From assembly GCA_017302895.1 (NCBI GenBank), contig JAFLBV010000002.1, positions 372,001-436,000 of the forward strand: 64,000 nt of DNA. The letters are read 5' to 3'. Numbering within the stretch: the first letter of the stretch is position 1; each line of letters opens with the position of its first letter. Below, one piece after another: positions 1-64,000 of the stretch. The notes under the pieces are model-generated. The model did no database searches. It saw only the letters and a program-made list of their open reading frames with translations, and was not told where the DNA came from. The position numbers and the translations under genes are program-made. Source of the DNA: Ignavibacteria bacterium (GTDB lineage: Bacteria > Bacteroidota > Ignavibacteria > Ignavibacteriales > Ignavibacteriaceae).

Positions 1-124
1 AATTCGCTCTATTAGATTAAACTTAATTTGTTATTAAAAAAAAATGTCGTAAATTTAGGAGTTAACTCAAATAACTCTCTTACCATTGGGTGGAGAATCA
101 TCATCACAACTAAAGGAGTGCTTT

Positions 125-1822
125 ATGAAAAAAGTAACAACTTTTTTTATGTCCCTTTTTCTAATCGTAGCATTCATCAACCTTGAAGCTACCAATATTA
201 AAAATCTCAAAAAAGATGAAGGCAGAGGCAGAGGTCACACCGAGGACGGAACATGGACCCTGCAGAACACAGGTTTTGCCACCGCTTCAAGAGGTATTAA
301 CTACATTTCCATCGTTGATAACAATGTCGTTTGGGCTGCTGCATATAACGGCACTTCAACAACAACCTATATAACTGAATTCACCATGACTACCAACGGC
401 GGTACCACATGGACACCTCGCACGGTTACCGGTTACACAAGTGGCTGGGGAACATCCATGATATTCGGAACAAGCGCAACTACTGCTTATCTGCCGGTGT
501 TTAATGCTACAGCCGGTGGTGGCAGAATCCTCAAAACCACCGATGGTGGAGCAACTTTCACTTACCAGTCAACTGCTGCGTTTGCTGCTCCTGCGGGATT
601 CCCCAATGTCCTTCACTTCTTCAACGAGAACGAAGGCTTCACCATGGGAGATCCAAATGGAGGTTATTTTGAAATCTACACAACTACCAACGGTGGAACA
701 AACTGGAACAGAGTGCCAACAGGAAACATACCCGCTCCTGCTGCTTCTGATGAGTACGGTGTTGTTGGTTATTATTCAGCAGTTGGAAATACTGCATGGT
801 TTACAACAAACAAAAGCAGAATTTTTAAAACCACTGATAAAGGTGCAACCTGGACTGTTTCGACAACTCCGATCGCAGTAGGCAACCAGTTCAAAATTGA
901 GATGAAAGATGCAATGAACGGTATCATCCTTGATGTTGTTGCTGCAACTCCTCTTTACTACAGAACTTCCGACGGCGGAGCTACATGGACTCCCCTTCTT
1001 CCAACAGGTAATTTCTTTGATGGAGATTTCTGCTATGTCCCCGGTACTTTAAATGCTTATGTGTCAACTGGCAGTGCAACAGGATTCACAGGTGCTTCCT
1101 ATTCACTCGATAACGGTTCAACATGGACAGACTTTACCGGTACGCTTGGAATTCAACACCTTGCAGTTTCATTTTTCGACAATACAACCGGCTGGGCAGG
1201 TGCGTTCAACACGAGTGCCACTGTTGGTGGTATCTACAAATTTAGTGGCAGAGTTGATCCCGTTCCTGTTGAGCTGACATCGTTTACAGCAAATGCTTCA
1301 CAGAGTTCAGTTGTTCTCGTTTGGGAAACAGCAACGGAAGTGAACAACTACGGCTTCGAAATCGAGAGAAGTTTCGATAATGTTAATTTCTCGACTCTCG
1401 GATTCGTAAAAGGAAAAGGTTCGACCACAGAGAAACAAATATATTCTTTTACAGATCAGACAGGATTGACCGGAAAAACCTGGTACAGACTCCGTCAGGT
1501 CGATTTCGATGGAAGATTCGAATATTCAGAAGTTATTTCAGTTGAAAATACAATTCCTGAATCATTCTCCTTGAATCAGAATTTCCCGAATCCTTTCAAT
1601 CCTTCAACCAGAATTCAATTCTCGATTCCACAGGAGTCGCAGGTTGAACTGAGCATCTATGACGCTTCAGGAAAACTTGTTGAAAATCTCGTATCAGGTG
1701 TGAAAACTGCCGGATACCATGAAGTTATTTGGAATGCAACCAACAATGCTTCCGGAATTTACTTTGCTCAGATAAAAGCCGGAAAATTCGTTAAAAACAT
1801 CAAAATGACTCTGATGAAATAA
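125..1822 (+). CDS. Secreted Ycf48/BNR-type propeller protein with T9SS sorting domain
   Basis: This is a secreted or surface-anchored protein of 565 residues with an N-terminal signal peptide (MKKVTTFFMSLFLIVAF). The central part carries repeated blades of the Ycf48/BNR (sialidase-like) type, each with a TxDGGATWT-like core (TTNGGTTWT, TTDGGATFT, TSDGGATWT and others), so a beta-propeller is likely. It is followed by an Fn3-like stretch and a C-terminal T9SS type A sorting domain starting at NQNFPNPFNPST, which directs export through the type IX system. I chose the ATG at 125 because AAAGGAG lies 7 nt upstream and the signal peptide begins there; an in-frame start at 86 adds 13 residues that do not look like a leader. 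The substrate or ligand is unknown. Confidence 0.85.
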   Translation: MKKVTTFFMSLFLIVAFINLEATNIKNLKKDEGRGRGHTEDGTWTLQNTGFATASRGINYISIVDNNVVWAAAYNGTSTTTYITEFTMTTNGGTTWTPRTVTGYTSGWGTSMIFGTSATTAYLPVFNATAGGGRILKTTDGGATFTYQSTAAFAAPAGFPNVLHFFNENEGFTMGDPNGGYFEIYTTTNGGTNWNRVPTGNIPAPAASDEYGVVGYYSAVGNTAWFTTNKSRIFKTTDKGATWTVSTTPIAVGNQFKIEMKDAMNGIILDVVAATPLYYRTSDGGATWTPLLPTGNFFDGDFCYVPGTLNAYVSTGSATGFTGASYSLDNGSTWTDFTGTLGIQHLAVSFFDNTTGWAGAFNTSATVGGIYKFSGRVDPVPVELTSFTANASQSSVVLVWETATEVNNYGFEIERSFDNVNFSTLGFVKGKGSTTEKQIYSFTDQTGLTGKTWYRLRQVDFDGRFEYSEVISVENTIPESFSLNQNFPNPFNPSTRIQFSIPQESQVELSIYDASGKLVENLVSGVKTAGYHEVIWNATNNASGIYFAQIKAGKFVKNIKMTLMK

Positions 1823-1842
1823 GCGGTCGTTATTATATAAAA

Positions 1843-1874
1843 AAAGAGGTTGACCCTTCAGGATCAACCTCTTT
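1843..1874. terminator. Bidirectional hairpin terminator
   Basis: AAAGAGGTTGACC and its near-perfect complement GGATCAACCTCTTT are separated by a short loop, with A-runs on the left and T-rich sequence on the right. It lies between the converging propeller gene and queC and can end transcription from both sides. Confidence 0.8.
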
Positions 1875-1890
1875 GTTATTTTAAAGAAAA

Positions 1891-2580
1891 CTACACAATA
1901 TAATGGACAGGATCTTTTACACCGGCCTGCTCAAAACCATGCTTTCTTAGAATGCAACTGTCGCACTCGCCGCATGAAGTTCCGTCAGGGAGAGGATCAT
2001 AGCATGAATGAGTGATTGAATAATCCACGCCGAGTCTGATACCCAGCTCAATAATTTCTTTCTTGCTCAATTTCTGAAGCGGAGCGTGAATTTTAAGATG
2101 TGTTGTCCCTTCCACCCCGACTTTAGTTGCAAGATTGGCCATTTTTTCGAATGATTCGATATATTCAGGTCTGCAATCGGGGTATCCGCTGTAGTCAATG
2201 GCATTCACTCCGATAAAAATGTCACTCGCCTGTAAAACTTCTGCAAATGCAAGAGCATATGAAAGAAAAATGGTGTTTCTTGCCGGAACATATGTAATCG
2301 GAATATTTTTCGACATCTCCTCCTCTTCCCTGTGCTTAGGAACTTCGAGACCCGAAGTCAGAGCCGATCCGCCAATCACCTTCATGTCAATATCGATTAC
2401 AAGGTGCTTTTTTGCCCCAAAATATTCAGCAACCTGTGCGGCAGATTTCAATTCCTGAAGATGTCGCTGACCGTAATTAAAACTTAGGCAGTAAATTTCA
2501 TATCCTTGTTCTTTGGCAACTGCCGCCACGGTGGTCGAATCAAGCCCGCCACTTGTAAGAACAACTGCTTTTTTTGGCAT
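1891..2580 (-). CDS. queC: 7-cyano-7-deazaguanine synthase
   Basis: QueC converts 7-carboxy-7-deazaguanine to preQ0 in an ATP- and ammonia-dependent reaction, a step of queuosine biosynthesis in the cytoplasm. The protein has 229 residues, the usual length. The N-terminus has the PP-loop SGGLDS that binds ATP, and the C-terminus has the zinc-binding cysteine cluster ([16 protein letters not shown]). The start ATG at 2580 places the PP-loop at residues 10-15. No other queuosine gene lies next to it, and no preQ1 riboswitch could be recognised upstream. It converges with the preceding secreted-protein gene across a shared terminator. Confidence 0.95.
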
Positions 2581-2870
2581 TTGGTATTCTTTGAGTTTTT
2601 GAAAAAATTTAATTTTTGAAGCCCAAATCTAACCAAACAGTGACTTTTGACCAATTATTACATTCCACTTGTCCCACCTTTGACTTGTATGGTAAATTGT
2701 TTAACACTAAATTAAGAGTTTACTTTAAATATTTAATGCCGGTGCTTATCCGCTGTTAATTACAATTATGGTTCATCAAATATGAACTTTAATCTTCTCT
2801 GACAGGTTTTTCAACTGACAGCAAAATCTTATTCCAAAACAATATAGCCCTTTTTCTCAAAGGAGAAACA

Positions 2871-4649
2871 ATGTACAAGTATTTTTTCATGTTAGCCGTC
2901 TTTTCTTTCGTGACCTTTGGCCAAAGCAAAGGGAATCCTGAAATTACGCCGAAAGAAATAAGTGAACACATTAAATTTTTGGCTTCAGATGAACTGGAAG
3001 GTCGTTCACCTGGAAGTGGCAAAGATATTATAGCAGCAAATTATATCAGGGAGATTCTGAAAAGATCAGGTATCACTCTGCTAGGTAATGATGGATTTCA
3101 GCATTTTGAAGTCGGCGGTGCATCGAAAATCAGTGAGAAAAGTTCGTTATCCATGAACAAAACCGAGCTAAAATTTGACAAGGATTTTACACCTCTTGTA
3201 ATTTCCTCATCAGGTGAAGTGAATGCGGAAGTCGTCTTTTGCGGTTACGGGTATGTCATTAACGATCCAAAACTGAAAGTCAATGATTACACCACAGAAG
3301 TAAAAGGTAAATGGGTTTTGGTTCTGAGAGGGGCACCGGATGTTACCGGGATGAAGGATATTTTCGACAGTCACTCTTCGTTAAGAAAAAAAATCATCAC
3401 CGCTAAAGACAACGGAGCTGCCGGCATCATTTTCGTTAATGGTTATGACTTCGACAAAAACGACAATCTTGTCAACAGTTCACAAGGTGCCGGCGAACCC
3501 GATGCGGGAATTCCGGCTGTTCATGTTACCAGAGAAATCGCGGAGATGCTTCTTAAAGGGTCAGGAAAATCTTTGGTACAGTTGGAAGCCTCTCTAAAAA
3601 ATGATATCACGAAAAGTGTCTCTTTCAACACATCAGTGGTTGTTAAAGGAAATACGGTGGTTACCAGAACCAAGAAACCAACTGTTAATGTTGTTGGAAT
3701 GATTGAAGGCAGCGATCCGGTTTTAAAGAATGAATATATCGTTATCGGTGCACACTTTGATCACCTGGGTTGGGGTGGTCCCGGTACGGGCAGCAGAAGG
3801 CCCGATACAATAGCCATTCATAACGGTGCTGATGATAATGCTTCCGGAACAGCCACTGCTTTGGAGATATTCGAAAAACTTGCTGCAAACAAATCACAGC
3901 TAAAAAGAAGTGTGATTTTTCTCGCTTTTGGTGCTGAGGAAATGGGATTGCTGGGATCGAAGTATTTTACCGATAATCCAATAAAAGAATTGAGAAATAT
4001 CAAGCTGATGATAAATCTTGATATGGTCGGAAGATTGAATCCTGATACTAAAGTACTGAGTGTCGGAGGGACAGGAACCGCCGTCGAATTTGAAAAATAC
4101 ATCGACAAATATATTGCAAAATCAGGCTTGCAGGTCAAGAAATCTCCCGAAGGTTACGGACCTTCAGACCATGCCTCATTTTATTCAAAAGACATCCCCG
4201 TTCTCTTCTTCTTTACCGGTGTGCATGACGATTACCACACACCATTCGATGACTGGGAGAAGATCAATTCAGACGGAGCGGGTGTTATCGGTAATCTTGC
4301 ATACGACATAACCATGGAAATTGCCAATACTGATGTACCACCTGTGTTCCAACTCGCCGGTCCCAAAGAAAGACCAAAAGATTCACCGGGTTACAAAGTA
4401 TCCCTGGGAATTATGCCAGACATGTCGGCATCGGATATTGTCGGAGTCAGGGCTGAAACGGTTATCCCCGATCGTCCTGCTCACAAAGCCGGGATGTTGA
4501 AAGGTGATATTATCACCGCAATCAACGGGAAACCCGTAAAGGATCTCTACGAATACATGGAGAGACTTGCAGAATTGAAGAAAGGTGATCTTGTCAATGT
4601 CACTGTTACCAGGGGTAATGAAAGCCTGATTTTGAAGGTTCAACTCTAA
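2871..4649 (+). CDS. Secreted M28 family aminopeptidase with PA and PDZ domains
   Basis: This is a zinc-dependent exopeptidase of family M28, 592 residues. A signal peptide (about residues 1-17) is followed by a mature part with a PA (protease-associated) insert at about 120-240. The M28 catalytic core at about 265-480 shows all expected metal ligands: the HFDH motif near 294, GADDNASG near 320, AEEMG near 353, NLDMVG, and the YHTP histidine. A PDZ domain (about 506-592) closes the protein. The PA and PDZ domains suggest substrate capture outside the cytoplasm. AAAGGAG about 9 nt upstream supports the ATG at 2871. Probable role: peptide degradation in the periplasm or at the cell surface; the exact cleavage preference cannot be read. 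Confidence 0.9.
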   Translation: MYKYFFMLAVFSFVTFGQSKGNPEITPKEISEHIKFLASDELEGRSPGSGKDIIAANYIREILKRSGITLLGNDGFQHFEVGGASKISEKSSLSMNKTELKFDKDFTPLVISSSGEVNAEVVFCGYGYVINDPKLKVNDYTTEVKGKWVLVLRGAPDVTGMKDIFDSHSSLRKKIITAKDNGAAGIIFVNGYDFDKNDNLVNSSQGAGEPDAGIPAVHVTREIAEMLLKGSGKSLVQLEASLKNDITKSVSFNTSVVVKGNTVVTRTKKPTVNVVGMIEGSDPVLKNEYIVIGAHFDHLGWGGPGTGSRRPDTIAIHNGADDNASGTATALEIFEKLAANKSQLKRSVIFLAFGAEEMGLLGSKYFTDNPIKELRNIKLMINLDMVGRLNPDTKVLSVGGTGTAVEFEKYIDKYIAKSGLQVKKSPEGYGPSDHASFYSKDIPVLFFFTGVHDDYHTPFDDWEKINSDGAGVIGNLAYDITMEIANTDVPPVFQLAGPKERPKDSPGYKVSLGIMPDMSASDIVGVRAETVIPDRPAHKAGMLKGDIITAINGKPVKDLYEYMERLAELKKGDLVNVTVTRGNESLILKVQL

Positions 4650-4657
4650 AATTTTTT

Positions 4658-4695
4658 CGGAGCGGAGACCCGGGGTTTTAAGGGTCTCCGCTCCG
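4658..4695. terminator. Strong GC-rich hairpin after the M28 peptidase gene
   Basis: A perfect 14-bp inverted repeat (CGGAGCGGAGACCC / GGGTCTCCGCTCCG) with a 10-nt loop begins 8 nt after the stop codon. There is no clean T-run downstream, so it may act as a transcript-stabilising hairpin or a terminator without a U-tract. Confidence 0.55.
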
Positions 4696-4739
4696 CTACT
4701 TCTCTATTCATCCCTTGAATGCGTTTTCAGCCCGAATTG

Positions 4740-5075
4740 ACAATTTCTTTCCTTTTTTGGTATTTTATACACAAGTTATCAACATTTCTGTTGATAACTT
4801 TATATGGAATTAATTTCAGATATTCAAATTAAATCTCTCTTTTTTGACAATATTTTTTTTCTGATCCAATTTTTTTCCTGTTTTGTATGATAATTACTCA
4901 ATAATTGTCAATTTTTTAGTAAATTTCGACTGTTTTAATAAGCATAATCGTATCGGGCTTTTGGACACAAAAAAGTTATCAACAATTTTGAGTCAACAGC
5001 AGTCATAAATATGATCTCTATTATAATATTCCAAAACTCCCTGTTTTAACCTTTATCCATTCAAATGAGTGCAAA
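4740..5075. other. AT-rich gene-free region with DnaA-box match and palindrome (possible origin or regulatory region)
   Basis: This is most of the longest gene-free stretch (4650-5075). TTATACACA at 4765-4773 fits the DnaA-box consensus TTATNCACA exactly. A perfect 12-bp palindrome (AAGTTATCAACA / TGTTGATAACTT, 4-nt loop) follows at 4773-4800, and the same TTATCAACA word recurs at 4976-4984. The sequence between is very AT-rich with long T-runs. This resembles an origin of replication, but dnaA and other origin neighbours are absent, so a regulatory region for the downstream pseudokinase gene is an equally good reading. No coding sequence was seen here. Confidence 0.35.
4773..4800. repeat. 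Perfect 12-bp inverted repeat AAGTTATCAACA/TGTTGATAACTT
   Basis: The two 12-nt arms are separated by TTTC. Each arm contains a TTATCAACA word, one mismatch from a DnaA box, and the left arm directly abuts a perfect DnaA-box match. The symmetry suits binding of a dimeric regulator or paired DnaA boxes. Confidence 0.6.
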
Positions 5076-8000
5076 ATGCCGCAGGATCAATTAGCCAGGT
5101 TTTTAGATGAACAATATGTAATTTCTGACTTGCCATACCTCGAGATTGGCGACTCAATCGTCCTTTCAGGTAACACATACAAAATCATCGAATCTTTCTA
5201 CAATATAGATTTTTTGCCTGATGGATTTTACTACAAAGCTTCAAACAGCGATAATGAAAATTTCCTCATAAAGCTGCTTTTCAAATTTAGAAATGTAGCC
5301 AACGAACCAAAACCTGTGGTACACTCCGGACTAACCGGTTTGTCTCATGAGTCCCTTGCCGTTCCCGTGGAATTTGGTACCGGAATCAAGAAATACAACT
5401 TCAAATATTGTTTCGAGATTTACGAGCTTCCGGGTGATGTGGTGCCTTTGGTTAATGTTGATATCGCAGCCGGTGCAGTAAGAAATGGTCTTCTTCCGCA
5501 AATGAAAAACCTTCTCGAATATTTGCACGAAAATGATTTTTATCTTCCCCACTTGCATTTGTGCAATTTATTTGTTTCTCCGGGAAAGTCACCGAGAATA
5601 GTGTTATTTGGTTACGGTCATGCATTGATGAAGAGTAAATTTCCGTTCATCGAAAAGACCTCTTTCTCCGAAGGAAACCTCTGCAGATATTATTATTCGC
5701 CTGAAATCATCGAAGGTCTCTATTCTGAAACCAGCGACTATTATTCCGTGGGTATGATTTTGTTGCGACTGTTTTATCCGGAGACTTTTGACTCTGCAGT
5801 CTATCGCTCGATCGTTCGGAATGGCGAAGAACTAAAACCGATTATCGATTACAAAACCGACCTTTATGAGGTCAATACGATTATTGAAGGATTGACCCTG
5901 CATGAGGAACTGAACCGCTTTTCCTCAAAGGAAATTGAAGACCTGATAGCCGGAAAACGGGTCGTCCCCCTCTATTACGGGAGTTTCTTCCTCTTTAAGG
6001 ACGATTTTGGTGAAGTCAAGCTTCACAACCTTGGCGATTTTGTCGAGCTGGTTAAATCGGAACCTGAAAGATTTCTTTCGTTCAGCAAAGCGCCTCAAAA
6101 TCTTAAAGCTCTCTCCGACTGGTTTAATGGTCTCGAAGGGGTTAAAGATATTGCGGGACTGAAAAAGAGGATCATCAGGTATCAAAATATTTCGCCAAAA
6201 TATTTCATCGAGGTCATTCTTCGTCACCTCCTTCCCACCAAAAGTCTGATTCTGAATGAGATCGAATTCGATTTTTCCGATAAACCGGAAATCGAAAAGA
6301 ACCTTCAGATATATTTCAGAAATCTTGAACATATTCATTATTACTTCCCTGCTCATGATCTACGCGCTGAACTCTTTTTCTTCCTCCTTGCGGCGAGCGA
6401 AATCAGCGAACCTGATCCAACCGGTTATAAGCTTCTTAGGGACGCAAGGGATACAATCTGCAACATTCTTGAGATTAATCCCGCCGGATTGATCGATTCA
6501 TTCAGTACTCCCGCAATGACAGTTTTTCCTGCCCAATGGGCACGAATATTTCATGCTTTTATCCCCAAAAAGTATTTCAGGTCATTCGAGGGAACGAAGA
6601 TTCAAAACCTCGAGGATTTTGCTTTTTACCTCGCTCAGCATCCTGAGGTGCTTACCGATGAGTTTCACTACTACGATATGATCAAATTTCTTGAAAATTT
6701 CGATGTAACTGACCTGAAGGGAAGAACATACAAAGAAATCGTTTTCGAGATTCTGGACAAAAAAGTGGAATGCGACATCAACATTTCGCGAATTGATGAG
6801 ATCGAAGCCGGCAAATACAAAATGTACTTTTCGTACCGGTATTCTCTCACCAATTTCTTCAAATCACATGGTCTCGAACTTCCCTTCACAACGGAAATAA
6901 AACAGCAGTACAATTATGAGTTCAAGAAAAAGGGACTAAAATCTGCCTCCCAGACCATAAAGCATTTCTTCTCGCATCTTGAAAAAGAATACTCCGTTAA
7001 AATCGAAAAAATTACCGAGGAGAAGAAAAGTGAGATAGCAAACCAGTTTAATGAAATTCTGGCAACTAAAATCAGGTGGCAAACAATCCTTGTAAACATA
7101 CTTATTATTGCCGGTACAGGTTATCTGATATCGGAATTCGGATCGGGTCTTGTCTTGAATGAAAAGATGAAGTGGTACCTTAATTTGATGCCCGATTTCG
7201 AATTCTTTGCTACCAAACTGTTACCGTATATCTTTATGACGGGATTTGTGACAATGCTCTATGTCCTGTCGCAAAACCTGAAACTATTCGGATTTATCGT
7301 CTTTGCTCTGCTTCTTGTAACAGGTGGAGCAACCTGGTTTGTGTATGACAAAGGCAGTAAAGCTATCGAAGAGGATGTCAGTCTGAAAAAATTGATCCTT
7401 ACAGATCTTTATACAGGGCGCTCTGCAGAGACGAAACCTGAAGTAATCACTCCGAAGGAAATGGTTGCACTTTTTGATTTAACATTTGGAATTGTAAATC
7501 CCGGATACAAACCTCTCGTTCAATATTCAGTTAATCAGGAGAGATTTCGGGTTAAATCAAACAGCAGGGTTGTTTCCCGTACTCTCCGAAAATTACAGGA
7601 TGATTCCTGGGCGGCCAAGTTTGATTTCATCGACAATTTCGCTCTCCCGCTGGAAAGAACTGTTGGAACTGTTCAGATACCCGATAATAACGGATTTTTT
7701 AACAGTCTCGGCTACTTTGGATTTAATTTAAAAATGAGTAATATAAAAATTGAAGGTGGCGAAAATTCAATTTTTGGTATTGCTTTCAACAGATACTACC
7801 TGATAATTACGAAATCTGAAGTAAAACTCCTTAAAAAAGAGGAAGAAAATAAAGGTGATAAACACGAATTTTTGCTTCTGAGCGAGATGACAGGTTACGA
7901 TTATTCAATTGAAGCTTCCGGTCCCGACAGAGAGGTTATGCCGGCAGGGGTGCTCGAAAAATTGTTTACTGAAAAAGAACTTGTAAAGGAGAAACAGGAG

Positions 8001-8435
8001 CTCAACAACTCTGAATTTGATCTGGAAATTACCGTTTTGTTTTCGTCAATATCTGTTAAGATTAACGGGAATGAAGTGATCAGGACGAATGAAAAGAATG
8101 GTTACACTGACCTTGATTATGAACATTTTAAGCCTAATATATCGCTTGTTTTTGGAGTGGCAAGCGACTATTCATTTACTTCTGTCAACATTTCTCCATT
8201 ACCTGATCCGACAGGTGACAGAAACTACCTTGCAAGGCACAATCTCAAGTGTAAAATCAAACCCGGTTCATCATTTTTTACAGATAAGGGTTTATCTTCA
8301 GCATCAGCCGATAAACTGACCGACAAGGAGATTCTTTTTGTAAAAAATCTGGAAGGAAATGTTGTCACTCTTGAAAGTTCCACCGGTAAAGTTTTTTATT
8401 TAAGTAAAAAGGATGTGGACGATATCTATTTCTGA
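5076..8435 (+). CDS. Transmembrane protein-kinase-like (pseudokinase) protein with C-terminal ectodomain
   Basis: The protein has 1119 residues. The first 250 look like a Ser/Thr kinase fold: a beta3-like FLIKLL with a lysine, a catalytic-loop equivalent reading HLHLCNLFV near residue 158 (HRD Asp replaced), LFGYG near 178 in place of DFG, and YYYSPEII followed by SDYYSVGMIL, matching the APE and DxWSxG regions. Losing both catalytic aspartates suggests a pseudokinase. A long helical region (about 250-660) follows, then a hydrophobic segment at 668-690 and a pair at about 715-757, and a beta-rich C-terminal region (about 830-1115) resembling a concanavalin/LamG-like sensor. The topology would put the kinase-like part in the cytoplasm and the C-terminus outside or between membrane segments. 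No family name is claimed for the rest. It stands alone after the AT-rich region. Confidence 0.6.
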   Translation: MPQDQLARFLDEQYVISDLPYLEIGDSIVLSGNTYKIIESFYNIDFLPDGFYYKASNSDNENFLIKLLFKFRNVANEPKPVVHSGLTGLSHESLAVPVEFGTGIKKYNFKYCFEIYELPGDVVPLVNVDIAAGAVRNGLLPQMKNLLEYLHENDFYLPHLHLCNLFVSPGKSPRIVLFGYGHALMKSKFPFIEKTSFSEGNLCRYYYSPEIIEGLYSETSDYYSVGMILLRLFYPETFDSAVYRSIVRNGEELKPIIDYKTDLYEVNTIIEGLTLHEELNRFSSKEIEDLIAGKRVVPLYYGSFFLFKDDFGEVKLHNLGDFVELVKSEPERFLSFSKAPQNLKALSDWFNGLEGVKDIAGLKKRIIRYQNISPKYFIEVILRHLLPTKSLILNEIEFDFSDKPEIEKNLQIYFRNLEHIHYYFPAHDLRAELFFFLLAASEISEPDPTGYKLLRDARDTICNILEINPAGLIDSFSTPAMTVFPAQWARIFHAFIPKKYFRSFEGTKIQNLEDFAFYLAQHPEVLTDEFHYYDMIKFLENFDVTDLKGRTYKEIVFEILDKKVECDINISRIDEIEAGKYKMYFSYRYSLTNFFKSHGLELPFTTEIKQQYNYEFKKKGLKSASQTIKHFFSHLEKEYSVKIEKITEEKKSEIANQFNEILATKIRWQTILVNILIIAGTGYLISEFGSGLVLNEKMKWYLNLMPDFEFFATKLLPYIFMTGFVTMLYVLSQNLKLFGFIVFALLLVTGGATWFVYDKGSKAIEEDVSLKKLILTDLYTGRSAETKPEVITPKEMVALFDLTFGIVNPGYKPLVQYSVNQERFRVKSNSRVVSRTLRKLQDDSWAAKFDFIDNFALPLERTVGTVQIPDNNGFFNSLGYFGFNLKMSNIKIEGGENSIFGIAFNRYYLIITKSEVKLLKKEEENKGDKHEFLLLSEMTGYDYSIEASGPDREVMPAGVLEKLFTEKELVKEKQELNNSEFDLEITVLFSSISVKINGNEVIRTNEKNGYTDLDYEHFKPNISLVFGVASDYSFTSVNISPLPDPTGDRNYLARHNLKCKIKPGSSFFTDKGLSSASADKLTDKEILFVKNLEGNVVTLESSTGKVFYLSKKDVDDIYF

Positions 8436-8458
8436 TCGATTGAAGGCAGGTTCTCTGT

Positions 8459-9595
8459 TCAGTCACCGTACCCGGTAAGTTCAACATAACCCGTACCTTT
8501 GATTGTGGATCCATTGGTTTTTTCGATATCCACAGCCCCTTCGTAGTAGGAAATTCGAAATTTATGCAGTTGGTCTTTCATGGAAGTGGAAATCTTGTAA
8601 ATGGTCTTCTCCGGCACAACCTGAATTTCCCATGCAGATGGATACACTTTGTTATCAAGTGTTACTGTACTCAATACTTTGAGTTTTATTTCCTCACTCT
8701 TCAGGGTTTTGTAGTTACCATCTGCTTTTACCAGACTCCCCTTCTGAAAGTTGGTATTCCCTTCTTTGTCTCTCAATCTGAAATACATCAGTTCGGTTTT
8801 ATCATCCATTTGTATGGCAAACCAGTCCCAGCCCTTTTGGTCAGGTTCGAGGGCGCTTGTTGACCATTCGTGATCCATCCAACTCCACCCCTCAAGTTCG
8901 TGTGATTCACTCCCTGTCTTTACTTGCCCCTTTGTGGCGATTCTGGTAAAGGAATAATAATAAGAAGCATTTCCGGGGTTGTTGGACTTCCTGCTCAACC
9001 CTTTATCACCCTGCAATACCATTTCCTTAACAGGTTCAAGGGTGAAAGAAAATTCGAATTCCCTGCTCCTCGCAGAAATGGAAATTTTCGGCTTGGAACT
9101 GCCCGTTTTAAAGTCAAAAGAGAGTTCGAATCCCTCGATGAAGATCCTGCCCTCCTCCGGGTCGCTACCTGCCAGTCCTCCGGTGCCTCTTGCGAACTTC
9201 TCAACCGAATAGAATTTTCCGGTTGCGATATCACTTAGTCCCAAATGTGCAGAATAAACCGATCCGGTTTGAAATCCCGTAGAATCATCTTCTTTTCCCG
9301 GTACAATGCCGTTTCTGAAAATTGTAAACTGGTAACCAAACCGTCTGCCTGTTGTGGTCTTAAGATTTCCTGTAAAGTACCACCACTCCGTTTTGTAATC
9401 GTAGTGGGCAAAGTGATCTTCAGGGAAATCAAAACTGATAACTGAATCTGCCTTTCTGAATCCTTGAGATTCTGCAGACATCACACTCGTAACTGTCAAT
9501 TTTGCCTCACCTGTATCACTATCGAGATTGAACACAAACCACAACACTGCAGAGAGTATAATAGCAGTCACTAAAGAAAGGAGCAACAATCTCAT
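8459..9595 (-). CDS. attH: AttH/CrtC lipocalin-like protein of an AttEFGH export system
   Basis: The 378 residues start with a membrane anchor or signal sequence (LLLLSLVTAIILSAVLWFV). The body matches the AttH/carotenoid 1,2-hydratase (CrtC) lipocalin-like family: YKTEWWYFTGNL, GYQFTIFRNG, WMDHEWSTSAL and the paired lipocalin halves. Its ATG follows the permease stop codon without a gap (TAGATG), so it is translated with the ABC permease. In AttEFGH systems AttH is the extracytoplasmic partner of a MacB-like transporter; the cargo is unknown. A carotenoid hydratase role is unlikely here because no carotenoid gene is near and the operon partners are transporter genes. Confidence 0.8.
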   Translation of the reverse strand: MRLLLLSLVTAIILSAVLWFVFNLDSDTGEAKLTVTSVMSAESQGFRKADSVISFDFPEDHFAHYDYKTEWWYFTGNLKTTTGRRFGYQFTIFRNGIVPGKEDDSTGFQTGSVYSAHLGLSDIATGKFYSVEKFARGTGGLAGSDPEEGRIFIEGFELSFDFKTGSSKPKISISARSREFEFSFTLEPVKEMVLQGDKGLSRKSNNPGNASYYYSFTRIATKGQVKTGSESHELEGWSWMDHEWSTSALEPDQKGWDWFAIQMDDKTELMYFRLRDKEGNTNFQKGSLVKADGNYKTLKSEEIKLKVLSTVTLDNKVYPSAWEIQVVPEKTIYKISTSMKDQLHKFRISYYEGAVDIEKTNGSTIKGTGYVELTGYGD

Positions 9596-12148
9596 CTATT
9601 CGTCCCTCAACGATTTTGCCGGAGTGGTTACTGCCATCTTGTATGCAGGGTATAGCCCGGCGAATACAGAAGCTATCACAGAGATAAGAAACGCCTGAAA
9701 AAGAAGAACAGGTGAAACCTGCATGTCCATGGTCCAACCAAATGAACGAAGATTAATAACATAAATCAAGGCATAAGCCAGAACCATTCCAAGCGGAACT
9801 GCAATGACGGATGCGAGTGTACCCATTGAAAAAGTCTGAATGGATATTAATTTGAACATCTGCCCGGGGGTCAATCCCGTAGCCCTGAGAATCCCCATCT
9901 CTTTCTCCTTTTCCAGTTGAATCGACATCAAAGCGCTGAAAATCCCTATAAAAGCAACAATAACGGATAAAATATGCAGCAGACTTGCCACTACAAAAGT
10001 GCGATCAAAAATTTCCACAGAGTAATTCCGTAATTCACTGTTCAACCTTATTACTATGTTTTTCTGTGAACTAAATAGCGTTTCAGCAGACTTTCTGACC
10101 TCAGCAGAGTTCGTGCCGGGCTTAAGATAGATGCCAATTCCGGAGATTTTGTAATTTTCCCACAATGTGGAAAAAAGTTTGTAATCGAGTGAGATATGCC
10201 CCATTTCTGAACTGTAGTCATAGTAAACAGCGGATATTTTTACGCTTTTTTCACCTTTGGGTGTTGTGAATGAGACGGTATCGCCAACTTGCAGTTTCCA
10301 TTTATATGCAAAAGTTTCAGTAACAAGTGCACCCCTGCCATCTCTTATCTCTTTCCATGCAAGCGAGGGATCTCCATCCTTAAACTTGAATCGGTATTCA
10401 TTTTCGGGATTTATTCCTGCACCGAAAACTTCAATCTCCTTTCCCCGGAAAGTACTTTTTGCCTCGGAATAGTAATCAATCGATTTGACCCCTTCAATTT
10501 TAAGGAGATTATTTAGAATTGAAGGCTCCATCACAGGTTCATTCTTTCTTGAAACAGGTCCCGGTGCAGAAATGAAAAGATCGGCCACCAGAGTCTGCTC
10601 CAGCCAGGTTATTACGGTTCCGCGGAAGGAGGTGATCATTGTTGATACACCGATTGTTGCGGATACTGCGATCGCCAAAGCGGCAATAGCTACAGTCGTT
10701 CTGCTCAGGTTCGCGACTATACCCCTTAATCCAATTTTTCCCGTGTTCCCGAACAGCTTTTGAACCAGCGGTTGCATCAAAGCTACTCCCTTTACAACCA
10801 CAAACGGCGTAAGCAGAGCAAATGAAATAATGAGGAGGAGAATTCCGAAATAGCTGAGCAAAATTCCGGCATCTACAAAAACCAGTATGAAAATACCTGA
10901 AAGGAATAATATCGATGAAAGAACTGTAAAATATCTCGATTTCTTTTTCAACCCGGACTCAATCGAGGATCTCTTCAGCACAACCCCCGGAGAGGTTGTG
11001 GCAGCTTCATAAGCCGGATAAAGAGATGCGAGGAGTGTACCCGTTATTCCGGCAAATCCTGCCTTAAATAGACTTTCCGCAGGAATCGATACTGATTTGA
11101 CATTTGTGACAAAGTAGAGGTCGTTTATACTCTGTGTTACAAGACCAAGTAGTTCCTTCCCAAGAAAAATGCCGGCAACTATTCCTGAAAATGTTCCAAT
11201 TGCACCAATGAAAACAGCCTCAGCCAATATCTGAATGTATATTTCCTTCCTGGTCACTCCAATCGCTCTGAACAGTCCTAGAAGTTTTCTACGCTGAATC
11301 ACTGAAAATGTCATTGAATTGTAAATCAGAAAAAGTCCAACTATCAGCCCCAGCATGCTCATGGCATTCAAATTGAGCCTGAAGGCCTCTGTCAGGGACT
11401 TTGCAGTGTCGTTTGATTTGCTTGACTCTCTTAACTGAAGATCGCCGTTGTTTTCGACGATTTTTACAGCCCGGTCATAATCCTGCCGGTCGAGTATCAG
11501 GTCAATATAACCAACCTTGCCTTTTTTATCGAAGAGTGAATCTGCTGCTCCAATATCCGCAATTACAAACTGATCAATCGAGTTTTTCCCGGTATTTGAA
11601 GAGGAAGGAATTAACGCCTGACAATATACTTTAAACTGCTTCGTTTGCCATATGACAGTAAGAGAATCACCCGGTTTCACCCCGATAGCCGAAGCGAATG
11701 CCTCGGGCAATACCACCCGATCCTTGTGAGACAGCAGGTCTCTCAGCAATTGATCGCTCCCCTGACCTGAAACATCGAAAAAATTCCGGAATTTCTCTTC
11801 CGAAAAAGGATCGAGTCCAAGAAATGTTGCATTTTCACTCTTCTTGCCTGAAATCTTTATATTTTCTTCAATGACAGGTGCAGAAGCAGCAATTCCTTCA
11901 TTACGAATCCCAACGAACTGACTGAAACTTAATGAGCCACTTTTGGATGTGAGACGGTGGGTGGCTTTTCCTGATACTGTTTCCATCGAAATATCGAATG
12001 CCCTCAGGGAGCTCTCATTCGCCATATCGATGGCAAGAATTACGGCCACACCAAGTGCTATTCCGGTTGCAGACAAAATTGTCTGCCAGGGATGAGTGAA
12101 AAGATACCGAAGTCCGGCTTTCTGAAATAATGAGATCACTTTAGTCAC
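9596..12148 (-). CDS. ABC transporter permease with two FtsX domains (AttF/AttG-like)
   Basis: A large FtsX/MacB-type permease of about 850 residues. A first membrane segment (TILSATGIALGVAVILA) is followed by an extracytoplasmic domain, a block of membrane helices (about 260-400), a further block, a second extracytoplasmic domain and three C-terminal helices, so the FtsX unit is duplicated in one chain. The reading frame is open from a TTG at 12187, but that would put 47 nt inside the ATPase gene. I prefer the GTG at 12148, which overlaps the ATPase stop codon by 8 nt; neither has a convincing ribosome-binding site. It sits between the ATPase and AttH genes and forms the membrane channel of that exporter. 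Confidence 0.85.
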   Translation of the reverse strand: MTKVISLFQKAGLRYLFTHPWQTILSATGIALGVAVILAIDMANESSLRAFDISMETVSGKATHRLTSKSGSLSFSQFVGIRNEGIAASAPVIEENIKISGKKSENATFLGLDPFSEEKFRNFFDVSGQGSDQLLRDLLSHKDRVVLPEAFASAIGVKPGDSLTVIWQTKQFKVYCQALIPSSSNTGKNSIDQFVIADIGAADSLFDKKGKVGYIDLILDRQDYDRAVKIVENNGDLQLRESSKSNDTAKSLTEAFRLNLNAMSMLGLIVGLFLIYNSMTFSVIQRRKLLGLFRAIGVTRKEIYIQILAEAVFIGAIGTFSGIVAGIFLGKELLGLVTQSINDLYFVTNVKSVSIPAESLFKAGFAGITGTLLASLYPAYEAATTSPGVVLKRSSIESGLKKKSRYFTVLSSILFLSGIFILVFVDAGILLSYFGILLLIISFALLTPFVVVKGVALMQPLVQKLFGNTGKIGLRGIVANLSRTTVAIAALAIAVSATIGVSTMITSFRGTVITWLEQTLVADLFISAPGPVSRKNEPVMEPSILNNLLKIEGVKSIDYYSEAKSTFRGKEIEVFGAGINPENEYRFKFKDGDPSLAWKEIRDGRGALVTETFAYKWKLQVGDTVSFTTPKGEKSVKISAVYYDYSSEMGHISLDYKLFSTLWENYKISGIGIYLKPGTNSAEVRKSAETLFSSQKNIVIRLNSELRNYSVEIFDRTFVVASLLHILSVIVAFIGIFSALMSIQLEKEKEMGILRATGLTPGQMFKLISIQTFSMGTLASVIAVPLGMVLAYALIYVINLRSFGWTMDMQVSPVLLFQAFLISVIASVFAGLYPAYKMAVTTPAKSLRDE

Positions 12149-12827
12149 CGGTCGTCGAGATGAGCGTATTGTTCCCCTTAAATTCAATTATCTTGTCAGC
12201 CAGTCCGGAGAGATCCCGGCTGTGGGTTGCCATAATCATGGTTTTCCCGGTTTTCTTGACCAGATTATCCAGTAGTTCGACAATTTTGTCAGCGGTCTGG
12301 TAGTCCAGGTTTCCGGTAGGTTCGTCGGCAAGTATTATTTTTGGATCGTGAACAAGTGCACGGGCTATGGCGACTCTTTGCTGCTCACCACCGGAGAGAA
12401 CATCAGGATAGCTGTTGGACCTGTCCGAAAGCCCTACTTCATCAAGCAGGTATTTCGCTCTTTCCAGCCACTCCTTCCCCTGTTTATTGGTCAGTTCGAG
12501 GACAAGATTCAGGTTTTCCAATACTGTCAAAGTGGGTATCAGATTGAAAAACTGGAATACAAATCCCACATTTTCACGGCGGAAGATGGTACGAAATGGT
12601 TCTTTTAGGGAAGTTAATTCGGTGGAATTGAGAATTATTTTGCCAGTGTCAGGGACATCAATTCCACTAAGCAGATTAAGAAGGGTTGATTTTCCCGATC
12701 CGCTTCTGCCGAGCAGAATTACAAGTTCACCCTCATCAATTCCCAGATCAAGATCCCGGAGTACATGGTGACTGGTAATTCCTTCAGTAAATGATTTGTT
12801 TAATTTCTCTATTTCAATAAAAGGCAA
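12141..12827 (-). CDS. ABC transporter ATP-binding protein (AttE/LolD/MacB type)
   Basis: A 228-residue nucleotide-binding domain that powers the permease encoded next. All motifs are present: Walker A GRSGSGKST, Q-loop FQFFNLIPTLTVLENL, signature LSGGEQQRVAIARAL, Walker B IILADEPTGNLD, and the H-loop MATHS. Sequence and neighbours place it in the LolD/MacB/AttE group, which drives export or mechanotransmission rather than import. The start appears to be TTG at 12827; no ATG is available before the conserved IEIEKLNKSF. The start codon lies inside an inverted repeat (12826-12857), which could control its translation. Confidence 0.9.
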   Translation of the reverse strand: MPFIEIEKLNKSFTEGITSHHVLRDLDLGIDEGELVILLGRSGSGKSTLLNLLSGIDVPDTGKIILNSTELTSLKEPFRTIFRRENVGFVFQFFNLIPTLTVLENLNLVLELTNKQGKEWLERAKYLLDEVGLSDRSNSYPDVLSGGEQQRVAIARALVHDPKIILADEPTGNLDYQTADKIVELLDNLVKKTGKTMIMATHSRDLSGLADKIIEFKGNNTLISTTGD

Positions 12828-12857
12828 ATGTTATCCGTTTTTATACAGATAACATTT
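12826..12857 (-). promoter_or_regulatory. Inverted repeat overlapping the ABC ATPase start
   Basis: AAATGTTATC and GATAACATTT form a perfect 10-bp inverted repeat around a 12-nt loop; with flanks it extends to 13 bp with one mismatch. It lies between the end of the aromatic fusion gene and the ATPase gene and covers the TTG start. It may be an AT-rich terminator for the upstream gene, a translation-controlling hairpin, or an operator. Confidence 0.5.
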
Positions 12858-12885
12858 ACCCGAAACAATAAATTCCAATGATTCT

Positions 12886-14913
12886 CTATATTTTACTCAA
12901 CTCAGTCATCATATCATCAAACTGACTAAAGCTCATCGATTGCTGAGCATCGCTGAGAGCTTTATCGGGATCGGGATGAAACTCGACCATAACACCGTGA
13001 GCACCGACAACTTTTGCGGCTTTCGCCAGAGGGATTACTTTGTCTCTGTGACCCACTGCGTGTGAGGGGTCTACTATAACAGGCAGATGTGTCAGCTCCT
13101 TCAAAACTGGAATGGCGCTCAGATCCAAAGTATTTCTCGTGGCCGTCTCAAATGTCCGTATCCCTCTTTCGCAAAGAATTACCTGACGGTTCCCCTGAGC
13201 GAGTATATATTCGGCAGCACTCAACAACTCTTCAATGGAGGACATCAGACCCCTCTTTAGCAAAACAGGTCTGTGTGTCTTCCCCACTTCGATCAGAAGT
13301 GAGAAATTCTGCATGTTTCTTGCCCCGATTTGAAGAATATCAGAATATTTCGCTACTTCTTCCACCTGATTTATCGAAAGCACCTCAGTAATCACGGGGA
13401 GATCATAAAACTTGCCTGCGTCTGTCAGAAATTTTAGTCCTTCATAACCCAATCCCATAAATGCATACGGATTGGTTCTGGGCTTGAAGCAACCACCACG
13501 GAGGATGTGAGCGTTAGTTTGCTTCAATTCCCTGGCACACTCAAAAATTTGTGTTTCTGACTCCACAGAACAGGGACCACCGATCACAACAAAGTTATCA
13601 CCACCGATCAATACATCTTTAACTTTTATGACTGTGTCTTCGGATTTGTAGTCTCTGCCGGCGAGCCGGTAAGGTGATGATTTTGTCTTTACTTTTGCCG
13701 GAGGTTTGATTTCAGGGATTATTTCTCCGGCAGGTTCATCATTTTCAATGAAACGGGGTAATTCAGTTTTCACTGAAGTTTTTTCAATATCATTGGCAGG
13801 ATAGCTTCCGAATACCTTGAAATAGCGGGTGTTTTTCCCAAGTTCATCAATCATCAAGTTGACTTTGTCATCCTCGATATTACCTTCGAAGTCGATGTAA
13901 AACATCTCCTCCCATGGATTTCCTGCAACAGGCCGCGATTGAATTTTGGTCATGTTAACACCAAATTTGTTAAATACCATCAACGCCTCGACCAGTGCAC
14001 CCGGTTTCTGAGCCGTCGAAAGAACAACAGATGTTTTTGCCGGAATCCTCAGATCAACAGACACCGGTTTCTTTGACGCTATTACAAAACGTGTAAAATT
14101 CTCTTTGTTATTGGCGATATCCTCTCTGATAACAGTCATTCCAAAGGTTGAAGCCGCTTGTTCGCTTGCAATTGCCGCATATTCAAGATTTCCTGAGTCT
14201 CTCACCTTCTGAACTGACAGAGCGGTATCGCTTACTTCCTCAATTTTCGCATTTGGCATGGTCTCAAGAAATTTACTGCATTGAGCGGCTGCCTGTGGAT
14301 GCGAAAATATCTTCTTTATGGTCAAAGGATCTACATTGGCAATACCGATCAGATTCTGCTTGACCCGCAATTTCTCTTCACCAATTATGGCAACAGAAGA
14401 TTTCACAAGCGCATCGTAAACATCATTTATGTTCCCCGAAGTAGTGTTCTCAACGGGTAACATTGCATAGTCGGCCTCCTGATCTTCGACAGCCTTCACT
14501 ACCTCTTCAAACGTCATTTTACTTATAAAACCAATATTGACACCCCGATTGGCAAAGAATCTTGCTGCTGCCAATGAACTGAAGGAGCCTTCTATCCCCT
14601 GTATGGCTACACGGATGCTTCCACCCGATTCACCACCATTTTCGCCGAGTCTGTGTAAATATGACTGTTGCAGCCTGACAGAATCATCAATTATTTCATG
14701 AAAAATCCGGGTCACAAAAGTCGGCTCCAATCCGGCTTTTTTACCGGATTTAATAAGCTTTTGAAGCAATTCTTTTTCCCGGGTTGTATCCCGTAACGGA
14801 TAACCTTCACGGTCTTTTCGTTTCACAACTTCCATACTCAAACCTCTTCTTTTCACGAGGAGAGCTATGAGTTCTTCATCCAACGCATTAATTAAATCTC
14901 TAAGGTCGTTCAT
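12886..14913 (-). CDS. Trifunctional chorismate mutase / prephenate dehydratase / DAHP synthase
   Basis: A single 675-residue chain joins the first step of the shikimate pathway to phenylalanine formation. Residues 1-85 are an AroQ-type chorismate mutase (start LRDLINALDEELIALLVKR). Residues 98-285 are prephenate dehydratase with the catalytic TRF motif (NFTRFVIAS, near 272). Residues 295-380 are an ACT regulatory domain (QKPGALVEAL, near 298). A Pro/Lys linker leads to a subtype I-beta DAHP synthase (about 430-672) with GGPCSVES, RGGCFKPRTNPYAFMG, GARNMQNF, LLKRGL and VDPSHAVGHRD. The ACT domain probably gives phenylalanine feedback to the whole protein. Mutase-dehydratase and mutase-DAHP synthase pairs are familiar; this triple order is less common. 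The gene is on the minus strand, 39 nt after the glycosidase-like gene. Confidence 0.93.
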   Translation of the reverse strand: MNDLRDLINALDEELIALLVKRRGLSMEVVKRKDREGYPLRDTTREKELLQKLIKSGKKAGLEPTFVTRIFHEIIDDSVRLQQSYLHRLGENGGESGGSIRVAIQGIEGSFSSLAAARFFANRGVNIGFISKMTFEEVVKAVEDQEADYAMLPVENTTSGNINDVYDALVKSSVAIIGEEKLRVKQNLIGIANVDPLTIKKIFSHPQAAAQCSKFLETMPNAKIEEVSDTALSVQKVRDSGNLEYAAIASEQAASTFGMTVIREDIANNKENFTRFVIASKKPVSVDLRIPAKTSVVLSTAQKPGALVEALMVFNKFGVNMTKIQSRPVAGNPWEEMFYIDFEGNIEDDKVNLMIDELGKNTRYFKVFGSYPANDIEKTSVKTELPRFIENDEPAGEIIPEIKPPAKVKTKSSPYRLAGRDYKSEDTVIKVKDVLIGGDNFVVIGGPCSVESETQIFECARELKQTNAHILRGGCFKPRTNPYAFMGLGYEGLKFLTDAGKFYDLPVITEVLSINQVEEVAKYSDILQIGARNMQNFSLLIEVGKTHRPVLLKRGLMSSIEELLSAAEYILAQGNRQVILCERGIRTFETATRNTLDLSAIPVLKELTHLPVIVDPSHAVGHRDKVIPLAKAAKVVGAHGVMVEFHPDPDKALSDAQQSMSFSQFDDMMTELSKI

Positions 14914-14952
14914 TTTTTCCGGAATCTGTTCTTAATTGTTAAATTAAAATTT

Positions 14953-16863
14953 TTATTTGATTAAAAGCGTTTTGATCACTCCATCAGACTTCCCTGTCTC
15001 CACTCTGATGTAGTATGCTCCACTCGCATAACCTGATGCATCCCATTTCCATTCATGTAAACCGGGTGGTAATTCACCGGCATTGTGAGTTGAAATCAAT
15101 TCACCCAACTGATTGTAAATAAATATCTTAACCAGGGCTGTCTCATTGGTGGTATAACTTATCACTGTTACGGGATTAAAAGGGTTTGGATAGTTTTTAA
15201 GTATGAGACTGTTTTCAGGATTTGAAGAAACCGTTTCATCCTTTATCGTTGTGACAACCACATCGGGTGACTTTTTTCTGTCGATCAAAGCCATGCCGGC
15301 ATCTGACATCACATACTTGCCTGGTGCCACCCCGTCATTGCTCAATTCAATTACTTTGTGATATCCCTGTGGCAACTGAAAGCTGCCGAGATGGTACCAG
15401 CCCTGCTTACCGGGGCTTTGTTGATTAACAATGATGGTGGAATCACCATTTTTTGCGGAAATTGTGTATTTCACCTGATTCGAAAAAGAAAATGACGGAA
15501 TCAGATAAACATAGAGATTGTACCAAGCCTCAGAAGGAATATCGTAGTGGTACTCAAGTTTTGAAGGTTGCGAGGTCCCTGTTCTTGTAATTCCACCTCG
15601 AAAACCCGGAACGGGCAGGTTATCCCACTGACCGGTTTTTACCACATTTAGTGAATCTTCATTGATCACCAAGCCCTTGGGTCTTCTGTTAAATTGTCGC
15701 CCGGGCATTCCAGCGGGATTTTTGTAATATGTCGCTCTAAGTGTGTCAGCAAGGCGGTTATTGTTTCTCCTCAACCCTTCATAAAAAAAGAACCCCTCTC
15801 CCATGACACCATTCTGCCGGTTCAGTTGAAGCGATTGAAGAAGAAATTGTGGATCGATGGTATAACTGCCTATATTCATGAGAATACCGGCAAAGGTAAT
15901 TCCTTTTTTTGATGGATCGATATGAAACAAGGAATTGTTAAGTTCGTAGAGGTATTCCATAAAACTGTAACGATAAAGCTGCGGCAGGAACTGATCTACT
16001 ATACCGCTGTTTACCCAGGTCTTTGAATCCTGAAGATACTCTTCATATGCCCAGGGATAAAGACTTGGCGAGGAAGCCACAAAAATATGACTGTCACTGT
16101 TTTTTATACTGTCTCTTACCCTTCGATAAAAGTCATTCAACTTATCAGCTCGCCACCTCTTCCAGGCTAAATCATTGTAATTTGATGGGGGTGAAGCACC
16201 GTTATGGTCAAGTTTATAGAGAGCCACGGTTACAGAATCATAACCACACTCAACGGGAAGTGCCGGCATTCTGTCAGAATACTCGATACCGTCAATATCA
16301 TATTTATTCATCACCTCCCTGGTCAGACCAATAATCATGTTCTGCACTTCAGGATTTATGCCTGACATCCAGTCAAATCCGTTTTTTACGCAGATGTCAC
16401 CGTTAACATGCCGGGCAGCCCATTGAGGATATCGCTGAAGTATATGCCCTCCGTAGGGTGGTGTTCCCCCTGAATAGAAGGATGAAAAACCGTACTCAAA
16501 CCAGGGATACACTTCAATTCCCACTCTGTGTGCTTCAATTACCACCGTCTCAAGGGGGTCCCTGCCTCCAAACACCGGATCAATTAAAAAACCGAACAAA
16601 GAGTCTGTTATCCGGCTCGGATACTGGGTGTATCCACCATTCCAAACGACCGGAATTACAGAATTGATGTTGAAGGAGGCTAAAAAATCCATTGCTTCTG
16701 AAATGGACTTTTCGGAAAACAGTACCTGACTGTCGATATCCGTCAATTTCACCCCGCGAAATTCATTGGTCTGAGCCTGACACTTCGAAGATGCTAACAG
16801 CATCATAGAAAGAATTAGTAATATTTTAGTAAATTTTAAGTGCTGATTCAAATATTGTGACAT
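14953..16863 (-). CDS. Secreted family-10 glycosyl-hydrolase-like (DUF187/GHL10) protein with T9SS sorting domain
   Basis: The 636 residues begin with a signal peptide (cleavage near residue 31, after KCQAQ). Residues 35-370 have the look of the GHL10/DUF187 TIM-barrel family: EFRGVKLTDID at the start, VEAHRVGIEVYPWFEYGF, WMSGINPEVQNMIIGLTREV, YDIDGIEYSDRM and VASSPSLYPWAYEEY. Members are linked to polysaccharide or peptidoglycan-like substrates, but the substrate is not readable here. The middle part is beta-rich, and residues 550-636 form a T9SS type A sorting domain beginning at KNYPNPFNPVT. It is divergent from sthA, with a short shared AT-rich upstream region. Confidence 0.85.
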   Translation of the reverse strand: MSQYLNQHLKFTKILLILSMMLLASSKCQAQTNEFRGVKLTDIDSQVLFSEKSISEAMDFLASFNINSVIPVVWNGGYTQYPSRITDSLFGFLIDPVFGGRDPLETVVIEAHRVGIEVYPWFEYGFSSFYSGGTPPYGGHILQRYPQWAARHVNGDICVKNGFDWMSGINPEVQNMIIGLTREVMNKYDIDGIEYSDRMPALPVECGYDSVTVALYKLDHNGASPPSNYNDLAWKRWRADKLNDFYRRVRDSIKNSDSHIFVASSPSLYPWAYEEYLQDSKTWVNSGIVDQFLPQLYRYSFMEYLYELNNSLFHIDPSKKGITFAGILMNIGSYTIDPQFLLQSLQLNRQNGVMGEGFFFYEGLRRNNNRLADTLRATYYKNPAGMPGRQFNRRPKGLVINEDSLNVVKTGQWDNLPVPGFRGGITRTGTSQPSKLEYHYDIPSEAWYNLYVYLIPSFSFSNQVKYTISAKNGDSTIIVNQQSPGKQGWYHLGSFQLPQGYHKVIELSNDGVAPGKYVMSDAGMALIDRKKSPDVVVTTIKDETVSSNPENSLILKNYPNPFNPVTVISYTTNETALVKIFIYNQLGELISTHNAGELPPGLHEWKWDASGYASGAYYIRVETGKSDGVIKTLLIK

Positions 16864-16931
16864 TAAAAGGTAATCTATTTATATATTAATTTACAAAAAT
16901 ACAGAAATTTTTATTAGCAGACGAAACGCAA

Positions 16932-18305
16932 ATGCCCCCAAAATTCGACTTTGATTGTATTGTAATAGGCAGCGGTCCCGGAGGTGAGGGTGCCGCAATG
17001 AAACTCGTGAAAGCAGGAAAAAGGGTCGCTATGGTCGATTCTTTCCCACGAGTCGGCGGCAGTTGTACTCATACAGGTACAATTCCAAGTAAAAGTTTGA
17101 GACAGGAAATTCAAAGAATTGCTGAAATCGGTAGAACCGCAGGAATCACTTATCAGGAAGTGTTAAGGAATACCCAGCGGGTTGTCGATCAGCAGGTTGA
17201 TCTCCGATACGGCTTCTACAGACGGAATTATGTTGATGTGATAAACGGATGGGCTAAATTTGCGGATGCACACACACTTGATATCGAACTTGGTAACGGT
17301 GGATTCGAACGCTACACCGCAGAATATTTTATTATTGCAACCGGTTCCAGACCATATCACCCGGATGATGTGGATTTTTCTCATCCCAGAGTTCTCGACA
17401 GTGACACAATCCTCACCACTCCGTTGAATTTCCGCTCAATTGCGATTTATGGGGCAGGAGTAATAGGGTGTGAGTACGCTTCGATCTTCAGAGGTCTTTC
17501 TATTAAAGTAAATCTTATCAATACAAGAGATCGCTTACTTACATTTTTGGATGATGAAATAAGCGACGCTCTTTCGTATCACCTGCGGGAAAATGGTGTA
17601 CTCATCAGAAACAAGGAAGAGTATGTAAAAGTTGTACCCGAAGAGGATTCCGTCTCCATACATCTGGAATCGAATAAAGTAATAAATTCGGATGTATTGC
17701 TCTGGGCTCAGGGCAGGACCGGGAACTCACAATCGCTCGAGGTCAATAAACTTGGCATCGAGACTGATTCGAGAGGTTCAATTGTTATAAATGATAAACA
17801 CCAGACCATCCACCCCCATATTTACGCAGTTGGTGATATATGCGGTTACCCTTCGCTTGCAAGTGCTGCATACGATCAGGGGCGGTTCGCAGCAACTCAC
17901 ATTATTGAAGGAAAATGTGAAAATCAGTTATTGAATTTTATCCCGACAGGAATCTACACAATCCCCGAAATCAGTTCGATCGGGAGAACTGAAAGAGAAC
18001 TTACCCGCGACAAGGTACCCTATGAAGTAGGGCATTCATTTTTCAGACACCTCGCTCGTGCGCAGATAACCGGACACAAAACAGGTATGCTTAAAATCCT
18101 GTTCCACCGCGAGACTCTCGAAATCCTCGGGATTCATTGCTTCGGAACAAACGCAAGCGAGATAATTCATATCGGTCAGGCTATTATGGTCCAAAAAGGA
18201 GAGGCAAACTCTCTTATGTACTTTATTAACACCACCTTCAACTATCCGACGATGGCTGAAGCTTACAGAGTTGCCGCCCTTAACGGCCTGAACAGGGTTA
18301 GATAA
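16932..18305 (+). CDS. sthA: Soluble pyridine nucleotide transhydrogenase
   Basis: SthA transfers hydride between NADPH and NAD+ in the cytoplasm with FAD as cofactor. The 457-residue protein has the FAD motif [11 protein letters not shown] at about 13, the sequence [16 protein letters not shown], where related disulfide reductases have a CxxxxC pair (second Cys replaced by Thr), the NAD(P)-binding [13 protein letters not shown], and the C-terminal dimerisation domain. The GTIPSKSLR signature separates SthA from lipoamide dehydrogenase. The stop codon is one nucleotide from the TTG start of a large sensor kinase, so both genes are likely on one transcript. Confidence 0.92.
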
Positions 18306-18306
18306 T

Positions 18307-21300
18307 TTGTTTTCGCTGCGTATTCTCCTGTTTTTTACTTTAACTACAGTATTGTCGGTTGCCCAACAATTCGAGGTACATAAGTATGGTATCAGGGACG
18401 GGTTGAGTATTGAATTAACAAAATCGGTCACTCAGGACACTTTCGGCTTTATCTGGGTTGCAACTGATGAAGGATTAAGCAGGTTCGATGGATATTCATT
18501 TAAATCATTCAACACAATTCCGGAAATTGCATTTTCTAAAGAGATTATAAGGCGAAAGAACGGAAATCTGCTGGCGGTTTCAGATCTTGGTATCTTTGAA
18601 GTTACTCCAAGACTCGATTCAGCTATTGTTAAAATGATTTCAAAAGGCTCACGGGAATTCAGCCGCTCTACTATCTGGTATCCTAAAAGTATATTTGAGG
18701 CTAAGGATGGTACCATTTTTGTCGGCGAACAAGGATCAATCATACGAATCAAAGACGGTAACCTGAAAAAATATCCACTCGACAAAGCAGATTTCTCGTA
18801 CAATTTCCTGCGGGCTCACCACTTCTTCGAAACAGAAGCAGGTGAATTGTTTATTGTTGCCCATAATGGTGGTATTTTCCGGTTTGACTTCAGGAATGAC
18901 AGACTCATCCTTGCCGGCAGACTAAATAACACGAGTAACATCGCTGCCATAAAATACCTTGGGAATCTCAAATTTTTGGCCGGTAACAATCTCGGAGTAA
19001 CCGAAGTCCAACTTGTCAGGGAAAAAAATAACGAATTTAAAATTGCCTCTTCAAAAAAATATTTCCCCGAACTGAACATCTCAAGTTTTCTCTTAAAGAA
19101 CGGCCTTGTTTTGGCAGGAACCTGGGACAGGGGTGTCTACTCATTTAAAATTGATAAAGAAATTTCCAACTTGCAGCACCTTGTCGAAGTCGGGGAAATA
19201 AAGATTAACACTCTGTTTCTGGCAAAAGACGATGATATCTGGTTGTGCTCGGAGAGCGGACTAATCCTCTTAAATTACAGGCTGTTTAACCCGGTTCTTC
19301 CCTCAGTGATAAAGCAGTATATTCAGGATATTATCACAATTAAAGACAACAAGGCTTTTGTTTCAGACGGAAACACCCTGTACGAAATAGTTATAAATGG
19401 CTCAAATATTACTTACAAGATCGTTCTGACCGTTCCTGATAATGTAATCATTAGCATATGTAGATTTAAAGACGGGGTACTTGCTTCCCTTTCAAACGGT
19501 GAGCTTGTGTATCTGGATGACAACGGCAACCGTACAACGATCAGGATAGAGAGAAAAGGTAAATTCTTTAGATATCTCTCTTATGGCGTTTCTGATGATC
19601 TGTGGATGATTGAGGAAGGTGCAAAAGAGATAATAAATTTGAAATCCGATATGTCAGTGAAACGGTACGATGTGTCACATTGTCCCATCGATGCATACAG
19701 TATAATTTTCTCGAACCAGAAAAATGAGGTTTTTGCCGCCGGTACTGCTTCAAAGATTGAATTGATAAAACTTGATCCAAAAAAGGAAAAGTTCGAACCG
19801 ATGAAAATTTCATCGGATTTGTCAATTAATGGTGAAATTACTGTTAATGACATGGATTTTGACCGGGCAAACAATCCGGTTATTGCTACCTCAAAAGGTG
19901 TCTTTGTTATTGCCGGGGGAAAGGCTACTCTCCTTGACCGATCATTTAACCGTGTTAATGTGAGATCCGTCTCGGTCGATAATGTTAATTTCAACTATTG
20001 GATTGGTACTTCAGACGGACTCTACCGGTTTGACGGACAAAGTATATCACATTTTGATGTTATCTCAGGCTTGCCGAGCAAAACCATCGGAAGCAGAACC
20101 CTCACAATTGATCCTTCTGGAAATATTTGGGTTGGTACGGCAGAAGGTGTCGCACTGATGCGGGGAGTCTTTAAAATTGAAATTTCCGACGCAGCCAAAC
20201 TGATTCTTGCGAACAAGAAAAACGATGTGAGTTTTTCTCAGTATGACAAATCCATCGAGATTCTTGAAGGAGAGAACTGGTTTATTAAAGCTCTGAATTT
20301 TACTTATCCTACAAGATCTATACTCTATCAATACAGGTTCTCGGAAAAAGACGAGTGGATAAATCTGTCAGATGGCAATATAATTCCTTTGGAAGGAATT
20401 GGATCAGGAAGCTTCAAAGTTGAAGTCCGAACCCGTCAGCATGGTAACCACTCGTGGAGTGAGGTCAGTTCGCTGGAATTCACAATTGTACCTTACTGGT
20501 ATAAAAGATGGTGGGTGATACTCTTATGGGTTTTACTCATGACCGTTATAGTCTACACGATAGCAAGAATTTATGCAAGGAACCTGCAAAAGGAAAACCT
20601 GCTGCTTGAGAAGACCGTCAGTGAGAGAACCTCAGAACTCTCGAGCAAAAATGCTGAACTTGAGAAAAGCCAAAATGAAGTCGTTTCAAAAAACAAGGCC
20701 TTGGAAGTTCTATTAACGGACTTACGGGACATAAACGCAACAAAAGATAAAATGTTCTCTATCATCTCACATGATTTGAAGAATCCCTTTACTACAATCA
20801 TGGGATTCTCTGAGATTTTGAAGGATGACCTCGAAGATATGACAAATGTGGAAGTGAAGGATTTTGTAACCAGAATTTACAGTACTTCCAAGAGAACATA
20901 TGAACTTCTTGAAAACCTCCTGGGCTGGAGCAGAGCACAATCCGGCAGTCTGTCGATCACTAAATCAGGGATTTTACTCCTCCCGATTGTCAAAAAGGTT
21001 GCTGATCTGGCGACAGATACAGCTTTTGACAAACAGCTTACGATCCGTACAGAACTTCAACCCGATCTGATGGTTAATGCGGACCCGAATGCTCTTGAGA
21101 CAATTTTGAGAAATTTGCTCGTGAATGCCATAAAGTTCTCTATTCCGGGAAAGGAAATATTGATTTCCGCAGTAACTGAAGGTCCGCTGATTAAAATTAA
21201 TGTCGTCGATCAGGGTGTTGGTATGAATGAGGAAACACTTAATAAACTTTTCAGAAACGATCTTCATTTCACAACAAGCGGAACTCAACAGGAACGGGGA

Positions 21301-21414
21301 ACCGGTCTGGGTCTTATTCTTTGCAAGGAATTAGTAGAAAAACACGGTGGGAACATCTCCGTAAAAAGCAAACCGGCAGAAGGAAGCACATTCACTTTCA
21401 CTCTGCCGGTTTAG
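18307..21414 (+). CDS. Two-component-propeller sensor histidine kinase (no receiver domain)
   Basis: A membrane sensor of 1035 residues. A signal sequence (LRILLFFTLTTVLSVAQQ) precedes a long extracytoplasmic beta-propeller made of two-component-regulator-propeller repeats (FGFIWVATDEGLSRFDGYSF, GNIWVGTAEGVALM), a Y_Y_Y domain (about 655-725), one membrane helix (about 734-758) and a short coiled coil. The kinase core follows: HisKA with phospho-accepting His in SIISHDLKNPF (about 822) and HATPase with LRNLLVNAIKF, VVDQGVGM and GTGLGLILCKEL. There is no receiver or AraC domain, unlike Bacteroides hybrid systems, and no response regulator gene nearby. The start is TTG at 18307, one nucleotide after sthA, with AGGG about 10 nt upstream. 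Confidence 0.88.
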   Translation: MFSLRILLFFTLTTVLSVAQQFEVHKYGIRDGLSIELTKSVTQDTFGFIWVATDEGLSRFDGYSFKSFNTIPEIAFSKEIIRRKNGNLLAVSDLGIFEVTPRLDSAIVKMISKGSREFSRSTIWYPKSIFEAKDGTIFVGEQGSIIRIKDGNLKKYPLDKADFSYNFLRAHHFFETEAGELFIVAHNGGIFRFDFRNDRLILAGRLNNTSNIAAIKYLGNLKFLAGNNLGVTEVQLVREKNNEFKIASSKKYFPELNISSFLLKNGLVLAGTWDRGVYSFKIDKEISNLQHLVEVGEIKINTLFLAKDDDIWLCSESGLILLNYRLFNPVLPSVIKQYIQDIITIKDNKAFVSDGNTLYEIVINGSNITYKIVLTVPDNVIISICRFKDGVLASLSNGELVYLDDNGNRTTIRIERKGKFFRYLSYGVSDDLWMIEEGAKEIINLKSDMSVKRYDVSHCPIDAYSIIFSNQKNEVFAAGTASKIELIKLDPKKEKFEPMKISSDLSINGEITVNDMDFDRANNPVIATSKGVFVIAGGKATLLDRSFNRVNVRSVSVDNVNFNYWIGTSDGLYRFDGQSISHFDVISGLPSKTIGSRTLTIDPSGNIWVGTAEGVALMRGVFKIEISDAAKLILANKKNDVSFSQYDKSIEILEGENWFIKALNFTYPTRSILYQYRFSEKDEWINLSDGNIIPLEGIGSGSFKVEVRTRQHGNHSWSEVSSLEFTIVPYWYKRWWVILLWVLLMTVIVYTIARIYARNLQKENLLLEKTVSERTSELSSKNAELEKSQNEVVSKNKALEVLLTDLRDINATKDKMFSIISHDLKNPFTTIMGFSEILKDDLEDMTNVEVKDFVTRIYSTSKRTYELLENLLGWSRAQSGSLSITKSGILLLPIVKKVADLATDTAFDKQLTIRTELQPDLMVNADPNALETILRNLLVNAIKFSIPGKEILISAVTEGPLIKINVVDQGVGMNEETLNKLFRNDLHFTTSGTQQERGTGLGLILCKELVEKHGGNISVKSKPAEGSTFTFTLPV

Positions 21415-21438
21415 CCTTGGGATCAGGTTATCTGCTTA

Positions 21439-23655
21439 TTAGTTTATAACTTCTATTATTTCACCTTTGTATGCAAATCTTACATTCCTGCCGAGTGAAA
21501 GAACCTGGGCGGCTTCTTTGTCAGAAAAGGCAAGTTCAAAATATTCGCTTGATTCGAATTTAATTTTCTTCAGCTTCATGTTCCCCTGTTTTTCAAGCTT
21601 CGAGTCAATCCAGATTCCATTATTTTCATAGAAAGCCCTACCTGCTGCATCTGTAAGATTAATGGTTTGGTATTGTCCCGATTTGTTATCCTTGTCGACA
21701 TTCCGCTTTTCATAATCACGGTGGTTCACCTGGTCAGCACCTGAATAGTCTCTTATAGTCTCACTGGCTGTCGTACTTCCCTTCCCCTCCTTGTTTTTCA
21801 TTCCATCAAATTCATCTTTGAAAACCTGGGGATTTGCCTCTGGAAATCCTCCTGCATCTTTAAGATTTGGTGCAAGCGGGGGTCTTGGGGTACCGGTAAG
21901 TTGTTCATCCTCGAGAATTAAATATGCGGTGTAAGGTGTTATCAGACCGTATTTTTTGGCAAGATAAACTACCTCGTCGATCAGTTCTTTCGATTCACCG
22001 TTCAGCCTTATCAAATCCAGCAGATGTCCTACGCGCCTCATTGACCAGATAACCGGAATGAATGTGTAGGAGTCACCATCTGAAATCGTAACATCCTTTT
22101 CAAACTTTACTTCTTTACCGTTCCGTTTTCCTTTAATGATTATTTTGCCGGAACTTCCTTCTTCGATAATTCCTGCAAGAGTCAAAACTCCGCCTTTGAA
22201 TATGTCGATTTTTGTATTTGGATACGATTTGCTGAATTTAATGTTTCCCGAAGTACTGACGGTTACATCAGTCAAAATTGGAAATTCAATTTTTTCAAAG
22301 AAACTACTGATATTCACTTCAATTTCACTGTTTGGCGGCGAGTAATTTCTTACACCGCCTGTTTTGAGGGCAATTTTATCGAGCAGATGAATATTGATAT
22401 CGTATCCGATACCGAAAGTGAAGATTCTTTTACCGGCGATCAGGGAAGAATCAAGTCCGGCAACCAGTTTAATATCATCTCTTTCACCGATTGTAGGTTT
22501 GCCGTCAGTGATGAAAACAACATAAAAAGGTCGATCTTTCTCCCCTTTCTCCTTTAAAGCAAGTTTGAGAGCCTCCTCGATATTGGTACCGCCAAGTGCT
22601 TCCATTTTCTTTATCTTTTGCTCGGCAGACTCTTTATTTTTCTTATCGGCTTTCATGAAGGAGGAGAACACCTTTTCGGCTTCAGTTCCAAATTTAATAA
22701 TCTGGAAATTGTCCTTCTCTCTTAATCTGTTTACACAATAGACAAGAGCGGATTGCGCAGCCGTCATTTTTTCACCTGCCATACTGCCTGAAATGTCCAA
22801 AACAAATACAACATCCTTGGGAACATACTCAGCAGGAAATTCAGATTCATCAACTGAAAAATTCAAGAGGAAGAATTTCTCTTTGTCAGAGGAGTTATAT
22901 GTCATTAAATCGATCACACTTCCTTTCGGAACTGTATGAATCACAAGAAGATAATCTTTGTCAGGTTTTACATTAATTTCACTGTAAACAGATTTAAAAT
23001 GGTTGTCATCCAATCGCTCACTTTTGGTTTCGTGAGTAGGTGAGTAAATGCCGTTGATTTTATTTTTGTTCTTTATATCTACAGCAACAGAAACTTTTTC
23101 GAGTGCTTTTGAAGAAAATTTCTCGGTATTCAGAGGATAGAGATATTTGTAGGTCCCCCCGTCGTATTCGAGAGTCTGAAAATATTCAATCTCAATTTTT
23201 CTCTCGGATCTTGGCTCGATAGGGAATATTTTTAGTGTATAAATATTTTTTCCTGAATATTCAAGAAGCGCCGGATCTTTACTTTTGGATACTATCTCCT
23301 GATAAAGTTTCTTTGCTTTTTCAGCGTCAAGAAGTTCTGCTTTGTACTCTTTCCCGTTTATAAACATTTTGAATCCGGTAATAACCGCACCCTCGGGTAT
23401 TGGAAAAATATACTGACCTTCGAGCCGCTGATTTAACGGATTGAAAAAGACCTGATCGATCTTTGTTTTGGCAGTAAAACCATCAATCGTCACATTTACA
23501 TCGTGATATTTCACTTCGAGTGGAAACGGGTCTCTCCACCCCGGATGTGGTCTCGGACCCGGGTACGGCGGATCCGGTATGATAATGAAGCCGTCCGCAA
23601 AAATCTGCGGAACGGCTAACATTAAAATGATGAGGAACTTGACTGCGGATTTCAT
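21439..23655 (-). CDS. VIT and VWA domain protein (inter-alpha-trypsin-inhibitor-like)
   Basis: An exported protein of 738 residues with a signal peptide ending near LAVPQIFADG. After a proline-rich stretch comes a VIT domain (about 45-170; VNVTIDGFTAKTKIDQVFFNP, EGQYIFPIPEGA), then a VWA domain (about 280-450) with an intact metal-ion adhesion site (VLDISGSMAG, and a later Thr/Asp in FITDGKPT). The C-terminal part is beta-rich with a Lys/Asn/Asp-rich segment. Its ATG overlaps the stop of the upstream VWA gene by 4 nt (ATGA), so the two are co-translated. Such proteins are thought to form extracellular or periplasmic complexes; no ligand is known. Confidence 0.85.
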   Translation of the reverse strand: MKSAVKFLIILMLAVPQIFADGFIIIPDPPYPGPRPHPGWRDPFPLEVKYHDVNVTIDGFTAKTKIDQVFFNPLNQRLEGQYIFPIPEGAVITGFKMFINGKEYKAELLDAEKAKKLYQEIVSKSKDPALLEYSGKNIYTLKIFPIEPRSERKIEIEYFQTLEYDGGTYKYLYPLNTEKFSSKALEKVSVAVDIKNKNKINGIYSPTHETKSERLDDNHFKSVYSEINVKPDKDYLLVIHTVPKGSVIDLMTYNSSDKEKFFLLNFSVDESEFPAEYVPKDVVFVLDISGSMAGEKMTAAQSALVYCVNRLREKDNFQIIKFGTEAEKVFSSFMKADKKNKESAEQKIKKMEALGGTNIEEALKLALKEKGEKDRPFYVVFITDGKPTIGERDDIKLVAGLDSSLIAGKRIFTFGIGYDINIHLLDKIALKTGGVRNYSPPNSEIEVNISSFFEKIEFPILTDVTVSTSGNIKFSKSYPNTKIDIFKGGVLTLAGIIEEGSSGKIIIKGKRNGKEVKFEKDVTISDGDSYTFIPVIWSMRRVGHLLDLIRLNGESKELIDEVVYLAKKYGLITPYTAYLILEDEQLTGTPRPPLAPNLKDAGGFPEANPQVFKDEFDGMKNKEGKGSTTASETIRDYSGADQVNHRDYEKRNVDKDNKSGQYQTINLTDAAGRAFYENNGIWIDSKLEKQGNMKLKKIKFESSEYFELAFSDKEAAQVLSLGRNVRFAYKGEIIEVIN

Positions 23656-24761
23656 TTTAGTTTCAACTCTGTTTTAATTGACTGAATCAGGGCACTTCCA
23701 AAAGTGTTTTTGGAAGAAGGATCGTCATTTTTTGCTAGGAAATCGTTTCTTAATTTCTCATATTTTTTGATTTCAGCTTTGATCTTATCCCGATCCTTGT
23801 CATACTGGTCAATTTTTGCCTGAATTTCTTTTTCTGTTAAATTCTTAAACTCTTCAGGTAAATCGGCTTTGTCAATTTTCTTCAAATCAAAACCTTCATC
23901 TTTGGAAGCATCAACAAGATCCCATTTGGAATTGTTGTAAAACTCGGTTGCCTTGGCACCTGCTCTTTGAACAGCAGCGCTTGGAGCCGACATCATGGCA
24001 TTGTTGTCTTCCTGTTCCTGACGCATTTTTGCTTCCTTGCCTGACTTCGAGAAATAAAGGTATGTACCGTTTAATTGATTGTTAAGATCAAGAATTGTCT
24101 TGTCATAGGGGGTCGGTTTCTGCTCTGCTGCAAGATTCTGATCGATAAACATAAATGTGCCGTTCCCAAGAGTCGAACCGTCACGCCATGATTTGGCTTC
24201 GTCGTTATCAGGATTTCCACAGTAAATTGTGTTTACCTTAATCCCCTTTTCAGAAGCTTTTTTACATACATTTTTATAGTCAATGATCCCCTGATTAAAG
24301 GGCTCATTACCGGCAATCAGGATTACATTAACTGCATCTTTGTCTCTGTCCCAGTTGATTTTAAGTAATGCCTGCTCGATAACAGCTCCGCAGTATTCAG
24401 CCCCGCCATTGGTTACAAGCCCAAAGAGGTGCTCGGAGACCTTGTCAAGATCCTGGCTGAGTGAATCCACCATTCTTATATAGTGATCTGATGGTTTTAA
24501 ACCATCATTACCATATTCGAAAAGTGAAATGCTCAGTTCGAGTTTTGTATCAGGCAAATCCTTGCTCAAAGATGCCATTTCGTTAACAATCCTCCACAAT
24601 TCCTGTCTCGCCTGGTTAATCAAACCATCCATACTGTTGCTTGTATCCAACAGAATAGCGATGTTTATCTTTTTTGTGTTTTTCTTTTTATCAACAACAT
24701 TAGGAAGTATCGCTGTTGTTAAAATGAGAAACATCAAAAATCCGCTTAGTAACTTTTTCAT
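23652..24761 (-). CDS. Exported VWA domain protein
   Basis: The 369 residues begin with a signal peptide (MKKLLSGFLMFLILTTAILP). A VWA domain spans about 30-215 and carries the MIDAS motif LLDTSNSMDG. Later segments VILIAGNEPFNQG and KVNTIYCGNP fit the VWA fold, although the third MIDAS position is less clear. The C-terminal third is strongly charged and helical (Lys/Asp/Glu-rich), probably a coiled coil. It overlaps the VIT-VWA gene by 4 nt and is the first gene of a two-gene unit. Confidence 0.85.
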   Translation of the reverse strand: MKKLLSGFLMFLILTTAILPNVVDKKKNTKKINIAILLDTSNSMDGLINQARQELWRIVNEMASLSKDLPDTKLELSISLFEYGNDGLKPSDHYIRMVDSLSQDLDKVSEHLFGLVTNGGAEYCGAVIEQALLKINWDRDKDAVNVILIAGNEPFNQGIIDYKNVCKKASEKGIKVNTIYCGNPDNDEAKSWRDGSTLGNGTFMFIDQNLAAEQKPTPYDKTILDLNNQLNGTYLYFSKSGKEAKMRQEQEDNNAMMSAPSAAVQRAGAKATEFYNNSKWDLVDASKDEGFDLKKIDKADLPEEFKNLTEKEIQAKIDQYDKDRDKIKAEIKKYEKLRNDFLAKNDDPSSKNTFGSALIQSIKTELKLK

Positions 24762-24950
24762 CTCTTAATCCTTTTTTTGAATCTACTTTCTTATACTATT
24801 TATGTGATTTTATGTTCCGGGAAAAACTTAACACTCACTTAAAATCATCCCGCCTCTTTATTTAAGTTTATTTCTTTAAATTTGTTGCTGTCAATTATTT
24901 TTTTAATTGATTGGCGCAAACTCAGAATCAAGTAATTTAATGGAGAATAA

Positions 24951-26930
24951 ATGTTCAGCTTAATTCCGAAACAGGAATTTGACCGGGTAAGAGAACTTAA
25001 CCGGAGTGATTTTAAGGATCTTCAACTGTTTGCAGATATGTGCAGATTAAACACATTCATTATGGTTAAAAAAGCCGGAAGCGGGCACCTGGGGAGCAGT
25101 TTTTCGGCAGCTGATATCATTACTTATCTCTACCTTAAAAAACTGAATGTACTTGAGACCGGGTTTGACTCACCCGACAGAGATATCTATTTTTCCTCAA
25201 AAGGACACGATGTTCCAGGGTTCTATTCGCTTCTTTACGCTTTGGGTGTTATCCCTGAAGAAAAAGCATTAATGCTTCGTCGCCTCAACGGTCTCGACGG
25301 GCACCCCGAAGTGAGGATTACGGGTGTGGAAGCTTCCACCGGTTCCTTGGGCATGGGAGTATCCAAGGCAAAGGGAATGGCATGGGCGAAAGCTTACAAC
25401 GGTTCTGGTGGAAAAGTTTTTGTGCTGACAGGTGATGGTGAATTTCAGGAAGGTCAAATCTATGAATCTCTCCAGTCGACTGCCCACCAAAAAGTGAACA
25501 ATGTCACTGCGATTATTGATCACAACAAATATCAAACCGATATGCTTGTGAAAGATGTGAACAATATCGAAGATTTGACTGAAAAAATTTCAGCATTCGG
25601 CTGGCATGTTGAAAAAATCGACGGTCACGATTTTGCGCAATTAGACCGTACACTGAGGAAACTCGATACAATAAATGATAAGCCCAAACTCATTATTGCT
25701 GATACGATCAAAGGGAAGGGTATCTCATTTATGGAATCTCCGGTGCTCGATCCGGCAACAGGCAACTCATTTTATAAATGGCACTCGGGTGCTCCGGACG
25801 ACGATACCTTCAAGGCAGGTTATAACGAACTCAAAAGCAGAATTGAATTTCAGGCAGCGGAGCTTGGACTCGATCCGATCGATTTGCCGGTAATAAATGT
25901 CGACTCCGCCCCTCCTTCCAAAGCAACTAAAGAATTTGTTACCGAAGCCTATGGCGATGCTTTGGTTGAACTCGCAAAAACCAACAAGAAATTTGTGGTG
26001 TTGGATGGTGATCTTTCAGCGGATTGTAAACTCAGAAAATTCGAAAATACTTATCCTGACAGGTTTATTGAAAACGGAATTGCTGAGCAGGACATGGTTT
26101 CAATGGCAGGTGGGTTAGCCCGTATGGGACTTATTCCTGTTGTAAATACATTCGCAAGTTTCCTCTCTGCGCGTGCTAATGAACAAATTTACAACAACTC
26201 CACGGAACACAAAAAGATTATATATACCTGTCACTTTGCAGGAATGATTCCTGCCGGACCGGGAAAATCACATCAGAGTGTTCGTGATATTTCCCTCTTT
26301 GGCGCACTTCCCAACACAACCATTCTACAGCCATGCAACGCACTCGAGACTAAACTCGTTACAGAATATTGCATTAATTCAGAAGATGAAGTAAATGTTA
26401 TCAGATTGAACATAGGTCCTTCCCCAGAGGTAATAAAGCTCCCTGAAAATTATAAACTGACGATTGGAAGAGGGGTTTCTCTAACCCATGGATCTGATGC
26501 CATTATTTTCGCTTATGGTCCTGTTCTGCTGCACGAGGCTTTAGTAGCCGCAGATTATCTTCGTAAAATCGAATTCGGACTGCAGGTTGTTAATATGCCA
26601 TGGTTGAACAAAGTGGATGTGGAGTGGATTGGAAGTCTGGTTGAAGATCACAACAAAATTTTCGTCCTCGAAGATCACTCCAATTTTGGAGGATTGGGTG
26701 ACAGATTATTGAACGCTCTCGTTTCGGGACACGACCTCGGCTCGAGAATCTTTATAAAACTCGGACTGGATGATTACCCTGAATGCGGAACACCGCTTGA
26801 AGTACTCGAATACCACAAGATGGACGGGAAATCTCTTGCAGAGAGAATCGCAGGAATCAGCAATATTGATGATCTCATCGAACAGAATCCCGAGCTTCAA
26901 TCAAAATATACTGCTGACGCTCCTCAATAG
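24951..26930 (+). CDS. tkt: Transketolase
   Basis: Transketolase moves two-carbon ketol units in the non-oxidative pentose phosphate pathway using thiamine diphosphate. The 659-residue protein is of full length and one chain. Visible features are GSGHLGSSFSAADI near the N-terminus, the ThDP-binding GDGEFQEGQIYES followed by a distal Asn in DHNKYQTD, and in the second half the Glu-containing ENGIAEQDMVSMAGGLA. The ATG at 24951 has TGGAG 9 nt upstream. It is followed by a bidirectional terminator and faces the minus-strand prfB block. Confidence 0.95.
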   Translation: MFSLIPKQEFDRVRELNRSDFKDLQLFADMCRLNTFIMVKKAGSGHLGSSFSAADIITYLYLKKLNVLETGFDSPDRDIYFSSKGHDVPGFYSLLYALGVIPEEKALMLRRLNGLDGHPEVRITGVEASTGSLGMGVSKAKGMAWAKAYNGSGGKVFVLTGDGEFQEGQIYESLQSTAHQKVNNVTAIIDHNKYQTDMLVKDVNNIEDLTEKISAFGWHVEKIDGHDFAQLDRTLRKLDTINDKPKLIIADTIKGKGISFMESPVLDPATGNSFYKWHSGAPDDDTFKAGYNELKSRIEFQAAELGLDPIDLPVINVDSAPPSKATKEFVTEAYGDALVELAKTNKKFVVLDGDLSADCKLRKFENTYPDRFIENGIAEQDMVSMAGGLARMGLIPVVNTFASFLSARANEQIYNNSTEHKKIIYTCHFAGMIPAGPGKSHQSVRDISLFGALPNTTILQPCNALETKLVTEYCINSEDEVNVIRLNIGPSPEVIKLPENYKLTIGRGVSLTHGSDAIIFAYGPVLLHEALVAADYLRKIEFGLQVVNMPWLNKVDVEWIGSLVEDHNKIFVLEDHSNFGGLGDRLLNALVSGHDLGSRIFIKLGLDDYPECGTPLEVLEYHKMDGKSLAERIAGISNIDDLIEQNPELQSKYTADAPQ

Positions 26931-26952
26931 AGGATAAACACTAAATAATTTC

Positions 26953-26986
26953 AGAGGCTGCTCTCATTTAAGGGCAGCCTCTTTTA
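26953..26986. terminator. Bidirectional terminator between tkt and the cyclic-nucleotide-binding gene
   Basis: AGAGGCTGC and GCAGCCTCT form a perfect 9-bp stem with a 12-nt loop and a TTTT tract on the plus strand. It lies between two converging genes. Confidence 0.85.
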
Positions 26987-26992
26987 ATTTCA

Positions 26993-27367
26993 CTACTCTT
27001 GTGAATCTGTATCCAGTTGGTCAGGAGTGATTCCCTTGGCAAGACAGTAATACTCTTTTGTAAGCACCTGAAGTCTTTCAGCCAGATTGATCAGCATCTT
27101 TTTCACCAGGTCAGGATATTTTTCTATAAGTTTGTCAATAGGCAGATTTAGATTCAGCACTACAGATTCTTCTTCTGCTATGAGCGTAGCAGTTCTCAAT
27201 CCATTCAGAATAATGCTCATTTCTCCGATAACCATCCCTTTTTCTGAGAATTCAGCAACTTTCACATCAGCTTTAAAAACTCCAATCTTACCATTGATAA
27301 GAATAAAAAGTTCTTTGTCGTTTGCACCTTCCCGGGTAATTACTTCTCCGGCTTTGAAGATTTTCAT
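26993..27367 (-). CDS. Cyclic nucleotide-binding (CNMP) domain protein
   Basis: A short cytoplasmic protein of 124 residues made almost only of a cyclic-nucleotide-binding beta-roll: FKAGEVITREGANDKELFILINGKIGVF at the start, then GEMSIILNGLRTATLIAEEESVVLNL, which matches the phosphate-binding cassette region, and a C-terminal helix. The cassette lacks a typical RTA arginine-rich loop match beyond LRTATL, so ligand binding is plausible but unproven. No DNA-binding domain follows, unlike Crp. AAAGGA upstream supports the ATG at 27367. It is 10 nt downstream of prfB in the same orientation. Confidence 0.8.
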   Translation of the reverse strand: MKIFKAGEVITREGANDKELFILINGKIGVFKADVKVAEFSEKGMVIGEMSIILNGLRTATLIAEEESVVLNLNLPIDKLIEKYPDLVKKMLINLAERLQVLTKEYYCLAKGITPDQLDTDSQE

Positions 27368-27377
27368 GTTTGTTCCT

Positions 27378-28479
27378 TTAATTTGCGGAAAATTTTAACA
27401 GATACGCTTTAATAAATTTGTAAATATCTCCGTCCATCACCCCCTGGGTATCGGAGGTTTCCACATCAGTCCGGTGATCCTTGACCATATTGTATGGATG
27501 AAAAACATATGACCGGATCTGACTTCCCCACTCAATTTTCATTTTGCTTTTCTCAAGCTCGTTTTTAGCAGCGCTGAGTTTTTCTTTTTCAATCTGATAG
27601 AGCTTCGATTTCAAAAGTTTCATTGCTCTCGTCTTGTTCTGGATCTGAGAGCGTTCGCTCTGACAGGCAGCCACAACGCCGGTAGGCATATGAGTAATCC
27701 TCACTGCCGTCTCCACTTTGTTCACATTCTGTCCGCCTTTACCGCCTGATCTGAAAGTGTCAATACGCAAATCAGCCGTATTGATGTCAATCTGAATACT
27801 GTCGTCCACTTCAGGAATAACTGAAAGGGCGGCGAAAGAGGTGTGTCTCCTCTGATTTGAATCGAAAGGTGAAATTCTGACCAATCTGTGAACACCTGCT
27901 TCGGCTTTCAGGTAACCATAAGCAAACTCACCTTCAACCTCAATTTCAGCACTTTTTATGCCTGCCCCATCACCGTCAAGGATATCAACTATTGTTGCTT
28001 TCAATCCACTCAGATCGCAGTATCTTAAATACATCCTGAGTAGCATTTCTGCCCAGTCCTGCGCCTCTGTACCACCGGCACCTGAATGGACTGTGATAAT
28101 ACAGTTGTTTCCATCCTCATCACCCGAAAGCATATTTTTGAATTCGAGTTCTTCGATTTTAGCGGAAATTTTTTCGAGTTCTTTGCCAATGTCTTCCGAA
28201 AGCGATTCATCTTCCGCTTCTGCAGCCATTTCGATTAGTTCACCAACCGAAACAACGCCGGAATTCAATTCGTCCCACAACTCGATCCATACCGTAAGCC
28301 TTTTTGCTTCCTGCAGAAGAGCCTGTGCTCTTCTCTGATCATTCCAAAAATCACTTTGCTCGCTAATGAGTTTTATCTCGTCAACACGAGACTGTTTCTC
28401 ATCTAACTTAAAGATAACTCCGCATGTTATTCACCCGAACAGTCAAATCTTTATGCGTTCTTATCTCATCATCAAACAT
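27378..28479 (-). CDS. prfB: Peptide chain release factor 2 with programmed +1 frameshift
   Basis: RF2 ends translation at UGA and UAA. The body contains the SPF tripeptide ([15 protein letters not shown]) and the catalytic GGQ ([13 protein letters not shown]). The uninterrupted frame opens only at about 28280, but the real start is the ATG at 28479 with TTGGAG upstream: it encodes [23 protein letters not shown] and then meets an in-frame TAA at 28408-28410. A +1 shift on CTT-T at this point joins AAG TTA GAT GAG and continues as [14 protein letters not shown] into the main frame, giving about 366 residues, the normal RF2 length. This is the classical prfB autoregulatory frameshift, but with TAA in place of the usual TGA. 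Confidence 0.93.
28404..28424 (-). promoter_or_regulatory. prfB programmed +1 frameshift site (CTT TAA G)
   Basis: On the minus strand the sequence is ATGCGGAGTTATCTTTAAG. The purine-rich CGGAG lies just before TAT CTT TAA, at the spacing of the Shine-Dalgarno-like stimulator in other prfB genes. The slippery codon is CTT followed by the stop TAA at 28408-28410. Confidence 0.88.
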
Positions 28480-28540
28480 CAAATACTCCAATCATTTTAT
28501 CGACAACTGTCAACCGTAAATTACTTAAAATCTTAAATAT

Positions 28541-28574
28541 TACTGCATTATTGCATTACTGCATTACTGCATTA
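28541..28574. repeat. Tandem 8-bp repeat (TACTGCAT) at the end of the AtuA-like small gene
   Basis: Four copies of TACTGCAT, one with a C-to-T change, run through the last codons and stop codon of the small AtuA-type gene on the minus strand and into the space before prfB. Unit length 8 is not a multiple of three. Confidence 0.8.
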
Positions 28575-28881
28575 TCTCTATTTCCATCCTCAGAAGTGCT
28601 GCCGCAAGAGTCTTTCCCTGGGCGTCAAGTTTCAGAGAAATGGTACCACCTCCACCAAGTGTATTGTGAAGGATAAAATTTAAAGCCCGGAGGTTTGGAA
28701 GTTCGTACCTTTCGACCTCTCCGAGACAAACGCCTTCGAAATAATTCTTTACTCTCTCGGCAGTGAGATGATTCTTAATGATTTCGTAGCCTTTATCATC
28801 GTAGGCAATTATTCCTACATTCGCAGCATCACCTTTGTCACCACTTCTGCCATGAGCTATATCTCTTAATTTTATTTTCAT
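28564..28881 (-). CDS. AtuA C-terminal-type (ferredoxin-fold) small protein
   Basis: A 105-residue protein starting MKIKLRDIAHGRSGDKGDAANVG, which matches the small domain that forms the C-terminal part of AtuA-type proteins (acyclic terpene utilisation, DUF1446 associates). The open frame extends 12 codons further upstream, but the ATG at 28881 is preferred because it follows the stop of the large AtuA-like gene by one nucleotide and has TTGGAG upstream. The GRSGDKGD signature is intact. It probably works as a partner of the product of the gene before it. Its stop codon lies in an 8-bp tandem repeat. Confidence 0.8.
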   Translation of the reverse strand: MKIKLRDIAHGRSGDKGDAANVGIIAYDDKGYEIIKNHLTAERVKNYFEGVCLGEVERYELPNLRALNFILHNTLGGGGTISLKLDAQGKTLAAALLRMEIEIMQ

Positions 28882-28882
28882 T

Positions 28883-30250
28883 TCATAACTCCAAAATTGA
28901 GACGACAGGAACCACAAGTTCCTTTTTAATGAGTGCAGGCCAGTATGCTACCACAGAGCTTGGTTTTGGTCTCCCTCCTGCAAATCCTGTAACTGCCGGT
29001 GGACCGGTTAGGATTAAGGGCGCAATTTCCTGTCCAAATCTTTCAATTGACTTGTAGTCGGTACCTCTGACTGCAAATCTTACCATAATTTCGTTGATAT
29101 TCTCTTCATCGACCTCTTTGGCAGCTTTGCCGTGACAGGCATTGTACCCGACAAATTCAGTTCTGAATTCTTCAAATTCGCACCCAAGTGCTTCAAGTCT
29201 TTTCTTTAGTATTTTCTCTGCAGCCCTGGCTTTTGTTAGAGCCTGAGGCCAACTGTAAGTTAGCGAGGCAAATGAAGAATAACCATATTCATAAGAGCAG
29301 GAAACCTTATAGAATGGAGTAAAAGGTTTTCCCTTCACCCCGGACATTCTTACTCTGTTTTTTCCGTCATCGCTCAATTTTATTGTAGTAAAATCAGCAA
29401 CACAATCGGGTGTTATATATTCTGCCGGATCACCGATTTCATAAAGAAGTTGTTCCGAAACGGTGTCTATAGTAACTGCACCGCCAAGCGACTCGTGTTT
29501 GGTAATCACAACTTCGCCGTTTGGATAAGCTTCTGCTATCGGAAAACCGGGTTTTTCCATATTTTCAATCGATTCCCAGTCACCGAGAAAATTTCCACCC
29601 GAAGCCTGAGCTCCACATTCGAGAATGTGCCCGGCAACAGTACCGGCAGAAAGACGGTCGAAATCATCGCTCGACCAGCCAAACTCATAAATCATCGGAG
29701 CAAGGGTAAGCCCTGTATCTGTGGTTCTGCCCGTTATCACAATATCTGCACCCTTTTGGAGAGCTTCAACTATCGGGAAAGCTCCGAAATACACATTGGC
29801 GCTTAGGAGCCTGTCTTTAACGATTGTGATTGGTTCCCCTGTCTCCATATTTGATAATCTACAATCATCGCTTAAAAGTTCATCAAGCCGGTCTTTTATA
29901 TTATCGCCTTCAATGATCGCTACTTTTAACCCCTCAATCCCCAATTCTCCGGCAATATTCAGAATCGCCTCTGCACAGGCGGAAGGATTGACTCCCCCTC
30001 CATTAGTGATCACCTTAATCCCCTTTTCTTTACAAACAGGAAGAATTCTCCTCATGAGAGGTGGAATGTCTTTTGCATATCCAAGTTTGGGATCTTTGTT
30101 TTTTTGTTTCTGAAGAATTGACATCGTCACTTCTGCAAGGTAATCCATTACCAGGTAATCAATGTCACCCGAGGTGACCTGCCAGTATGGTGCCTCAATG
30201 AGGTCTCCCCAAAATCCTTGCCCGGAAGCGATTTTAATTTTTTCTTTCAT
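28883..30250 (-). CDS. AtuA-like (DUF1446) protein
   Basis: A cytoplasmic protein of 455 residues of the DUF1446 family named after Pseudomonas AtuA (acyclic terpene utilisation). Characteristic stretches are GQGFWGDLIEAPYWQV, ITNGGGVNPSACAEAIL, VITGRTTDTGLTLAPMIYEFGW, AGHILECGAQASGGNF and HESLGGAVTIDTVSEQLLYEIG. In Pseudomonas the system degrades citronellol-type compounds, but the biochemical step of AtuA is not settled and no other terpene gene is present, so the role here is open. Together with the small gene downstream it would reconstitute the two-domain AtuA arrangement. Confidence 0.85.
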   Translation of the reverse strand: MKEKIKIASGQGFWGDLIEAPYWQVTSGDIDYLVMDYLAEVTMSILQKQKNKDPKLGYAKDIPPLMRRILPVCKEKGIKVITNGGGVNPSACAEAILNIAGELGIEGLKVAIIEGDNIKDRLDELLSDDCRLSNMETGEPITIVKDRLLSANVYFGAFPIVEALQKGADIVITGRTTDTGLTLAPMIYEFGWSSDDFDRLSAGTVAGHILECGAQASGGNFLGDWESIENMEKPGFPIAEAYPNGEVVITKHESLGGAVTIDTVSEQLLYEIGDPAEYITPDCVADFTTIKLSDDGKNRVRMSGVKGKPFTPFYKVSCSYEYGYSSFASLTYSWPQALTKARAAEKILKKRLEALGCEFEEFRTEFVGYNACHGKAAKEVDEENINEIMVRFAVRGTDYKSIERFGQEIAPLILTGPPAVTGFAGGRPKPSSVVAYWPALIKKELVVPVVSILEL

Positions 30251-30268
30251 TTCAGTTTCAACTTCATT

Positions 30269-31180
30269 TTAATGATGAATCAGTTCTAACAGTTGGGTTG
30301 GAGATGGTAAAGACTCCGCAGAAATCCATTTTATTTTAGGATCAGCTCTAAACCAGGTAACCTGCCTTTTGGCATAACGGCGGCTGTTTCGCTTAATCAG
30401 CTCAATACATCTATCGCAAGAGATTTCATTGCAAATATAGCTAATCATCTCTTTATAACCTACAGTATTCAACGAATTAAGATTCCGTGAGTAACCAAGA
30501 TCGAGTACTTTCCTGGTTTCGGTTTCCAATCCTGATGAAATCATCCGATCAACCCGCTCTTCAATCCTTTTATATAGATTTTCTCTCGGGAGGTCGATCG
30601 CAAATTGAAAAAACTGAGTATCCGTTTTCCCGGTCTGTTTATTGTGGTGTGCCCAAATTGGTTCTCCGGTCAGCTCCAAAACTTCCAGGGCTCTCACAAT
30701 TCTTTTCCAGTTGCCTGTATTCATCTTCGATGCACTGACGGGGTCTTTCTCCTTAAGCATTTCAAGCAACTTCCCGGTCCCTTCTCGCTCCATTATCCCG
30801 TGCATTTCCTCCCTAAAAGCGATATCTTTTGACGGACCATCGAAAATCCCTTCAATAAGCGCTTTTATGTACAATCCGGTGCCTCCGGCAACAACAGGTA
30901 TTTTCCCACTGTTTTGCAAAGATTCAATAATTTGCATTGCCTGTACTTCGAACATTGAAGCGTTGTACTCTTCATCAGGTTCAAGAATATCGATTAAATA
31001 ATGTTTGACGGAAGATAATTGGGTCCGGGATGGTTTGGCGGTTCCGATATTCAGGTGTCTGAATATCTGCCTGCTGTCTGCGGAAATTACTGCAGAATCG
31101 AAATATTTTGCAAGTTCAATTGCATAGTCGGTCTTACCGGAAGCTGTGGGACCGGTAATGATGATTACTTTTTTTTCCAT
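30269..31180 (-). CDS. miaA: tRNA dimethylallyltransferase
   Basis: MiaA adds a dimethylallyl group to N6 of A37 in tRNAs reading U-starting codons. The 303-residue protein has the P-loop GPTASGKTDYAIELA (residues 10-17 for the core), SADSRQIFRHLNIGTAKPS, the DILEP segment, VVAGGTGLYIKALIEG and the C-terminal RYAKRQVTWFR. The N-terminal end overlaps the pcm gene by 16 nt, and AtuA-like follows after 18 nt, all on the minus strand. Confidence 0.95.
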   Translation of the reverse strand: MEKKVIIITGPTASGKTDYAIELAKYFDSAVISADSRQIFRHLNIGTAKPSRTQLSSVKHYLIDILEPDEEYNASMFEVQAMQIIESLQNSGKIPVVAGGTGLYIKALIEGIFDGPSKDIAFREEMHGIMEREGTGKLLEMLKEKDPVSASKMNTGNWKRIVRALEVLELTGEPIWAHHNKQTGKTDTQFFQFAIDLPRENLYKRIEERVDRMISSGLETETRKVLDLGYSRNLNSLNTVGYKEMISYICNEISCDRCIELIKRNSRRYAKRQVTWFRADPKIKWISAESLPSPTQLLELIHH

Positions 31181-31806
31181 CCTTCTTTTCCGAGAAGCGG
31201 TACAAAAGCGAATTCGGGTATCTCTTCAGTCCTGAACTCACTCTCAGAAACCTTTTGAATAATCATCATTTTCTGTGATTCCTTTTCACCAACAGGAATA
31301 ATCAATCTGCCCCCGGGAACAAGTTGCTTCTTTAACGGTTCCGGCACGGAGGGTGAACCTGCAGTTACGAGAATTGCATCATAAGGAGCAAATTCATTCC
31401 AGCCAATCGATCCATCCCCCCACTTCGAATAAACGGGGTATCCAAGTTTCTCGAATCGCTCCCTCGACTTCATGTAAAGGTCGTATTCTCTTTCAATGCT
31501 GTAGACTTTTGCTCCAAGAGTACTCAAAATCGCAGCCTGAAACCCGGAACCGGTCCCAATTTCCAAAACCTTGTCGCCGTTCCTAAGTTTGGCAGCCTGT
31601 GTCATAATTCCAACGGTCGTTGGTTGTGAAATGGTCTGACCGTAGCCAATGTGCAGAGCAGAATCTTCATATGCAAGGTGAGAAATGGCTTCAGGAACGA
31701 ATCTGTGGCGGTCGCATACCATAAAGGCATCCAGTACCTGTGGATCATTTACTCCATTGGATATCAGTTTTTTTATGAGTGTTTTTTTTGCAGAAGTGAA
31801 CATCAT
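31165..31806 (-). CDS. pcm: Protein-L-isoaspartate O-methyltransferase
   Basis: This SAM-dependent enzyme repairs L-isoaspartyl residues in aged proteins. The 213 residues have the family motifs DRHRFVPE, DSALHIGYGQTISQPTTVGIM, VLEIGTGSGFQAAIL (SAM-binding), YDAILVTAGSPSVPEPL and GGRLIIPVG. The start shows two adjacent Met codons (ATGATG at 31806). It overlaps miaA and is preceded by tRNA-Cys on the same strand with a terminator-like structure between. Confidence 0.95.
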   Translation of the reverse strand: MMFTSAKKTLIKKLISNGVNDPQVLDAFMVCDRHRFVPEAISHLAYEDSALHIGYGQTISQPTTVGIMTQAAKLRNGDKVLEIGTGSGFQAAILSTLGAKVYSIEREYDLYMKSRERFEKLGYPVYSKWGDGSIGWNEFAPYDAILVTAGSPSVPEPLKKQLVPGGRLIIPVGEKESQKMMIIQKVSESEFRTEEIPEFAFVPLLGKEGWKKK

Positions 31807-31842
31807 TGTCGATCGAAAAGAAAGAAATTATACACCAAAATA

Positions 31843-31922
31843 AAAAAAGCTGTCAAAAAAGTTGTTTACCGGTAGTTTGCCGAATTTCAGCTAAAAAGAT
31901 GAACAACTATTAAGACAGCTTT
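31843..31922 (-). terminator. Long structured terminator after tRNA-Cys
   Basis: On the minus strand AAAGCTGTC pairs with GACAGCTTT over 9 bp, an inner AGTTGTT pairs with AACAACT, and the outer arm runs into TTTTTTTATTTT. It begins 2 nt after the encoded CCA of tRNA-Cys. It may end the tRNA transcript or belong to a small structured RNA of about 80 nt. Confidence 0.5.
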
Positions 31923-31923
31923 G

Positions 31924-32000
31924 TGGAGGCGCCGGTCGGATTCGAACCGACGGATAAAGGTTTTGCAGACCTTCCCCTTAAGCCACTTGGGTACAGCGCC
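31924..32000 (-). tRNA. tRNA-Cys (GCA)
   Basis: On the minus strand GGCGCTG pairs with CGGCGCC as the acceptor stem; the T-loop TTCGAATC and an anticodon loop CTGCAAA (anticodon GCA) are visible. The 3' end is encoded as T-CCA. Confidence 0.93.
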
Positions 32001-32019
32001 ATTTTTATTCTCCAAAATG

Positions 32020-32045
32020 AAAAAATCCACTGGCGTGGATTTTTT
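32020..32045. terminator. Perfect hairpin terminator between tRNA-Gly and tRNA-Cys
   Basis: AAAAAATCCAC and GTGGATTTTTT form a perfect 11-bp stem with a 4-nt loop (TGGC), with T-runs on both strands. It would separate the two tRNA transcripts on the minus strand. Confidence 0.8.
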
Positions 32046-32047
32046 AC

Positions 32048-32123
<76 letters not shown>

Positions 32124-32223
32124 AAATCTTCAATAAATTGGTCTACAAATATAGCTAAATTCAATATTTCATGCAAGTGGAGCAAAAAATTTTTTTAGCT
32201 AAATCTTAATTTTTTTGAAGGAT

Positions 32224-34554
32224 TTACCTTCTTTTCCTCTTCACAGGCTCTTTCACAGCACTCTCCTCTATTAATTTAAGAGCCTCTTCAAATGTAATCG
32301 AGACAGGTTCCTTCCCTTTCGGGATTTTTGCATTCACCTTCCCGTTTGTTATATATGGACCAAAACGCCCGTTTAGGATTTTAATCTCAGGGTTCTCTGT
32401 GAAGCTTTTAATGTTTCTTGCCGATTCAACATCCCGCTTCGTAAGTATCAACTCGATACACTCCTTCTCTTCAATTTCCAAAGGGTCGATATTCTTGGGA
32501 ATCGAGTAAAACTTGCCGCCATGCTTCACATACGGACCAAATCTTCCGGTAGCTATTGTAAGTTCCTCGCCTTCAAATTCTCCCGCGATTCTCGGAAGCT
32601 TAAAAAGATCCAGTGCCTCTTCGGTCGTGATAGTATCAAGCCTCTGCCCTGCCTTAAGAGAAGCCATCCTAGGTTTGATCTCAGGATTATCAGGGTTATA
32701 GAGTTGAGCCACCGGACCATATTTGGCCATTCTGACGATCAGATCGAGACCGGTCTTTGGATCCTTGCCTAATTCCCTCGACCCCGTGGCACGGTCACTT
32801 GACTCAATAGTTTCTTTGACTATTTTATGAAAAGGCTGATAAAATTTGTTCAGCATCGTTATCCGCTCCACTTCGCCTTTTGCTATATCGTCCAGCTCTT
32901 TTTCAACTTTTGCAGTAAACTTAAAATCAAGGATACTGGGGAAGTTCTTCACCAAAAAATCGTTCACAATAAATGCAATGTCAGTCGGGAACAATTTTCC
33001 CTTATCAGCTCCCGTTATTTCTGTTTTATCTTCGGTAATTATCTTTCCTGAAGCAACGAGGGTTAACTTCTTGTATTCTCTTTGCTTACCTTCTCTCTCC
33101 TCTTTCACAACATACCCTCTGTCCTGAACTGTGGAAATTATCGGTGCGTATGTGGAGGGTCGCCCGATTCCAAGTTCTTCAAGTTTCTTCACCAGGGCAG
33201 CCTCGGTATATCTTGCTGCGGGGCGTGTATAGCGCTGTGTGGCAGTAATTTCTTTCATGCTGAGACCCTGCCCGACCTTCAATGGTGGAAGTATCGAGAG
33301 ATCCTGTTCTTCACTGTCATCATCATCTTTTGATTCGATATACAATTTCAGAAACCCGTCAAAAAGTATCACTTCTCCTGTTGCAATAAATAAATGATCG
33401 GAAGTTGAAACCGCGATGGATGCAGTTGTTTTTTCAATTTTTGCATCACTCATCTGTGAGGCGAGAGCCCTTTTCCAAATCAGATCATACAAAACCGATT
33501 CGTCACGGGAGAGATTTGATATCTTTCGCTTATCGAAATATGTGGGCCTGATGGCTTCATGCGCTTCCTGAGCATTTGCTGACTTCGTTTTATACTTCCT
33601 CAAGTGATGATAATTACTGCCAAAACTTTCAGTAATTGTCTCTTTGGCAGAACCCAGTGCAAAATCGGAAAGATTTACCGAATCGGTTCGCATGTAGGTA
33701 ATATGTCCTGCTTCATAGAGATTCTGAGCAATTCGCATTGTCTTTGAGACTGAAAATCTCAGCTTTCTCGCAGCTTCCTGTTGAAGAGTCGAAGTTGTGA
33801 ACGGCGGGGCTGGTGATTTTTTGAGCTCCTTCTTTTCCAGGTTCGAGATGGTAAACTCTGCACCATTGCATTTTTGAAGAAACTCAAACGCCTTAGCCTG
33901 GTCATCAAATTTTGTATCCAAATCCCCTTTTAAGGAATAATCCTTTCCACCATCTTTGACACCAAAAAGTCCGGATACATTAAAATAATCTTTGGTAACG
34001 AATTCCTGTATTTCTCTTTCCCTGTCCACAATCAGTCTTACAGCCACTGACTGCACTCTGCCAGCAGAAAGAGATGGCCTTACCTTTTTCCACAAAACAG
34101 GCGAAAGTTCGAAGCCGACCAGGCGGTCAAGTATTCTTCTTGACTGTTGGGCATCGACCAGGTCATCATCAATGGTTCTTGGATTTTTTACAGCTTCCAA
34201 AATGGCAGGTTTTGTGATCTCATGAAAAACAATTCTTCTGATCTTCTCCTTAGGTATCTCCAAAGCCTCTTTCAGATGCCATGAAATAGCTTCACCCTCG
34301 CGGTCCTCGTCAGTAGCCAGCCAAACAGTCTCTGCTTCTTTGGCCATCTTCTTTAATTCAGCCACTTTTTTCTTCTTGTCAGAAGGCACTTCGTATTTTG
34401 GAATGAATCCGTTTGAGGTGTCTATTCCCATATCCTTCTTTGCAAGGTCTCTTATATGTCCATAACTCGATGTTACGGTGAAATCCTTGCCGAGAAATTT
34501 TTCAATTGTCGAAGCTTTTGCGGGTGATTCTACAATTACCAGGTTTTTTATCAT
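32224..34554 (-). CDS. topA: DNA topoisomerase I
   Basis: Type IA topoisomerase of 776 residues that relaxes negative supercoils. The N-terminus is a Toprim domain (LVIVESPAKASTIEKFLG, ATDEDREGEAISWHL). The catalytic tyrosine is Y287 in HITYMRTDSVNL. GRPSTYAPI marks the central domain. At the C-terminus, instead of cysteine zinc ribbons, there are repeat units of the GRFGPYVKHGGKFY type that act in DNA binding, plus a basic tail (VKRKRR). The ATG at 34554 is well placed. Confidence 0.95.
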   Translation of the reverse strand: MIKNLVIVESPAKASTIEKFLGKDFTVTSSYGHIRDLAKKDMGIDTSNGFIPKYEVPSDKKKKVAELKKMAKEAETVWLATDEDREGEAISWHLKEALEIPKEKIRRIVFHEITKPAILEAVKNPRTIDDDLVDAQQSRRILDRLVGFELSPVLWKKVRPSLSAGRVQSVAVRLIVDREREIQEFVTKDYFNVSGLFGVKDGGKDYSLKGDLDTKFDDQAKAFEFLQKCNGAEFTISNLEKKELKKSPAPPFTTSTLQQEAARKLRFSVSKTMRIAQNLYEAGHITYMRTDSVNLSDFALGSAKETITESFGSNYHHLRKYKTKSANAQEAHEAIRPTYFDKRKISNLSRDESVLYDLIWKRALASQMSDAKIEKTTASIAVSTSDHLFIATGEVILFDGFLKLYIESKDDDDSEEQDLSILPPLKVGQGLSMKEITATQRYTRPAARYTEAALVKKLEELGIGRPSTYAPIISTVQDRGYVVKEEREGKQREYKKLTLVASGKIITEDKTEITGADKGKLFPTDIAFIVNDFLVKNFPSILDFKFTAKVEKELDDIAKGEVERITMLNKFYQPFHKIVKETIESSDRATGSRELGKDPKTGLDLIVRMAKYGPVAQLYNPDNPEIKPRMASLKAGQRLDTITTEEALDLFKLPRIAGEFEGEELTIATGRFGPYVKHGGKFYSIPKNIDPLEIEEKECIELILTKRDVESARNIKSFTENPEIKILNGRFGPYITNGKVNAKIPKGKEPVSITFEEALKLIEESAVKEPVKRKRR

Positions 34555-34774
34555 AATTCGTAAATTTTCAGATTAACTGTTTTGTTTTGTTCGTCCGGTA
34601 TGTTTATACAATTCCGGTTTCAAAAAAAAATATTTTCAGGATGCAAAGGAAATGATTTTATTTGGATGTGCAAAAATAATGCTGATTGATGCAAAAAATT
34701 AACGGGCGTACCCGATTTATATTCCCTTGAACATCGCTGACTCTATTCATAACACCGATCGTTAACTTATAATT

Positions 34775-36922
34775 CTATATCACAAACATCCACGATACTT
34801 TCAGAATAACAACAAGGTCCTTCGATCTCAATCCGTCGTGTGTGCTTAGTATTTTATTAATGACAAGATAGATGTCGCTGCCGGGAGATGGCTTGATATT
34901 TAATTTGTAATTAAAATTAAGCTCCTCCACCTCATTATTCCACTGAAACAAGAGAAATGAAGCGACATTTACATTCATCGTATATTTTATTCGTGTAAAG
35001 AACTCATTTGTTTGAAATCTTGTGGAATTTACATCAAGGTCATTAAACCGATAGCCCAGTGAAAACCCAAAATTCTGATTCAGAGTTGCATTCAATTCAT
35101 TCTCGAATTCAAATCGTTTTCCTCCGTAATAATCTCCGTAAACCATCTCAAACCCGCCGAATAACTGCCTGGCCGGATTCGATTCGAAAGAAAATCCGTA
35201 CATGTTTCCGTAGTACTCCCCTTTTTGGATGACTGTGTTTTTGAAAATTCTGAAATCCTCTTCAGGCTTGTCAAATTGCCTTAGAAAAGTAAGATTGATC
35301 CTGTCGTTGGAGGCAAAAGTAAGACTTAAGGGAGTTGCTTCATACTCAAACGAAATCATGCTCCCTTGCGGATCGTGAGTCATACGAAATTCAACCGGAA
35401 TAATTTTCAACCGTCGGAGCATTCCGTTGTTAAATCTTGGTGACCATGCTGCATTAAAAACAAATTCGTTCACCCCTGCTTCCGAGATAAATCCCGATTC
35501 AGGATTGAAATTCTTCTGTGTGAATCCGTATGATGAGAAAATGTTCACCAGATCATTCGGAAACTCAACACTCAAACCACCGGCAAGATTATCCTTGTTG
35601 TTGTTGTTATCCTGCGATGCGGCGATACGAGAGGTAATTACGAGATTCTGATCTCCGAGAAAATCGTTAAAATTAAAACTCAAATCAAGACCTCCCATTC
35701 GGTTATATCTGTCAGTCGACTGCACATTACTAAAGATAAAGCCGGCATAGGAATTTGTGCCAAATCCGAATTTTGCCCTGCCGACTGAATAATTTGTCGT
35801 ATTTTTTGTGGAAGTGCCTTCTGTTTGAACTGACAGCAATCCCGCTTCCAAATTGCCGGTCGACCCCGTGACTTTCAGTCCTCCGATTATTGGAATTCCC
35901 TCTCCGTTGGCGATACCTATGACGCGGGAATAATATGCAAGATTTCGACTTGCAAGATTAAAAGAAAAAAGTTTGTGCCCCTCAAGGAAGAAATCCCTCT
36001 TTTCGGGCAGATATAGAGGAAATCTCGTCAGGTTTATCTCAGCAATATCCGCCTCGACTTGAGCGAAATCCGTGTTTATGGTGAGATCGACTGTGAAAGC
36101 ATCGGAAATGCCATACTTAAGATCGAGTCCTGCTTTAAATCTTGTCTCCTTTTCGGAATTGATATCCTGAAATCCTCCATTCACATAAGGAAGTAAATAA
36201 ACAGGATTCCCTCTTTTTATTCCCTGCAAACCGGTAAGTTGTCCGGCGCGGGTAAGGTCAAATAAAAATCCATTCCTTACAGCACCGGACCAGATAACAT
36301 CCTGACTCAACCTCCTGATCCCCCTTTGAAAATTAATTTTCCAGTTTTGTATATCTCTGTCAGGAAATTTCAGCGAGGAGAAAGGTAGTTTGAATTCGGC
36401 ACACCAATAATTATTGTGAATTGCCGAACTTACATCCCAGATCATATCCCAATCCTCATTGAATTCACCATATGATCTGCCTGCTACCAAAGCATCATTT
36501 TTTACAGAAAGTGGATTTGTCGCAAACCAGTATCCGTTTCTTTGGTCTCCAAATGTATCCAATATTAATTTTACATTGTCATCCCCTGATGTAAATCCAT
36601 CGTACTTCATCTCCCTGGCAATTATTTTTTCAGGCTCGGGATCAAAGCAGATGAACAACACATACAATGCATCTGCGGTATATGCAACCTTGACAGTTGT
36701 GGGAAATGCAGATGCTTCTCCGGGATTCGGATCGATTTGTAAAAACGATGAATCACCCGGGATTGAGAACCAGACACTCTCCTTATCATTGCCATCCAGT
36801 TCAGGTGCTGTCTGTATCCTGGTTGCCTTTATCGATTTTTCACCATTTTGTGAAAGGGCAGTTAACGATATCAATATCAAAATAAGAAGTGTAAAGCGGA
36901 CAGTTGCGATATTTACTCTCAT
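34775..36922 (-). CDS. DUF5916 outer-membrane protein with CBM9-like N-terminal domain
   Basis: The 715 residues start with a signal peptide (TVRFTLLILILISLTALSQ). Residues about 35-235 look like a carbohydrate-binding family 9-type sandwich (KATRIQTAPELDGNDKESVW, VKVAYTADALYVLFICFDPE). The remainder has the alternating aromatic/polar pattern of a DUF5916 outer-membrane beta-barrel (FPLYLPEKRDFFLEGHKLFSF and a C-terminal aromatic residue region near VSWMFVI). Family members are common in Bacteroidota surface proteins but their cargo is unknown. It is divergent from the downstream phosphatase gene. Confidence 0.85.
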   Translation of the reverse strand: MRVNIATVRFTLLILILISLTALSQNGEKSIKATRIQTAPELDGNDKESVWFSIPGDSSFLQIDPNPGEASAFPTTVKVAYTADALYVLFICFDPEPEKIIAREMKYDGFTSGDDNVKLILDTFGDQRNGYWFATNPLSVKNDALVAGRSYGEFNEDWDMIWDVSSAIHNNYWCAEFKLPFSSLKFPDRDIQNWKINFQRGIRRLSQDVIWSGAVRNGFLFDLTRAGQLTGLQGIKRGNPVYLLPYVNGGFQDINSEKETRFKAGLDLKYGISDAFTVDLTINTDFAQVEADIAEINLTRFPLYLPEKRDFFLEGHKLFSFNLASRNLAYYSRVIGIANGEGIPIIGGLKVTGSTGNLEAGLLSVQTEGTSTKNTTNYSVGRAKFGFGTNSYAGFIFSNVQSTDRYNRMGGLDLSFNFNDFLGDQNLVITSRIAASQDNNNNKDNLAGGLSVEFPNDLVNIFSSYGFTQKNFNPESGFISEAGVNEFVFNAAWSPRFNNGMLRRLKIIPVEFRMTHDPQGSMISFEYEATPLSLTFASNDRINLTFLRQFDKPEEDFRIFKNTVIQKGEYYGNMYGFSFESNPARQLFGGFEMVYGDYYGGKRFEFENELNATLNQNFGFSLGYRFNDLDVNSTRFQTNEFFTRIKYTMNVNVASFLLFQWNNEVEELNFNYKLNIKPSPGSDIYLVINKILSTHDGLRSKDLVVILKVSWMFVI

Positions 36923-37037
36923 ATTATTAATGAATAATGGTTTTTACTGTACCAATTAAAATTGAATTTCTGTTTTGCGATAAATTACTTTAAAGTATAT
37001 TTATAATTACAAAAATAGCTTATTTTAATATTTACAC

Positions 37038-38675
37038 ATGAAAATACTTTATTCTTCAGCCGAGTCGCTGGCGCAACAACTTAAAGTGTACCTTGCCCCC
37101 GGTGGGATGATTATTCACTCCGCTCAGGATGGTTTGCTTGATTCAGTCAAACTCGAAAAACCCTCAGCTATTATACTTCTGCCTGATGAAGTGAATATTG
37201 ATGTTTTACTTGCTGTCAGGTTCGCCTCCCCTTCATCATTCATTATTGTCGCCGGATCGGATCTGCCTTCTGACTGGTTAAAAGAACTGTTTAACCATAA
37301 TTGCATTCACTTTTTTCTTGATGAACGAAATATTGATTCTGAATCGGATCTTCTAAAACATTCGTTCTGGAGCCATTATTTCGTTCGAAGAAAAATCGAT
37401 CAAACGGAAAACCGTACTGAGTATTTCTTTGCCAGAATAAAATTCCTGCATGAGATTACCATAAAGATGCTCGAAAACAAACCTCTTGGAAGACTTCTTG
37501 ACGAGATAATGCTTGCAAGTCAACATGTTCTCGATGCTGAAAAAAGCTCATTTATGCTTTATGACCCCAAAGACGGACTTCTTCATTTCCATGTTCTTGA
37601 GGGAGCATCTGAAAATATTATAAAGGACCGGCCACTCGAGCTTGGTAGTGGAATTGCCGGCTGGGTTGCGAAACACAGAATTGCCCAACTCGTGGATGAT
37701 TGCTACACCGACAAAAGGTTCAACCCGAATTTTGATAAAATATCCAATTTTAGAACCCGCAATATGGTTTGTGCCCCAATCATTAAAAATGATATGCTGC
37801 TCGGGGTGATTTCTGTTCTAAACAAGAGGGGTGACAGTAAATTTCTGGTCGAGGATGTACAATTGCTGGAAACTCTCGCCGGTCAATGTGCTGTAGCTAT
37901 CGAAAATGCACGGCTGCTCGATTCAAAGATCGAAAATGAGGCAATTAAAAAAGAACTCGAGATGGCTTTTAAGATACAGCAAAAATTACTTCCGAGCGAA
38001 TTGCCTGTTTTCAAATCACTTTCTGTGTCAGCTAAATTGATTCCGGCTCAGGAAGTCGGTGGTGATTACTATTCTGTTCACAGGTTATCTGAGAACCGTT
38101 GTCTGTTGATGGTCGCAGATGTGTCCGGCAAAGGCATACCCGCCGCACTTCTTGTCTCAACAATTGATGCCACTCTCCACACAATAATAAAACTCAAAGG
38201 AGATGACCTCGATCCAAAATTTATCGCGGAAACTATCAATTCAGTACTCTGTGATGTTACTACAAGTGAAAAATTTGCCACTGCCTGGATTGGGATTCTT
38301 GATATGAATTCCGGAATTCTAAAAAGTATAAACGCCGGGCACAACGAACCGATACTGTTCAAATCCTCCAATTCATCAATTATCAGATTGCGAAAGGGAG
38401 GGATTTTTCTGGGTGTGGTACCTTTCGATTATGAAGTGGAGACACTCGAGTTTTCAAAAGATGATATTATAGTATTCTTCTCTGATGGTGTTGTTGAAGC
38501 CATGGATACGAGGCTGAATCTCTATTCCGATAAAAAACTGGTGGAATTGGTACAACAGAATTCCCATCTCTCTTCAGGTGAACTTGTTGATATGATTGTT
38601 AAAGATGTTTTGCACCATGAGGAGAACACTCAACAAAGCGATGATATAACCATTTGCATTGCAAAGGGTTTGTAA
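37038..38675 (+). CDS. GAF domain PP2C (SpoIIE/RsbU-type) phosphatase with degenerate N-terminal receiver-like region
   Basis: A 545-residue cytoplasmic phosphatase. Residues 1-110 resemble a receiver fold without a clear phospho-accepting aspartate. A GAF domain follows (about 150-297; LASQHVLDAEKSSFMLYD, GSGIAGWVAKH, VISVLNKRG), then a coiled linker with MAFKIQQKLLPSELP and a SpoIIE/PP2C core (about 345-543) with metal-binding motifs EVGGDYY, VADVSGKGIPAALL, INAGHNEP and FSDGVVEAMD. Such enzymes usually dephosphorylate anti-sigma-factor antagonists. No anti-sigma gene is nearby; instead the next genes are ion transporters, 50 nt downstream. Confidence 0.88.
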   Translation: MKILYSSAESLAQQLKVYLAPGGMIIHSAQDGLLDSVKLEKPSAIILLPDEVNIDVLLAVRFASPSSFIIVAGSDLPSDWLKELFNHNCIHFFLDERNIDSESDLLKHSFWSHYFVRRKIDQTENRTEYFFARIKFLHEITIKMLENKPLGRLLDEIMLASQHVLDAEKSSFMLYDPKDGLLHFHVLEGASENIIKDRPLELGSGIAGWVAKHRIAQLVDDCYTDKRFNPNFDKISNFRTRNMVCAPIIKNDMLLGVISVLNKRGDSKFLVEDVQLLETLAGQCAVAIENARLLDSKIENEAIKKELEMAFKIQQKLLPSELPVFKSLSVSAKLIPAQEVGGDYYSVHRLSENRCLLMVADVSGKGIPAALLVSTIDATLHTIIKLKGDDLDPKFIAETINSVLCDVTTSEKFATAWIGILDMNSGILKSINAGHNEPILFKSSNSSIIRLRKGGIFLGVVPFDYEVETLEFSKDDIIVFFSDGVVEAMDTRLNLYSDKKLVELVQQNSHLSSGELVDMIVKDVLHHEENTQQSDDITICIAKGL

Positions 38676-38725
38676 AAATTGGCAATTTATTTAGTATGTT
38701 TCAAAGTTTGATTTAAATATTTCCG

Positions 38726-39970
38726 ATGCAAACTTTATATCTTTTTATCCTCGTTCTCTTTTTTGGCTATCTCGTAACCGGACTGGTTCTTAGGAAGATA
38801 TCCAATAAGAATTATTTCCCCACCGGGACCGAGTATATCATTCTGGGAATCATACTCAGTCCTGCATTTTTTTCCCTCATAAATCAGTTTCTTCCGGAAA
38901 ATTTTCAATCGCAAACAGGACCCGGGCTTATTCCCGCTTTGTCTCCTTTTATGAGCGCTGCCACAGGGTTCCTCGGCTTTTATTTTGGGATGCACTTCAA
39001 CATTGTGGAGCTGCTTAAGACCAATCGTGAAAGTGTCAGAATCGCATTATATGATTCACTGTTTTCTCCTCTTCTAACGGGAGCAGCGACTTTCGCAATC
39101 CTGGTTTACTTTTTCCCTGATAAACTGGATACATCTCAAATTCTTGCAGCATCAGCCGCATTGGCAATTATTATCTCACTCTCGACCCCCTTCTTCATCG
39201 ATAAATTGAAGGTTGAACATTCCATCTCAGGAAAACTGACAGAATCAATGCAGATCGCCACCAGGTTCTCGAAGTTCTTCTCCATTCTCCTGTTCGGGAC
39301 AATCTTTCCCCTGTACCACTCAAGTCAGAGTACCGGACCCGAAATAACATCAACTGAATTTTTAGTTATCAGTCTCGGTATTGCTGTTGCCGGAGGAGTT
39401 CTCTTTTTCGTTTTTCTCGGCAGGGAATCGAATCAGCAAAAGATTGTCACCGGTACTTTAGGCATTACTTTACTGGGAGGTGGCATTGCGTATTACCTGG
39501 GAATTTCCCCGCTTGCTCTCTGTTTTATCATTGGAGTACTGGCAGGCAATTTTTCCAAAATTAAAAGTGAAATCCTTGCTTCAATCGAAGACCTCGTTTA
39601 TCCTGTTTCTCTTGTAACTGTCATTTTTGCCGGAATGTTATGGTCTCTGCCGGACAGTGAAATTTCGTGGGTAATAATCCTGATTCTGCCAATAGTCAAA
39701 GTGTTTTCAAAAATTCTTAGCCACAAAACCGCCATTAGTGCTGCTTTCGATAAAAAAAGTGTTAATAATCGTCAATTTGAAATTTTTCTTCCGAATGATA
39801 TACTGATTTTTTCACTTCTGATCAACTATGCCACTGTGATAAACAATTCATTGACTTCCATCGTTATTAATACAGCCATTATCTCGGCAGTAATATTTAA
39901 TTTTTCAGGCAGTCATGCCGCAAAAAGATTTCTTGTTGAGTCAGACGAAATCCGGGGAGAAGTAAAATGA
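38726..39970 (+). CDS. CPA2-type cation/proton antiporter-like membrane protein
   Basis: A polytopic membrane protein of 414 residues with about 11-12 hydrophobic segments. The arrangement resembles the membrane domain of Kef/CPA2 antiporters, with FLGFYFGMHFNIVELL in the position of the conserved F-x-G-L/M-x-x motif, and two repeated halves. There is no RCK or NAD-binding domain. It is less conserved than the next gene and may be a partner subunit. ATGA overlaps the next start codon by 4 nt. Confidence 0.7.
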   Translation: MQTLYLFILVLFFGYLVTGLVLRKISNKNYFPTGTEYIILGIILSPAFFSLINQFLPENFQSQTGPGLIPALSPFMSAATGFLGFYFGMHFNIVELLKTNRESVRIALYDSLFSPLLTGAATFAILVYFFPDKLDTSQILAASAALAIIISLSTPFFIDKLKVEHSISGKLTESMQIATRFSKFFSILLFGTIFPLYHSSQSTGPEITSTEFLVISLGIAVAGGVLFFVFLGRESNQQKIVTGTLGITLLGGGIAYYLGISPLALCFIIGVLAGNFSKIKSEILASIEDLVYPVSLVTVIFAGMLWSLPDSEISWVIILILPIVKVFSKILSHKTAISAAFDKKSVNNRQFEIFLPNDILIFSLLINYATVINNSLTSIVINTAIISAVIFNFSGSHAAKRFLVESDEIRGEVK

Positions 39971-42900
39971 TTTCGTACTTCAGAAAATTTGCAGTCTTGG
40001 GGATTTTATTCGGGCTGATGCTACTCACTCTGAATATTGGTTCTTCTCAGAGTCTCATATACCCTAAGATGATAGCAATTCTTGGATTTATAATTCTTGC
40101 TTCTTCCACAATTGGCGATCTTTTTCAGAGTCTGTCACTCCCCAGAGTGCTTGGATATCTGATCTGTGGAGCACTTTTCGGGTTACCATTTTTCCAACTC
40201 TCGGATATCCCCGAACTCAATCTGATGACAGAAGCAGTTGTTGGTAATTTAACCTTTGTCGCGAACATCGCACTCTCATTTATTGCATTTTCCGCCGGTC
40301 TGGAACTGAAGCGGACTAAAGTATCGGGAATTTACAAAAATGCTCTCCTGACAATCGGGTTCAAGGTGTTTTTTGTTTCACTGTTTGTCGGTGGTGGAGT
40401 TTTCGTCCTCTTCCCTCTCCTTTCTGAAACCAGTTTTACTACTGACTATCTGCTCTTCTCGGGGATTCTCATTTCCGTTCTGGCTATGGGATCTTCTGTG
40501 GAATTCACAAAAGCTGCATCATATGATGAGGATGGAGAAAACCGGTTGCTCGATTTCACCATGGGTACTGTTGCTTTTAAAGAAATTTTCAATCTTCTGT
40601 TGATAGCCGGTTCATTCTACTTTTTAGCCACAGTACAATCATTTACTTCTCCTTCATTTTCACCCGACTACATTCAAAGTATTCTTTCTGACCTTCTGCT
40701 TTCTCTGCTTGCCGGTATGATTTTAGGAATTCTTACAATATCATATGTCAGATTAGTTAAGAGTGAAATTTCATTTTTTCTCATTGTTTTTGTTATGGCA
40801 GGAAGTTATGGCTCAACACTTCTTAACCTTCAGCCATTGATTGTTTTCCTGGTTGCAGGAATTGTTTCGGTGAACTTCACCAAAGATTTTGACTTTAAGT
40901 CCCATATCATAAATTTTAATCTCCCTGTCTTTTTAGTGTTTTTTACCCTGCTTGGGGCATCTCTGAATTTCTCCCACATACTGCCGGCGCTCTTCCCCGC
41001 TTTTATACTTTTCCTGCTTAGAGTTGTCGCGATTTATATTTCAGTAAAGATTTCTTCGGGAATCACTGAGATGTCGGCACAAACCGGCAGATATGGATGG
41101 GCTGGTTTTATTTCACCAAATATGACCCTTACAGCTCTCATTCTTTTGACTATCTCTTCACTCTCGATCGGTTCCCCTTTTGTCACAGGAGTGATTTACG
41201 ACTTTTTCCTCCTGAACTTGTTTTTGGGTCCATTACTCTTTAAACTTGCTCTCGTGCTAAACAACAAACCCGTAAGTCCTGTATTTGAAGAGAAAAGTAC
41301 GCCCGAACCTGAAAAAGAAATTGTCGAAAAATTAGAAACTGTTGAAAAAGATTATCGAATCGTTTTCTCTGAACCAAATTTCATTGATCCTGATCTCAAT
41401 AAAATTCTCTTCGATCTCTATTTCAAAGTTGTAGAACTCGCGAATGAGTTTAGAGACACCTTTATCTCCAAAAGAAATTTTGAGACAGAAGAAATATTGA
41501 ATGAGACCATTGCACTCTACAGGAACATGTTTTCGAGCATCGAGTCGATTCTCCTGTCAGGCAAAGAACCCAGAGCTATAAAATCGACTCTGCAAAGTCT
41601 CAGGATCAATCAAACCGAGGTGCTGCTGCACAAACTTGATGAGCGTAAAAATATTGAACGGGAATTTGCCAATTCCGATACTCTCATCAAAAGACTCCTA
41701 AATGAAGTGATGCAACTTACCGACGGGCTCTCTGAAGAGTACCCTCTCGATGTGGAGATAGATTACGCCACCTATTCAAAAAAACCTGTTTCATTTCAGT
41801 TTTTTATACTCAAACTTAAAGTCAAAGCTTTTTTCCAGACCTTTTTTACAGGGCGTCACGAAGCTGTAGTTAAGGTTAATCTCAAAAATATTGCCAGATA
41901 TTATCTGAATTCAAAAGCAACCCACGAATTGTTGGAAACCCTGAATTTAACAGGTGCCGACAGGTTGAACCTGTTCAGAAAATTAAAAGCGATACACAAG
42001 AATTATATCAGTTACCTCGATGAATTAATTCTACTGATTGGCCAGGAAAGAAGCAGCCTCGGATTCGTAACTGTTTTCTTCATGCGTTATGAAGAACTGA
42101 AAGCAATGTTTTTTAATGAACTCGATGTTTATAACTCGGAACAATCTTCAACTGTTCAGGAAATTGAAAAAAGACTAAGTTACGCTTTTGCATCTCCCTA
42201 CAATTCACTCCTCGATGAAATTGCCGATATCATGCTGGTTAAAAAGCGTGGTGATGAGTTAAACTTCCTCGAAGCTTTTGAGAATGCACAGTTGGAGAAG
42301 GAAAAACTCCTCGACTCCATCAGACACTGGGTAATATATTATCAAGGCATTATCGGGTTAATTCAGAAAGAGCTGTATATTTATCGATTCGAAATTCAGC
42401 TTAACAATTTTATCGACAGAGCCTTGTTAAATCTGGCAGATGAAGTTAGTGACAGAATCCGTGCCGGATGTCCTAAAGTTGCTGATCAGTTTAGAACTTT
42501 TTCAAAAGAACTTGGTGAACTGATTCCCCTCGGTTACAGCGCTTTGAAGATCTATTCTGACAGTTTCAGAATGTCGTTCGCAATACCCGAGCTCACTTCC
42601 CTAATAAGAGATCTGGAAAAAACTGCCCGCAGCCGTAAAATCAGAACTTTTTTTGATACACTGATCAATGGAATTAAGTCAGTCTCACTCGGGTTGCCGG
42701 AAGAATCTGTTTTCCTGGACGAGAGTGAGTTGGTGCTCCCGAACCGTACACCGGAGTTCAAAGAGCTTAAAACTTACAAAATAAGATCGCTCACCTCCCA
42801 TTTTCTTCTTTTGAAACTGCCGAGGGAGATTGGCGAAGTTAACGAGTTTCTCGTCAACTATATCGATGGAGCCCTGAAAGAAATTCGTAACCTCGAGTCA

Positions 42901-44463
42901 AGTATCAACTACTATTTCGATTCGATGGTAAAAAGACTGCAGGAGGATCCGGATGATCACGACAGTGTAAAAGCAATTCTTGAATCCCTGGATGAAAATT
43001 TCATCTCCCGTCTAAGAGAAATTGAAAACAACAACGATAAACTTGAACTTGCGATTAATAAGCAGGTGGCAAGTAAAACTGCTTTTGCTGTTACCGAAGT
43101 TAAAAGATTGATTTCCCTCTCTGCGGTCAACTACCAAAGTTCTGCGCTTGATTCAGAGAAATTCAGATTAAAAGTTTACTATTCGTTGAGAAAAGTAAAG
43201 GTACTTACGAAGAGATTCTTTCGCTCCATCTATATTTCTGTTAAACACACCCTTTCCCGTTTTGTCTTCCCCCTGTTTAAAAGAGGTGTCGAAAACTTAA
43301 AATATCTTTCAGGACGATTGACAGTAAATTATCGTGAAGACCTCTTCAAAACCCAGGAGATTCTTAATTCCCTCCCATTTATCTACAGACGCCTTTTTGA
43401 CGGCACATCGCTTGAATCAAGCGAACTGTTTCTCGGGAAGGATGAAATAAAGTCTATCGTAAATCAGGCAAAAGAGAGATTCAAGGCAAAACTCCCGGCT
43501 TCAATCCTTATTACCGGCGCACCCGGATCCGGCAAAACTTCATATATCTACTATATTAAAAAGGATTTGTTGCAACCCGGTGAGTATATCGAACTCTATT
43601 TTCTTGAAAGAATAAGTACGGTAGACGAACTCAGACGACTGATCTCGGATGCTCTTGGTTACAATGAACTCAAAACAGTTGAAGCAATTATCATCGATTT
43701 AAATGAGAGATTCAGGAATAAATTTGTTCTGCTTATCAACCTGAACAAGACTTTTGTGAGGACTGTCGATGGCTTCGAGGCTTTGAAGACAATGCTCTAC
43801 ATAATCTCGATGACAAGTTCAAATGTACTTTGGGTGGCTACAATTCAAAGTATCGGCTGGCAGTTCATAAAAACAAACTTCAAGGCAGCGTCACTTTTTA
43901 ACTTCTCTGTCTCTTTGGAAGAGTTGAACAAACACAGGATAAAGGACATTATCCTCCACAGACAGCACACCACCGGTTTTGCTTTCAGATTCACCCGGGA
44001 TGACCTCTATCTGTTGAGAAAAAGATTGTTTAAGTCATCCAAACCTGTTGAGGATCAATCATACCTGGAACAGGTCTATTTCGAGCGTCTGACCGAATAT
44101 GCCGACGGTAATATTGTAGCAGGTATGAACTATTGGCTGAATTCAATCTCGAAGATCGAGGAAAACACACTCGTAATTCACACTTACAAGTCTTTTCCAC
44201 TTATCGACCTTTCTTTCCTCGATATTTCCATGATTACCGTTCTGTATACTGTAATGCTGCATGGTGGTCTGAAGAGGAGTCAACTGGCACAGTCATTGAA
44301 TATTTCTGAAAAACAGGCAGGAGAATACCTGGAAAAACTTCTCTCTCTGAACCTCTTGAGGATTGGTGAATTGAGTAAAAGCCATGACTACTATTATATA
44401 AACAAATTCAAGTTCAAATCAGTACAGAATGAACTTCAAAAACGGAATATACTGCCATGGTAA
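39967..44463 (+). CDS. Giant CPA2 antiporter fused to a P-loop ATPase and winged helix
   Basis: One chain of 1498 residues with four parts. Residues 1-435 are a multi-span CPA2-type antiporter domain (LSLPRVLGYLICGALFG, ALSFIAFSAGLELK, VLAMGSSVEFTKA). Residues about 436-1175 are a long, mostly helical and charged cytoplasmic region with coiled-coil character and no family I recognise. At about 1177-1380 there is an AAA/STAND/ORC-like ATPase with a full Walker A GAPGSGKTS (from Gly1184; Lys1190), a Walker B-like FVLLINLNK near 1252 in which the acidic residue is Asn, and a sensor-like NVLWVATIQS. The last 70 residues (about 1430-1498) look like a winged helix (LKRSQLAQSLNISEKQAGEYLEKLLSLNLL). 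No stop or frameshift interrupts it. An ATP-dependent gate or regulator of the antiporter is a fair inference. Confidence 0.75.
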   Translation: MISYFRKFAVLGILFGLMLLTLNIGSSQSLIYPKMIAILGFIILASSTIGDLFQSLSLPRVLGYLICGALFGLPFFQLSDIPELNLMTEAVVGNLTFVANIALSFIAFSAGLELKRTKVSGIYKNALLTIGFKVFFVSLFVGGGVFVLFPLLSETSFTTDYLLFSGILISVLAMGSSVEFTKAASYDEDGENRLLDFTMGTVAFKEIFNLLLIAGSFYFLATVQSFTSPSFSPDYIQSILSDLLLSLLAGMILGILTISYVRLVKSEISFFLIVFVMAGSYGSTLLNLQPLIVFLVAGIVSVNFTKDFDFKSHIINFNLPVFLVFFTLLGASLNFSHILPALFPAFILFLLRVVAIYISVKISSGITEMSAQTGRYGWAGFISPNMTLTALILLTISSLSIGSPFVTGVIYDFFLLNLFLGPLLFKLALVLNNKPVSPVFEEKSTPEPEKEIVEKLETVEKDYRIVFSEPNFIDPDLNKILFDLYFKVVELANEFRDTFISKRNFETEEILNETIALYRNMFSSIESILLSGKEPRAIKSTLQSLRINQTEVLLHKLDERKNIEREFANSDTLIKRLLNEVMQLTDGLSEEYPLDVEIDYATYSKKPVSFQFFILKLKVKAFFQTFFTGRHEAVVKVNLKNIARYYLNSKATHELLETLNLTGADRLNLFRKLKAIHKNYISYLDELILLIGQERSSLGFVTVFFMRYEELKAMFFNELDVYNSEQSSTVQEIEKRLSYAFASPYNSLLDEIADIMLVKKRGDELNFLEAFENAQLEKEKLLDSIRHWVIYYQGIIGLIQKELYIYRFEIQLNNFIDRALLNLADEVSDRIRAGCPKVADQFRTFSKELGELIPLGYSALKIYSDSFRMSFAIPELTSLIRDLEKTARSRKIRTFFDTLINGIKSVSLGLPEESVFLDESELVLPNRTPEFKELKTYKIRSLTSHFLLLKLPREIGEVNEFLVNYIDGALKEIRNLESSINYYFDSMVKRLQEDPDDHDSVKAILESLDENFISRLREIENNNDKLELAINKQVASKTAFAVTEVKRLISLSAVNYQSSALDSEKFRLKVYYSLRKVKVLTKRFFRSIYISVKHTLSRFVFPLFKRGVENLKYLSGRLTVNYREDLFKTQEILNSLPFIYRRLFDGTSLESSELFLGKDEIKSIVNQAKERFKAKLPASILITGAPGSGKTSYIYYIKKDLLQPGEYIELYFLERISTVDELRRLISDALGYNELKTVEAIIIDLNERFRNKFVLLINLNKTFVRTVDGFEALKTMLYIISMTSSNVLWVATIQSIGWQFIKTNFKAASLFNFSVSLEELNKHRIKDIILHRQHTTGFAFRFTRDDLYLLRKRLFKSSKPVEDQSYLEQVYFERLTEYADGNIVAGMNYWLNSISKIEENTLVIHTYKSFPLIDLSFLDISMITVLYTVMLHGGLKRSQLAQSLNISEKQAGEYLEKLLSLNLLRIGELSKSHDYYYINKFKFKSVQNELQKRNILPW

Positions 44464-45518
44464 ATTTCAAACCTCTGCTGGTCTTGTTCTTGTTTTGTGC
44501 CATGCACCTTGCGGGTGTTTCACAATCTGTGGAAAAAATCAAAAAGGACTCTGCCGGACACACGATTTTACCGGTCAAAGACAGCGTTTTAAGAATTGAT
44601 ACGATAGTTCGAATCGACAGCGTGTACATTTTTGACACAGTAAGAATTACCGATCAGAAAACCGCCAGAGACAGCAACTTTTTCCCGACATCTTTTATCA
44701 TCGTGGATTCATCATCTAACAAGCTCCCCTCTCTCGATGATATGGTGAACTCAATAAATTTCGTAAAACAGTTGGGGATCTTCAAACTCGTTCTGATTCT
44801 CTTCATTATTGCGATCGCATCAGGTTTGACTTTTGCATTCAGGATTCTCTCAAAATATCTTTCGTTCAAGGGAGAAAAGTTTGGTAGAATTCTGAAAGTC
44901 ATCTCTGTGGCAAGAACATTTGTTTGGATTGTGACATTTTATTTGATTCTTAAGCTGGTTTTTGTCCAGACTCAATTCCTTCTCCTTCTCTTTATTCTCA
45001 TATCACTCGTTCTTTTGGGGATTGCAGCACTGCCACTACTCGGCAATTTGCTGGGGAGGCTTTTTATCCTCTCAGGAAACATGTTCAATCATAATGACTA
45101 CATAAAAGCCGGACTGCATAGAGGATTCGTTCAGGAAATCGGATTAAAACATGTAACCATTCTGAGTGATGAAGGATCAGCCATTTTTATTCCTAATTCA
45201 TACTTTATCAACAACCCTTTTGAAAATGTAAGCAGAGGTAAAAAGGAAGAGCAGATCTCGCTTGATTTTGACTTCCCGTCTAAGTATGATCCTGAAAGAG
45301 TGCTCGGAATCCTGAAGGAAGCGGCGATATCAAATCCTTATTTGTACATCAATAAAGAGCCGGAAGTTTTTATTAAACAGGTCGATTTTATTAATGACCG
45401 TTATACAATAAAAGTGAATCTTTATTTGTACGATTCAAACTATATTGACGAATTATATGACTCTATTAATAAATCGGTTTTAGCTAAATTGACCACCGAT
45501 CAATCTGAGAATAAATGA
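44457..45518 (+). CDS. MscS-like mechanosensitive channel
   Basis: A 353-residue protein with a signal peptide (LLVLFLFCAMHLAGVSQS), a short extracytoplasmic segment with the repeated pattern RIDT-RIDS-FDTV, then three membrane helices (about 105-200) and an MscS beta domain with GLHRGFVQEIGLKHVTI, DEGSAIFIPNSYFINNP and a C-terminal alpha/beta domain. The channel would release ions on hypo-osmotic stress. The ATG overlaps the giant antiporter gene by 7 nt and its end overlaps trkH by 4 nt. Confidence 0.85.
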   Translation: MVNFKPLLVLFLFCAMHLAGVSQSVEKIKKDSAGHTILPVKDSVLRIDTIVRIDSVYIFDTVRITDQKTARDSNFFPTSFIIVDSSSNKLPSLDDMVNSINFVKQLGIFKLVLILFIIAIASGLTFAFRILSKYLSFKGEKFGRILKVISVARTFVWIVTFYLILKLVFVQTQFLLLLFILISLVLLGIAALPLLGNLLGRLFILSGNMFNHNDYIKAGLHRGFVQEIGLKHVTILSDEGSAIFIPNSYFINNPFENVSRGKKEEQISLDFDFPSKYDPERVLGILKEAAISNPYLYINKEPEVFIKQVDFINDRYTIKVNLYLYDSNYIDELYDSINKSVLAKLTTDQSENK

Positions 45519-47299
45519 AGAACGAACCAATCAGGCAAAGTACCCAGGCTAAAATTCTTAGAGCCCTGAGAATAATTCTTATTTTTTCTGCAACAGCCGG
45601 ATTTGCGACTATAATCCTCGAGCATGGTTTCCAAATAAATTTTGTTGAGGAAGCGTTAATCAATCTTCTCTCCGTGGCTGTCGTTGGAATCTTCATGATT
45701 TATCAACTGACTAACATCACTTTTGCCGAAAATAAAGGTCAGTTTCTTCGGGCACATCTTTTTGAGTTCCTCATAATTTTCTTCATCATCATAGAGGGGA
45801 TACTGACTTTATCCGGGGTTAGTATTATACAAAATATTGGCACGACATTTAACATTAAGAATATCACTTTTCTTTATGTCGTTCTGGCACAGGCATACAT
45901 TGTAATTGGTATTATTCTCGGAGCAATCAGGTACAATAAAAAGATCCTGGAATCGAAAATACACCCCGCCAGACTCTTTATGCTTAGTTTTGCGGTCACC
46001 ATTCTCATTGGTGCCCTGCTACTGATGTTACCTGCCGCAAGCAATATTCCCGGCGGTTTAAGATTCATTGATGCTTTGTTCACCTCAACAAGCGCTGTTT
46101 GCGTTACCGGATTGACCGTCGTTGACACCGCCATAGATTTTACGAGATTCGGTCAAATAGTGGTCATGTTACTCTTCCAGATAGGTGGACTTGGGTTGAT
46201 GACTTTTACTACTTTTTTCGCAATCTTTCTTTCGGGCGGACTTGGGATCAAGGAAAAATTCATTCTCCGTGAGATGATGCATGAAGATAATATCGGGGCA
46301 ATCGGCAAGGTGCTTTCAAGTCTTATCATTCTTACCTTCACCCTCGAGGGAGTAGGTGCTATGGTTATTTTCTTTTCAATAAAGGATTTTTATCCCGGAA
46401 ATGTTGAAGAAGCGGTATTCAGCAGCATTTTTCACGGTATTTCAGCCTTTTGTAATGCCGGATTTTCGATTTATTCGATGAATCTGGCCGATCCGATGAT
46501 AAAGAACAATTATATCTTCAACACTACAATATCCCTTTTGATCATCTTTGGAGGTTTGGGCTTCACAGCGATTCTAGGAATGCCTAGGTATATCAAAGTC
46601 AATACAAAACCATTGTTCGCAAAATTGAACATGCCTCTGCAGGTTAAAATAGTGTTTCTCACAACGGCTGTGCTGATCGTTGGCGGTACTCTAACAACCT
46701 ATCTTCTGGAAATCAATTCATCGCTGAAGGGATTATCAACTGGTGATGCATTATTCCATTCCTATTTCCAGGCTGTATCGGCCAGAACAGCCGGGTTCAA
46801 CACAATCGACATCTCCGCCTTTACTGACCCGACTACATTCTTCTATTGTTTCCTGATGTTTATCGGTGCCTCTCCCGGTGGTACAGGCGGAGGAATAAAG
46901 ACGACTACATTTACAGTTGTTTTTCTTTCTATTCTGATGTACAGAAACAGTACCAGGGATTTGAGAATAAACAAGAGAACCATCCCAACTGATGTAATAA
47001 ATCTGGCTTTTATGATCTTTTGGCTCTCAGTTTTGTATATACTTCTCGGGGTGTTTATTATGAGTATTTCAGAACCGGGAAAGAAATTTATCGATCTGAT
47101 GTTCGAAGCATTTAGTGCGGCTGGAACGGTGGGATTGTCGAAAGGGGTATCCCCAAACCTCTCGGATGTCGGTAAATTGGTTGACATTCTGTTGATGTAC
47201 ATCGGCAGGATCGGTCCACTGACAATAATTTTTAGTTTTATTGGTGAGAGGGACAGCAGCCGGTACTCTTACCCAAAAGACAACATTTCAATGTTATAA
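45515..47299 (+). CDS. trkH: TrkH/KtrB-family potassium transporter
   Basis: A K+ uptake subunit of 594 residues. The four pore loops are recognised by TSTSAVCVTGLTVVD, SIFHGISAFCNAGFS, AVSARTAGFNTIDIS and FEAFSAAGTVGLSKG, each with the central Gly of the selectivity filter. GGTGGGIKTTTF forms the conserved segment after the third loop. Two or three extra hydrophobic segments at the N-terminus (about 15-130) precede the core, making it longer than KtrB. It works with the RCK protein TrkA encoded 15 nt downstream. Confidence 0.93.
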   Translation: MKNEPIRQSTQAKILRALRIILIFSATAGFATIILEHGFQINFVEEALINLLSVAVVGIFMIYQLTNITFAENKGQFLRAHLFEFLIIFFIIIEGILTLSGVSIIQNIGTTFNIKNITFLYVVLAQAYIVIGIILGAIRYNKKILESKIHPARLFMLSFAVTILIGALLLMLPAASNIPGGLRFIDALFTSTSAVCVTGLTVVDTAIDFTRFGQIVVMLLFQIGGLGLMTFTTFFAIFLSGGLGIKEKFILREMMHEDNIGAIGKVLSSLIILTFTLEGVGAMVIFFSIKDFYPGNVEEAVFSSIFHGISAFCNAGFSIYSMNLADPMIKNNYIFNTTISLLIIFGGLGFTAILGMPRYIKVNTKPLFAKLNMPLQVKIVFLTTAVLIVGGTLTTYLLEINSSLKGLSTGDALFHSYFQAVSARTAGFNTIDISAFTDPTTFFYCFLMFIGASPGGTGGGIKTTTFTVVFLSILMYRNSTRDLRINKRTIPTDVINLAFMIFWLSVLYILLGVFIMSISEPGKKFIDLMFEAFSAAGTVGLSKGVSPNLSDVGKLVDILLMYIGRIGPLTIIFSFIGERDSSRYSYPKDNISML

Positions 47300-47314
47300 T
47301 ATTGAGGTTTTAAT

Positions 47315-48004
47315 TTGAAAAAGAAATATGTAATTATCGGACTCGGTGATCTAGGAAGAAGCATCGCCAAATCACTGGGTAAATCCGGTTCGGAAGTGCT
47401 TGCCATTGATGTCGATGAAGATGCAGTAAACGACATCAAAGATCTTGTGGATACCGCTGTACGAGCTGATTCAACCGACGAAAAGGCTCTTACAATGCTT
47501 GGTATAGATAGTACAGTTGATGCTGCTATTGTCGCCATTGGTCCCGATAAATTTGAGACAACGATCCTTACATCGGTTTTGCTTCTTGAGAAGAAGGTTA
47601 AAAAGGTTGTCGCCCGAGCATCTTCAGAATTACAGGAGAATATTTTAAAGAAACTGGGTGTTCATCAGGTATTGATCCCCGAAGTCCAGGTCGCAAGACA
47701 GATTATCAGTCTTGTCACAAGTCAGGATGTGTTGGACACCATCACACTTGGCGAGGACTACAATATCGTTCATCTGAAAAATCCCAGGGCTTTCATCGGA
47801 AAAAGTCTTCAGGAACTTGACCTCCGGATTCGATATAATGTCAACCTTATCACCATCAAACGAATGTCAAAGAGTTATAAAGGGAGTGCCCAGGAACCTC
47901 ATGTTGAAATTTATGGTGTGCCGACTGCATCCACTATACTCGAGGAAAACGATGTGCTAATTGTCTTTGGACGAGATAAAGACATTAAAAAAATAGTGGA
48001 ATAA
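47315..48004 (+). CDS. trkA: TrkA/KtrA-family potassium uptake regulator (RCK)
   Basis: A cytoplasmic RCK protein of 229 residues, the size of KtrA rather than the doubled TrkA. The N-terminal Rossmann fold binds nucleotide (IIGLGDLGRSIAKSLGKSG, LAIDVDEDAV, DSTDEKAL, AIVAIGPD), and an RCK_C domain follows (about 140-229). It gates the TrkH channel in response to ATP/ADP or NAD(H). The start is TTG at 47315 with GAGG upstream. Its TAA overlaps the ATG of the dehydratase by one base (TAATG). Confidence 0.93.
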   Translation: MKKKYVIIGLGDLGRSIAKSLGKSGSEVLAIDVDEDAVNDIKDLVDTAVRADSTDEKALTMLGIDSTVDAAIVAIGPDKFETTILTSVLLLEKKVKKVVARASSELQENILKKLGVHQVLIPEVQVARQIISLVTSQDVLDTITLGEDYNIVHLKNPRAFIGKSLQELDLRIRYNVNLITIKRMSKSYKGSAQEPHVEIYGVPTASTILEENDVLIVFGRDKDIKKIVE

Positions 48005-48957
48005 TGGACATGTTCCCTTCAGCCAAAGAAGTTTGCGATGCACACCAGAGGATAAATCTGTATGTGCATAAAACTCCTGTTTTAACTTCGAGAAGCATTG
48101 ATGAGCTCGCAGGAGCCTCGCTTTTTTTCAAATGTGAAAATATGCAACGAGGTGGTGCATTCAAAGCAAGAGGTGCATTTAATGCCTCTTTGCAGTTATC
48201 AACTGAAGAACTGGCAAAAGGCGTTGCCACACACTCTTCCGGAAATCACGCCACCGCTCTTAGTCTTGCCGCCCGTACATTGGGCATTCCGGCTTATATC
48301 GTCATGCCATCCAACTCAAAACGGATTAAGATTGCTTCGGTTGAAGCTTTTGGTGGAAAGATTACTTTTTGTGAACCCACACTCCAGGCAAGAGAATCGA
48401 CTCTGGAAGAGATAGTTCAAAAAACAGGTGCTGTTTTCATACCACCCTATGATGACTACCGGATTATTGCCGGACAGGCAACGGCAGCAAAGGAATTGAT
48501 CGAAGAGACGGATAATCTCGATGCCATTATTGCACCGGTTGGAGGTGGCGGTCTGCTTTCAGGCACTGCCCTTTCAGTAAAATATTTCGCCGAAGGATGT
48601 GTTGCTTATGCCGCTGAACCGGCGGGGGCTGATGATGCGTGGAGGTCACTTAAAGCAGGTAAAATTATTCCTTCCATCAACCCTGTCACGATATCTGACG
48701 GGCTGCTGACATCCCTCGGGACACGCAATTTTCCAATAATACAGGAGCTCGTTTCAGAGATAATTCGAGTCGAGGAGAGTGAAATCATATCTGCGATGCG
48801 TCTCCTTTGGGAACGATTGAAAATTGTAGTAGAACCAAGTTCTGCAACAGTCTTAGCCGCTGTATTGAAATCGAGGGAGCTATTCGAAGGTAAAAGAACA
48901 GGTTTGATACTCTCAGGAGGAAATGTCGATCTCTCCGAGATGAAGAATTATTTTTAG
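48004..48957 (+). CDS. PLP-dependent threonine/serine dehydratase or racemase-like protein
   Basis: A fold-type II PLP enzyme of 317 residues. The Schiff-base lysine is K54 in GGAFKARGA; SSGNHATALSLAAR binds the substrate carboxylate; PVGGGGLLSG is the phosphate-binding glycine loop. There is no ACT domain, so it is a catabolic-type threonine dehydratase, serine/hydroxyaspartate dehydratase or serine racemase; sequence alone does not separate them. It is translationally coupled to trkA, an odd partner for potassium uptake unless the transcript simply runs through. Confidence 0.87.
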   Translation: MDMFPSAKEVCDAHQRINLYVHKTPVLTSRSIDELAGASLFFKCENMQRGGAFKARGAFNASLQLSTEELAKGVATHSSGNHATALSLAARTLGIPAYIVMPSNSKRIKIASVEAFGGKITFCEPTLQARESTLEEIVQKTGAVFIPPYDDYRIIAGQATAAKELIEETDNLDAIIAPVGGGGLLSGTALSVKYFAEGCVAYAAEPAGADDAWRSLKAGKIIPSINPVTISDGLLTSLGTRNFPIIQELVSEIIRVEESEIISAMRLLWERLKIVVEPSSATVLAAVLKSRELFEGKRTGLILSGGNVDLSEMKNYF

Positions 48958-49035
48958 CCTCTCCCTCATAAAAGTTAAGAATTGCAAACTCACCCCAGGC
49001 ACTAAATCCCGGCACCCGACACCATGCGATCTAAT

Positions 49036-49056
49036 TCATAACTCATAACTCATAAC
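49036..49056. repeat. Short tandem repeat TCATAAC x3
   Basis: Three exact copies of a 7-bp unit lie upstream of tRNA-Leu in the 160-bp gap after the dehydratase gene. No function is suggested. Confidence 0.7.
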
Positions 49057-49119
49057 TGAAACCTCCCTCTCTTCTTTTTTCTTTCTTTCAATTTTGTTAT
49101 ATTTGCAGGCTACATTATT

Positions 49120-49201
49120 GCGAAAGTGGCGAAATTGGCAGACGCGCTAGACTTAGGATCTAGTGGAGAGATCCGTGGGGGTTCGAGTCCCCCTTTTCGC
49201 A
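49120..49201 (+). tRNA. tRNA-Leu (TAG)
   Basis: GCGAAAG pairs with TTTTCGC; the D-loop has the long AAATTGGCAGACGC form, the anticodon stem CTAGA/TCTAG encloses loop CTTAGGA (anticodon TAG), and a class II variable arm (TGGAGAGATCCGT) is present. The discriminator is A and the CCA end is not encoded. It lies 27 nt before the trigger factor start. Confidence 0.95.
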
Positions 49202-49228
49202 CTTCAAATCTTTAAACCAGAGGTTAGA

Positions 49229-50584
49229 TTGGAAAGGAAAATAAATCAGTTATCAACAGCTGAACATCAATTAGAAGTAACATTAAGCCCTGAAGAAGCC
49301 TCACCACTTATTCAATCAGAAGTCGCAAAAAAAATTACCACTATTCAAATCCCCGGTTTTAGAAAAGGCAAAGCCCCTCGACATGTGATTAAAAATATGT
49401 ATGGTGATTCTCTTGAATACGATGCCGCTGACAAAGTGGCAAACAAGATATTCTGGGACTCGGTAAAAGAGATGGAATTGAAACCACTTAACACGCCGGG
49501 TCTGGTTGACCTCAATTTTAAACCGGGAGAGTCTCTCTCCTTCAAGATAAATTATGAAATCTTCCCTGAGGTTGATATCCTTAATTATCGCGGAAATGAC
49601 ATAGAAATTCCCCTCTACGAAGTAACTGAATCACTCGTTGAGGAAGAACTTAAAAATCTGCTCAATTCGAATGCTGAATTTGAAAGTGTGGATAAAGTTG
49701 AGGATCCTGCGAATACACTTATCGACATCGATTTCTACAATACCACTACTTCACAGGAAGTTGGAACACCAAAAGCAATTGAGATCGATTATCCCCTTTT
49801 AAGCGATTCATTCAAGTCGTCAGTAGGAAATCTTAAGGCCGGTGATTTTATCAAACCTGCTGATTTTTACTCTGATCAAAAAATGATCGATGCTTACGAG
49901 AAATCCTCATATATTTTTATCGTAAAAGGTTTCAGAACAAAGAAACTCCCTGAACTTACAGATGAATTTGTACAAACTATCTCAAAAGAGTACAAAACTG
50001 TCGATGAACTGAAAGAAGGTATTGCAGCCTACTATAAAGGCTACTATGAGGATATGACGAATAAAATCTATAATTCTCAGCTTGAAAAGAAAATTCTCGA
50101 TGCCAACGATTTAAAAATTCCGTCAACTTTTACTGAACGCGTACTTGAATATTTTGTGAAAGAGGAGACTGAAAAAGCAAAGAAGGAGAAAAAACCACTC
50201 CCCAAAGCTGAAGACCTCCGTACAGCTTATTTGCCGTATGCTCAAAAAGAAGCTAAATGGCAGGTAATTCGTGAAAATATCATCCGTCAGGAAAACCTCA
50301 CAGTTACAGATGAATATATCGATGAACTTGTGAAACAGGAAGTTGAAAAATACAATATTGGTGAAGATATACTCAGGGATTATTTCCGGGGTGACTCAAT
50401 AAAAAATCAATTGTTGTATGGACTTCTTGACAAGTTCCTTGCCGCTGAAAACCCGCGGAAGTCTATCGATCCTGAGGAATATCGTGAAAAGTATGTCAAA
50501 AAACATGATCACGATCATCATGACCACAATCACGATCATGACCACGATCACGATCATGACCACGATCATGAACATCATCATTAA
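49229..50584 (+). CDS. tig: Trigger factor with His/Asp-rich C-terminal tail
   Basis: Ribosome-associated chaperone of 451 residues. The N-terminal ribosome-binding domain contains the GFRKGKAP loop of the family (PGFRKGKAPRHVIKNMYG). The PPIase-like middle domain (about 150-235) is degenerate compared with E. coli, and the C-terminal substrate-binding helices follow. The last 26 or so residues are almost only His and Asp, alternating, with about 15 histidines, probably a metal-binding tail. Although the open frame extends into the tRNA, the start is TTG at 49229 with AGAGG upstream: the protein then begins MERKINQLSTAEHQLEV, as trigger factors do. Confidence 0.92.
   Translation: MERKINQLSTAEHQLEVTLSPEEASPLIQSEVAKKITTIQIPGFRKGKAPRHVIKNMYGDSLEYDAADKVANKIFWDSVKEMELKPLNTPGLVDLNFKPGESLSFKINYEIFPEVDILNYRGNDIEIPLYEVTESLVEEELKNLLNSNAEFESVDKVEDPANTLIDIDFYNTTTSQEVGTPKAIEIDYPLLSDSFKSSVGNLKAGDFIKPADFYSDQKMIDAYEKSSYIFIVKGFRTKKLPELTDEFVQTISKEYKTVDELKEGIAAYYKGYYEDMTNKIYNSQLEKKILDANDLKIPSTFTERVLEYFVKEETEKAKKEKKPLPKAEDLRTAYLPYAQKEAKWQVIRENIIRQENLTVTDEYIDELVKQEVEKYNIGEDILRDYFRGDSIKNQLLYGLLDKFLAAENPRKSIDPEEYREKYVKKHDHDHHDHNHDHDHDHDHDHDHEHHH
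50508..50580 (+). repeat. Low-complexity CAY/GAY repeat encoding the trigger factor tail
   Basis: A run of about 26 codons alternating His and Asp, with internally repeated GATCATGACCAC words. It is prone to length variation by slippage in units that keep the frame. Confidence 0.75.
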
Positions 50585-50653
50585 TTGAAACCAAAAAAAT
50601 TAACTGTTTGTTTTTAATTTAGATATGTTAACAAAATTTAGTGAAAGTTAATT

Positions 50654-51265
50654 ATGAGTAATAAAATAGAAATTTTCAACCAGTTGGTTCCCTATGTCAT
50701 CGAGCAGACAGGCAGAGGCGAAAGAGGTATGGATATCTATTCCAGATTGCTTAGAGAGAGAATTATTTTTCTCGGTACTGCAATTGATGATCATGTAGCC
50801 TCTCTTACAATCGCACAACTAATCTTCCTCGAGGCTGAAGATTCCTCTAAAGATATCTATTTATACATAAACTCGCCCGGTGGAAGTGTTTCCGCTGGTT
50901 TGGCAATTTATGATACCATGCGGTTCATCAAACCGGATGTCTCTACGATCTGTGTCGGACTGGCTGCCAGTATGGGAGCGGTTTTACTTGCAGGTGGTGC
51001 AGACGGGAAACGGTCAGCACTCCCCAACTCTAAGATCATGATACATCAACCCTGGGTTGGCGGAATCTCTGGTCAGGCATCCGATATCGAGATTCAGGCT
51101 AAAGAGATGATGAAGACAAGAGATACTCTCTACAAGATACTCTCTGACCACACAGGAAAAACGATTGCACAGATCACAAAAGACTGCGACAGAGATTATT
51201 TCATGACATCGGAAGAAGCAGTTGAGTATAAACTTATAGATAAAATTCTCGACAAAAGAAAATAA
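50654..51265 (+). CDS. clpP: ATP-dependent Clp protease proteolytic subunit
   Basis: Serine protease of 203 residues forming the heptameric Clp core. The catalytic triad is visible as Ser106 ([12 protein letters not shown]), His131 ([11 protein letters not shown]) and a downstream Asp in [31 protein letters not shown] is the conserved handle region. It follows tig by 69 nt, the usual gene order; clpX, which often follows, is not there. A terminator comes next. Confidence 0.95.
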
Positions 51266-51288
51266 TTTCTTTTCGCGTTCAAATTTTG

Positions 51289-51317
51289 AAGCTGCCCCAA
51301 TGGGCAGCTTTTTTTTT
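51289..51317 (+). terminator. Intrinsic terminator after clpP
   Basis: AAGCTGCCC and GGGCAGCTT with a CAAT loop give a 9-bp stem, followed by a T-run of nine. Confidence 0.92.
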
Positions 51318-51383
51318 GAATACGGCTATAAGTGTTACAACACTCAATATGAACCATTCTTTTCCCTGCAATGTTAGTATGGT

Positions 51384-52481
51384 ATGAACGGATTTAGATT
51401 TACAAAGTACATTCCCCCATCGATTGATGATGCACGATTTGAAAATCTTCTGAAGATTTTCCTCCAGCTTCTTACGATGACCTCAGGCGATGTCAGCGAG
51501 GCTCTCAACTGGATGAATCAACTCGACAGACGATACAAATTATCTTCTGATTCCTATGGTATGGGTGATTTTATTTCAGATTTGAAATCGAAAGGATTTT
51601 TAAAGGAAGACCCTGTTACAGGCAATTATACCCCCTCGGCAAAATCAGAAAAGACCATCCGGAAACAATCTTTGGAAGAAATTTTTGGAAAATTGAAAAG
51701 AGGAAATGTGGGTAACCACAGAACTCCCTTCAACGGACCGGGTGATGAACTGACCTCTGACAGAAGAGAATTTCAGTTTGGTGATACTCTTGACCAGGTC
51801 GATGTGACCGATTCTATTAAAAATGCTCAAATCAATCACGGACTCGATGATTTCAGACTAACAGAGAACGATCTCGAAATTCAGGAAAAGGATTTCAAAG
51901 CAGCCACTTCCACTGTCCTCATGATTGATATTTCCCATTCAATGATTCTGTACGGTGAAGATCGTATCACGCCTGCAAAGAAGGTGGCGATGGCGCTAGC
52001 AGAACTGATTACCATTAAATACCCGAAAGACACCCTGGATATTATTGTCTTCGGAAATGACGCCAGACCGGTATCCGTCAAAGACCTCCCCTGGCTTCAG
52101 GTAGGACCATATCATACAAATACAGTGGCAGGACTTCAACTTGCTATGGAGATTCTAAAAAGGAGAAAAACTTCCAACAAGCAGATATTCATGATAACAG
52201 ACGGAAAACCAACCTGCCTGAAGATTGGTATCAAATATTATAAAAACAGCTTTGGTCTCGACAGAAAAATTGTGAACAAAACTATGGACCAGGCCGCAAT
52301 CGCTAAAAAGCGAGGTATACCAATTACTACTTTTATGATCGCCTCAGACCCCTATCTACAGCGATTTGTGAGAGAGTTTACTGAAGTCAATCAGGGAAGG
52401 GCTTTTTACAGCGATTTGAATGGGCTGGGTCAGTTCGTATTTGAAGATTTCATTCGAAACAGAAGAAAAAATTTACGGTAA
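51384..52481 (+). CDS. VWA domain protein paired with a MoxR-type ATPase
   Basis: A cytoplasmic protein of 365 residues without signal peptide. The N-terminal 160 residues are mostly helical. A VWA domain follows (about 175-360) with the MIDAS motif MIDISHSM near residue 182 and a later FMITDGKPT. It ends 8 nt before the AAA gene, and pairs of VWA protein and MoxR AAA+ ATPase generally form a chaperone-like unit for metal insertion or complex remodelling. The target here is unknown. Confidence 0.87.
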   Translation: MNGFRFTKYIPPSIDDARFENLLKIFLQLLTMTSGDVSEALNWMNQLDRRYKLSSDSYGMGDFISDLKSKGFLKEDPVTGNYTPSAKSEKTIRKQSLEEIFGKLKRGNVGNHRTPFNGPGDELTSDRREFQFGDTLDQVDVTDSIKNAQINHGLDDFRLTENDLEIQEKDFKAATSTVLMIDISHSMILYGEDRITPAKKVAMALAELITIKYPKDTLDIIVFGNDARPVSVKDLPWLQVGPYHTNTVAGLQLAMEILKRRKTSNKQIFMITDGKPTCLKIGIKYYKNSFGLDRKIVNKTMDQAAIAKKRGIPITTFMIASDPYLQRFVREFTEVNQGRAFYSDLNGLGQFVFEDFIRNRRKNLR

Positions 52482-52489
52482 AGGACTTT

Positions 52490-53998
52490 ATGTACTATAA
52501 TATTGAAGAGATTAAAACATTTCGTGACCTGAAAAATTCCGGTTACAAGCCGAAAACCATCAAAGATGAAATGAGGAGTAACCTGATTGCTTCCCTCTCG
52601 AACGGGCAGGAATATTTTGGTGAAATTCACGGCTATGAAGAGACTGTTATCCCTGATCTGAAAAGGGCGATTCTTTCCAGACATAATATCTTGTTGCTGG
52701 GTCTGAGAGGTCAGGCAAAAACCAGAATAGCAAGGACTTTGGTTAAGCTTCTCGATGAATATATACCCGTAATCAGAGGGAGTGAATTGATGGATGATCC
52801 ATATAACCCCGTTTCGACTTTTGGAAAGTCCCAAATAGTTACGCATGGAGATGATACCGAAATTCAATGGATTCATCGTGATCAAAGATATACTGAGAAA
52901 CTCGCTACTCCTGATGTATCTGTAGCTGATCTCATCGGAGATGTCGATCCCATAAAAGCAGCTTCACTGAAGCTCCCCTATTCGGATGAAAGAGTGATTC
53001 ACTACGGTTTGATTCCCCGTTCTCACAGGTCAATCTTTGTGATTAACGAACTTCCGGATCTTCAGGCGAGAATCCAGGTTGCTCTCTTTAATATTCTGCA
53101 GGAAGAGGACATTCAGATAAGAGGTTTTAAGATGAAACTGCCTCTCGATATTCAGTTTATATTTACAGCAAATCCTGAGGATTACACCAACAGAGGTTCG
53201 ATTGTCACTCCGTTGAAAGACAGAATCGACAGTCAGATTTTAACTCACTACCCGAGAAGCATCACTGTATCAAAAAACATTACTAAACAGGAAGCGAGAC
53301 TGCACGAACAGCAGGCATCAGATATCGTCTGCTCACCACTTCTGGAGGATCTTGTTGAACAGGTGGCTTTTGAAGCCCGGAAGAGTGAATATGTGGATGA
53401 AAAAAGCGGGGTTTCTGCACGACTAACCATTTCAAGTTATGAGAATCTGTTCAGTTCTGCCGAACTTAGACGACTCATAAACTCCGAAAAAAGTGCAATC
53501 GTTCGAATAAGTGACCTCTTCAACACAATTCCTTCGATAACAGGTAAAGTTGAACTGGTTTATGAAGGTGAGCAGGAGGGTCCATCTACGGTTGCACATC
53601 TGCTGATTTCAAAGGCAATTAGAACAGTTTTCCAGCAATATTTCCCTTCACCTGAAAAAAACGGAAAAAATGAAGACGGGAAGAAAGCATATACAAAAGT
53701 ACTCGACTGGTTTTCAAAAGGAAATACTCTCGATTTGATTAGTGGTTCTTCCCAGAAAGAGTATGAGAATTCACTTATGAGAGTAGAAGGACTGATGGAA
53801 CTGGTGCAGGAATTTGTAGCCGGTATCAGCAAACAGGAACAATTCATCTTTGCCGAGTTCCTTCTTCACGGTATGTGCGAATTTTCCCTTATCAGCAGGT
53901 TTAACCTGACGGGGAAATTCGAATTCAAAGACATGTTGTCTTCCATGTTTACTTTGGACAACCTTGACGAAGATGAATTCGATGAAGAAAAATATTGA
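52490..53998 (+). CDS. MoxR/RavA-like AAA+ ATPase (magnesium chelatase subunit I-like)
   Basis: An AAA+ ATPase of 502 residues. The Walker A is GLRGQAKTR at residues 71-79, the GxxGxAK(S/T) variant typical of MoxR/RavA. The Walker B region reads IFVINELPD near 185, where the expected Asp is Asn and the Glu remains. IFTANPEDYTNRGSIVTPLKDRI provides sensor 1 and the arginine finger region. The remaining C-terminal 200 residues form an extended helical domain. It is co-transcribed with the VWA gene and is followed by a strong bidirectional terminator. Confidence 0.87.
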   Translation: MYYNIEEIKTFRDLKNSGYKPKTIKDEMRSNLIASLSNGQEYFGEIHGYEETVIPDLKRAILSRHNILLLGLRGQAKTRIARTLVKLLDEYIPVIRGSELMDDPYNPVSTFGKSQIVTHGDDTEIQWIHRDQRYTEKLATPDVSVADLIGDVDPIKAASLKLPYSDERVIHYGLIPRSHRSIFVINELPDLQARIQVALFNILQEEDIQIRGFKMKLPLDIQFIFTANPEDYTNRGSIVTPLKDRIDSQILTHYPRSITVSKNITKQEARLHEQQASDIVCSPLLEDLVEQVAFEARKSEYVDEKSGVSARLTISSYENLFSSAELRRLINSEKSAIVRISDLFNTIPSITGKVELVYEGEQEGPSTVAHLLISKAIRTVFQQYFPSPEKNGKNEDGKKAYTKVLDWFSKGNTLDLISGSSQKEYENSLMRVEGLMELVQEFVAGISKQEQFIFAEFLLHGMCEFSLISRFNLTGKFEFKDMLSSMFTLDNLDEDEFDEEKY

Positions 53999-54011
53999 TT
54001 TAATTTAAAAC

Positions 54012-54045
54012 AAAAAAGGCTGCCCGATTCAGGCAGCCTTTTTTT
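54012..54045. terminator. Bidirectional terminator
   Basis: AAAAAAGGCTGCC and GGCAGCCTTTTTTT flank a short loop. It lies between the AAA gene and the converging unknown gene, whose stop codon is inside the T-run. Confidence 0.92.
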
Positions 54046-55207
54046 ATTTATCTTTTCTAAGCTTAAGTACCACAAACCGTTTCTCACGGTCGCTGGCGAA
54101 TTCTTTAATAGAATCAGTGATTTCTTCGTGCGAGCCGGTTTCATCTTTAGGTTTCGAAGTGAATTCCTCTCTCTTTTTTTCGAGAAATGAGGAAAAAATC
54201 GATTTATTTCCGTCTCTTTCAACATTCCCCTGGGTTCTCCCAGAGACCTGTGTGGTTTGAAACTTGCTTTTGGGTCTGCCTTGTCCTACAACCTGAAATC
54301 TTGCATTCTTTTGATCTGTTGTTCCGGGAGTAATATCGGCCTGAGTAGTCGATTTCGGTCTCTCTTCCTGTAGATGTACTCTCTTGCTCGCCTGATAAGG
54401 ATCGTAATTATCGTCTTCTTCGAATAATCCGGTGGTTTTCCTTCCCCATGCAAGGGTTACCATCCCTTTTCTATCGACATTGTTTCTCTCTCCGGTTTGT
54501 TTTTCACCTGTTGCGGTAGTTGGAGGCCGGTCGGTTGTGTTTTTGTCAACAGTATTTTTCTTGTTAAAACTGAGATCCATTGAAGTAAGAGCCTGAAATT
54601 TCGATCTGGTTGTTGCCGGATCAGGTTTTGTTTGCTCAGGCTTAGGATGTTCTGCCTTTGGAGAATCAAATGTCTCATTAGTGGCAAGATTTATCACTTT
54701 ATCAAAATCTATTTCATCAAAAGCACAAAGCAATTCTGCGAATGATCTGTCATTCTGGTACTGAACCTCAGTAGCTTCAAGATCAAAACTGTATGACTCT
54801 TCAAAATCCGATAATCCATCCACTACACCACGGGACTGGAGACCAACCTGTTGGATTCTGAACCGAAGATCAGGATCATCATTCAGAAAACCATTATCTT
54901 CCATCTCCTTAATGCAGTAGATGGGGTCAAAATAGATTACTTCTCTTGCATTGTTCACGATGACCTGTTGACCGTACTTCACATAATTAATATCGAAATC
55001 ATCAAGATTTGTCAACAACCTGTACGCTATAACCGTCTTCGGCTGCATATCATTAATGTAACCACATACTTCGTTATAATGCAGTCGAATCGGGTTGTTA
55101 ATCCCGATGTTTCTTCTGATCATTCGAAAATTGTTTTCTAAATTGAAGCGATTCTCCGAATAAATGAGAATATCACTTCCATCGCCGCGCGTTGTCTCTA
55201 ATATCAT
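54044..55207 (-). CDS. Uncharacterised protein with disordered charged C-terminus
   Basis: A 387-residue protein of no family I recognise. The N-terminal 185 residues look globular (ILIYSENRFNLENNFRMIRRN, VIAYRLLTNLDDFDINYVKYGQQV). It then turns into a long low-complexity segment rich in Lys, Thr, Gln and Pro (about 185-340), with TRSKFQALTSMDLSF and KSKFQTTQVSG, and ends in a basic stretch (REKRFVVLKLRKDK). There is no signal peptide or membrane segment. It stands alone on the minus strand between two terminators, so no operon partner gives a clue. The ATG at 55207 is the first available. Confidence 0.7.
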   Translation of the reverse strand: MILETTRGDGSDILIYSENRFNLENNFRMIRRNIGINNPIRLHYNEVCGYINDMQPKTVIAYRLLTNLDDFDINYVKYGQQVIVNNAREVIYFDPIYCIKEMEDNGFLNDDPDLRFRIQQVGLQSRGVVDGLSDFEESYSFDLEATEVQYQNDRSFAELLCAFDEIDFDKVINLATNETFDSPKAEHPKPEQTKPDPATTRSKFQALTSMDLSFNKKNTVDKNTTDRPPTTATGEKQTGERNNVDRKGMVTLAWGRKTTGLFEEDDNYDPYQASKRVHLQEERPKSTTQADITPGTTDQKNARFQVVGQGRPKSKFQTTQVSGRTQGNVERDGNKSIFSSFLEKKREEFTSKPKDETGSHEEITDSIKEFASDREKRFVVLKLRKDK

Positions 55208-55336
55208 TGTTAGACCGGTAGTTCAGATTCTGTTAAATGAAAGGAATGGTTCACAGTTTTTGAACCGTAAACTTAACACTTTTTCAAACCTCAATATAAT
55301 ATTTTTGATTTACATTTCGTATCGTTTTATAAAGCT

Positions 55337-55374
55337 TATAAAAAATAAAAAGCCCGAATCGTCAGATCCGGGCT
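55337..55374 (-). terminator. Terminator after the 970-residue T9SS gene
   Basis: On the minus strand AGCCCGGATC and GATTCGGGCT pair (one mismatch) around a 4-nt loop and are followed by TTTTTATTTTTTA. Confidence 0.85.
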
Positions 55375-55403
55375 TAAATCATTGTTTCATTTTTATTATG
55401 AAA

Positions 55404-58316
55404 CTATTTAAGGAGTACCATTTTCTTAATTTCACTATACGAATTACCATCAATTGTGTTGGCTTTTAACTCGTAGAAGTAAACACCGCTTGTGAGTTTC
55501 GCGCCAGCAACATCGTCTGCATTCCAATAGAGTGAATAACCACCCGCGTTGTTGAATCCTTCATAAAGAACTTTTACCACTTCACCTAACAGGTTGTAGA
55601 CAGTAATCTTAACATTAGCTGCTTTAGGGAGTGTATATTCGATCCTGGTTGTAGGATTAAATGGATTTGGATAGTTCTGTCCGAGTGAAAATGCTCCGGG
55701 AATTGTTGAAGTTGTTTTAACATCGGTCAGTGTACCGTTGTAATTGAAGGACAACGAAGCCATGTTGACAATCCCCGTCGAACCAACGAGTGTTCCCGCT
55801 CCGGTTGATGGATTTATCTGAATCAAATCAGTTGCCTGATTATTTGTTCCCTTCAATCCAAAGAAGCCACCTTCCTTATCGAACTCGATATCAAATATTG
55901 CGCCACCAAAGCCGGTGTAACCGAGTCTCGTAGTGTCACCGGTTGTCTGATTTATTTTGAAAATCATATCCTTCGGTGAACCAAGTGCGCGATAAAGTGA
56001 TGCGTAAAGTTCATTTGTCTGAGGATGAAAAGCGATACTCAAGACTGGAGAAGCTGTTGAAAATCTTTCTGTGAAAGATGAATCCAACAATCCCACTTTA
56101 TAGATTTTGCCTGACTTCTGGGACGCATATAAATTCCCGGATGTATCAAATGCTATACTTCCCAAATCTGTAATACTGGCCTTAAATAAAGTATGGGCAT
56201 CACCACCGGTAGCATTCAATCTGACGATTTCCTGCGGAGTGGTGTTCCTTAACCCGTAAATAACTTTACTTTTAGGGTCAACAGTTATGCTTGTGAAAAG
56301 GTTTTTTGTTGTAGCACCGATTTCAGTGGGAACTGCGTTTCCCGTTCTCAGATAGAAAAGCCGATTATTGTCTGTTCCGCCGGACACCGAATACATTGCC
56401 TTTTCGTTTGCTGCAGCTATCTGATAACCAGTCGCAGTAACAGCTACACCTTTCAATCCGGTCTCGTTCGATCTAATGAAAAGAGTGTCCGCTATCGGTC
56501 CTAAATCAACAGGTTTGGCACTCAGTTCCACTTCTATCGTTCTGTTAGGATCGAGTGTAAAAGGATATGAAAGATTGGTGTTAAGAATAAAATTACCTGA
56601 ACCAAAGTACAATGAATCTATTACTATACTCTGTGTTCCGAAACTTGTAAGCTTAAACCTGTCCGGGAGACTGGTTTTGTTTTGCTCAACCTCACCAAAA
56701 TTCAAGACAGCTTTATCTACGAATCCTTTTGGACCATCAAAGGGAGCGATTCGCAATATGCCTGTCCATGTACTCCAGGTATTTGATGCTGATGCATATT
56801 CAGTAAACAGTACAAAATCGGTCAGATTTTCCGGATCAGCCCAGATTCCCATATAATCGCCCCAGCGATTTCTGGTACCGCCAAATGTTTTCACATAATT
56901 GGCTTTACCCGTCTGAAGTGGGGCACTGTATGTAAAATTGGTTTCATTTGCGAATTTTGACGAATAGAATGCACCTGCATATTCGGTATCACCAGAGCGT
57001 GCAAATGTTGCGGCGGCATTGTCAAATTTATCAACTGCTATAGCACCGAAGTAATACCATAATCCACTTGCTCCGAGTACAGACTGCTCTGCAACTGTGC
57101 TCGTGGCTGTGTTTATTTTTACATAGTGAAGAGCTGAATAGCTGGACGCACTTGGATTTGTTATGGTGTGTATTGACCAGATTTTACCATCTCTGAAAAT
57201 CGGTTCATCCTGAAGCTGGGCACCGTTGGTGGAAAGCAACGGAGATCCTCCCCCAAGTTGATTTGCATTAGGCGGTGAACTGTAGCTGATCGTCGGAACC
57301 ATTGAACCTCTGAGCACAGGGTTGGTTAATGGATTCTCTATCCAGTAGAGTGCAAATGCATTCCCGCCATTTGGTGCATGGAGGAAATAGTATTTTGCAG
57401 GATCATGTGTGTAGGCAATCGTTGGTCTTATATGAAATATGAATTGCTGAGTCGGACCCGGTGAGGGATACTTAATACCATAGATATCATTCCATGTAAT
57501 TGTTGCATTGGCATCATTGGAATAAAGCGCTGATTTAGGGTAAATCCTGATCTTTGCATAGTTAAATGCACTTGCAAATGAGAACTGGTTACCCGAAACA
57601 TACACTGCATCATCATCGAAGCCCACACCCTGATAATCCATCCAGTTGTTTGATGGAACATCACCGTTCACATCCGAACGAATGGCATAGTTGTACCATG
57701 TACCGGTCGGAATGGAATCATCCGAAACCGAGATGAGATGATAGCCTCTTGCAGGATTGTCATTCTGATCGAGCCAAACCATTACCCATTTTTTGTCAAA
57801 ATGGTCATAAATCACTTTAGGATCGAACGCTCCGGGTGAAGAAAGAGTTGTTGCATACCATGCATCAGCATTGATCCTCTTAAGAAGGTTGCCGTTCTTG
57901 TCGAAAATCCCAAAATCGCTGTTGACTGTTGCAACGATATATCCTGCTCCCACAGCAACATGTGGATCGGGTGGAATCGAGTTTGTCTGGGTTAATCCCT
58001 GAAAACTCTTCAACATCAGTGCCTTTGTTGTGTCGATTGCATCTTTTCCTGCATTCGAGTCTTCAACATAGTATTTTATTGCTTCATACATGTCGTCGTA
58101 TTCTTTTATAAATACAGGACTTGCATTGTAATCAACCTTGTTTCTTATCGTCTCCGGCTTTGGGAAACTGTTCGAAGGTGTTAAGCCAAAATTGTTAGTA
58201 TTCACTACGACTCCACCGGTCTTGGAACCCGCGGCGGGTCCATTATAAGCCTGTCCAAGGACAAGAGTCGAGGTTAATGCCAACAACAATAGTGAAAAAA
58301 GAATGTTTCTTATCAC
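55404..58316 (-). CDS. Large secreted protein with T9SS sorting domain
   Basis: An exported protein of 970 residues. The signal peptide (LFSLLLLALTSTLVLGQ) is followed by a region with repeated aromatic/Asp patterns (KVIYDHFDKKWVMVWLDQND, GDYMGIWADPENLTDFV) that may be propeller-like, an ASPM/SPD-2-like beta domain near 525-630, a second repeat region resembling NHL/SMP propeller blades, and a C-terminal T9SS type A domain beginning at GQNYPNPFNPTT. The start is GTG at 58316 with CGGAG upstream. Enzyme residues were not recognised. Confidence 0.85.
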   Translation of the reverse strand: MIRNILFSLLLLALTSTLVLGQAYNGPAAGSKTGGVVVNTNNFGLTPSNSFPKPETIRNKVDYNASPVFIKEYDDMYEAIKYYVEDSNAGKDAIDTTKALMLKSFQGLTQTNSIPPDPHVAVGAGYIVATVNSDFGIFDKNGNLLKRINADAWYATTLSSPGAFDPKVIYDHFDKKWVMVWLDQNDNPARGYHLISVSDDSIPTGTWYNYAIRSDVNGDVPSNNWMDYQGVGFDDDAVYVSGNQFSFASAFNYAKIRIYPKSALYSNDANATITWNDIYGIKYPSPGPTQQFIFHIRPTIAYTHDPAKYYFLHAPNGGNAFALYWIENPLTNPVLRGSMVPTISYSSPPNANQLGGGSPLLSTNGAQLQDEPIFRDGKIWSIHTITNPSASSYSALHYVKINTATSTVAEQSVLGASGLWYYFGAIAVDKFDNAAATFARSGDTEYAGAFYSSKFANETNFTYSAPLQTGKANYVKTFGGTRNRWGDYMGIWADPENLTDFVLFTEYASASNTWSTWTGILRIAPFDGPKGFVDKAVLNFGEVEQNKTSLPDRFKLTSFGTQSIVIDSLYFGSGNFILNTNLSYPFTLDPNRTIEVELSAKPVDLGPIADTLFIRSNETGLKGVAVTATGYQIAAANEKAMYSVSGGTDNNRLFYLRTGNAVPTEIGATTKNLFTSITVDPKSKVIYGLRNTTPQEIVRLNATGGDAHTLFKASITDLGSIAFDTSGNLYASQKSGKIYKVGLLDSSFTERFSTASPVLSIAFHPQTNELYASLYRALGSPKDMIFKINQTTGDTTRLGYTGFGGAIFDIEFDKEGGFFGLKGTNNQATDLIQINPSTGAGTLVGSTGIVNMASLSFNYNGTLTDVKTTSTIPGAFSLGQNYPNPFNPTTRIEYTLPKAANVKITVYNLLGEVVKVLYEGFNNAGGYSLYWNADDVAGAKLTSGVYFYELKANTIDGNSYSEIKKMVLLK

Positions 58317-58344
58317 TTTTATCTACTCCGATTATTTAAAATTT

Positions 58345-58914
58345 TTATTTCTGGCCGGCTTTCCACCCTTTGTACTGATTTAACAGTTCAATTGATGTGG
58401 TGTCGCTGCTAACTGTGGTTGAAAACTTGAACTCTTTGCTTCCGGAAGGCCATTTTATTATCTGTGGTCCACCATTTTCACCAAGATATTTTCCATTGGA
58501 TGAAAGATATGTCTCTGATAAAAATCCACCCATTGAATAATATACCGGAGCACAATTACAATCTTTTTCTGCAAGGAAAGAGATTTCTGTAATATCGTTG
58601 AACTTGAATTTTACCAGACCGTTCAGCTTGCCGTTTTCTTCAATCAATTCCTTGGAAACTACCTGCAAAGACGGGTTTTCATCTTCAAATTTTGTTCCCT
58701 TCACATATTCATCTATCAATTCGGCAAAATCCTTTAACGAGACATCTGTCTCACCATCTTTTGCAGATTTTATGTTGTTGAACTTGATCCAGCCCTCTCC
58801 GGAGCCATCTTTCGAAATTTTATAGTAATATTCTTTTGTATCTACCGTCAAACACCCTGTAAAGAAAACGGTTAAAAGTGCGAGTAAAACAAGTTTCAAT
58901 GAAAAAGATTTCAT
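58345..58914 (-). CDS. Lipoprotein of unknown function
   Basis: A 189-residue protein with a lipobox (LTVFFTGC, Cys21), so it is anchored by lipidation. The mature part is a small beta-rich domain (YYYKISKDGSGEGWIKF at its start). AAAGGAGA lies just before the ATG. It lies 28 nt upstream of the T9SS gene on the same strand and could be co-transcribed. Confidence 0.8.
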   Translation of the reverse strand: MKSFSLKLVLLALLTVFFTGCLTVDTKEYYYKISKDGSGEGWIKFNNIKSAKDGETDVSLKDFAELIDEYVKGTKFEDENPSLQVVSKELIEENGKLNGLVKFKFNDITEISFLAEKDCNCAPVYYSMGGFLSETYLSSNGKYLGENGGPQIIKWPSGSKEFKFSTTVSSDTTSIELLNQYKGWKAGQK

Positions 58915-59182
58915 TTAAATCTCCTTTGGGGACTAAAAGTTTATTGGGATTTTGAAAAAGTGGATATATAGACTTCAAAATATGAAAATATAATTGGATT
59001 TCAAACATTAAAATTATGACCGAACCATTCCCTGAAACCAGGAGCGACAGAGAATGCTGTGAGTGAACTCACATAAACCACAAATTACTCCCTCTACCCG
59101 CCTGAAAGTGATGTCCAACAAAAATACCACCCCGGTCAGGAAGTATATTGCTTTCGAATTTTTAATAAACTTTAATCGTACC

Positions 59183-60190
59183 ATGAAAAAACTCTTTTCA
59201 AAACCATTCAAAATCTTTTTGTTGCTGGTCGCGCTGCTGGCAATAGCCGAAATATCCTACATAAACCAATGGATAAATCCTCACTCTGGTACTTTTGAAA
59301 AACTGAACCCGGAATCTGAGGTTGAACCCGGTGGCAAAAAGAAGACCATTCTTGTACTCGGTGACGAGATCAGCGCTAATCCACAAAGCTATGTAGCAAT
59401 GCTCAGAAAAAATCATCCTGATTACAGAATTATTAACGGATCTGTACCGAATACAGGAGCGATTGAAGCATCTTTTATCGGTGAAAAATTGATAAAGGAG
59501 TACGATCCCGACATTCTGGTTTATCAGATGAATCCGGCTAATGACCTGTACGATCTTAGAAAAGGACAGGACTTGTCTGAAGCGAACCTGGTCGGAAGTG
59601 TCACCAACCTGCTGACCGACAAGATTAGAATTTTGAACTACATCTTTTACACAATATCCAGAACAGCTTCTGAAATGGGCGGGAATGCCTTTGCAGCGCT
59701 CGAACCACAAAACCTGATTCAAAACCAGAACATTTCATTTAAACCGCTTACGGGAAAATCATTCGAAAAGCAAAACGGTCTGGTGGAAAACTCCACCCTG
59801 TTAAAATCGGGAAGAAATATCGACTTTGAGGAATCAATGAGCCGCCTTAATACGCTTTTCTGCTGGTTAAAGAAAGGTGCTACCGTCCTGTTTCTCATCA
59901 CACCACATTGTTCATGGATTGACAAATATTATGTCGACAACATGCTGAAGGCCGGGAATTTTGTCTCCAATGACTTTGCAAATTATTCCGGAACCTATCC
60001 AATTATTAAAAAAATAAAAGATTACTCATTTTCATTTCAAAAAGTAAAGATTGTGGATCCCACATTAATGTTGCGTTTTTACGATATCCCTGAAAAGCGT
60101 CTTTTCAATGTCTCTTCAAGTGACATGAATAAATATGGACATGAGGTTTTGGCGTCCACTTTGTCAGGGTACATTCGACAGACATTCTAA
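59183..60190 (+). CDS. SGNH-hydrolase-like membrane-anchored protein lacking the nucleophile
   Basis: A 335-residue protein with an N-terminal membrane anchor (IFLLLVALLAIAEIS). The following domain resembles SGNH/GDSL hydrolases: block I reads LVLGDEISAN (residues 60-62 GDE), where a Ser is normal; a Gly in GSVPNTG, an Asn in NPANDLY and the Asp/His of SSDMNKYGHEVL match blocks II, III and V. The missing serine suggests loss of esterase activity. The frame is open to 59063, but the ATG at 59183 is preferred because the anchor follows; an ATG at 59111 is also possible. Confidence 0.65.
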   Translation: MKKLFSKPFKIFLLLVALLAIAEISYINQWINPHSGTFEKLNPESEVEPGGKKKTILVLGDEISANPQSYVAMLRKNHPDYRIINGSVPNTGAIEASFIGEKLIKEYDPDILVYQMNPANDLYDLRKGQDLSEANLVGSVTNLLTDKIRILNYIFYTISRTASEMGGNAFAALEPQNLIQNQNISFKPLTGKSFEKQNGLVENSTLLKSGRNIDFEESMSRLNTLFCWLKKGATVLFLITPHCSWIDKYYVDNMLKAGNFVSNDFANYSGTYPIIKKIKDYSFSFQKVKIVDPTLMLRFYDIPEKRLFNVSSSDMNKYGHEVLASTLSGYIRQTF

Positions 60191-60239
60191 AATTAATTCT
60201 GATTCCTATTTTTGCATTGCAAATATCCAGGAATTTCCA

Positions 60240-60707
60240 ATGTCAAAAACGAATGCTGTAAGAATTCTCGAATCCAAGGGAGTCCCTTTCACCCTGCTGA
60301 ATTACGAAGTGTCGGAAGATGAACTTGATGCAGTCTCAGTCGCCAAAAAAATAGGTTTCGATCCCGACTCCGTTTTTAAGACCCTTGTTGCAAGAAATGA
60401 GGCAAACTCACTCCTCGTGTTCGTTATTCCCGGTTCATGCGAACTTGACCTTAAAAAAGCAGCTAAAGCCTCGGGTTCCAAAAGGATTGAAATGGTGAAG
60501 GTGAAGGAACTCTTTGAACTCACCGGTTATATCAGAGGAGGCTGCTCCCCTGTCGGCATGAAAAAAAATTTCCCTGTCTTCCTCGATGAGACAGCACAAC
60601 TTTTTGAAAACATCTCCATAAGTGCAGGAGTAAGAGGCACACAAATTATTATAAATCCCGGTGATCTCATTAATTCGATCGCTGCCACTTCCGCAGATCT
60701 GATATAA
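60240..60707 (+). CDS. ybaK: Cys-tRNA(Pro)/mischarged-tRNA deacylase of the YbaK family
   Basis: A 155-residue cytoplasmic protein that hydrolyses misacylated tRNA. FDPDSVFKTLVAR, FVIPGSCELDLKKAAKASGSKRIEM and GYIRGGCSPVGMKK are the family motifs. The ATG at 60240 is chosen because AGGAA precedes it and YbaK proteins begin this way (KTNAVRILESKGVPFTL); the longer open frame overlaps the preceding gene. It follows that gene by 49 nt. Confidence 0.92.
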   Translation: MSKTNAVRILESKGVPFTLLNYEVSEDELDAVSVAKKIGFDPDSVFKTLVARNEANSLLVFVIPGSCELDLKKAAKASGSKRIEMVKVKELFELTGYIRGGCSPVGMKKNFPVFLDETAQLFENISISAGVRGTQIIINPGDLINSIAATSADLI

Positions 60708-60805
60708 TTAAAATTTATTTTCCCTTCCTTCACGAATTACTTGGTAAAATACCTTAAATTGTGTTGTTTTTTTTCAAAATTAACTCATTATCTCACCGGT
60801 ATCAT

Positions 60806-63649
60806 ATGTCAAAAAACTCAGCTATTTTCTTTTTACTTCTTTTTGGAGCCGGTCTCCCTGTTATTTTACAGGCACAATCCAAAAAACAACTTGATCATTC
60901 CGTCTATGAAATATGGAAGCGAATTGAGCAACCCCAAATTTCCAAAGATGGAAATCTGCTTGTTTTCGAGGTTAATCCACTCCGAAAAGATGGCAATCTC
61001 TCCATTTACATAAAAAAAGATGACAAGACTCTTTTTGTCCCAAAGGGAAAGGGAGCAAAAATCACACCCAAAAGTGAGTTGGTTGTCTTCTCAATAAAAC
61101 CGGGATACGACACTCTCAAATCTGCAAATTTGAAAAAAGTGAAGAAGGATGACCTGCCGAAAGATTCGCTTGGAATCTACATAACATCCAAAGACTCTCT
61201 CATGAAATTTGCAGATATAAAATCATTTAAACTCCCGGAAGAATCAGAAGGATGGCTTGCAATTCACTTTGACAAGCTTAAAAAGCCAAAGGAAGAGAAA
61301 AAAGCAAAAGACTCCTCAAGTGTTAAAGACACTTCACTTTTTAAAGATACTTCAAAAATAGCGAAGGAAAAGGAGCCTAAACCTTCCAAAGGCAAAAAAG
61401 AGGGTACTGATCTCCTCCTTTTTAATCCTCTTAAAAATCTCGAATTCAGATTCTCTAATGTGGATGACTATACAACAGACAAATCCGGTTCCCGGTTTGC
61501 TTTCATCTCAATGGTGAACGACTCGGTGGATACGGCTTATGTGGTAAGATTTAATACTCAAACACTCAAGGGTGACACAATTGTGCTAAACGGATCAGTC
61601 AAATCTTCCGTATTGTCTGATGACGGAAAACGACTCGCCTTTTTATTCTCACCTGATACGGCGACAGTGAAAAACTATAACCTTTATCTTCTGAATGACA
61701 AGGATAATAGATTCTCTGTCTTGATTGACTCTGTAAATGCAGCTATACCGGCCGGATTCAGAGTATCAGCAAACTACGACCTGAATTTTTCCGATTCCGG
61801 TGAGAGGCTCTTTTTCGGAATTGCAAAAGCACTGCAGATTGAGCCTGATGAAACACTCCTTGATGAGGAAAAACCGAATGTCGAAGTCTGGGGATGGAAT
61901 GACCCGCTCATCTACACTCAACAGAACTTTGAACTCAGTCGTGAAAAGAAAAAAACTTTCCTGTTTGTCTGGCACCTTGATAAAGGAAAAGCAATCCAGT
62001 TGACTGATTCTCTATTGGAAAGCGTCTCTTTATCAAAGTATTTTGATAACAAATACGCTTTAGGGACATCGGGCGTTCCATACAAAAAATTGATTTCATG
62101 GGACGATGGCTATTCCGACCTCTATTCAGTGGATATTACCTCCGGTGAACGAAAGCTGATAAAGAAAAAACAAAGTCAGCTTAACACCATTTCACCAAAC
62201 GGCAAATTTATCGTCTGGTACGAAGAATCTGATTCATCCTACTATTCTTACGACAATGAGAGTGGAACAACCGCAAAAATTTCGAACGGTATAAGTGAGC
62301 CGTTATTTGATGTGGAAAACGATGTTCCCGATCTGCCCTCAGCTTACGGAACCGGTGGCTGGACAGAAGATGACAAAAATCTTTTAATTCATTCCCGCTA
62401 TGATGTCTGGATGGTCGACCCCCGCGGGGACGATAAACCGGTTAGATTAACCTCTGGAAAAGAATCAAACATTGTTTTCCGGACGCTCGATCTTGACAGA
62501 GAGCTTCCTTTCTTTCATGAAAATAGCACACTCTATTTTACGGCGTTTAACAAAACTTCAAAAGAGAGCGGATTTGCAAAATTTCAGTTAAAATCCGATA
62601 AAACCGCTCAGATTCTGTTTATTACGGCAAATGGATATGGAGCAATTGCCAAAGCCAAAAACAGCGACGATTTTATTATTAACAGAGAATCTTCGAAAGA
62701 GTCGCCAAATATTTACTATTCAAAAGGACTCACTCCCGACCTTAAGAGAATAAGCGACATTAACCCCCAACATCAGGACTGGCTCTGGGCTGATGTACAG
62801 CTCGTGAAATACTATTCCATCGACGGAAAACCTCTCGAAGGACTCCTCTATTTACCCGAAAATTTGGATAAATCGAAAAAATATCCGATGATGGTATATT
62901 TCTACGAAAAGAGTTCTGATAATCTTAACAGATACTGGACTCCCTCCCCCAGCAGATCGATAATAAATCCTTCTTTTTATGCCAGCAATCAGTATGTTGT
63001 ATTTATCCCCGATATTGTTTATGAAGACGGATATCCCGGCAAAGGAGCCTATAACTGCATAGTTGGTGGAACACTTTCAATGCTTGAGCAATTTCCTTTC
63101 ATTGATCGTGAAAACATCGCACTTCAGGGACAGAGCTGGGGTGGCTACCAAACAGCATTTTTGATTACACAAACTAATCTTTACAAAGCTGCAATGGCAG
63201 GCGCACCCGTTTCAAATATGACAAGTGCTTATGGTGGAATCAGATGGGGTTCGGGTCTCGTCCGTCAGTTTCAGTACGAGAAGGGTCAGAGCAGGATTGG
63301 TGCTTCACTCTGGGAGAAGCCTGAACTCTACATCGCCAACAGTCCGTTGTTCTTCCTTGACAGAGTGCAGACTCCCCTCCTGATTATGGCAAACGACAAA
63401 GATGATGCTGTGCCATGGTATCAGGGTATCGAGCTGTATACCGGCTTGAGAAGGCTTGAAAAACCGGTCTGGATGCTCAACTACACAGGAGATGTGCATA
63501 ATCTTAAAGAGTCAAACTGGGGAAACAGAGTGGATTTGAGTATCAGGATGCTTCAATTCTTCGATCATTACCTGAAAGGTGCACCGGCACCAAAATGGAT
63601 GACCGAAGGAATCAGAGCAATTGACAAAGATAAAATTCGCGGTTATTGA
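60806..63649 (+). CDS. Secreted S9 family (prolyl oligopeptidase/acylaminoacyl) peptidase
   Basis: A secreted serine peptidase of 947 residues. A signal peptide (SKNSAIFFLLLFGAGLPVILQAQS) is followed by a beta-propeller (about 30-660) containing a Lys/Ser-rich insert (about 155-205) and a C-terminal alpha/beta-hydrolase domain with the nucleophile in LQGQSWGGYQ (Ser about 777), an Asp in ANDKDDAVPW and a His in GDVHNLKE. The frame opens upstream at 60761, but the ATG at 60806 gives the signal peptide. The insert rich in KKEEKKAKDSS is unusual for this family. Confidence 0.9.
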   Translation: MSKNSAIFFLLLFGAGLPVILQAQSKKQLDHSVYEIWKRIEQPQISKDGNLLVFEVNPLRKDGNLSIYIKKDDKTLFVPKGKGAKITPKSELVVFSIKPGYDTLKSANLKKVKKDDLPKDSLGIYITSKDSLMKFADIKSFKLPEESEGWLAIHFDKLKKPKEEKKAKDSSSVKDTSLFKDTSKIAKEKEPKPSKGKKEGTDLLLFNPLKNLEFRFSNVDDYTTDKSGSRFAFISMVNDSVDTAYVVRFNTQTLKGDTIVLNGSVKSSVLSDDGKRLAFLFSPDTATVKNYNLYLLNDKDNRFSVLIDSVNAAIPAGFRVSANYDLNFSDSGERLFFGIAKALQIEPDETLLDEEKPNVEVWGWNDPLIYTQQNFELSREKKKTFLFVWHLDKGKAIQLTDSLLESVSLSKYFDNKYALGTSGVPYKKLISWDDGYSDLYSVDITSGERKLIKKKQSQLNTISPNGKFIVWYEESDSSYYSYDNESGTTAKISNGISEPLFDVENDVPDLPSAYGTGGWTEDDKNLLIHSRYDVWMVDPRGDDKPVRLTSGKESNIVFRTLDLDRELPFFHENSTLYFTAFNKTSKESGFAKFQLKSDKTAQILFITANGYGAIAKAKNSDDFIINRESSKESPNIYYSKGLTPDLKRISDINPQHQDWLWADVQLVKYYSIDGKPLEGLLYLPENLDKSKKYPMMVYFYEKSSDNLNRYWTPSPSRSIINPSFYASNQYVVFIPDIVYEDGYPGKGAYNCIVGGTLSMLEQFPFIDRENIALQGQSWGGYQTAFLITQTNLYKAAMAGAPVSNMTSAYGGIRWGSGLVRQFQYEKGQSRIGASLWEKPELYIANSPLFFLDRVQTPLLIMANDKDDAVPWYQGIELYTGLRRLEKPVWMLNYTGDVHNLKESNWGNRVDLSIRMLQFFDHYLKGAPAPKWMTEGIRAIDKDKIRGY

Positions 63650-63660
63650 TAATCAGTTGG

Positions 63661-63703
63661 TAATCAGGAGAGTGAGGTAATATCAACCTTACTTTCCTGA
63701 TTA
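63661..63703. terminator. Hairpin between converging genes
   Basis: TAATCAGGA and TCCTGATTA form a perfect 9-bp outer stem with a weaker inner stem. It lies after the peptidase gene and covers the stop codon of the partial gene on the other strand. Confidence 0.5.
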
Positions 63704-64000
63704 ATTTTCGAAATTCCCCCGCAGCGATTCATACTTCGGAAACCTTTCGATAAATCCCGATTTTCCCTGCAGTCCTCCGGTGTGATATACCAAAATCCTG
63801 TCATTTTTCTTGAAAAACCCGTTTTTCGAGAGTTCCGATACTGCAAAAAGAACTTTCCCTGTGTAAACAGGATCGAGTTCAATCTTTTGTTCGTTCTGAA
63901 AGTGGATGATAAACTGCAGAAGTTGTTCGTTTGTTTTCGCATAACCCCCGAAATGAAAACCGTCGATTACACTCAAATTGTCGAAATTCTCCACTCCCTC
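63701..64000 (-). CDS. PLP-dependent ACC deaminase / D-cysteine desulfhydrase-like protein (5' end outside window)
   Basis: About 100 residues of the C-terminal end of a fold-type II PLP enzyme. FHFGGYAKTNEQLLQF, LDPVYTGKVLFAV and RILVYHTGGLQGKSGF match the end of 1-aminocyclopropane-1-carboxylate deaminase and D-cysteine desulfhydrase proteins. The frame stays open to the right edge, so the N-terminal PLP-binding part is not in view. The precise activity cannot be assigned. Confidence 0.85.
   Translation of the reverse strand, partial: EGVENFDNLSVIDGFHFGGYAKTNEQLLQFIIHFQNEQKIELDPVYTGKVLFAVSELSKNGFFKKNDRILVYHTGGLQGKSGFIERFPKYESLRGNFEN

Follow-up and report, generated by a model that had tools for sequence, protein, structure and literature searches.

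An AAA+ ATPase that travels with an MscS-type channel gene across a phylum is, in an Ignavibacteria genome, fused to an antiporter-like membrane domain and set in a conserved five-gene cassette with a second antiporter-like protein, MscS, TrkH and TrkA. From the linkage, gene order, domain composition and predicted class of fold that we observe in and around the window (the whole 64,000-nucleotide stretch of DNA that was analysed), we infer, as a rather probable reading, that the five genes serve as a unit of osmotic and K+ homeostasis with an AAA+ switch protein at its centre, which would be coupled to the MscS valve and to K+ uptake and efflux.

Locus layout and gene content

The sequence-only reading had described six genes following each other on one strand, a PP2C phosphatase, two CPA2-type antiporters, MscS, TrkH and TrkA, as one ion-homeostasis cluster. 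An ORF check bore out all six frames on the plus strand at the coordinates claimed (Table 1), and the junctions inside the transporter part are as it gave them, with overlaps of 4 nt (39967-39970), 7 nt (44457-44463) and 4 nt (45515-45518) and a gap of 15 nt (47300-47314). Pfam also agrees with its identification of the phosphatase, MscS, TrkH and TrkA. The PP2C gene is set off from the 414-aa gene by 50 nt. At the other end a PLP dehydratase gene, omitted from that reading, shares 1 nt with the trkA stop. Promoter and terminator scans of the cluster gave the same result as shuffled background. The whole locus is also present in a same-genus relative, Ignavibacteriaceae bacterium isolate SB14.

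Table 1. Genes of the locus and parts of the 1498-aa fusion protein, in window coordinates
Feature	Coordinates	Strand	Basis
PP2C phosphatase gene (GAF + SpoIIE/PP2C)	37038..38675	+	Pfam
Gene for 414-aa CPA-antiporter-like membrane protein, first of the conserved cassette	38726..39970	+	Profile-profile comparison; low-confidence predicted fold
Gene for 1498-aa fusion: antiporter-like membrane domain, stalk, AAA+ ATPase, winged helix	39967..44463	+	
Fusion N-terminus, CPA/Na_H_Exchanger-like membrane domain (~aa 1-440)	39967..41286	+	14 hydrophobic segments; PF00999 in orthologues
Stalk of long helices, two similar halves (~aa 475-1115)	41389..43311	+	AlphaFold2 model; hhalign of halves
AAA+ core (~aa 1133-1412)	43363..44202	+	Profile hits; AlphaFold2; fold matches
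Walker A, GAPGSGKT	43516-43539	+	Motif in AAA+ core
Winged-helix domain (~aa 1420-1492)	44224..44442	+	Profile search; AlphaFold2 model
MscS-type channel gene, ATPase partner	44457..45518	+	PF00924; adjacency; tree
TrkH gene, long form	45515..47299	+	PF02386
TrkA gene, single KTN/RCK unit, 229 aa (KtrA-like length)	47315..48004	+	PF02254, PF02080
PLP serine/threonine dehydratase-like gene	48004..48957	+	

The window MscS is a small predicted channel (PF00924, 3.3e-14; 53.2 bits against a cut-off of 20.2) with an N-terminal signal-like segment. TrkH (PF02386, 5.9e-59) carries about 170 extra N-terminal residues, and both TrkA domains match, so that the pore and the TrkA/KTN subunit are both present. 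The window genome encodes one TrkH, five MscS, one KdpA and the 1498-aa protein as a single copy; no Kup was found in it.

Membrane domain of the fusion

The membrane-embedded part of the fusion is limited to about the first 440 residues. Its kinship was read from orthologues: PF00999 matches those of the same genus (about 1e-21 in G296 and G297) and that of G298 (4.9e-6), while the window N-terminus on its own had no Pfam match and a PDB profile search with it returned nothing at E 1. At the ion site, eight cassette members have Lys-Asp and the window protein and G298 have Lys-Glu, against Gln-Asp in KefC and Asn-Asp in NhaP. The acid is absent at the aligned position from the fusions of G299 and L044, so transport activity in these two is doubtful.

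Stalk, ATPase and winged helix

The gene at 39967-44463 had been called simply a second antiporter. That name suits at most its antiporter-like N-terminus, whereas some 70% of the protein is a cytosolic stalk, AAA+ ATPase and winged helix, which the sequence-only reading did not mention. Residues 451-1498 (a 1048-residue model) were predicted with AlphaFold2 from 31 aligned sequences, with mean pLDDT 83 and pTM 0.60. The model begins with the stalk, whose helices are about 50-60 residues long, followed by the AAA+ core and then the winged helix. The stalk spans about 640 aa and its two halves align to each other (hhalign prob 97, E 1.2e-10, a score that coiled-coil-like sequence inflates), so the stalk is probably an internal duplication. 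A fold search with the 1048-residue model was filled by the AAA+ part and gave no known-fold match for the stalk, which is not evidence for a new fold.

By Foldseek and VIA-align the ATPase fold is closest to Orc1/Cdc6, TnsC and STAND/NLR proteins (Z about 14-15), with Apaf-1, NLRC4 and the Sr35 resistosome among its neighbours. A profile search of the region found Cdc6/Orc1 and winged-helix regulators, the winged helix itself resembling MarR and TFIIE domains; in two relatives (L046, L047) the end of that domain fails to align. Walker A is intact in the window protein. At two Walker B positions 60 of 61 aligned relatives keep at least one acid but the window genus has Ile-Asn, so ATP hydrolysis by the window fusion is uncertain. 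Nor can hydrolysis be general to the ATPase family, since the lysine of Walker A has been lost from several of the soluble relatives.

The 414-aa protein

Neither the window 414-aa protein nor its counterpart at locus L032 has a match in Pfam or NCBIfam. Profile-profile comparison finds it remotely similar to the fusion N-terminus (hhalign prob 97.6, E 3e-12), and the best fold matches of its predicted model, which is of low confidence (pLDDT 62), are SOS1, NhaP and NapA. A PDB profile search with the protein gave ZorA matches at chance level only, and these were dismissed. The ion-site acid is absent at the aligned position in 11 of 11 cassette members, with some doubt because the alignment is at about 16% identity. 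The claim of two CPA2 antiporters was thus overstated: the fusion has the acid, preceded by Lys, and the 414-aa protein lacks it. Between G299 and the window, both CPA-like parts share about 22% identity, against 56% for TrkH and 58% for TrkA, a far greater divergence that fits joint change of the two parts. On these sequences it is reasonable to propose that the fusion N-terminus and the 414-aa partner may form a CPA heterodimer of which one half is competent.

The cassette in related genomes

A search with the 414-aa protein matched 14 of 116 genomes of the order. One weak match (G383) lay in an unrelated neighbourhood and was set aside; the other 13, together with G357, which was found through TrkH, make 14 genomes with the cassette, window genome included. 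Four cassettes are incomplete: that of G297 is on a contig fragment, that of G299 lies on two contigs, that of G357 is truncated where its contig stops and in G184 the trkH frame is broken. Wherever contigs reveal the genes, the order 414-aa protein, fusion ATPase, MscS, TrkH, TrkA is kept, even where identity of the fusion protein among carriers falls as low as 28-31%, so that this arrangement has lasted through long divergence. The sequence-only reading had taken scattering of its genes in relatives as the mark of a chance adjacency. Because the five core genes stay in fixed order at such identities, their adjacency is not chance, and there is strong support for a conserved, closely packed unit of ion homeostasis.

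The phosphatase does not share in this result as a general member. Linkage of PP2C and the PLP dehydratase to the cassette is confined to the window genus and G299 (the home family), and PP2C was rejected as a core component after it was not found beside the cassette outside that family. Flanks vary between genera, and those sampled hold mostly ordinary metabolic or transport genes. The cassette is patchy within the order, and TrkH-TrkA pairs with none of the other cassette genes occur in seven genomes (G304, G354, G070, G220, G371, G343 and G331).

ATPase-MscS pairing across the phylum

Of 296 genomes sampled from the phylum, 54 contain the C-terminal ATPase part (58 genomes matched in total, four through the antiporter-like part alone). 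An MscS gene directly adjoins the ATPase gene on the same strand in 57 of the 60 ATPase loci with visible flanks, and mostly the two genes overlap slightly or lie no more than about a dozen bases apart. We estimate the chance of an MscS beside a given gene at well under 1 in 100, from five MscS among several thousand genes. Mostly MscS is the downstream gene, but six loci from four families have it upstream. The loci span 11 families of the phylum and one contig of an uncultured archaeon (L034), where a 355-aa ATPase has MscS directly next downstream; distribution beyond the phylum rests on this single contig. A plasmid search gave only one fragment, at 21% identity. Related genomes are not independent, but a single gene order inherited unchanged from an ancestor does not suffice to explain the link, since the order is reversed in some loci and so many families are involved. 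The three exceptions are L044, L046 and L047, where MscS is not adjacent; at L044 a membrane-ATPase fusion, a 414-like protein, full-length TrkA and TrkH adjoin in a different order, without MscS.

What precedes the ATPase varies: nothing, a CPA-like domain or an SLC12-like one. The last occurs at three loci (L048, L050 and L053), where an AA_permease/SLC12-type transporter is N-terminal to the ATPase in proteins of about 1700 aa, followed by MscS; the SLC12 match is above the cut-off in L050 and just below it in L053. The ATPase is therefore the hub of association, tied to MscS, and the sequence-only reading left out both this phylum-wide pairing and the AAA+/winged-helix module that the second antiporter carries. 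In a tree of MscS proteins the ATPase partners fall in clades matching ATPase architecture and separate from the other four MscS of the window genome (the deep split is weak, 62/92, with several long branches). In 29 loci, covering one whole family, a soluble ATPase-MscS pair occupies one conserved chromosomal site, adjoining amidase and uridine-kinase-type genes, which speaks for a housekeeping function and against a defence island.

Comparison with known systems

KefC/KefB, the CPA2 systems of K+/H+ efflux, likewise join a CPA-type membrane domain (PF00999, in orthologues of the fusion) to a cytosolic nucleotide-binding regulatory part in one chain. In the fusion, however, that part consists of stalk, AAA+ and winged helix instead of a KTN/RCK domain, Lys-Glu or Lys-Asp stands where KefC has Gln-Asp, and the cassette adds the second, acid-less CPA-like protein with MscS and Trk adjacent. 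As in Ktr/Trk K+ uptake, and in other, ordinary pairs within the order, TrkH is adjacent to a single-unit TrkA, but the cassette TrkH is of the long form and its gene follows those of the ATPase fusion and MscS. The window MscS has the beta-domain (PF00924) of MscS channels; what sets it apart from ordinary ones is that it falls in clades encoded beside an AAA+ ATPase. With Orc1/Cdc6, TnsC and STAND/NLR proteins the ATPase shares an AAA+ core followed by a winged helix, whereas here it is joined to a long-helix stalk and, in the window, to a membrane domain, and its partner gene encodes an ion channel rather than a partner of the replication, transposition or sensor-repeat kind. Prokaryotic SLC12-type cation-chloride cotransporters resemble the AA_permease/SLC12 part described above; in the three loci that part is fused to the AAA+ module with MscS next, and the window protein has the CPA-like domain in its place.

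Discussion

MscS channels are classically regarded as passive, tension-gated valves. In the reading that we prefer, the AAA+/winged-helix module would bind nucleotide and so register cytoplasmic conditions (e.g., nucleotide level, ionic strength or crowding) and the long stalk would pass the state of the switch to the neighbouring MscS valve. In the window lineage the switch would be joined to an antiporter-like domain, perhaps in the heterodimer proposed above, and with TrkH/TrkA co-encoded, emergency release would be adjusted jointly with the uptake of K+ and the efflux of K+ or cations.

An ordinary ion-homeostasis operon, in which independent transporters are merely co-expressed and the fusion ATPase regulates the antiporter at most, would account for the tight junctions and for parts that all come from known ion-transport families, and cytosolic regulatory domains are common in KefC-like antiporters. 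We think it unlikely, as in most of the phylum the ATPase-MscS link holds without antiporter, Trk or 414-aa gene, and it outlasts the swap of gene order, so that the ATPase is tied to MscS and not to the antiporter.

Two further readings seem to us improbable. A defence or cell-suicide system, with the STAND-like ATPase as sensor and MscS as pore effector, is suggested by fold neighbours such as Apaf-1, NLRC4 and the Sr35 resistosome, a weak match to the mads_8 ATPase (3e-4), the only one in the PADLOC defence library, the patchy occurrence of the cassette and restriction-modification type genes in two flanks (L048, L036). Mobile defence genes would not be expected to sit at one chromosomal site in 29 loci as the soluble pair does, the remaining sampled flanks hold ordinary metabolic and transport genes, and the association with Trk and transporters is fixed. 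We give just as little credence to the fusion being a membrane-anchored one-component regulator, whose degenerate antiporter-like domain would sense K+ or osmolarity and whose winged helix would bind DNA to control the operon. The likeness to MarR and TFIIE domains fits this, as do the unusual ion-site residues, and in Orc/Cdc6 proteins winged-helix-type domains act on DNA; STAND and NLR proteins, however, have the same domain order and no DNA binding, the end of the winged helix is unaligned in L046 and L047, and the partner common to the loci is a channel gene.

Beyond the window, the AAA+ switch with its valve could well represent a general class of nucleotide-dependent MscS regulators, a proposal that we make tentatively: an AAA+/winged-helix module on a stalk would act on its own MscS, with transporters (CPA-like or SLC12-like) fused and K+ uptake genes added in control of volume and K+. 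The parts are known and the combination appears undescribed; the open-access literature searched contained no description of MscS-AAA+ pairing or of transporter-AAA+ fusions of this type, which is weak evidence. The conserved site of the soluble pair in one whole family makes the idea testable in cultivable, tractable carriers. If it is true, many bacteria would actively set their MscS valve, and the transporter-fused versions would link that valve to K+ and cation-chloride fluxes.

Variant arrangements of the ATPase

The AAA+/winged-helix ATPase, which in the window forms the C-terminal part of an antiporter-like fusion, is joined to an AA_permease/SLC12-type transporter in a single chain of about 1700 aa at three loci of relatives, each with an MscS gene directly after the fusion, overlapping it by 1–4 nt. 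A contig of an uncultured archaeon (L034) encodes a 355-aa version with MscS immediately downstream and a second, divergently oriented MscS gene on its other side. Six loci (L128, L129, L131–L134) have the opposite of the usual order, the MscS gene lying 5′ of the ATPase gene and overlapping it, and their ATPases have lost the Walker A lysine. ATPase relatives at two further loci (L046 and L047) lack MscS, carry arginine for the Walker A lysine, and adjoin large proteins (333/341 aa and 1690 aa) that belong to no Pfam family.

TrkH and the gene after trkA

About five additional hydrophobic segments at the N-terminus make the window TrkH a long form; the relatives G304 and G354 have long forms too, there with TrkA alone. 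The cassette TrkH of G184 is split into two frames, reflecting either decay or an assembly error; its congener G329 has one long frame. The trkA stop and the PLP dehydratase-like gene share 1 nt, and the two genes are still together in the relative G299, where the genes that follow differ from those of the window.

Coordinates of the features discussed
Feature	Locus	Position
ATPase with MscS, archaeal	L034	4223-7257
ATPase relative	L046	6871-12948
ATPase relative	L047	109-9782
Split TrkH	L037 (G184)	5135-6894
Transporter–ATPase fusion	L048	7983-13070
Transporter–ATPase fusion	L050	8533-13644
Transporter–ATPase fusion	L053	8080-13140
TrkH long form, N-terminal part	window	45515-46060
PLP serine/threonine dehydratase-like gene	window	48004-48957

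Follow-up and report, generated by a model that had tools for sequence, protein, structure and literature searches.

The window analysed here, a stretch of 64,000 nucleotides from contig JAFLBV010000002.1 of an Ignavibacteria bacterium, contains an operon on the forward strand (Table 1), the largest gene of which is a reading frame without internal stop encoding a single protein of 1498 residues. This gene shares 4 bases (ATGA) with its upstream neighbour, designated APa, and 7 with the next gene downstream, which encodes a channel of the MscS family; genes for the potassium uptake proteins TrkH and TrkA follow. A gene for a GAF and SpoIIE-type phosphatase protein (37038–38675) lies directly upstream of the operon and is found there in the genus of the window only (loci L020 and L021).

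Table 1. Genes of the operon and features of the fusion protein (positions within the window)
Feature	Position	Strand	Description or basis
APa, second antiporter-like membrane protein, 414 aa	38726–39970	+	Profile comparison with the fusion antiporter
Fusion gene, 1498 aa	39967–44463	+	Antiporter, helical region, AAA+ ATPase and winged helix
CPA/NapA-fold antiporter domain, residues 1–435	39967–41271	+	Pfam in relatives; predicted fold
K205-E206	40579–40584	+	Aligned with KefC Q155-D156 (ion-binding acid)
R352, invariant TM10 basic residue	41020–41022	+	Aligned with KefC K307
Long-helix region, residues 436–1133	41272–43365	+	Homologous across all three module types
AAA+ (ORC/Cdc6-STAND group) ATPase core and lid, residues 1134–1417	43366–44217	+	Fold match
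Walker A GAPGSGKT, residues 1184–1191	43516–43539	+	Sequence
Walker B position FVLLINLN, residues 1253–1260	43723–43746	+	Neither acid present
Winged helix, residues 1418–1498	44218–44460	+	YusO/MarR-type profile match (3.3e-5); fold match
Partner MscS-family channel, 353 aa	44457–45518	+	PF00924 (3.3e-14)
TrkH K+ uptake subunit	45515–47299	+	Domain search
TrkA, single TrkA_N + TrkA_C unit, 229 aa	47315–48004	+	Domain search

Full-length homologues of the 1498-residue protein are encoded in other genomes at 94, 55, 32, 31, 31 and 30% identity, one of them in a genome consisting of a single contig (G056); further Ignavibacteria and Melioribacter-type genomes also encode the complete fusion, as does an Acidobacteriota chromosome (L132). 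Across Ignavibacteria and Acidobacteriota the fusions measure 1490–1519 residues, at 94 to about 28% identity, and the nearest named relative belongs to the Ignavibacteriaceae MAG SB14 (57% over the C-terminal part). Since the identical arrangement recurs in many independent assemblies from two phyla and forms one clade (support 0.94), a sequencing or assembly error that joined two genes, which an earlier, sequence-only reading of this DNA had named as the possible refutation, is practically out of the question. The fusion is real, conserved and old, and antiporter and ATPase do sit in one chain, as that reading held; homologues with the ATPase as a separate gene, the other half of that refutation, do exist, but beside an old and monophyletic fusion they betray no error. 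Pfam, NCBIfam and PADLOC gave no match above cut-off for the fusion protein itself, in keeping with its view that no described family is at hand, and a scan of genome contigs with the fusion protein as single query gave no match.

Among aligned relatives of residues 1–435, 11 of 12 match PF00999 (best 2e-25), and TIGR00932, a model of CPA2 antiporters, picks up the Acidobacteriota copy (9e-10); the match of the window's own residues to PF00999 falls short of E 0.1. In an AlphaFold2 model covering residues 1–1198 (mean pLDDT 71), the antiporter domain resembles NapA (Z 31.6, 377 residues, 3.8 Å) and KefC (Z 24), with crossing helices broken at 173–178 and 381–386. The residues K205-E206 and R352 were placed by direct alignment to KefC of E. 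coli, the signature of which comprises Q155-D156 (Q-D in TM5), K307 and SST (PMC10224563). The fusion antiporter reads GSS or GTS and has K-D/E, not Q-D or D-D, in TM5: K205 is invariant among relatives, and position 206 is D or E, D in most. A domain search of the fusion protein found no TrkA_N (KTN/RCK) match. Pfam matches in relatives and the NapA fold bear out the CPA2 part of the earlier assignment to a "CPA2/Kef-type" antiporter; the Kef signature and a KTN/RCK domain are not present. The ion-binding acid is thus retained, with a lysine as its neighbour; as we know of no characterised antiporter with a K-D/E pair in TM5, the transport chemistry is not to be assumed, and that the domain transports at all is not certain.

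The remainder of the protein was modelled separately (residues 436–1498, mean pLDDT 82) and is ordered as helices of up to 113 residues, a low-confidence linker, an AAA+ domain and a winged helix. Residues 436–1133 consist almost entirely of long helices; this part had been put at 740 residues, correctly as to its helical nature, but its length is nearer 700. Sequence searches with the helical region returned low-complexity helical matches only, and fold searches barely probed it. The AAA+ domain together with the winged helix resembles TnsC, ORC/Cdc6, Apaf-1, MalT and NLRC4 (Foldseek E down to 6.6e-8; Z 13–15), which bears out the sequence-only reading in its AAA/STAND-like P-loop domain with a complete Walker A and a C-terminal winged helix; the structure prediction that it recommended thus yielded, from the two overlapping models, a NapA fold and an AAA+/winged-helix fold. 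The winged helix, for that reading a DNA-binding-type fold, is a regular component of ATPases of the ORC/Cdc6 and STAND kinds; as it belongs to the ATPase fold, it is no evidence here for binding of DNA.

What that reading overlooked is that the ATPase module is mostly a gene of its own, that an MscS channel is its constant partner and that the N-terminal transporter is exchangeable. The C-terminal approximately 1000–1060 residues are a mobile regulatory module occurring in three forms: behind a CPA2 antiporter (type A, about 1500 aa), as a stand-alone gene (type B, about 1000 aa) and behind a K-Cl cotransporter of SLC12 type (type C, about 1700 aa), the N-terminus of which matches SLC12A4 at 2.7e-68 and a K-Cl cotransporter model at 3.4e-116. 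Over about 400–470 columns the helical region can be aligned with that of the stand-alone form (E 3e-23) and of the cotransporter-fused form (1.6e-13), and no convincing transmembrane segments were found in the stand-alone copies. In the module tree types C (support 1.0) and A (0.94) are single clades; type B is weakly supported (0.65). Of 164 genomes of the order, 31 carry the module, as do 73 of 395 sampled from the phylum. At the C-type loci (L033, L034, L035, L096, L097 and L099), the cotransporter homologue with its ATPase module (about 1700 aa) is followed by a short MscS gene (about 243 aa). Shortened B-type genes of about 340–433 aa, comprising the ATPase part only and still adjoining MscS, were seen at L112–L115, in some genomes with an in-frame stop nearby.

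The catalytic motifs vary with the type. All transporter-fused copies (A and C) that could be read have the Walker A lysine. The B copies of Ignavibacteria lack it, the residue after GEKGSG being A, N, I, V, T or S, and R often takes its place in a B clade that is GC-rich. Lysine-less stand-alone modules of Ignavibacteria (L027–L032, L086, L088, L091–L095) have kept the remaining domain and the MscS partner. Walker B is weak throughout, usually E-N, sometimes D-N, I-D or N-D; the window copy has I-N, that is, no acid, and the relative at 55% identity reads YILLIDLH. The window copy is thus likely to bind nucleotide without hydrolysing much of it, and for this copy at least, the weakness of Walker B everywhere would favour a nucleotide-binding switch rather than a motor powered by hydrolysis; given the lysine loss in some B copies as well, an ATP-driven cycle is not general.

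The partner is an ordinary MscS-family channel, the beta-domain of which scores 53.2 bits against PF00924 (curated cut-off 20.2). After removal of duplicates 78 module genes remained, 3 of which are cut by contig ends; in all of the other 75 distinct, testable loci an MscS gene is adjacent on the same strand, downstream of the module in most (median gap 1 base); in SAR324 and in a single lineage of GC-rich B-types it lies upstream. At L102 and L117 its seeming absence was an artefact of ORF calling, and the gene was recovered by six-frame search. The profile used for counting was built from module neighbours; PF00924 was confirmed independently by Pfam in the samples tested and by genome scans. 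Because the genomes checked contain only 4–9 MscS genes each, a given locus would have one as neighbour by chance in well under 1% of cases. In an out-of-sample test, a plasmid search returned only two records, both from Novosphingobium, a member of another phylum, and in both the MscS gene comes immediately after that of the ATPase: in one an annotated AAA family ATPase is followed after 2 bases by a mechanosensitive ion channel gene, and in the other, which is unannotated, profile search gave the same order. A pair on a Novosphingobium pentaromativorans plasmid (L186, 3643–7895) represents a culturable minimal version in Alphaproteobacteria; a stand-alone module and MscS of Novosphingobium have the accessions WP_007014233.1/WP_039857743.1. 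In the MscS tree the partners group by module type (support B 1.0, C 0.99, A core 0.99) and are separated from 20 paralogues that come from five of the genomes (0.977); where a genome has two module types, each MscS groups with its own. We regard this sorting as the strongest evidence that module and channel form a functional pair. A fusion of MscS to the ATPase was not found among the loci examined.

In the window, the operon holds a second antiporter-like protein. APa resembles the fusion antiporter (hhalign: 97.6%, E 2.6e-12, 343 columns), its relative in L132 matches PF00999 (1.6e-4), and its profile gave only meaningless matches in PDB and Pfam. It has no acid at the site matching that of TM5 and probably is a non-transporting partner subunit; a heterodimer of one active and one inactive subunit, formed with the fusion antiporter, is plausible. 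In A-type loci of sufficient length APa immediately precedes the fusion gene; the exceptions are L132 and L100, where it is three genes upstream. The set of APa, fusion, MscS, TrkH and TrkA is retained in Acidobacteriota (L132) in a different gene order.

Both transporters found fused to the module, CPA2 and the K-Cl cotransporter, are ion transporters. As the known families act on gradients of K+, Na+ or Cl-, and as they stand here beside a channel that lets solutes out under tension, with K+ uptake added in A-type operons, ion and turgor balance suggests itself as the common theme. The module most likely senses the state of the cell and controls MscS and, where there is one, the fused transporter. 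With moderate confidence, we propose that an ORC/Cdc6-STAND nucleotide switch controls a dedicated MscS channel and, in fused forms, an ion transporter for K+ and turgor balance; nucleotide-controlled transport is the idea that we favour. The C-terminal approximately 1060 residues would be the sensor or switch with the MscS-family channel as partner; in the lineage of the window the switch would be fused to a CPA2-type K+(Na+)/H+ antiporter, probably paired with APa and co-expressed with TrkH/TrkA. Helical part and ATPase domain would lie in the cytoplasm beneath the membrane, where ionic strength, crowding, K+ or the level of adenine nucleotides may be sensed; a nucleotide-dependent rearrangement would act on the antiporter as well as on the opening of the neighbouring MscS, and would thereby coordinate ion efflux, the release of pressure and K+ uptake. 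The analysis establishes the domains and their folds, the conserved fusion, the constant pairing with MscS and the MscS lineages particular to each type; physical contact of the two proteins, the direction of control or gating, the signal, and the ions concerned are inferred. More tentatively, and with rather less confidence than we have in the model as a whole, an oligomer of the STAND-like ATPase might dock on the heptameric MscS, making it nucleotide- or state-gated instead of purely tension-gated, and the same switch might drive the transporter half, be it CPA2 or K-Cl.

Other explanations have to be weighed. The ATPase might be an assembly factor or scaffold by which MscS heptamer and transporter are gathered or put together at the membrane, with no part in gating; long helices combined with an AAA+ domain are typical of assembly factors too, the nearly overlapping genes suggest co-translational assembly, and the catalytic residues vary. 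We hold this to be unlikely, because the Walker A lysine in all transporter-fused copies suggests a nucleotide-dependent role and because a pure scaffold poorly explains fusion to two unrelated ion transporters, both of families concerned with ion and volume balance.

Somewhat less probable still is that the antiporter domain is a dead relic serving as mere membrane anchor, the working system consisting of ATPase and MscS only. The first residue of the TM5 pair is lysine in place of Q or D, the window copy has diverged beyond the reach of PF00999, B-types work without any transporter, and the membrane part can be degenerate: the A-type protein of L100 (8062–12459) has a membrane part without recognisable PF00999 similarity, the other operon members (APa-like, TrkA, TrkH, MscS) being kept. 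However, the acid at position 206 (D/E), R352 and many core glycines and prolines of the domain are conserved across phyla, for which a bare anchor would have no need.

A defence system, in which a STAND-like infection sensor opens MscS to depolarise the cell, is a weaker reading than ion and turgor control, and we consider it improbable indeed. STAND ATPases are common in anti-phage defence, and the ATPase part has a weak similarity to the PADLOC model mads_8 (E 3e-4); yet MscS and the other proteins tested have no PADLOC match, A-types carry TrkH/TrkA and antiporters, and in Balneolaceae-type genomes the pair resides in a stable housekeeping neighbourhood with a uridine-kinase-like gene adjoining in 13 of 14 loci.

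The switch model joins parts all of which come from known families. Like KefC and other CPA2 proteins with a KTN domain, the fusion combines a NapA-fold antiporter, with alignable acid and TM10 basic residue, and a C-terminal cytoplasmic nucleotide-binding regulator; this regulator, however, is an AAA+ protein of ORC/Cdc6-STAND kind on a helical region of about 700 residues and not a Rossmann KTN/RCK domain, and the window system differs further in K-D/E for Q-D, the acid-less second antiporter gene upstream, and an operon with MscS, TrkH and TrkA. MscS is the standard example of a channel gated solely by membrane tension, and some members of the family are tuned by cytoplasmic ligand domains (bCNG, MscK); the partner here has the usual MscS fold (PF00924), but its ATPase is a separate, dedicated gene. 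TrkH and a single-unit TrkA are as in TrkH/TrkA and Ktr uptake, except that they form one conserved set together with antiporter, ATPase and MscS. Residues 1134–1498 share their fold, winged helix included, and the Walker A motif with STAND and ORC/Cdc6 ATPases (MalT, Apaf-1, NLRC4, Cdc6), from which the module differs in sitting on ion transporters or being paired with MscS, and in its unusual, variable Walker B. The N-terminus of type C belongs to the SLC12 family, but unlike SLC12 K-Cl cotransporters it carries the ATPase module and has a short MscS as its partner. In the open-access literature searched we found no description of an ATPase partner of MscS or of these fusions.

A dedicated ATP-binding partner has been kept beside distinct MscS lineages in Bacteroidota (in the GTDB sense), Acidobacteriota, SAR324 and Alphaproteobacteria; if the switch model is true, many bacteria use one molecular switch to govern both the release of pressure and the transport of ions. 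Should docking and gating hold as well, this would be a new class of osmoregulatory complex, and type C would be a bacterial machine for cell-volume control built on a relative of the K-Cl cotransporters, as in animal cells. The minimal two-gene version occurs in culturable Novosphingobium and in cultured halophiles, which makes the system directly testable.
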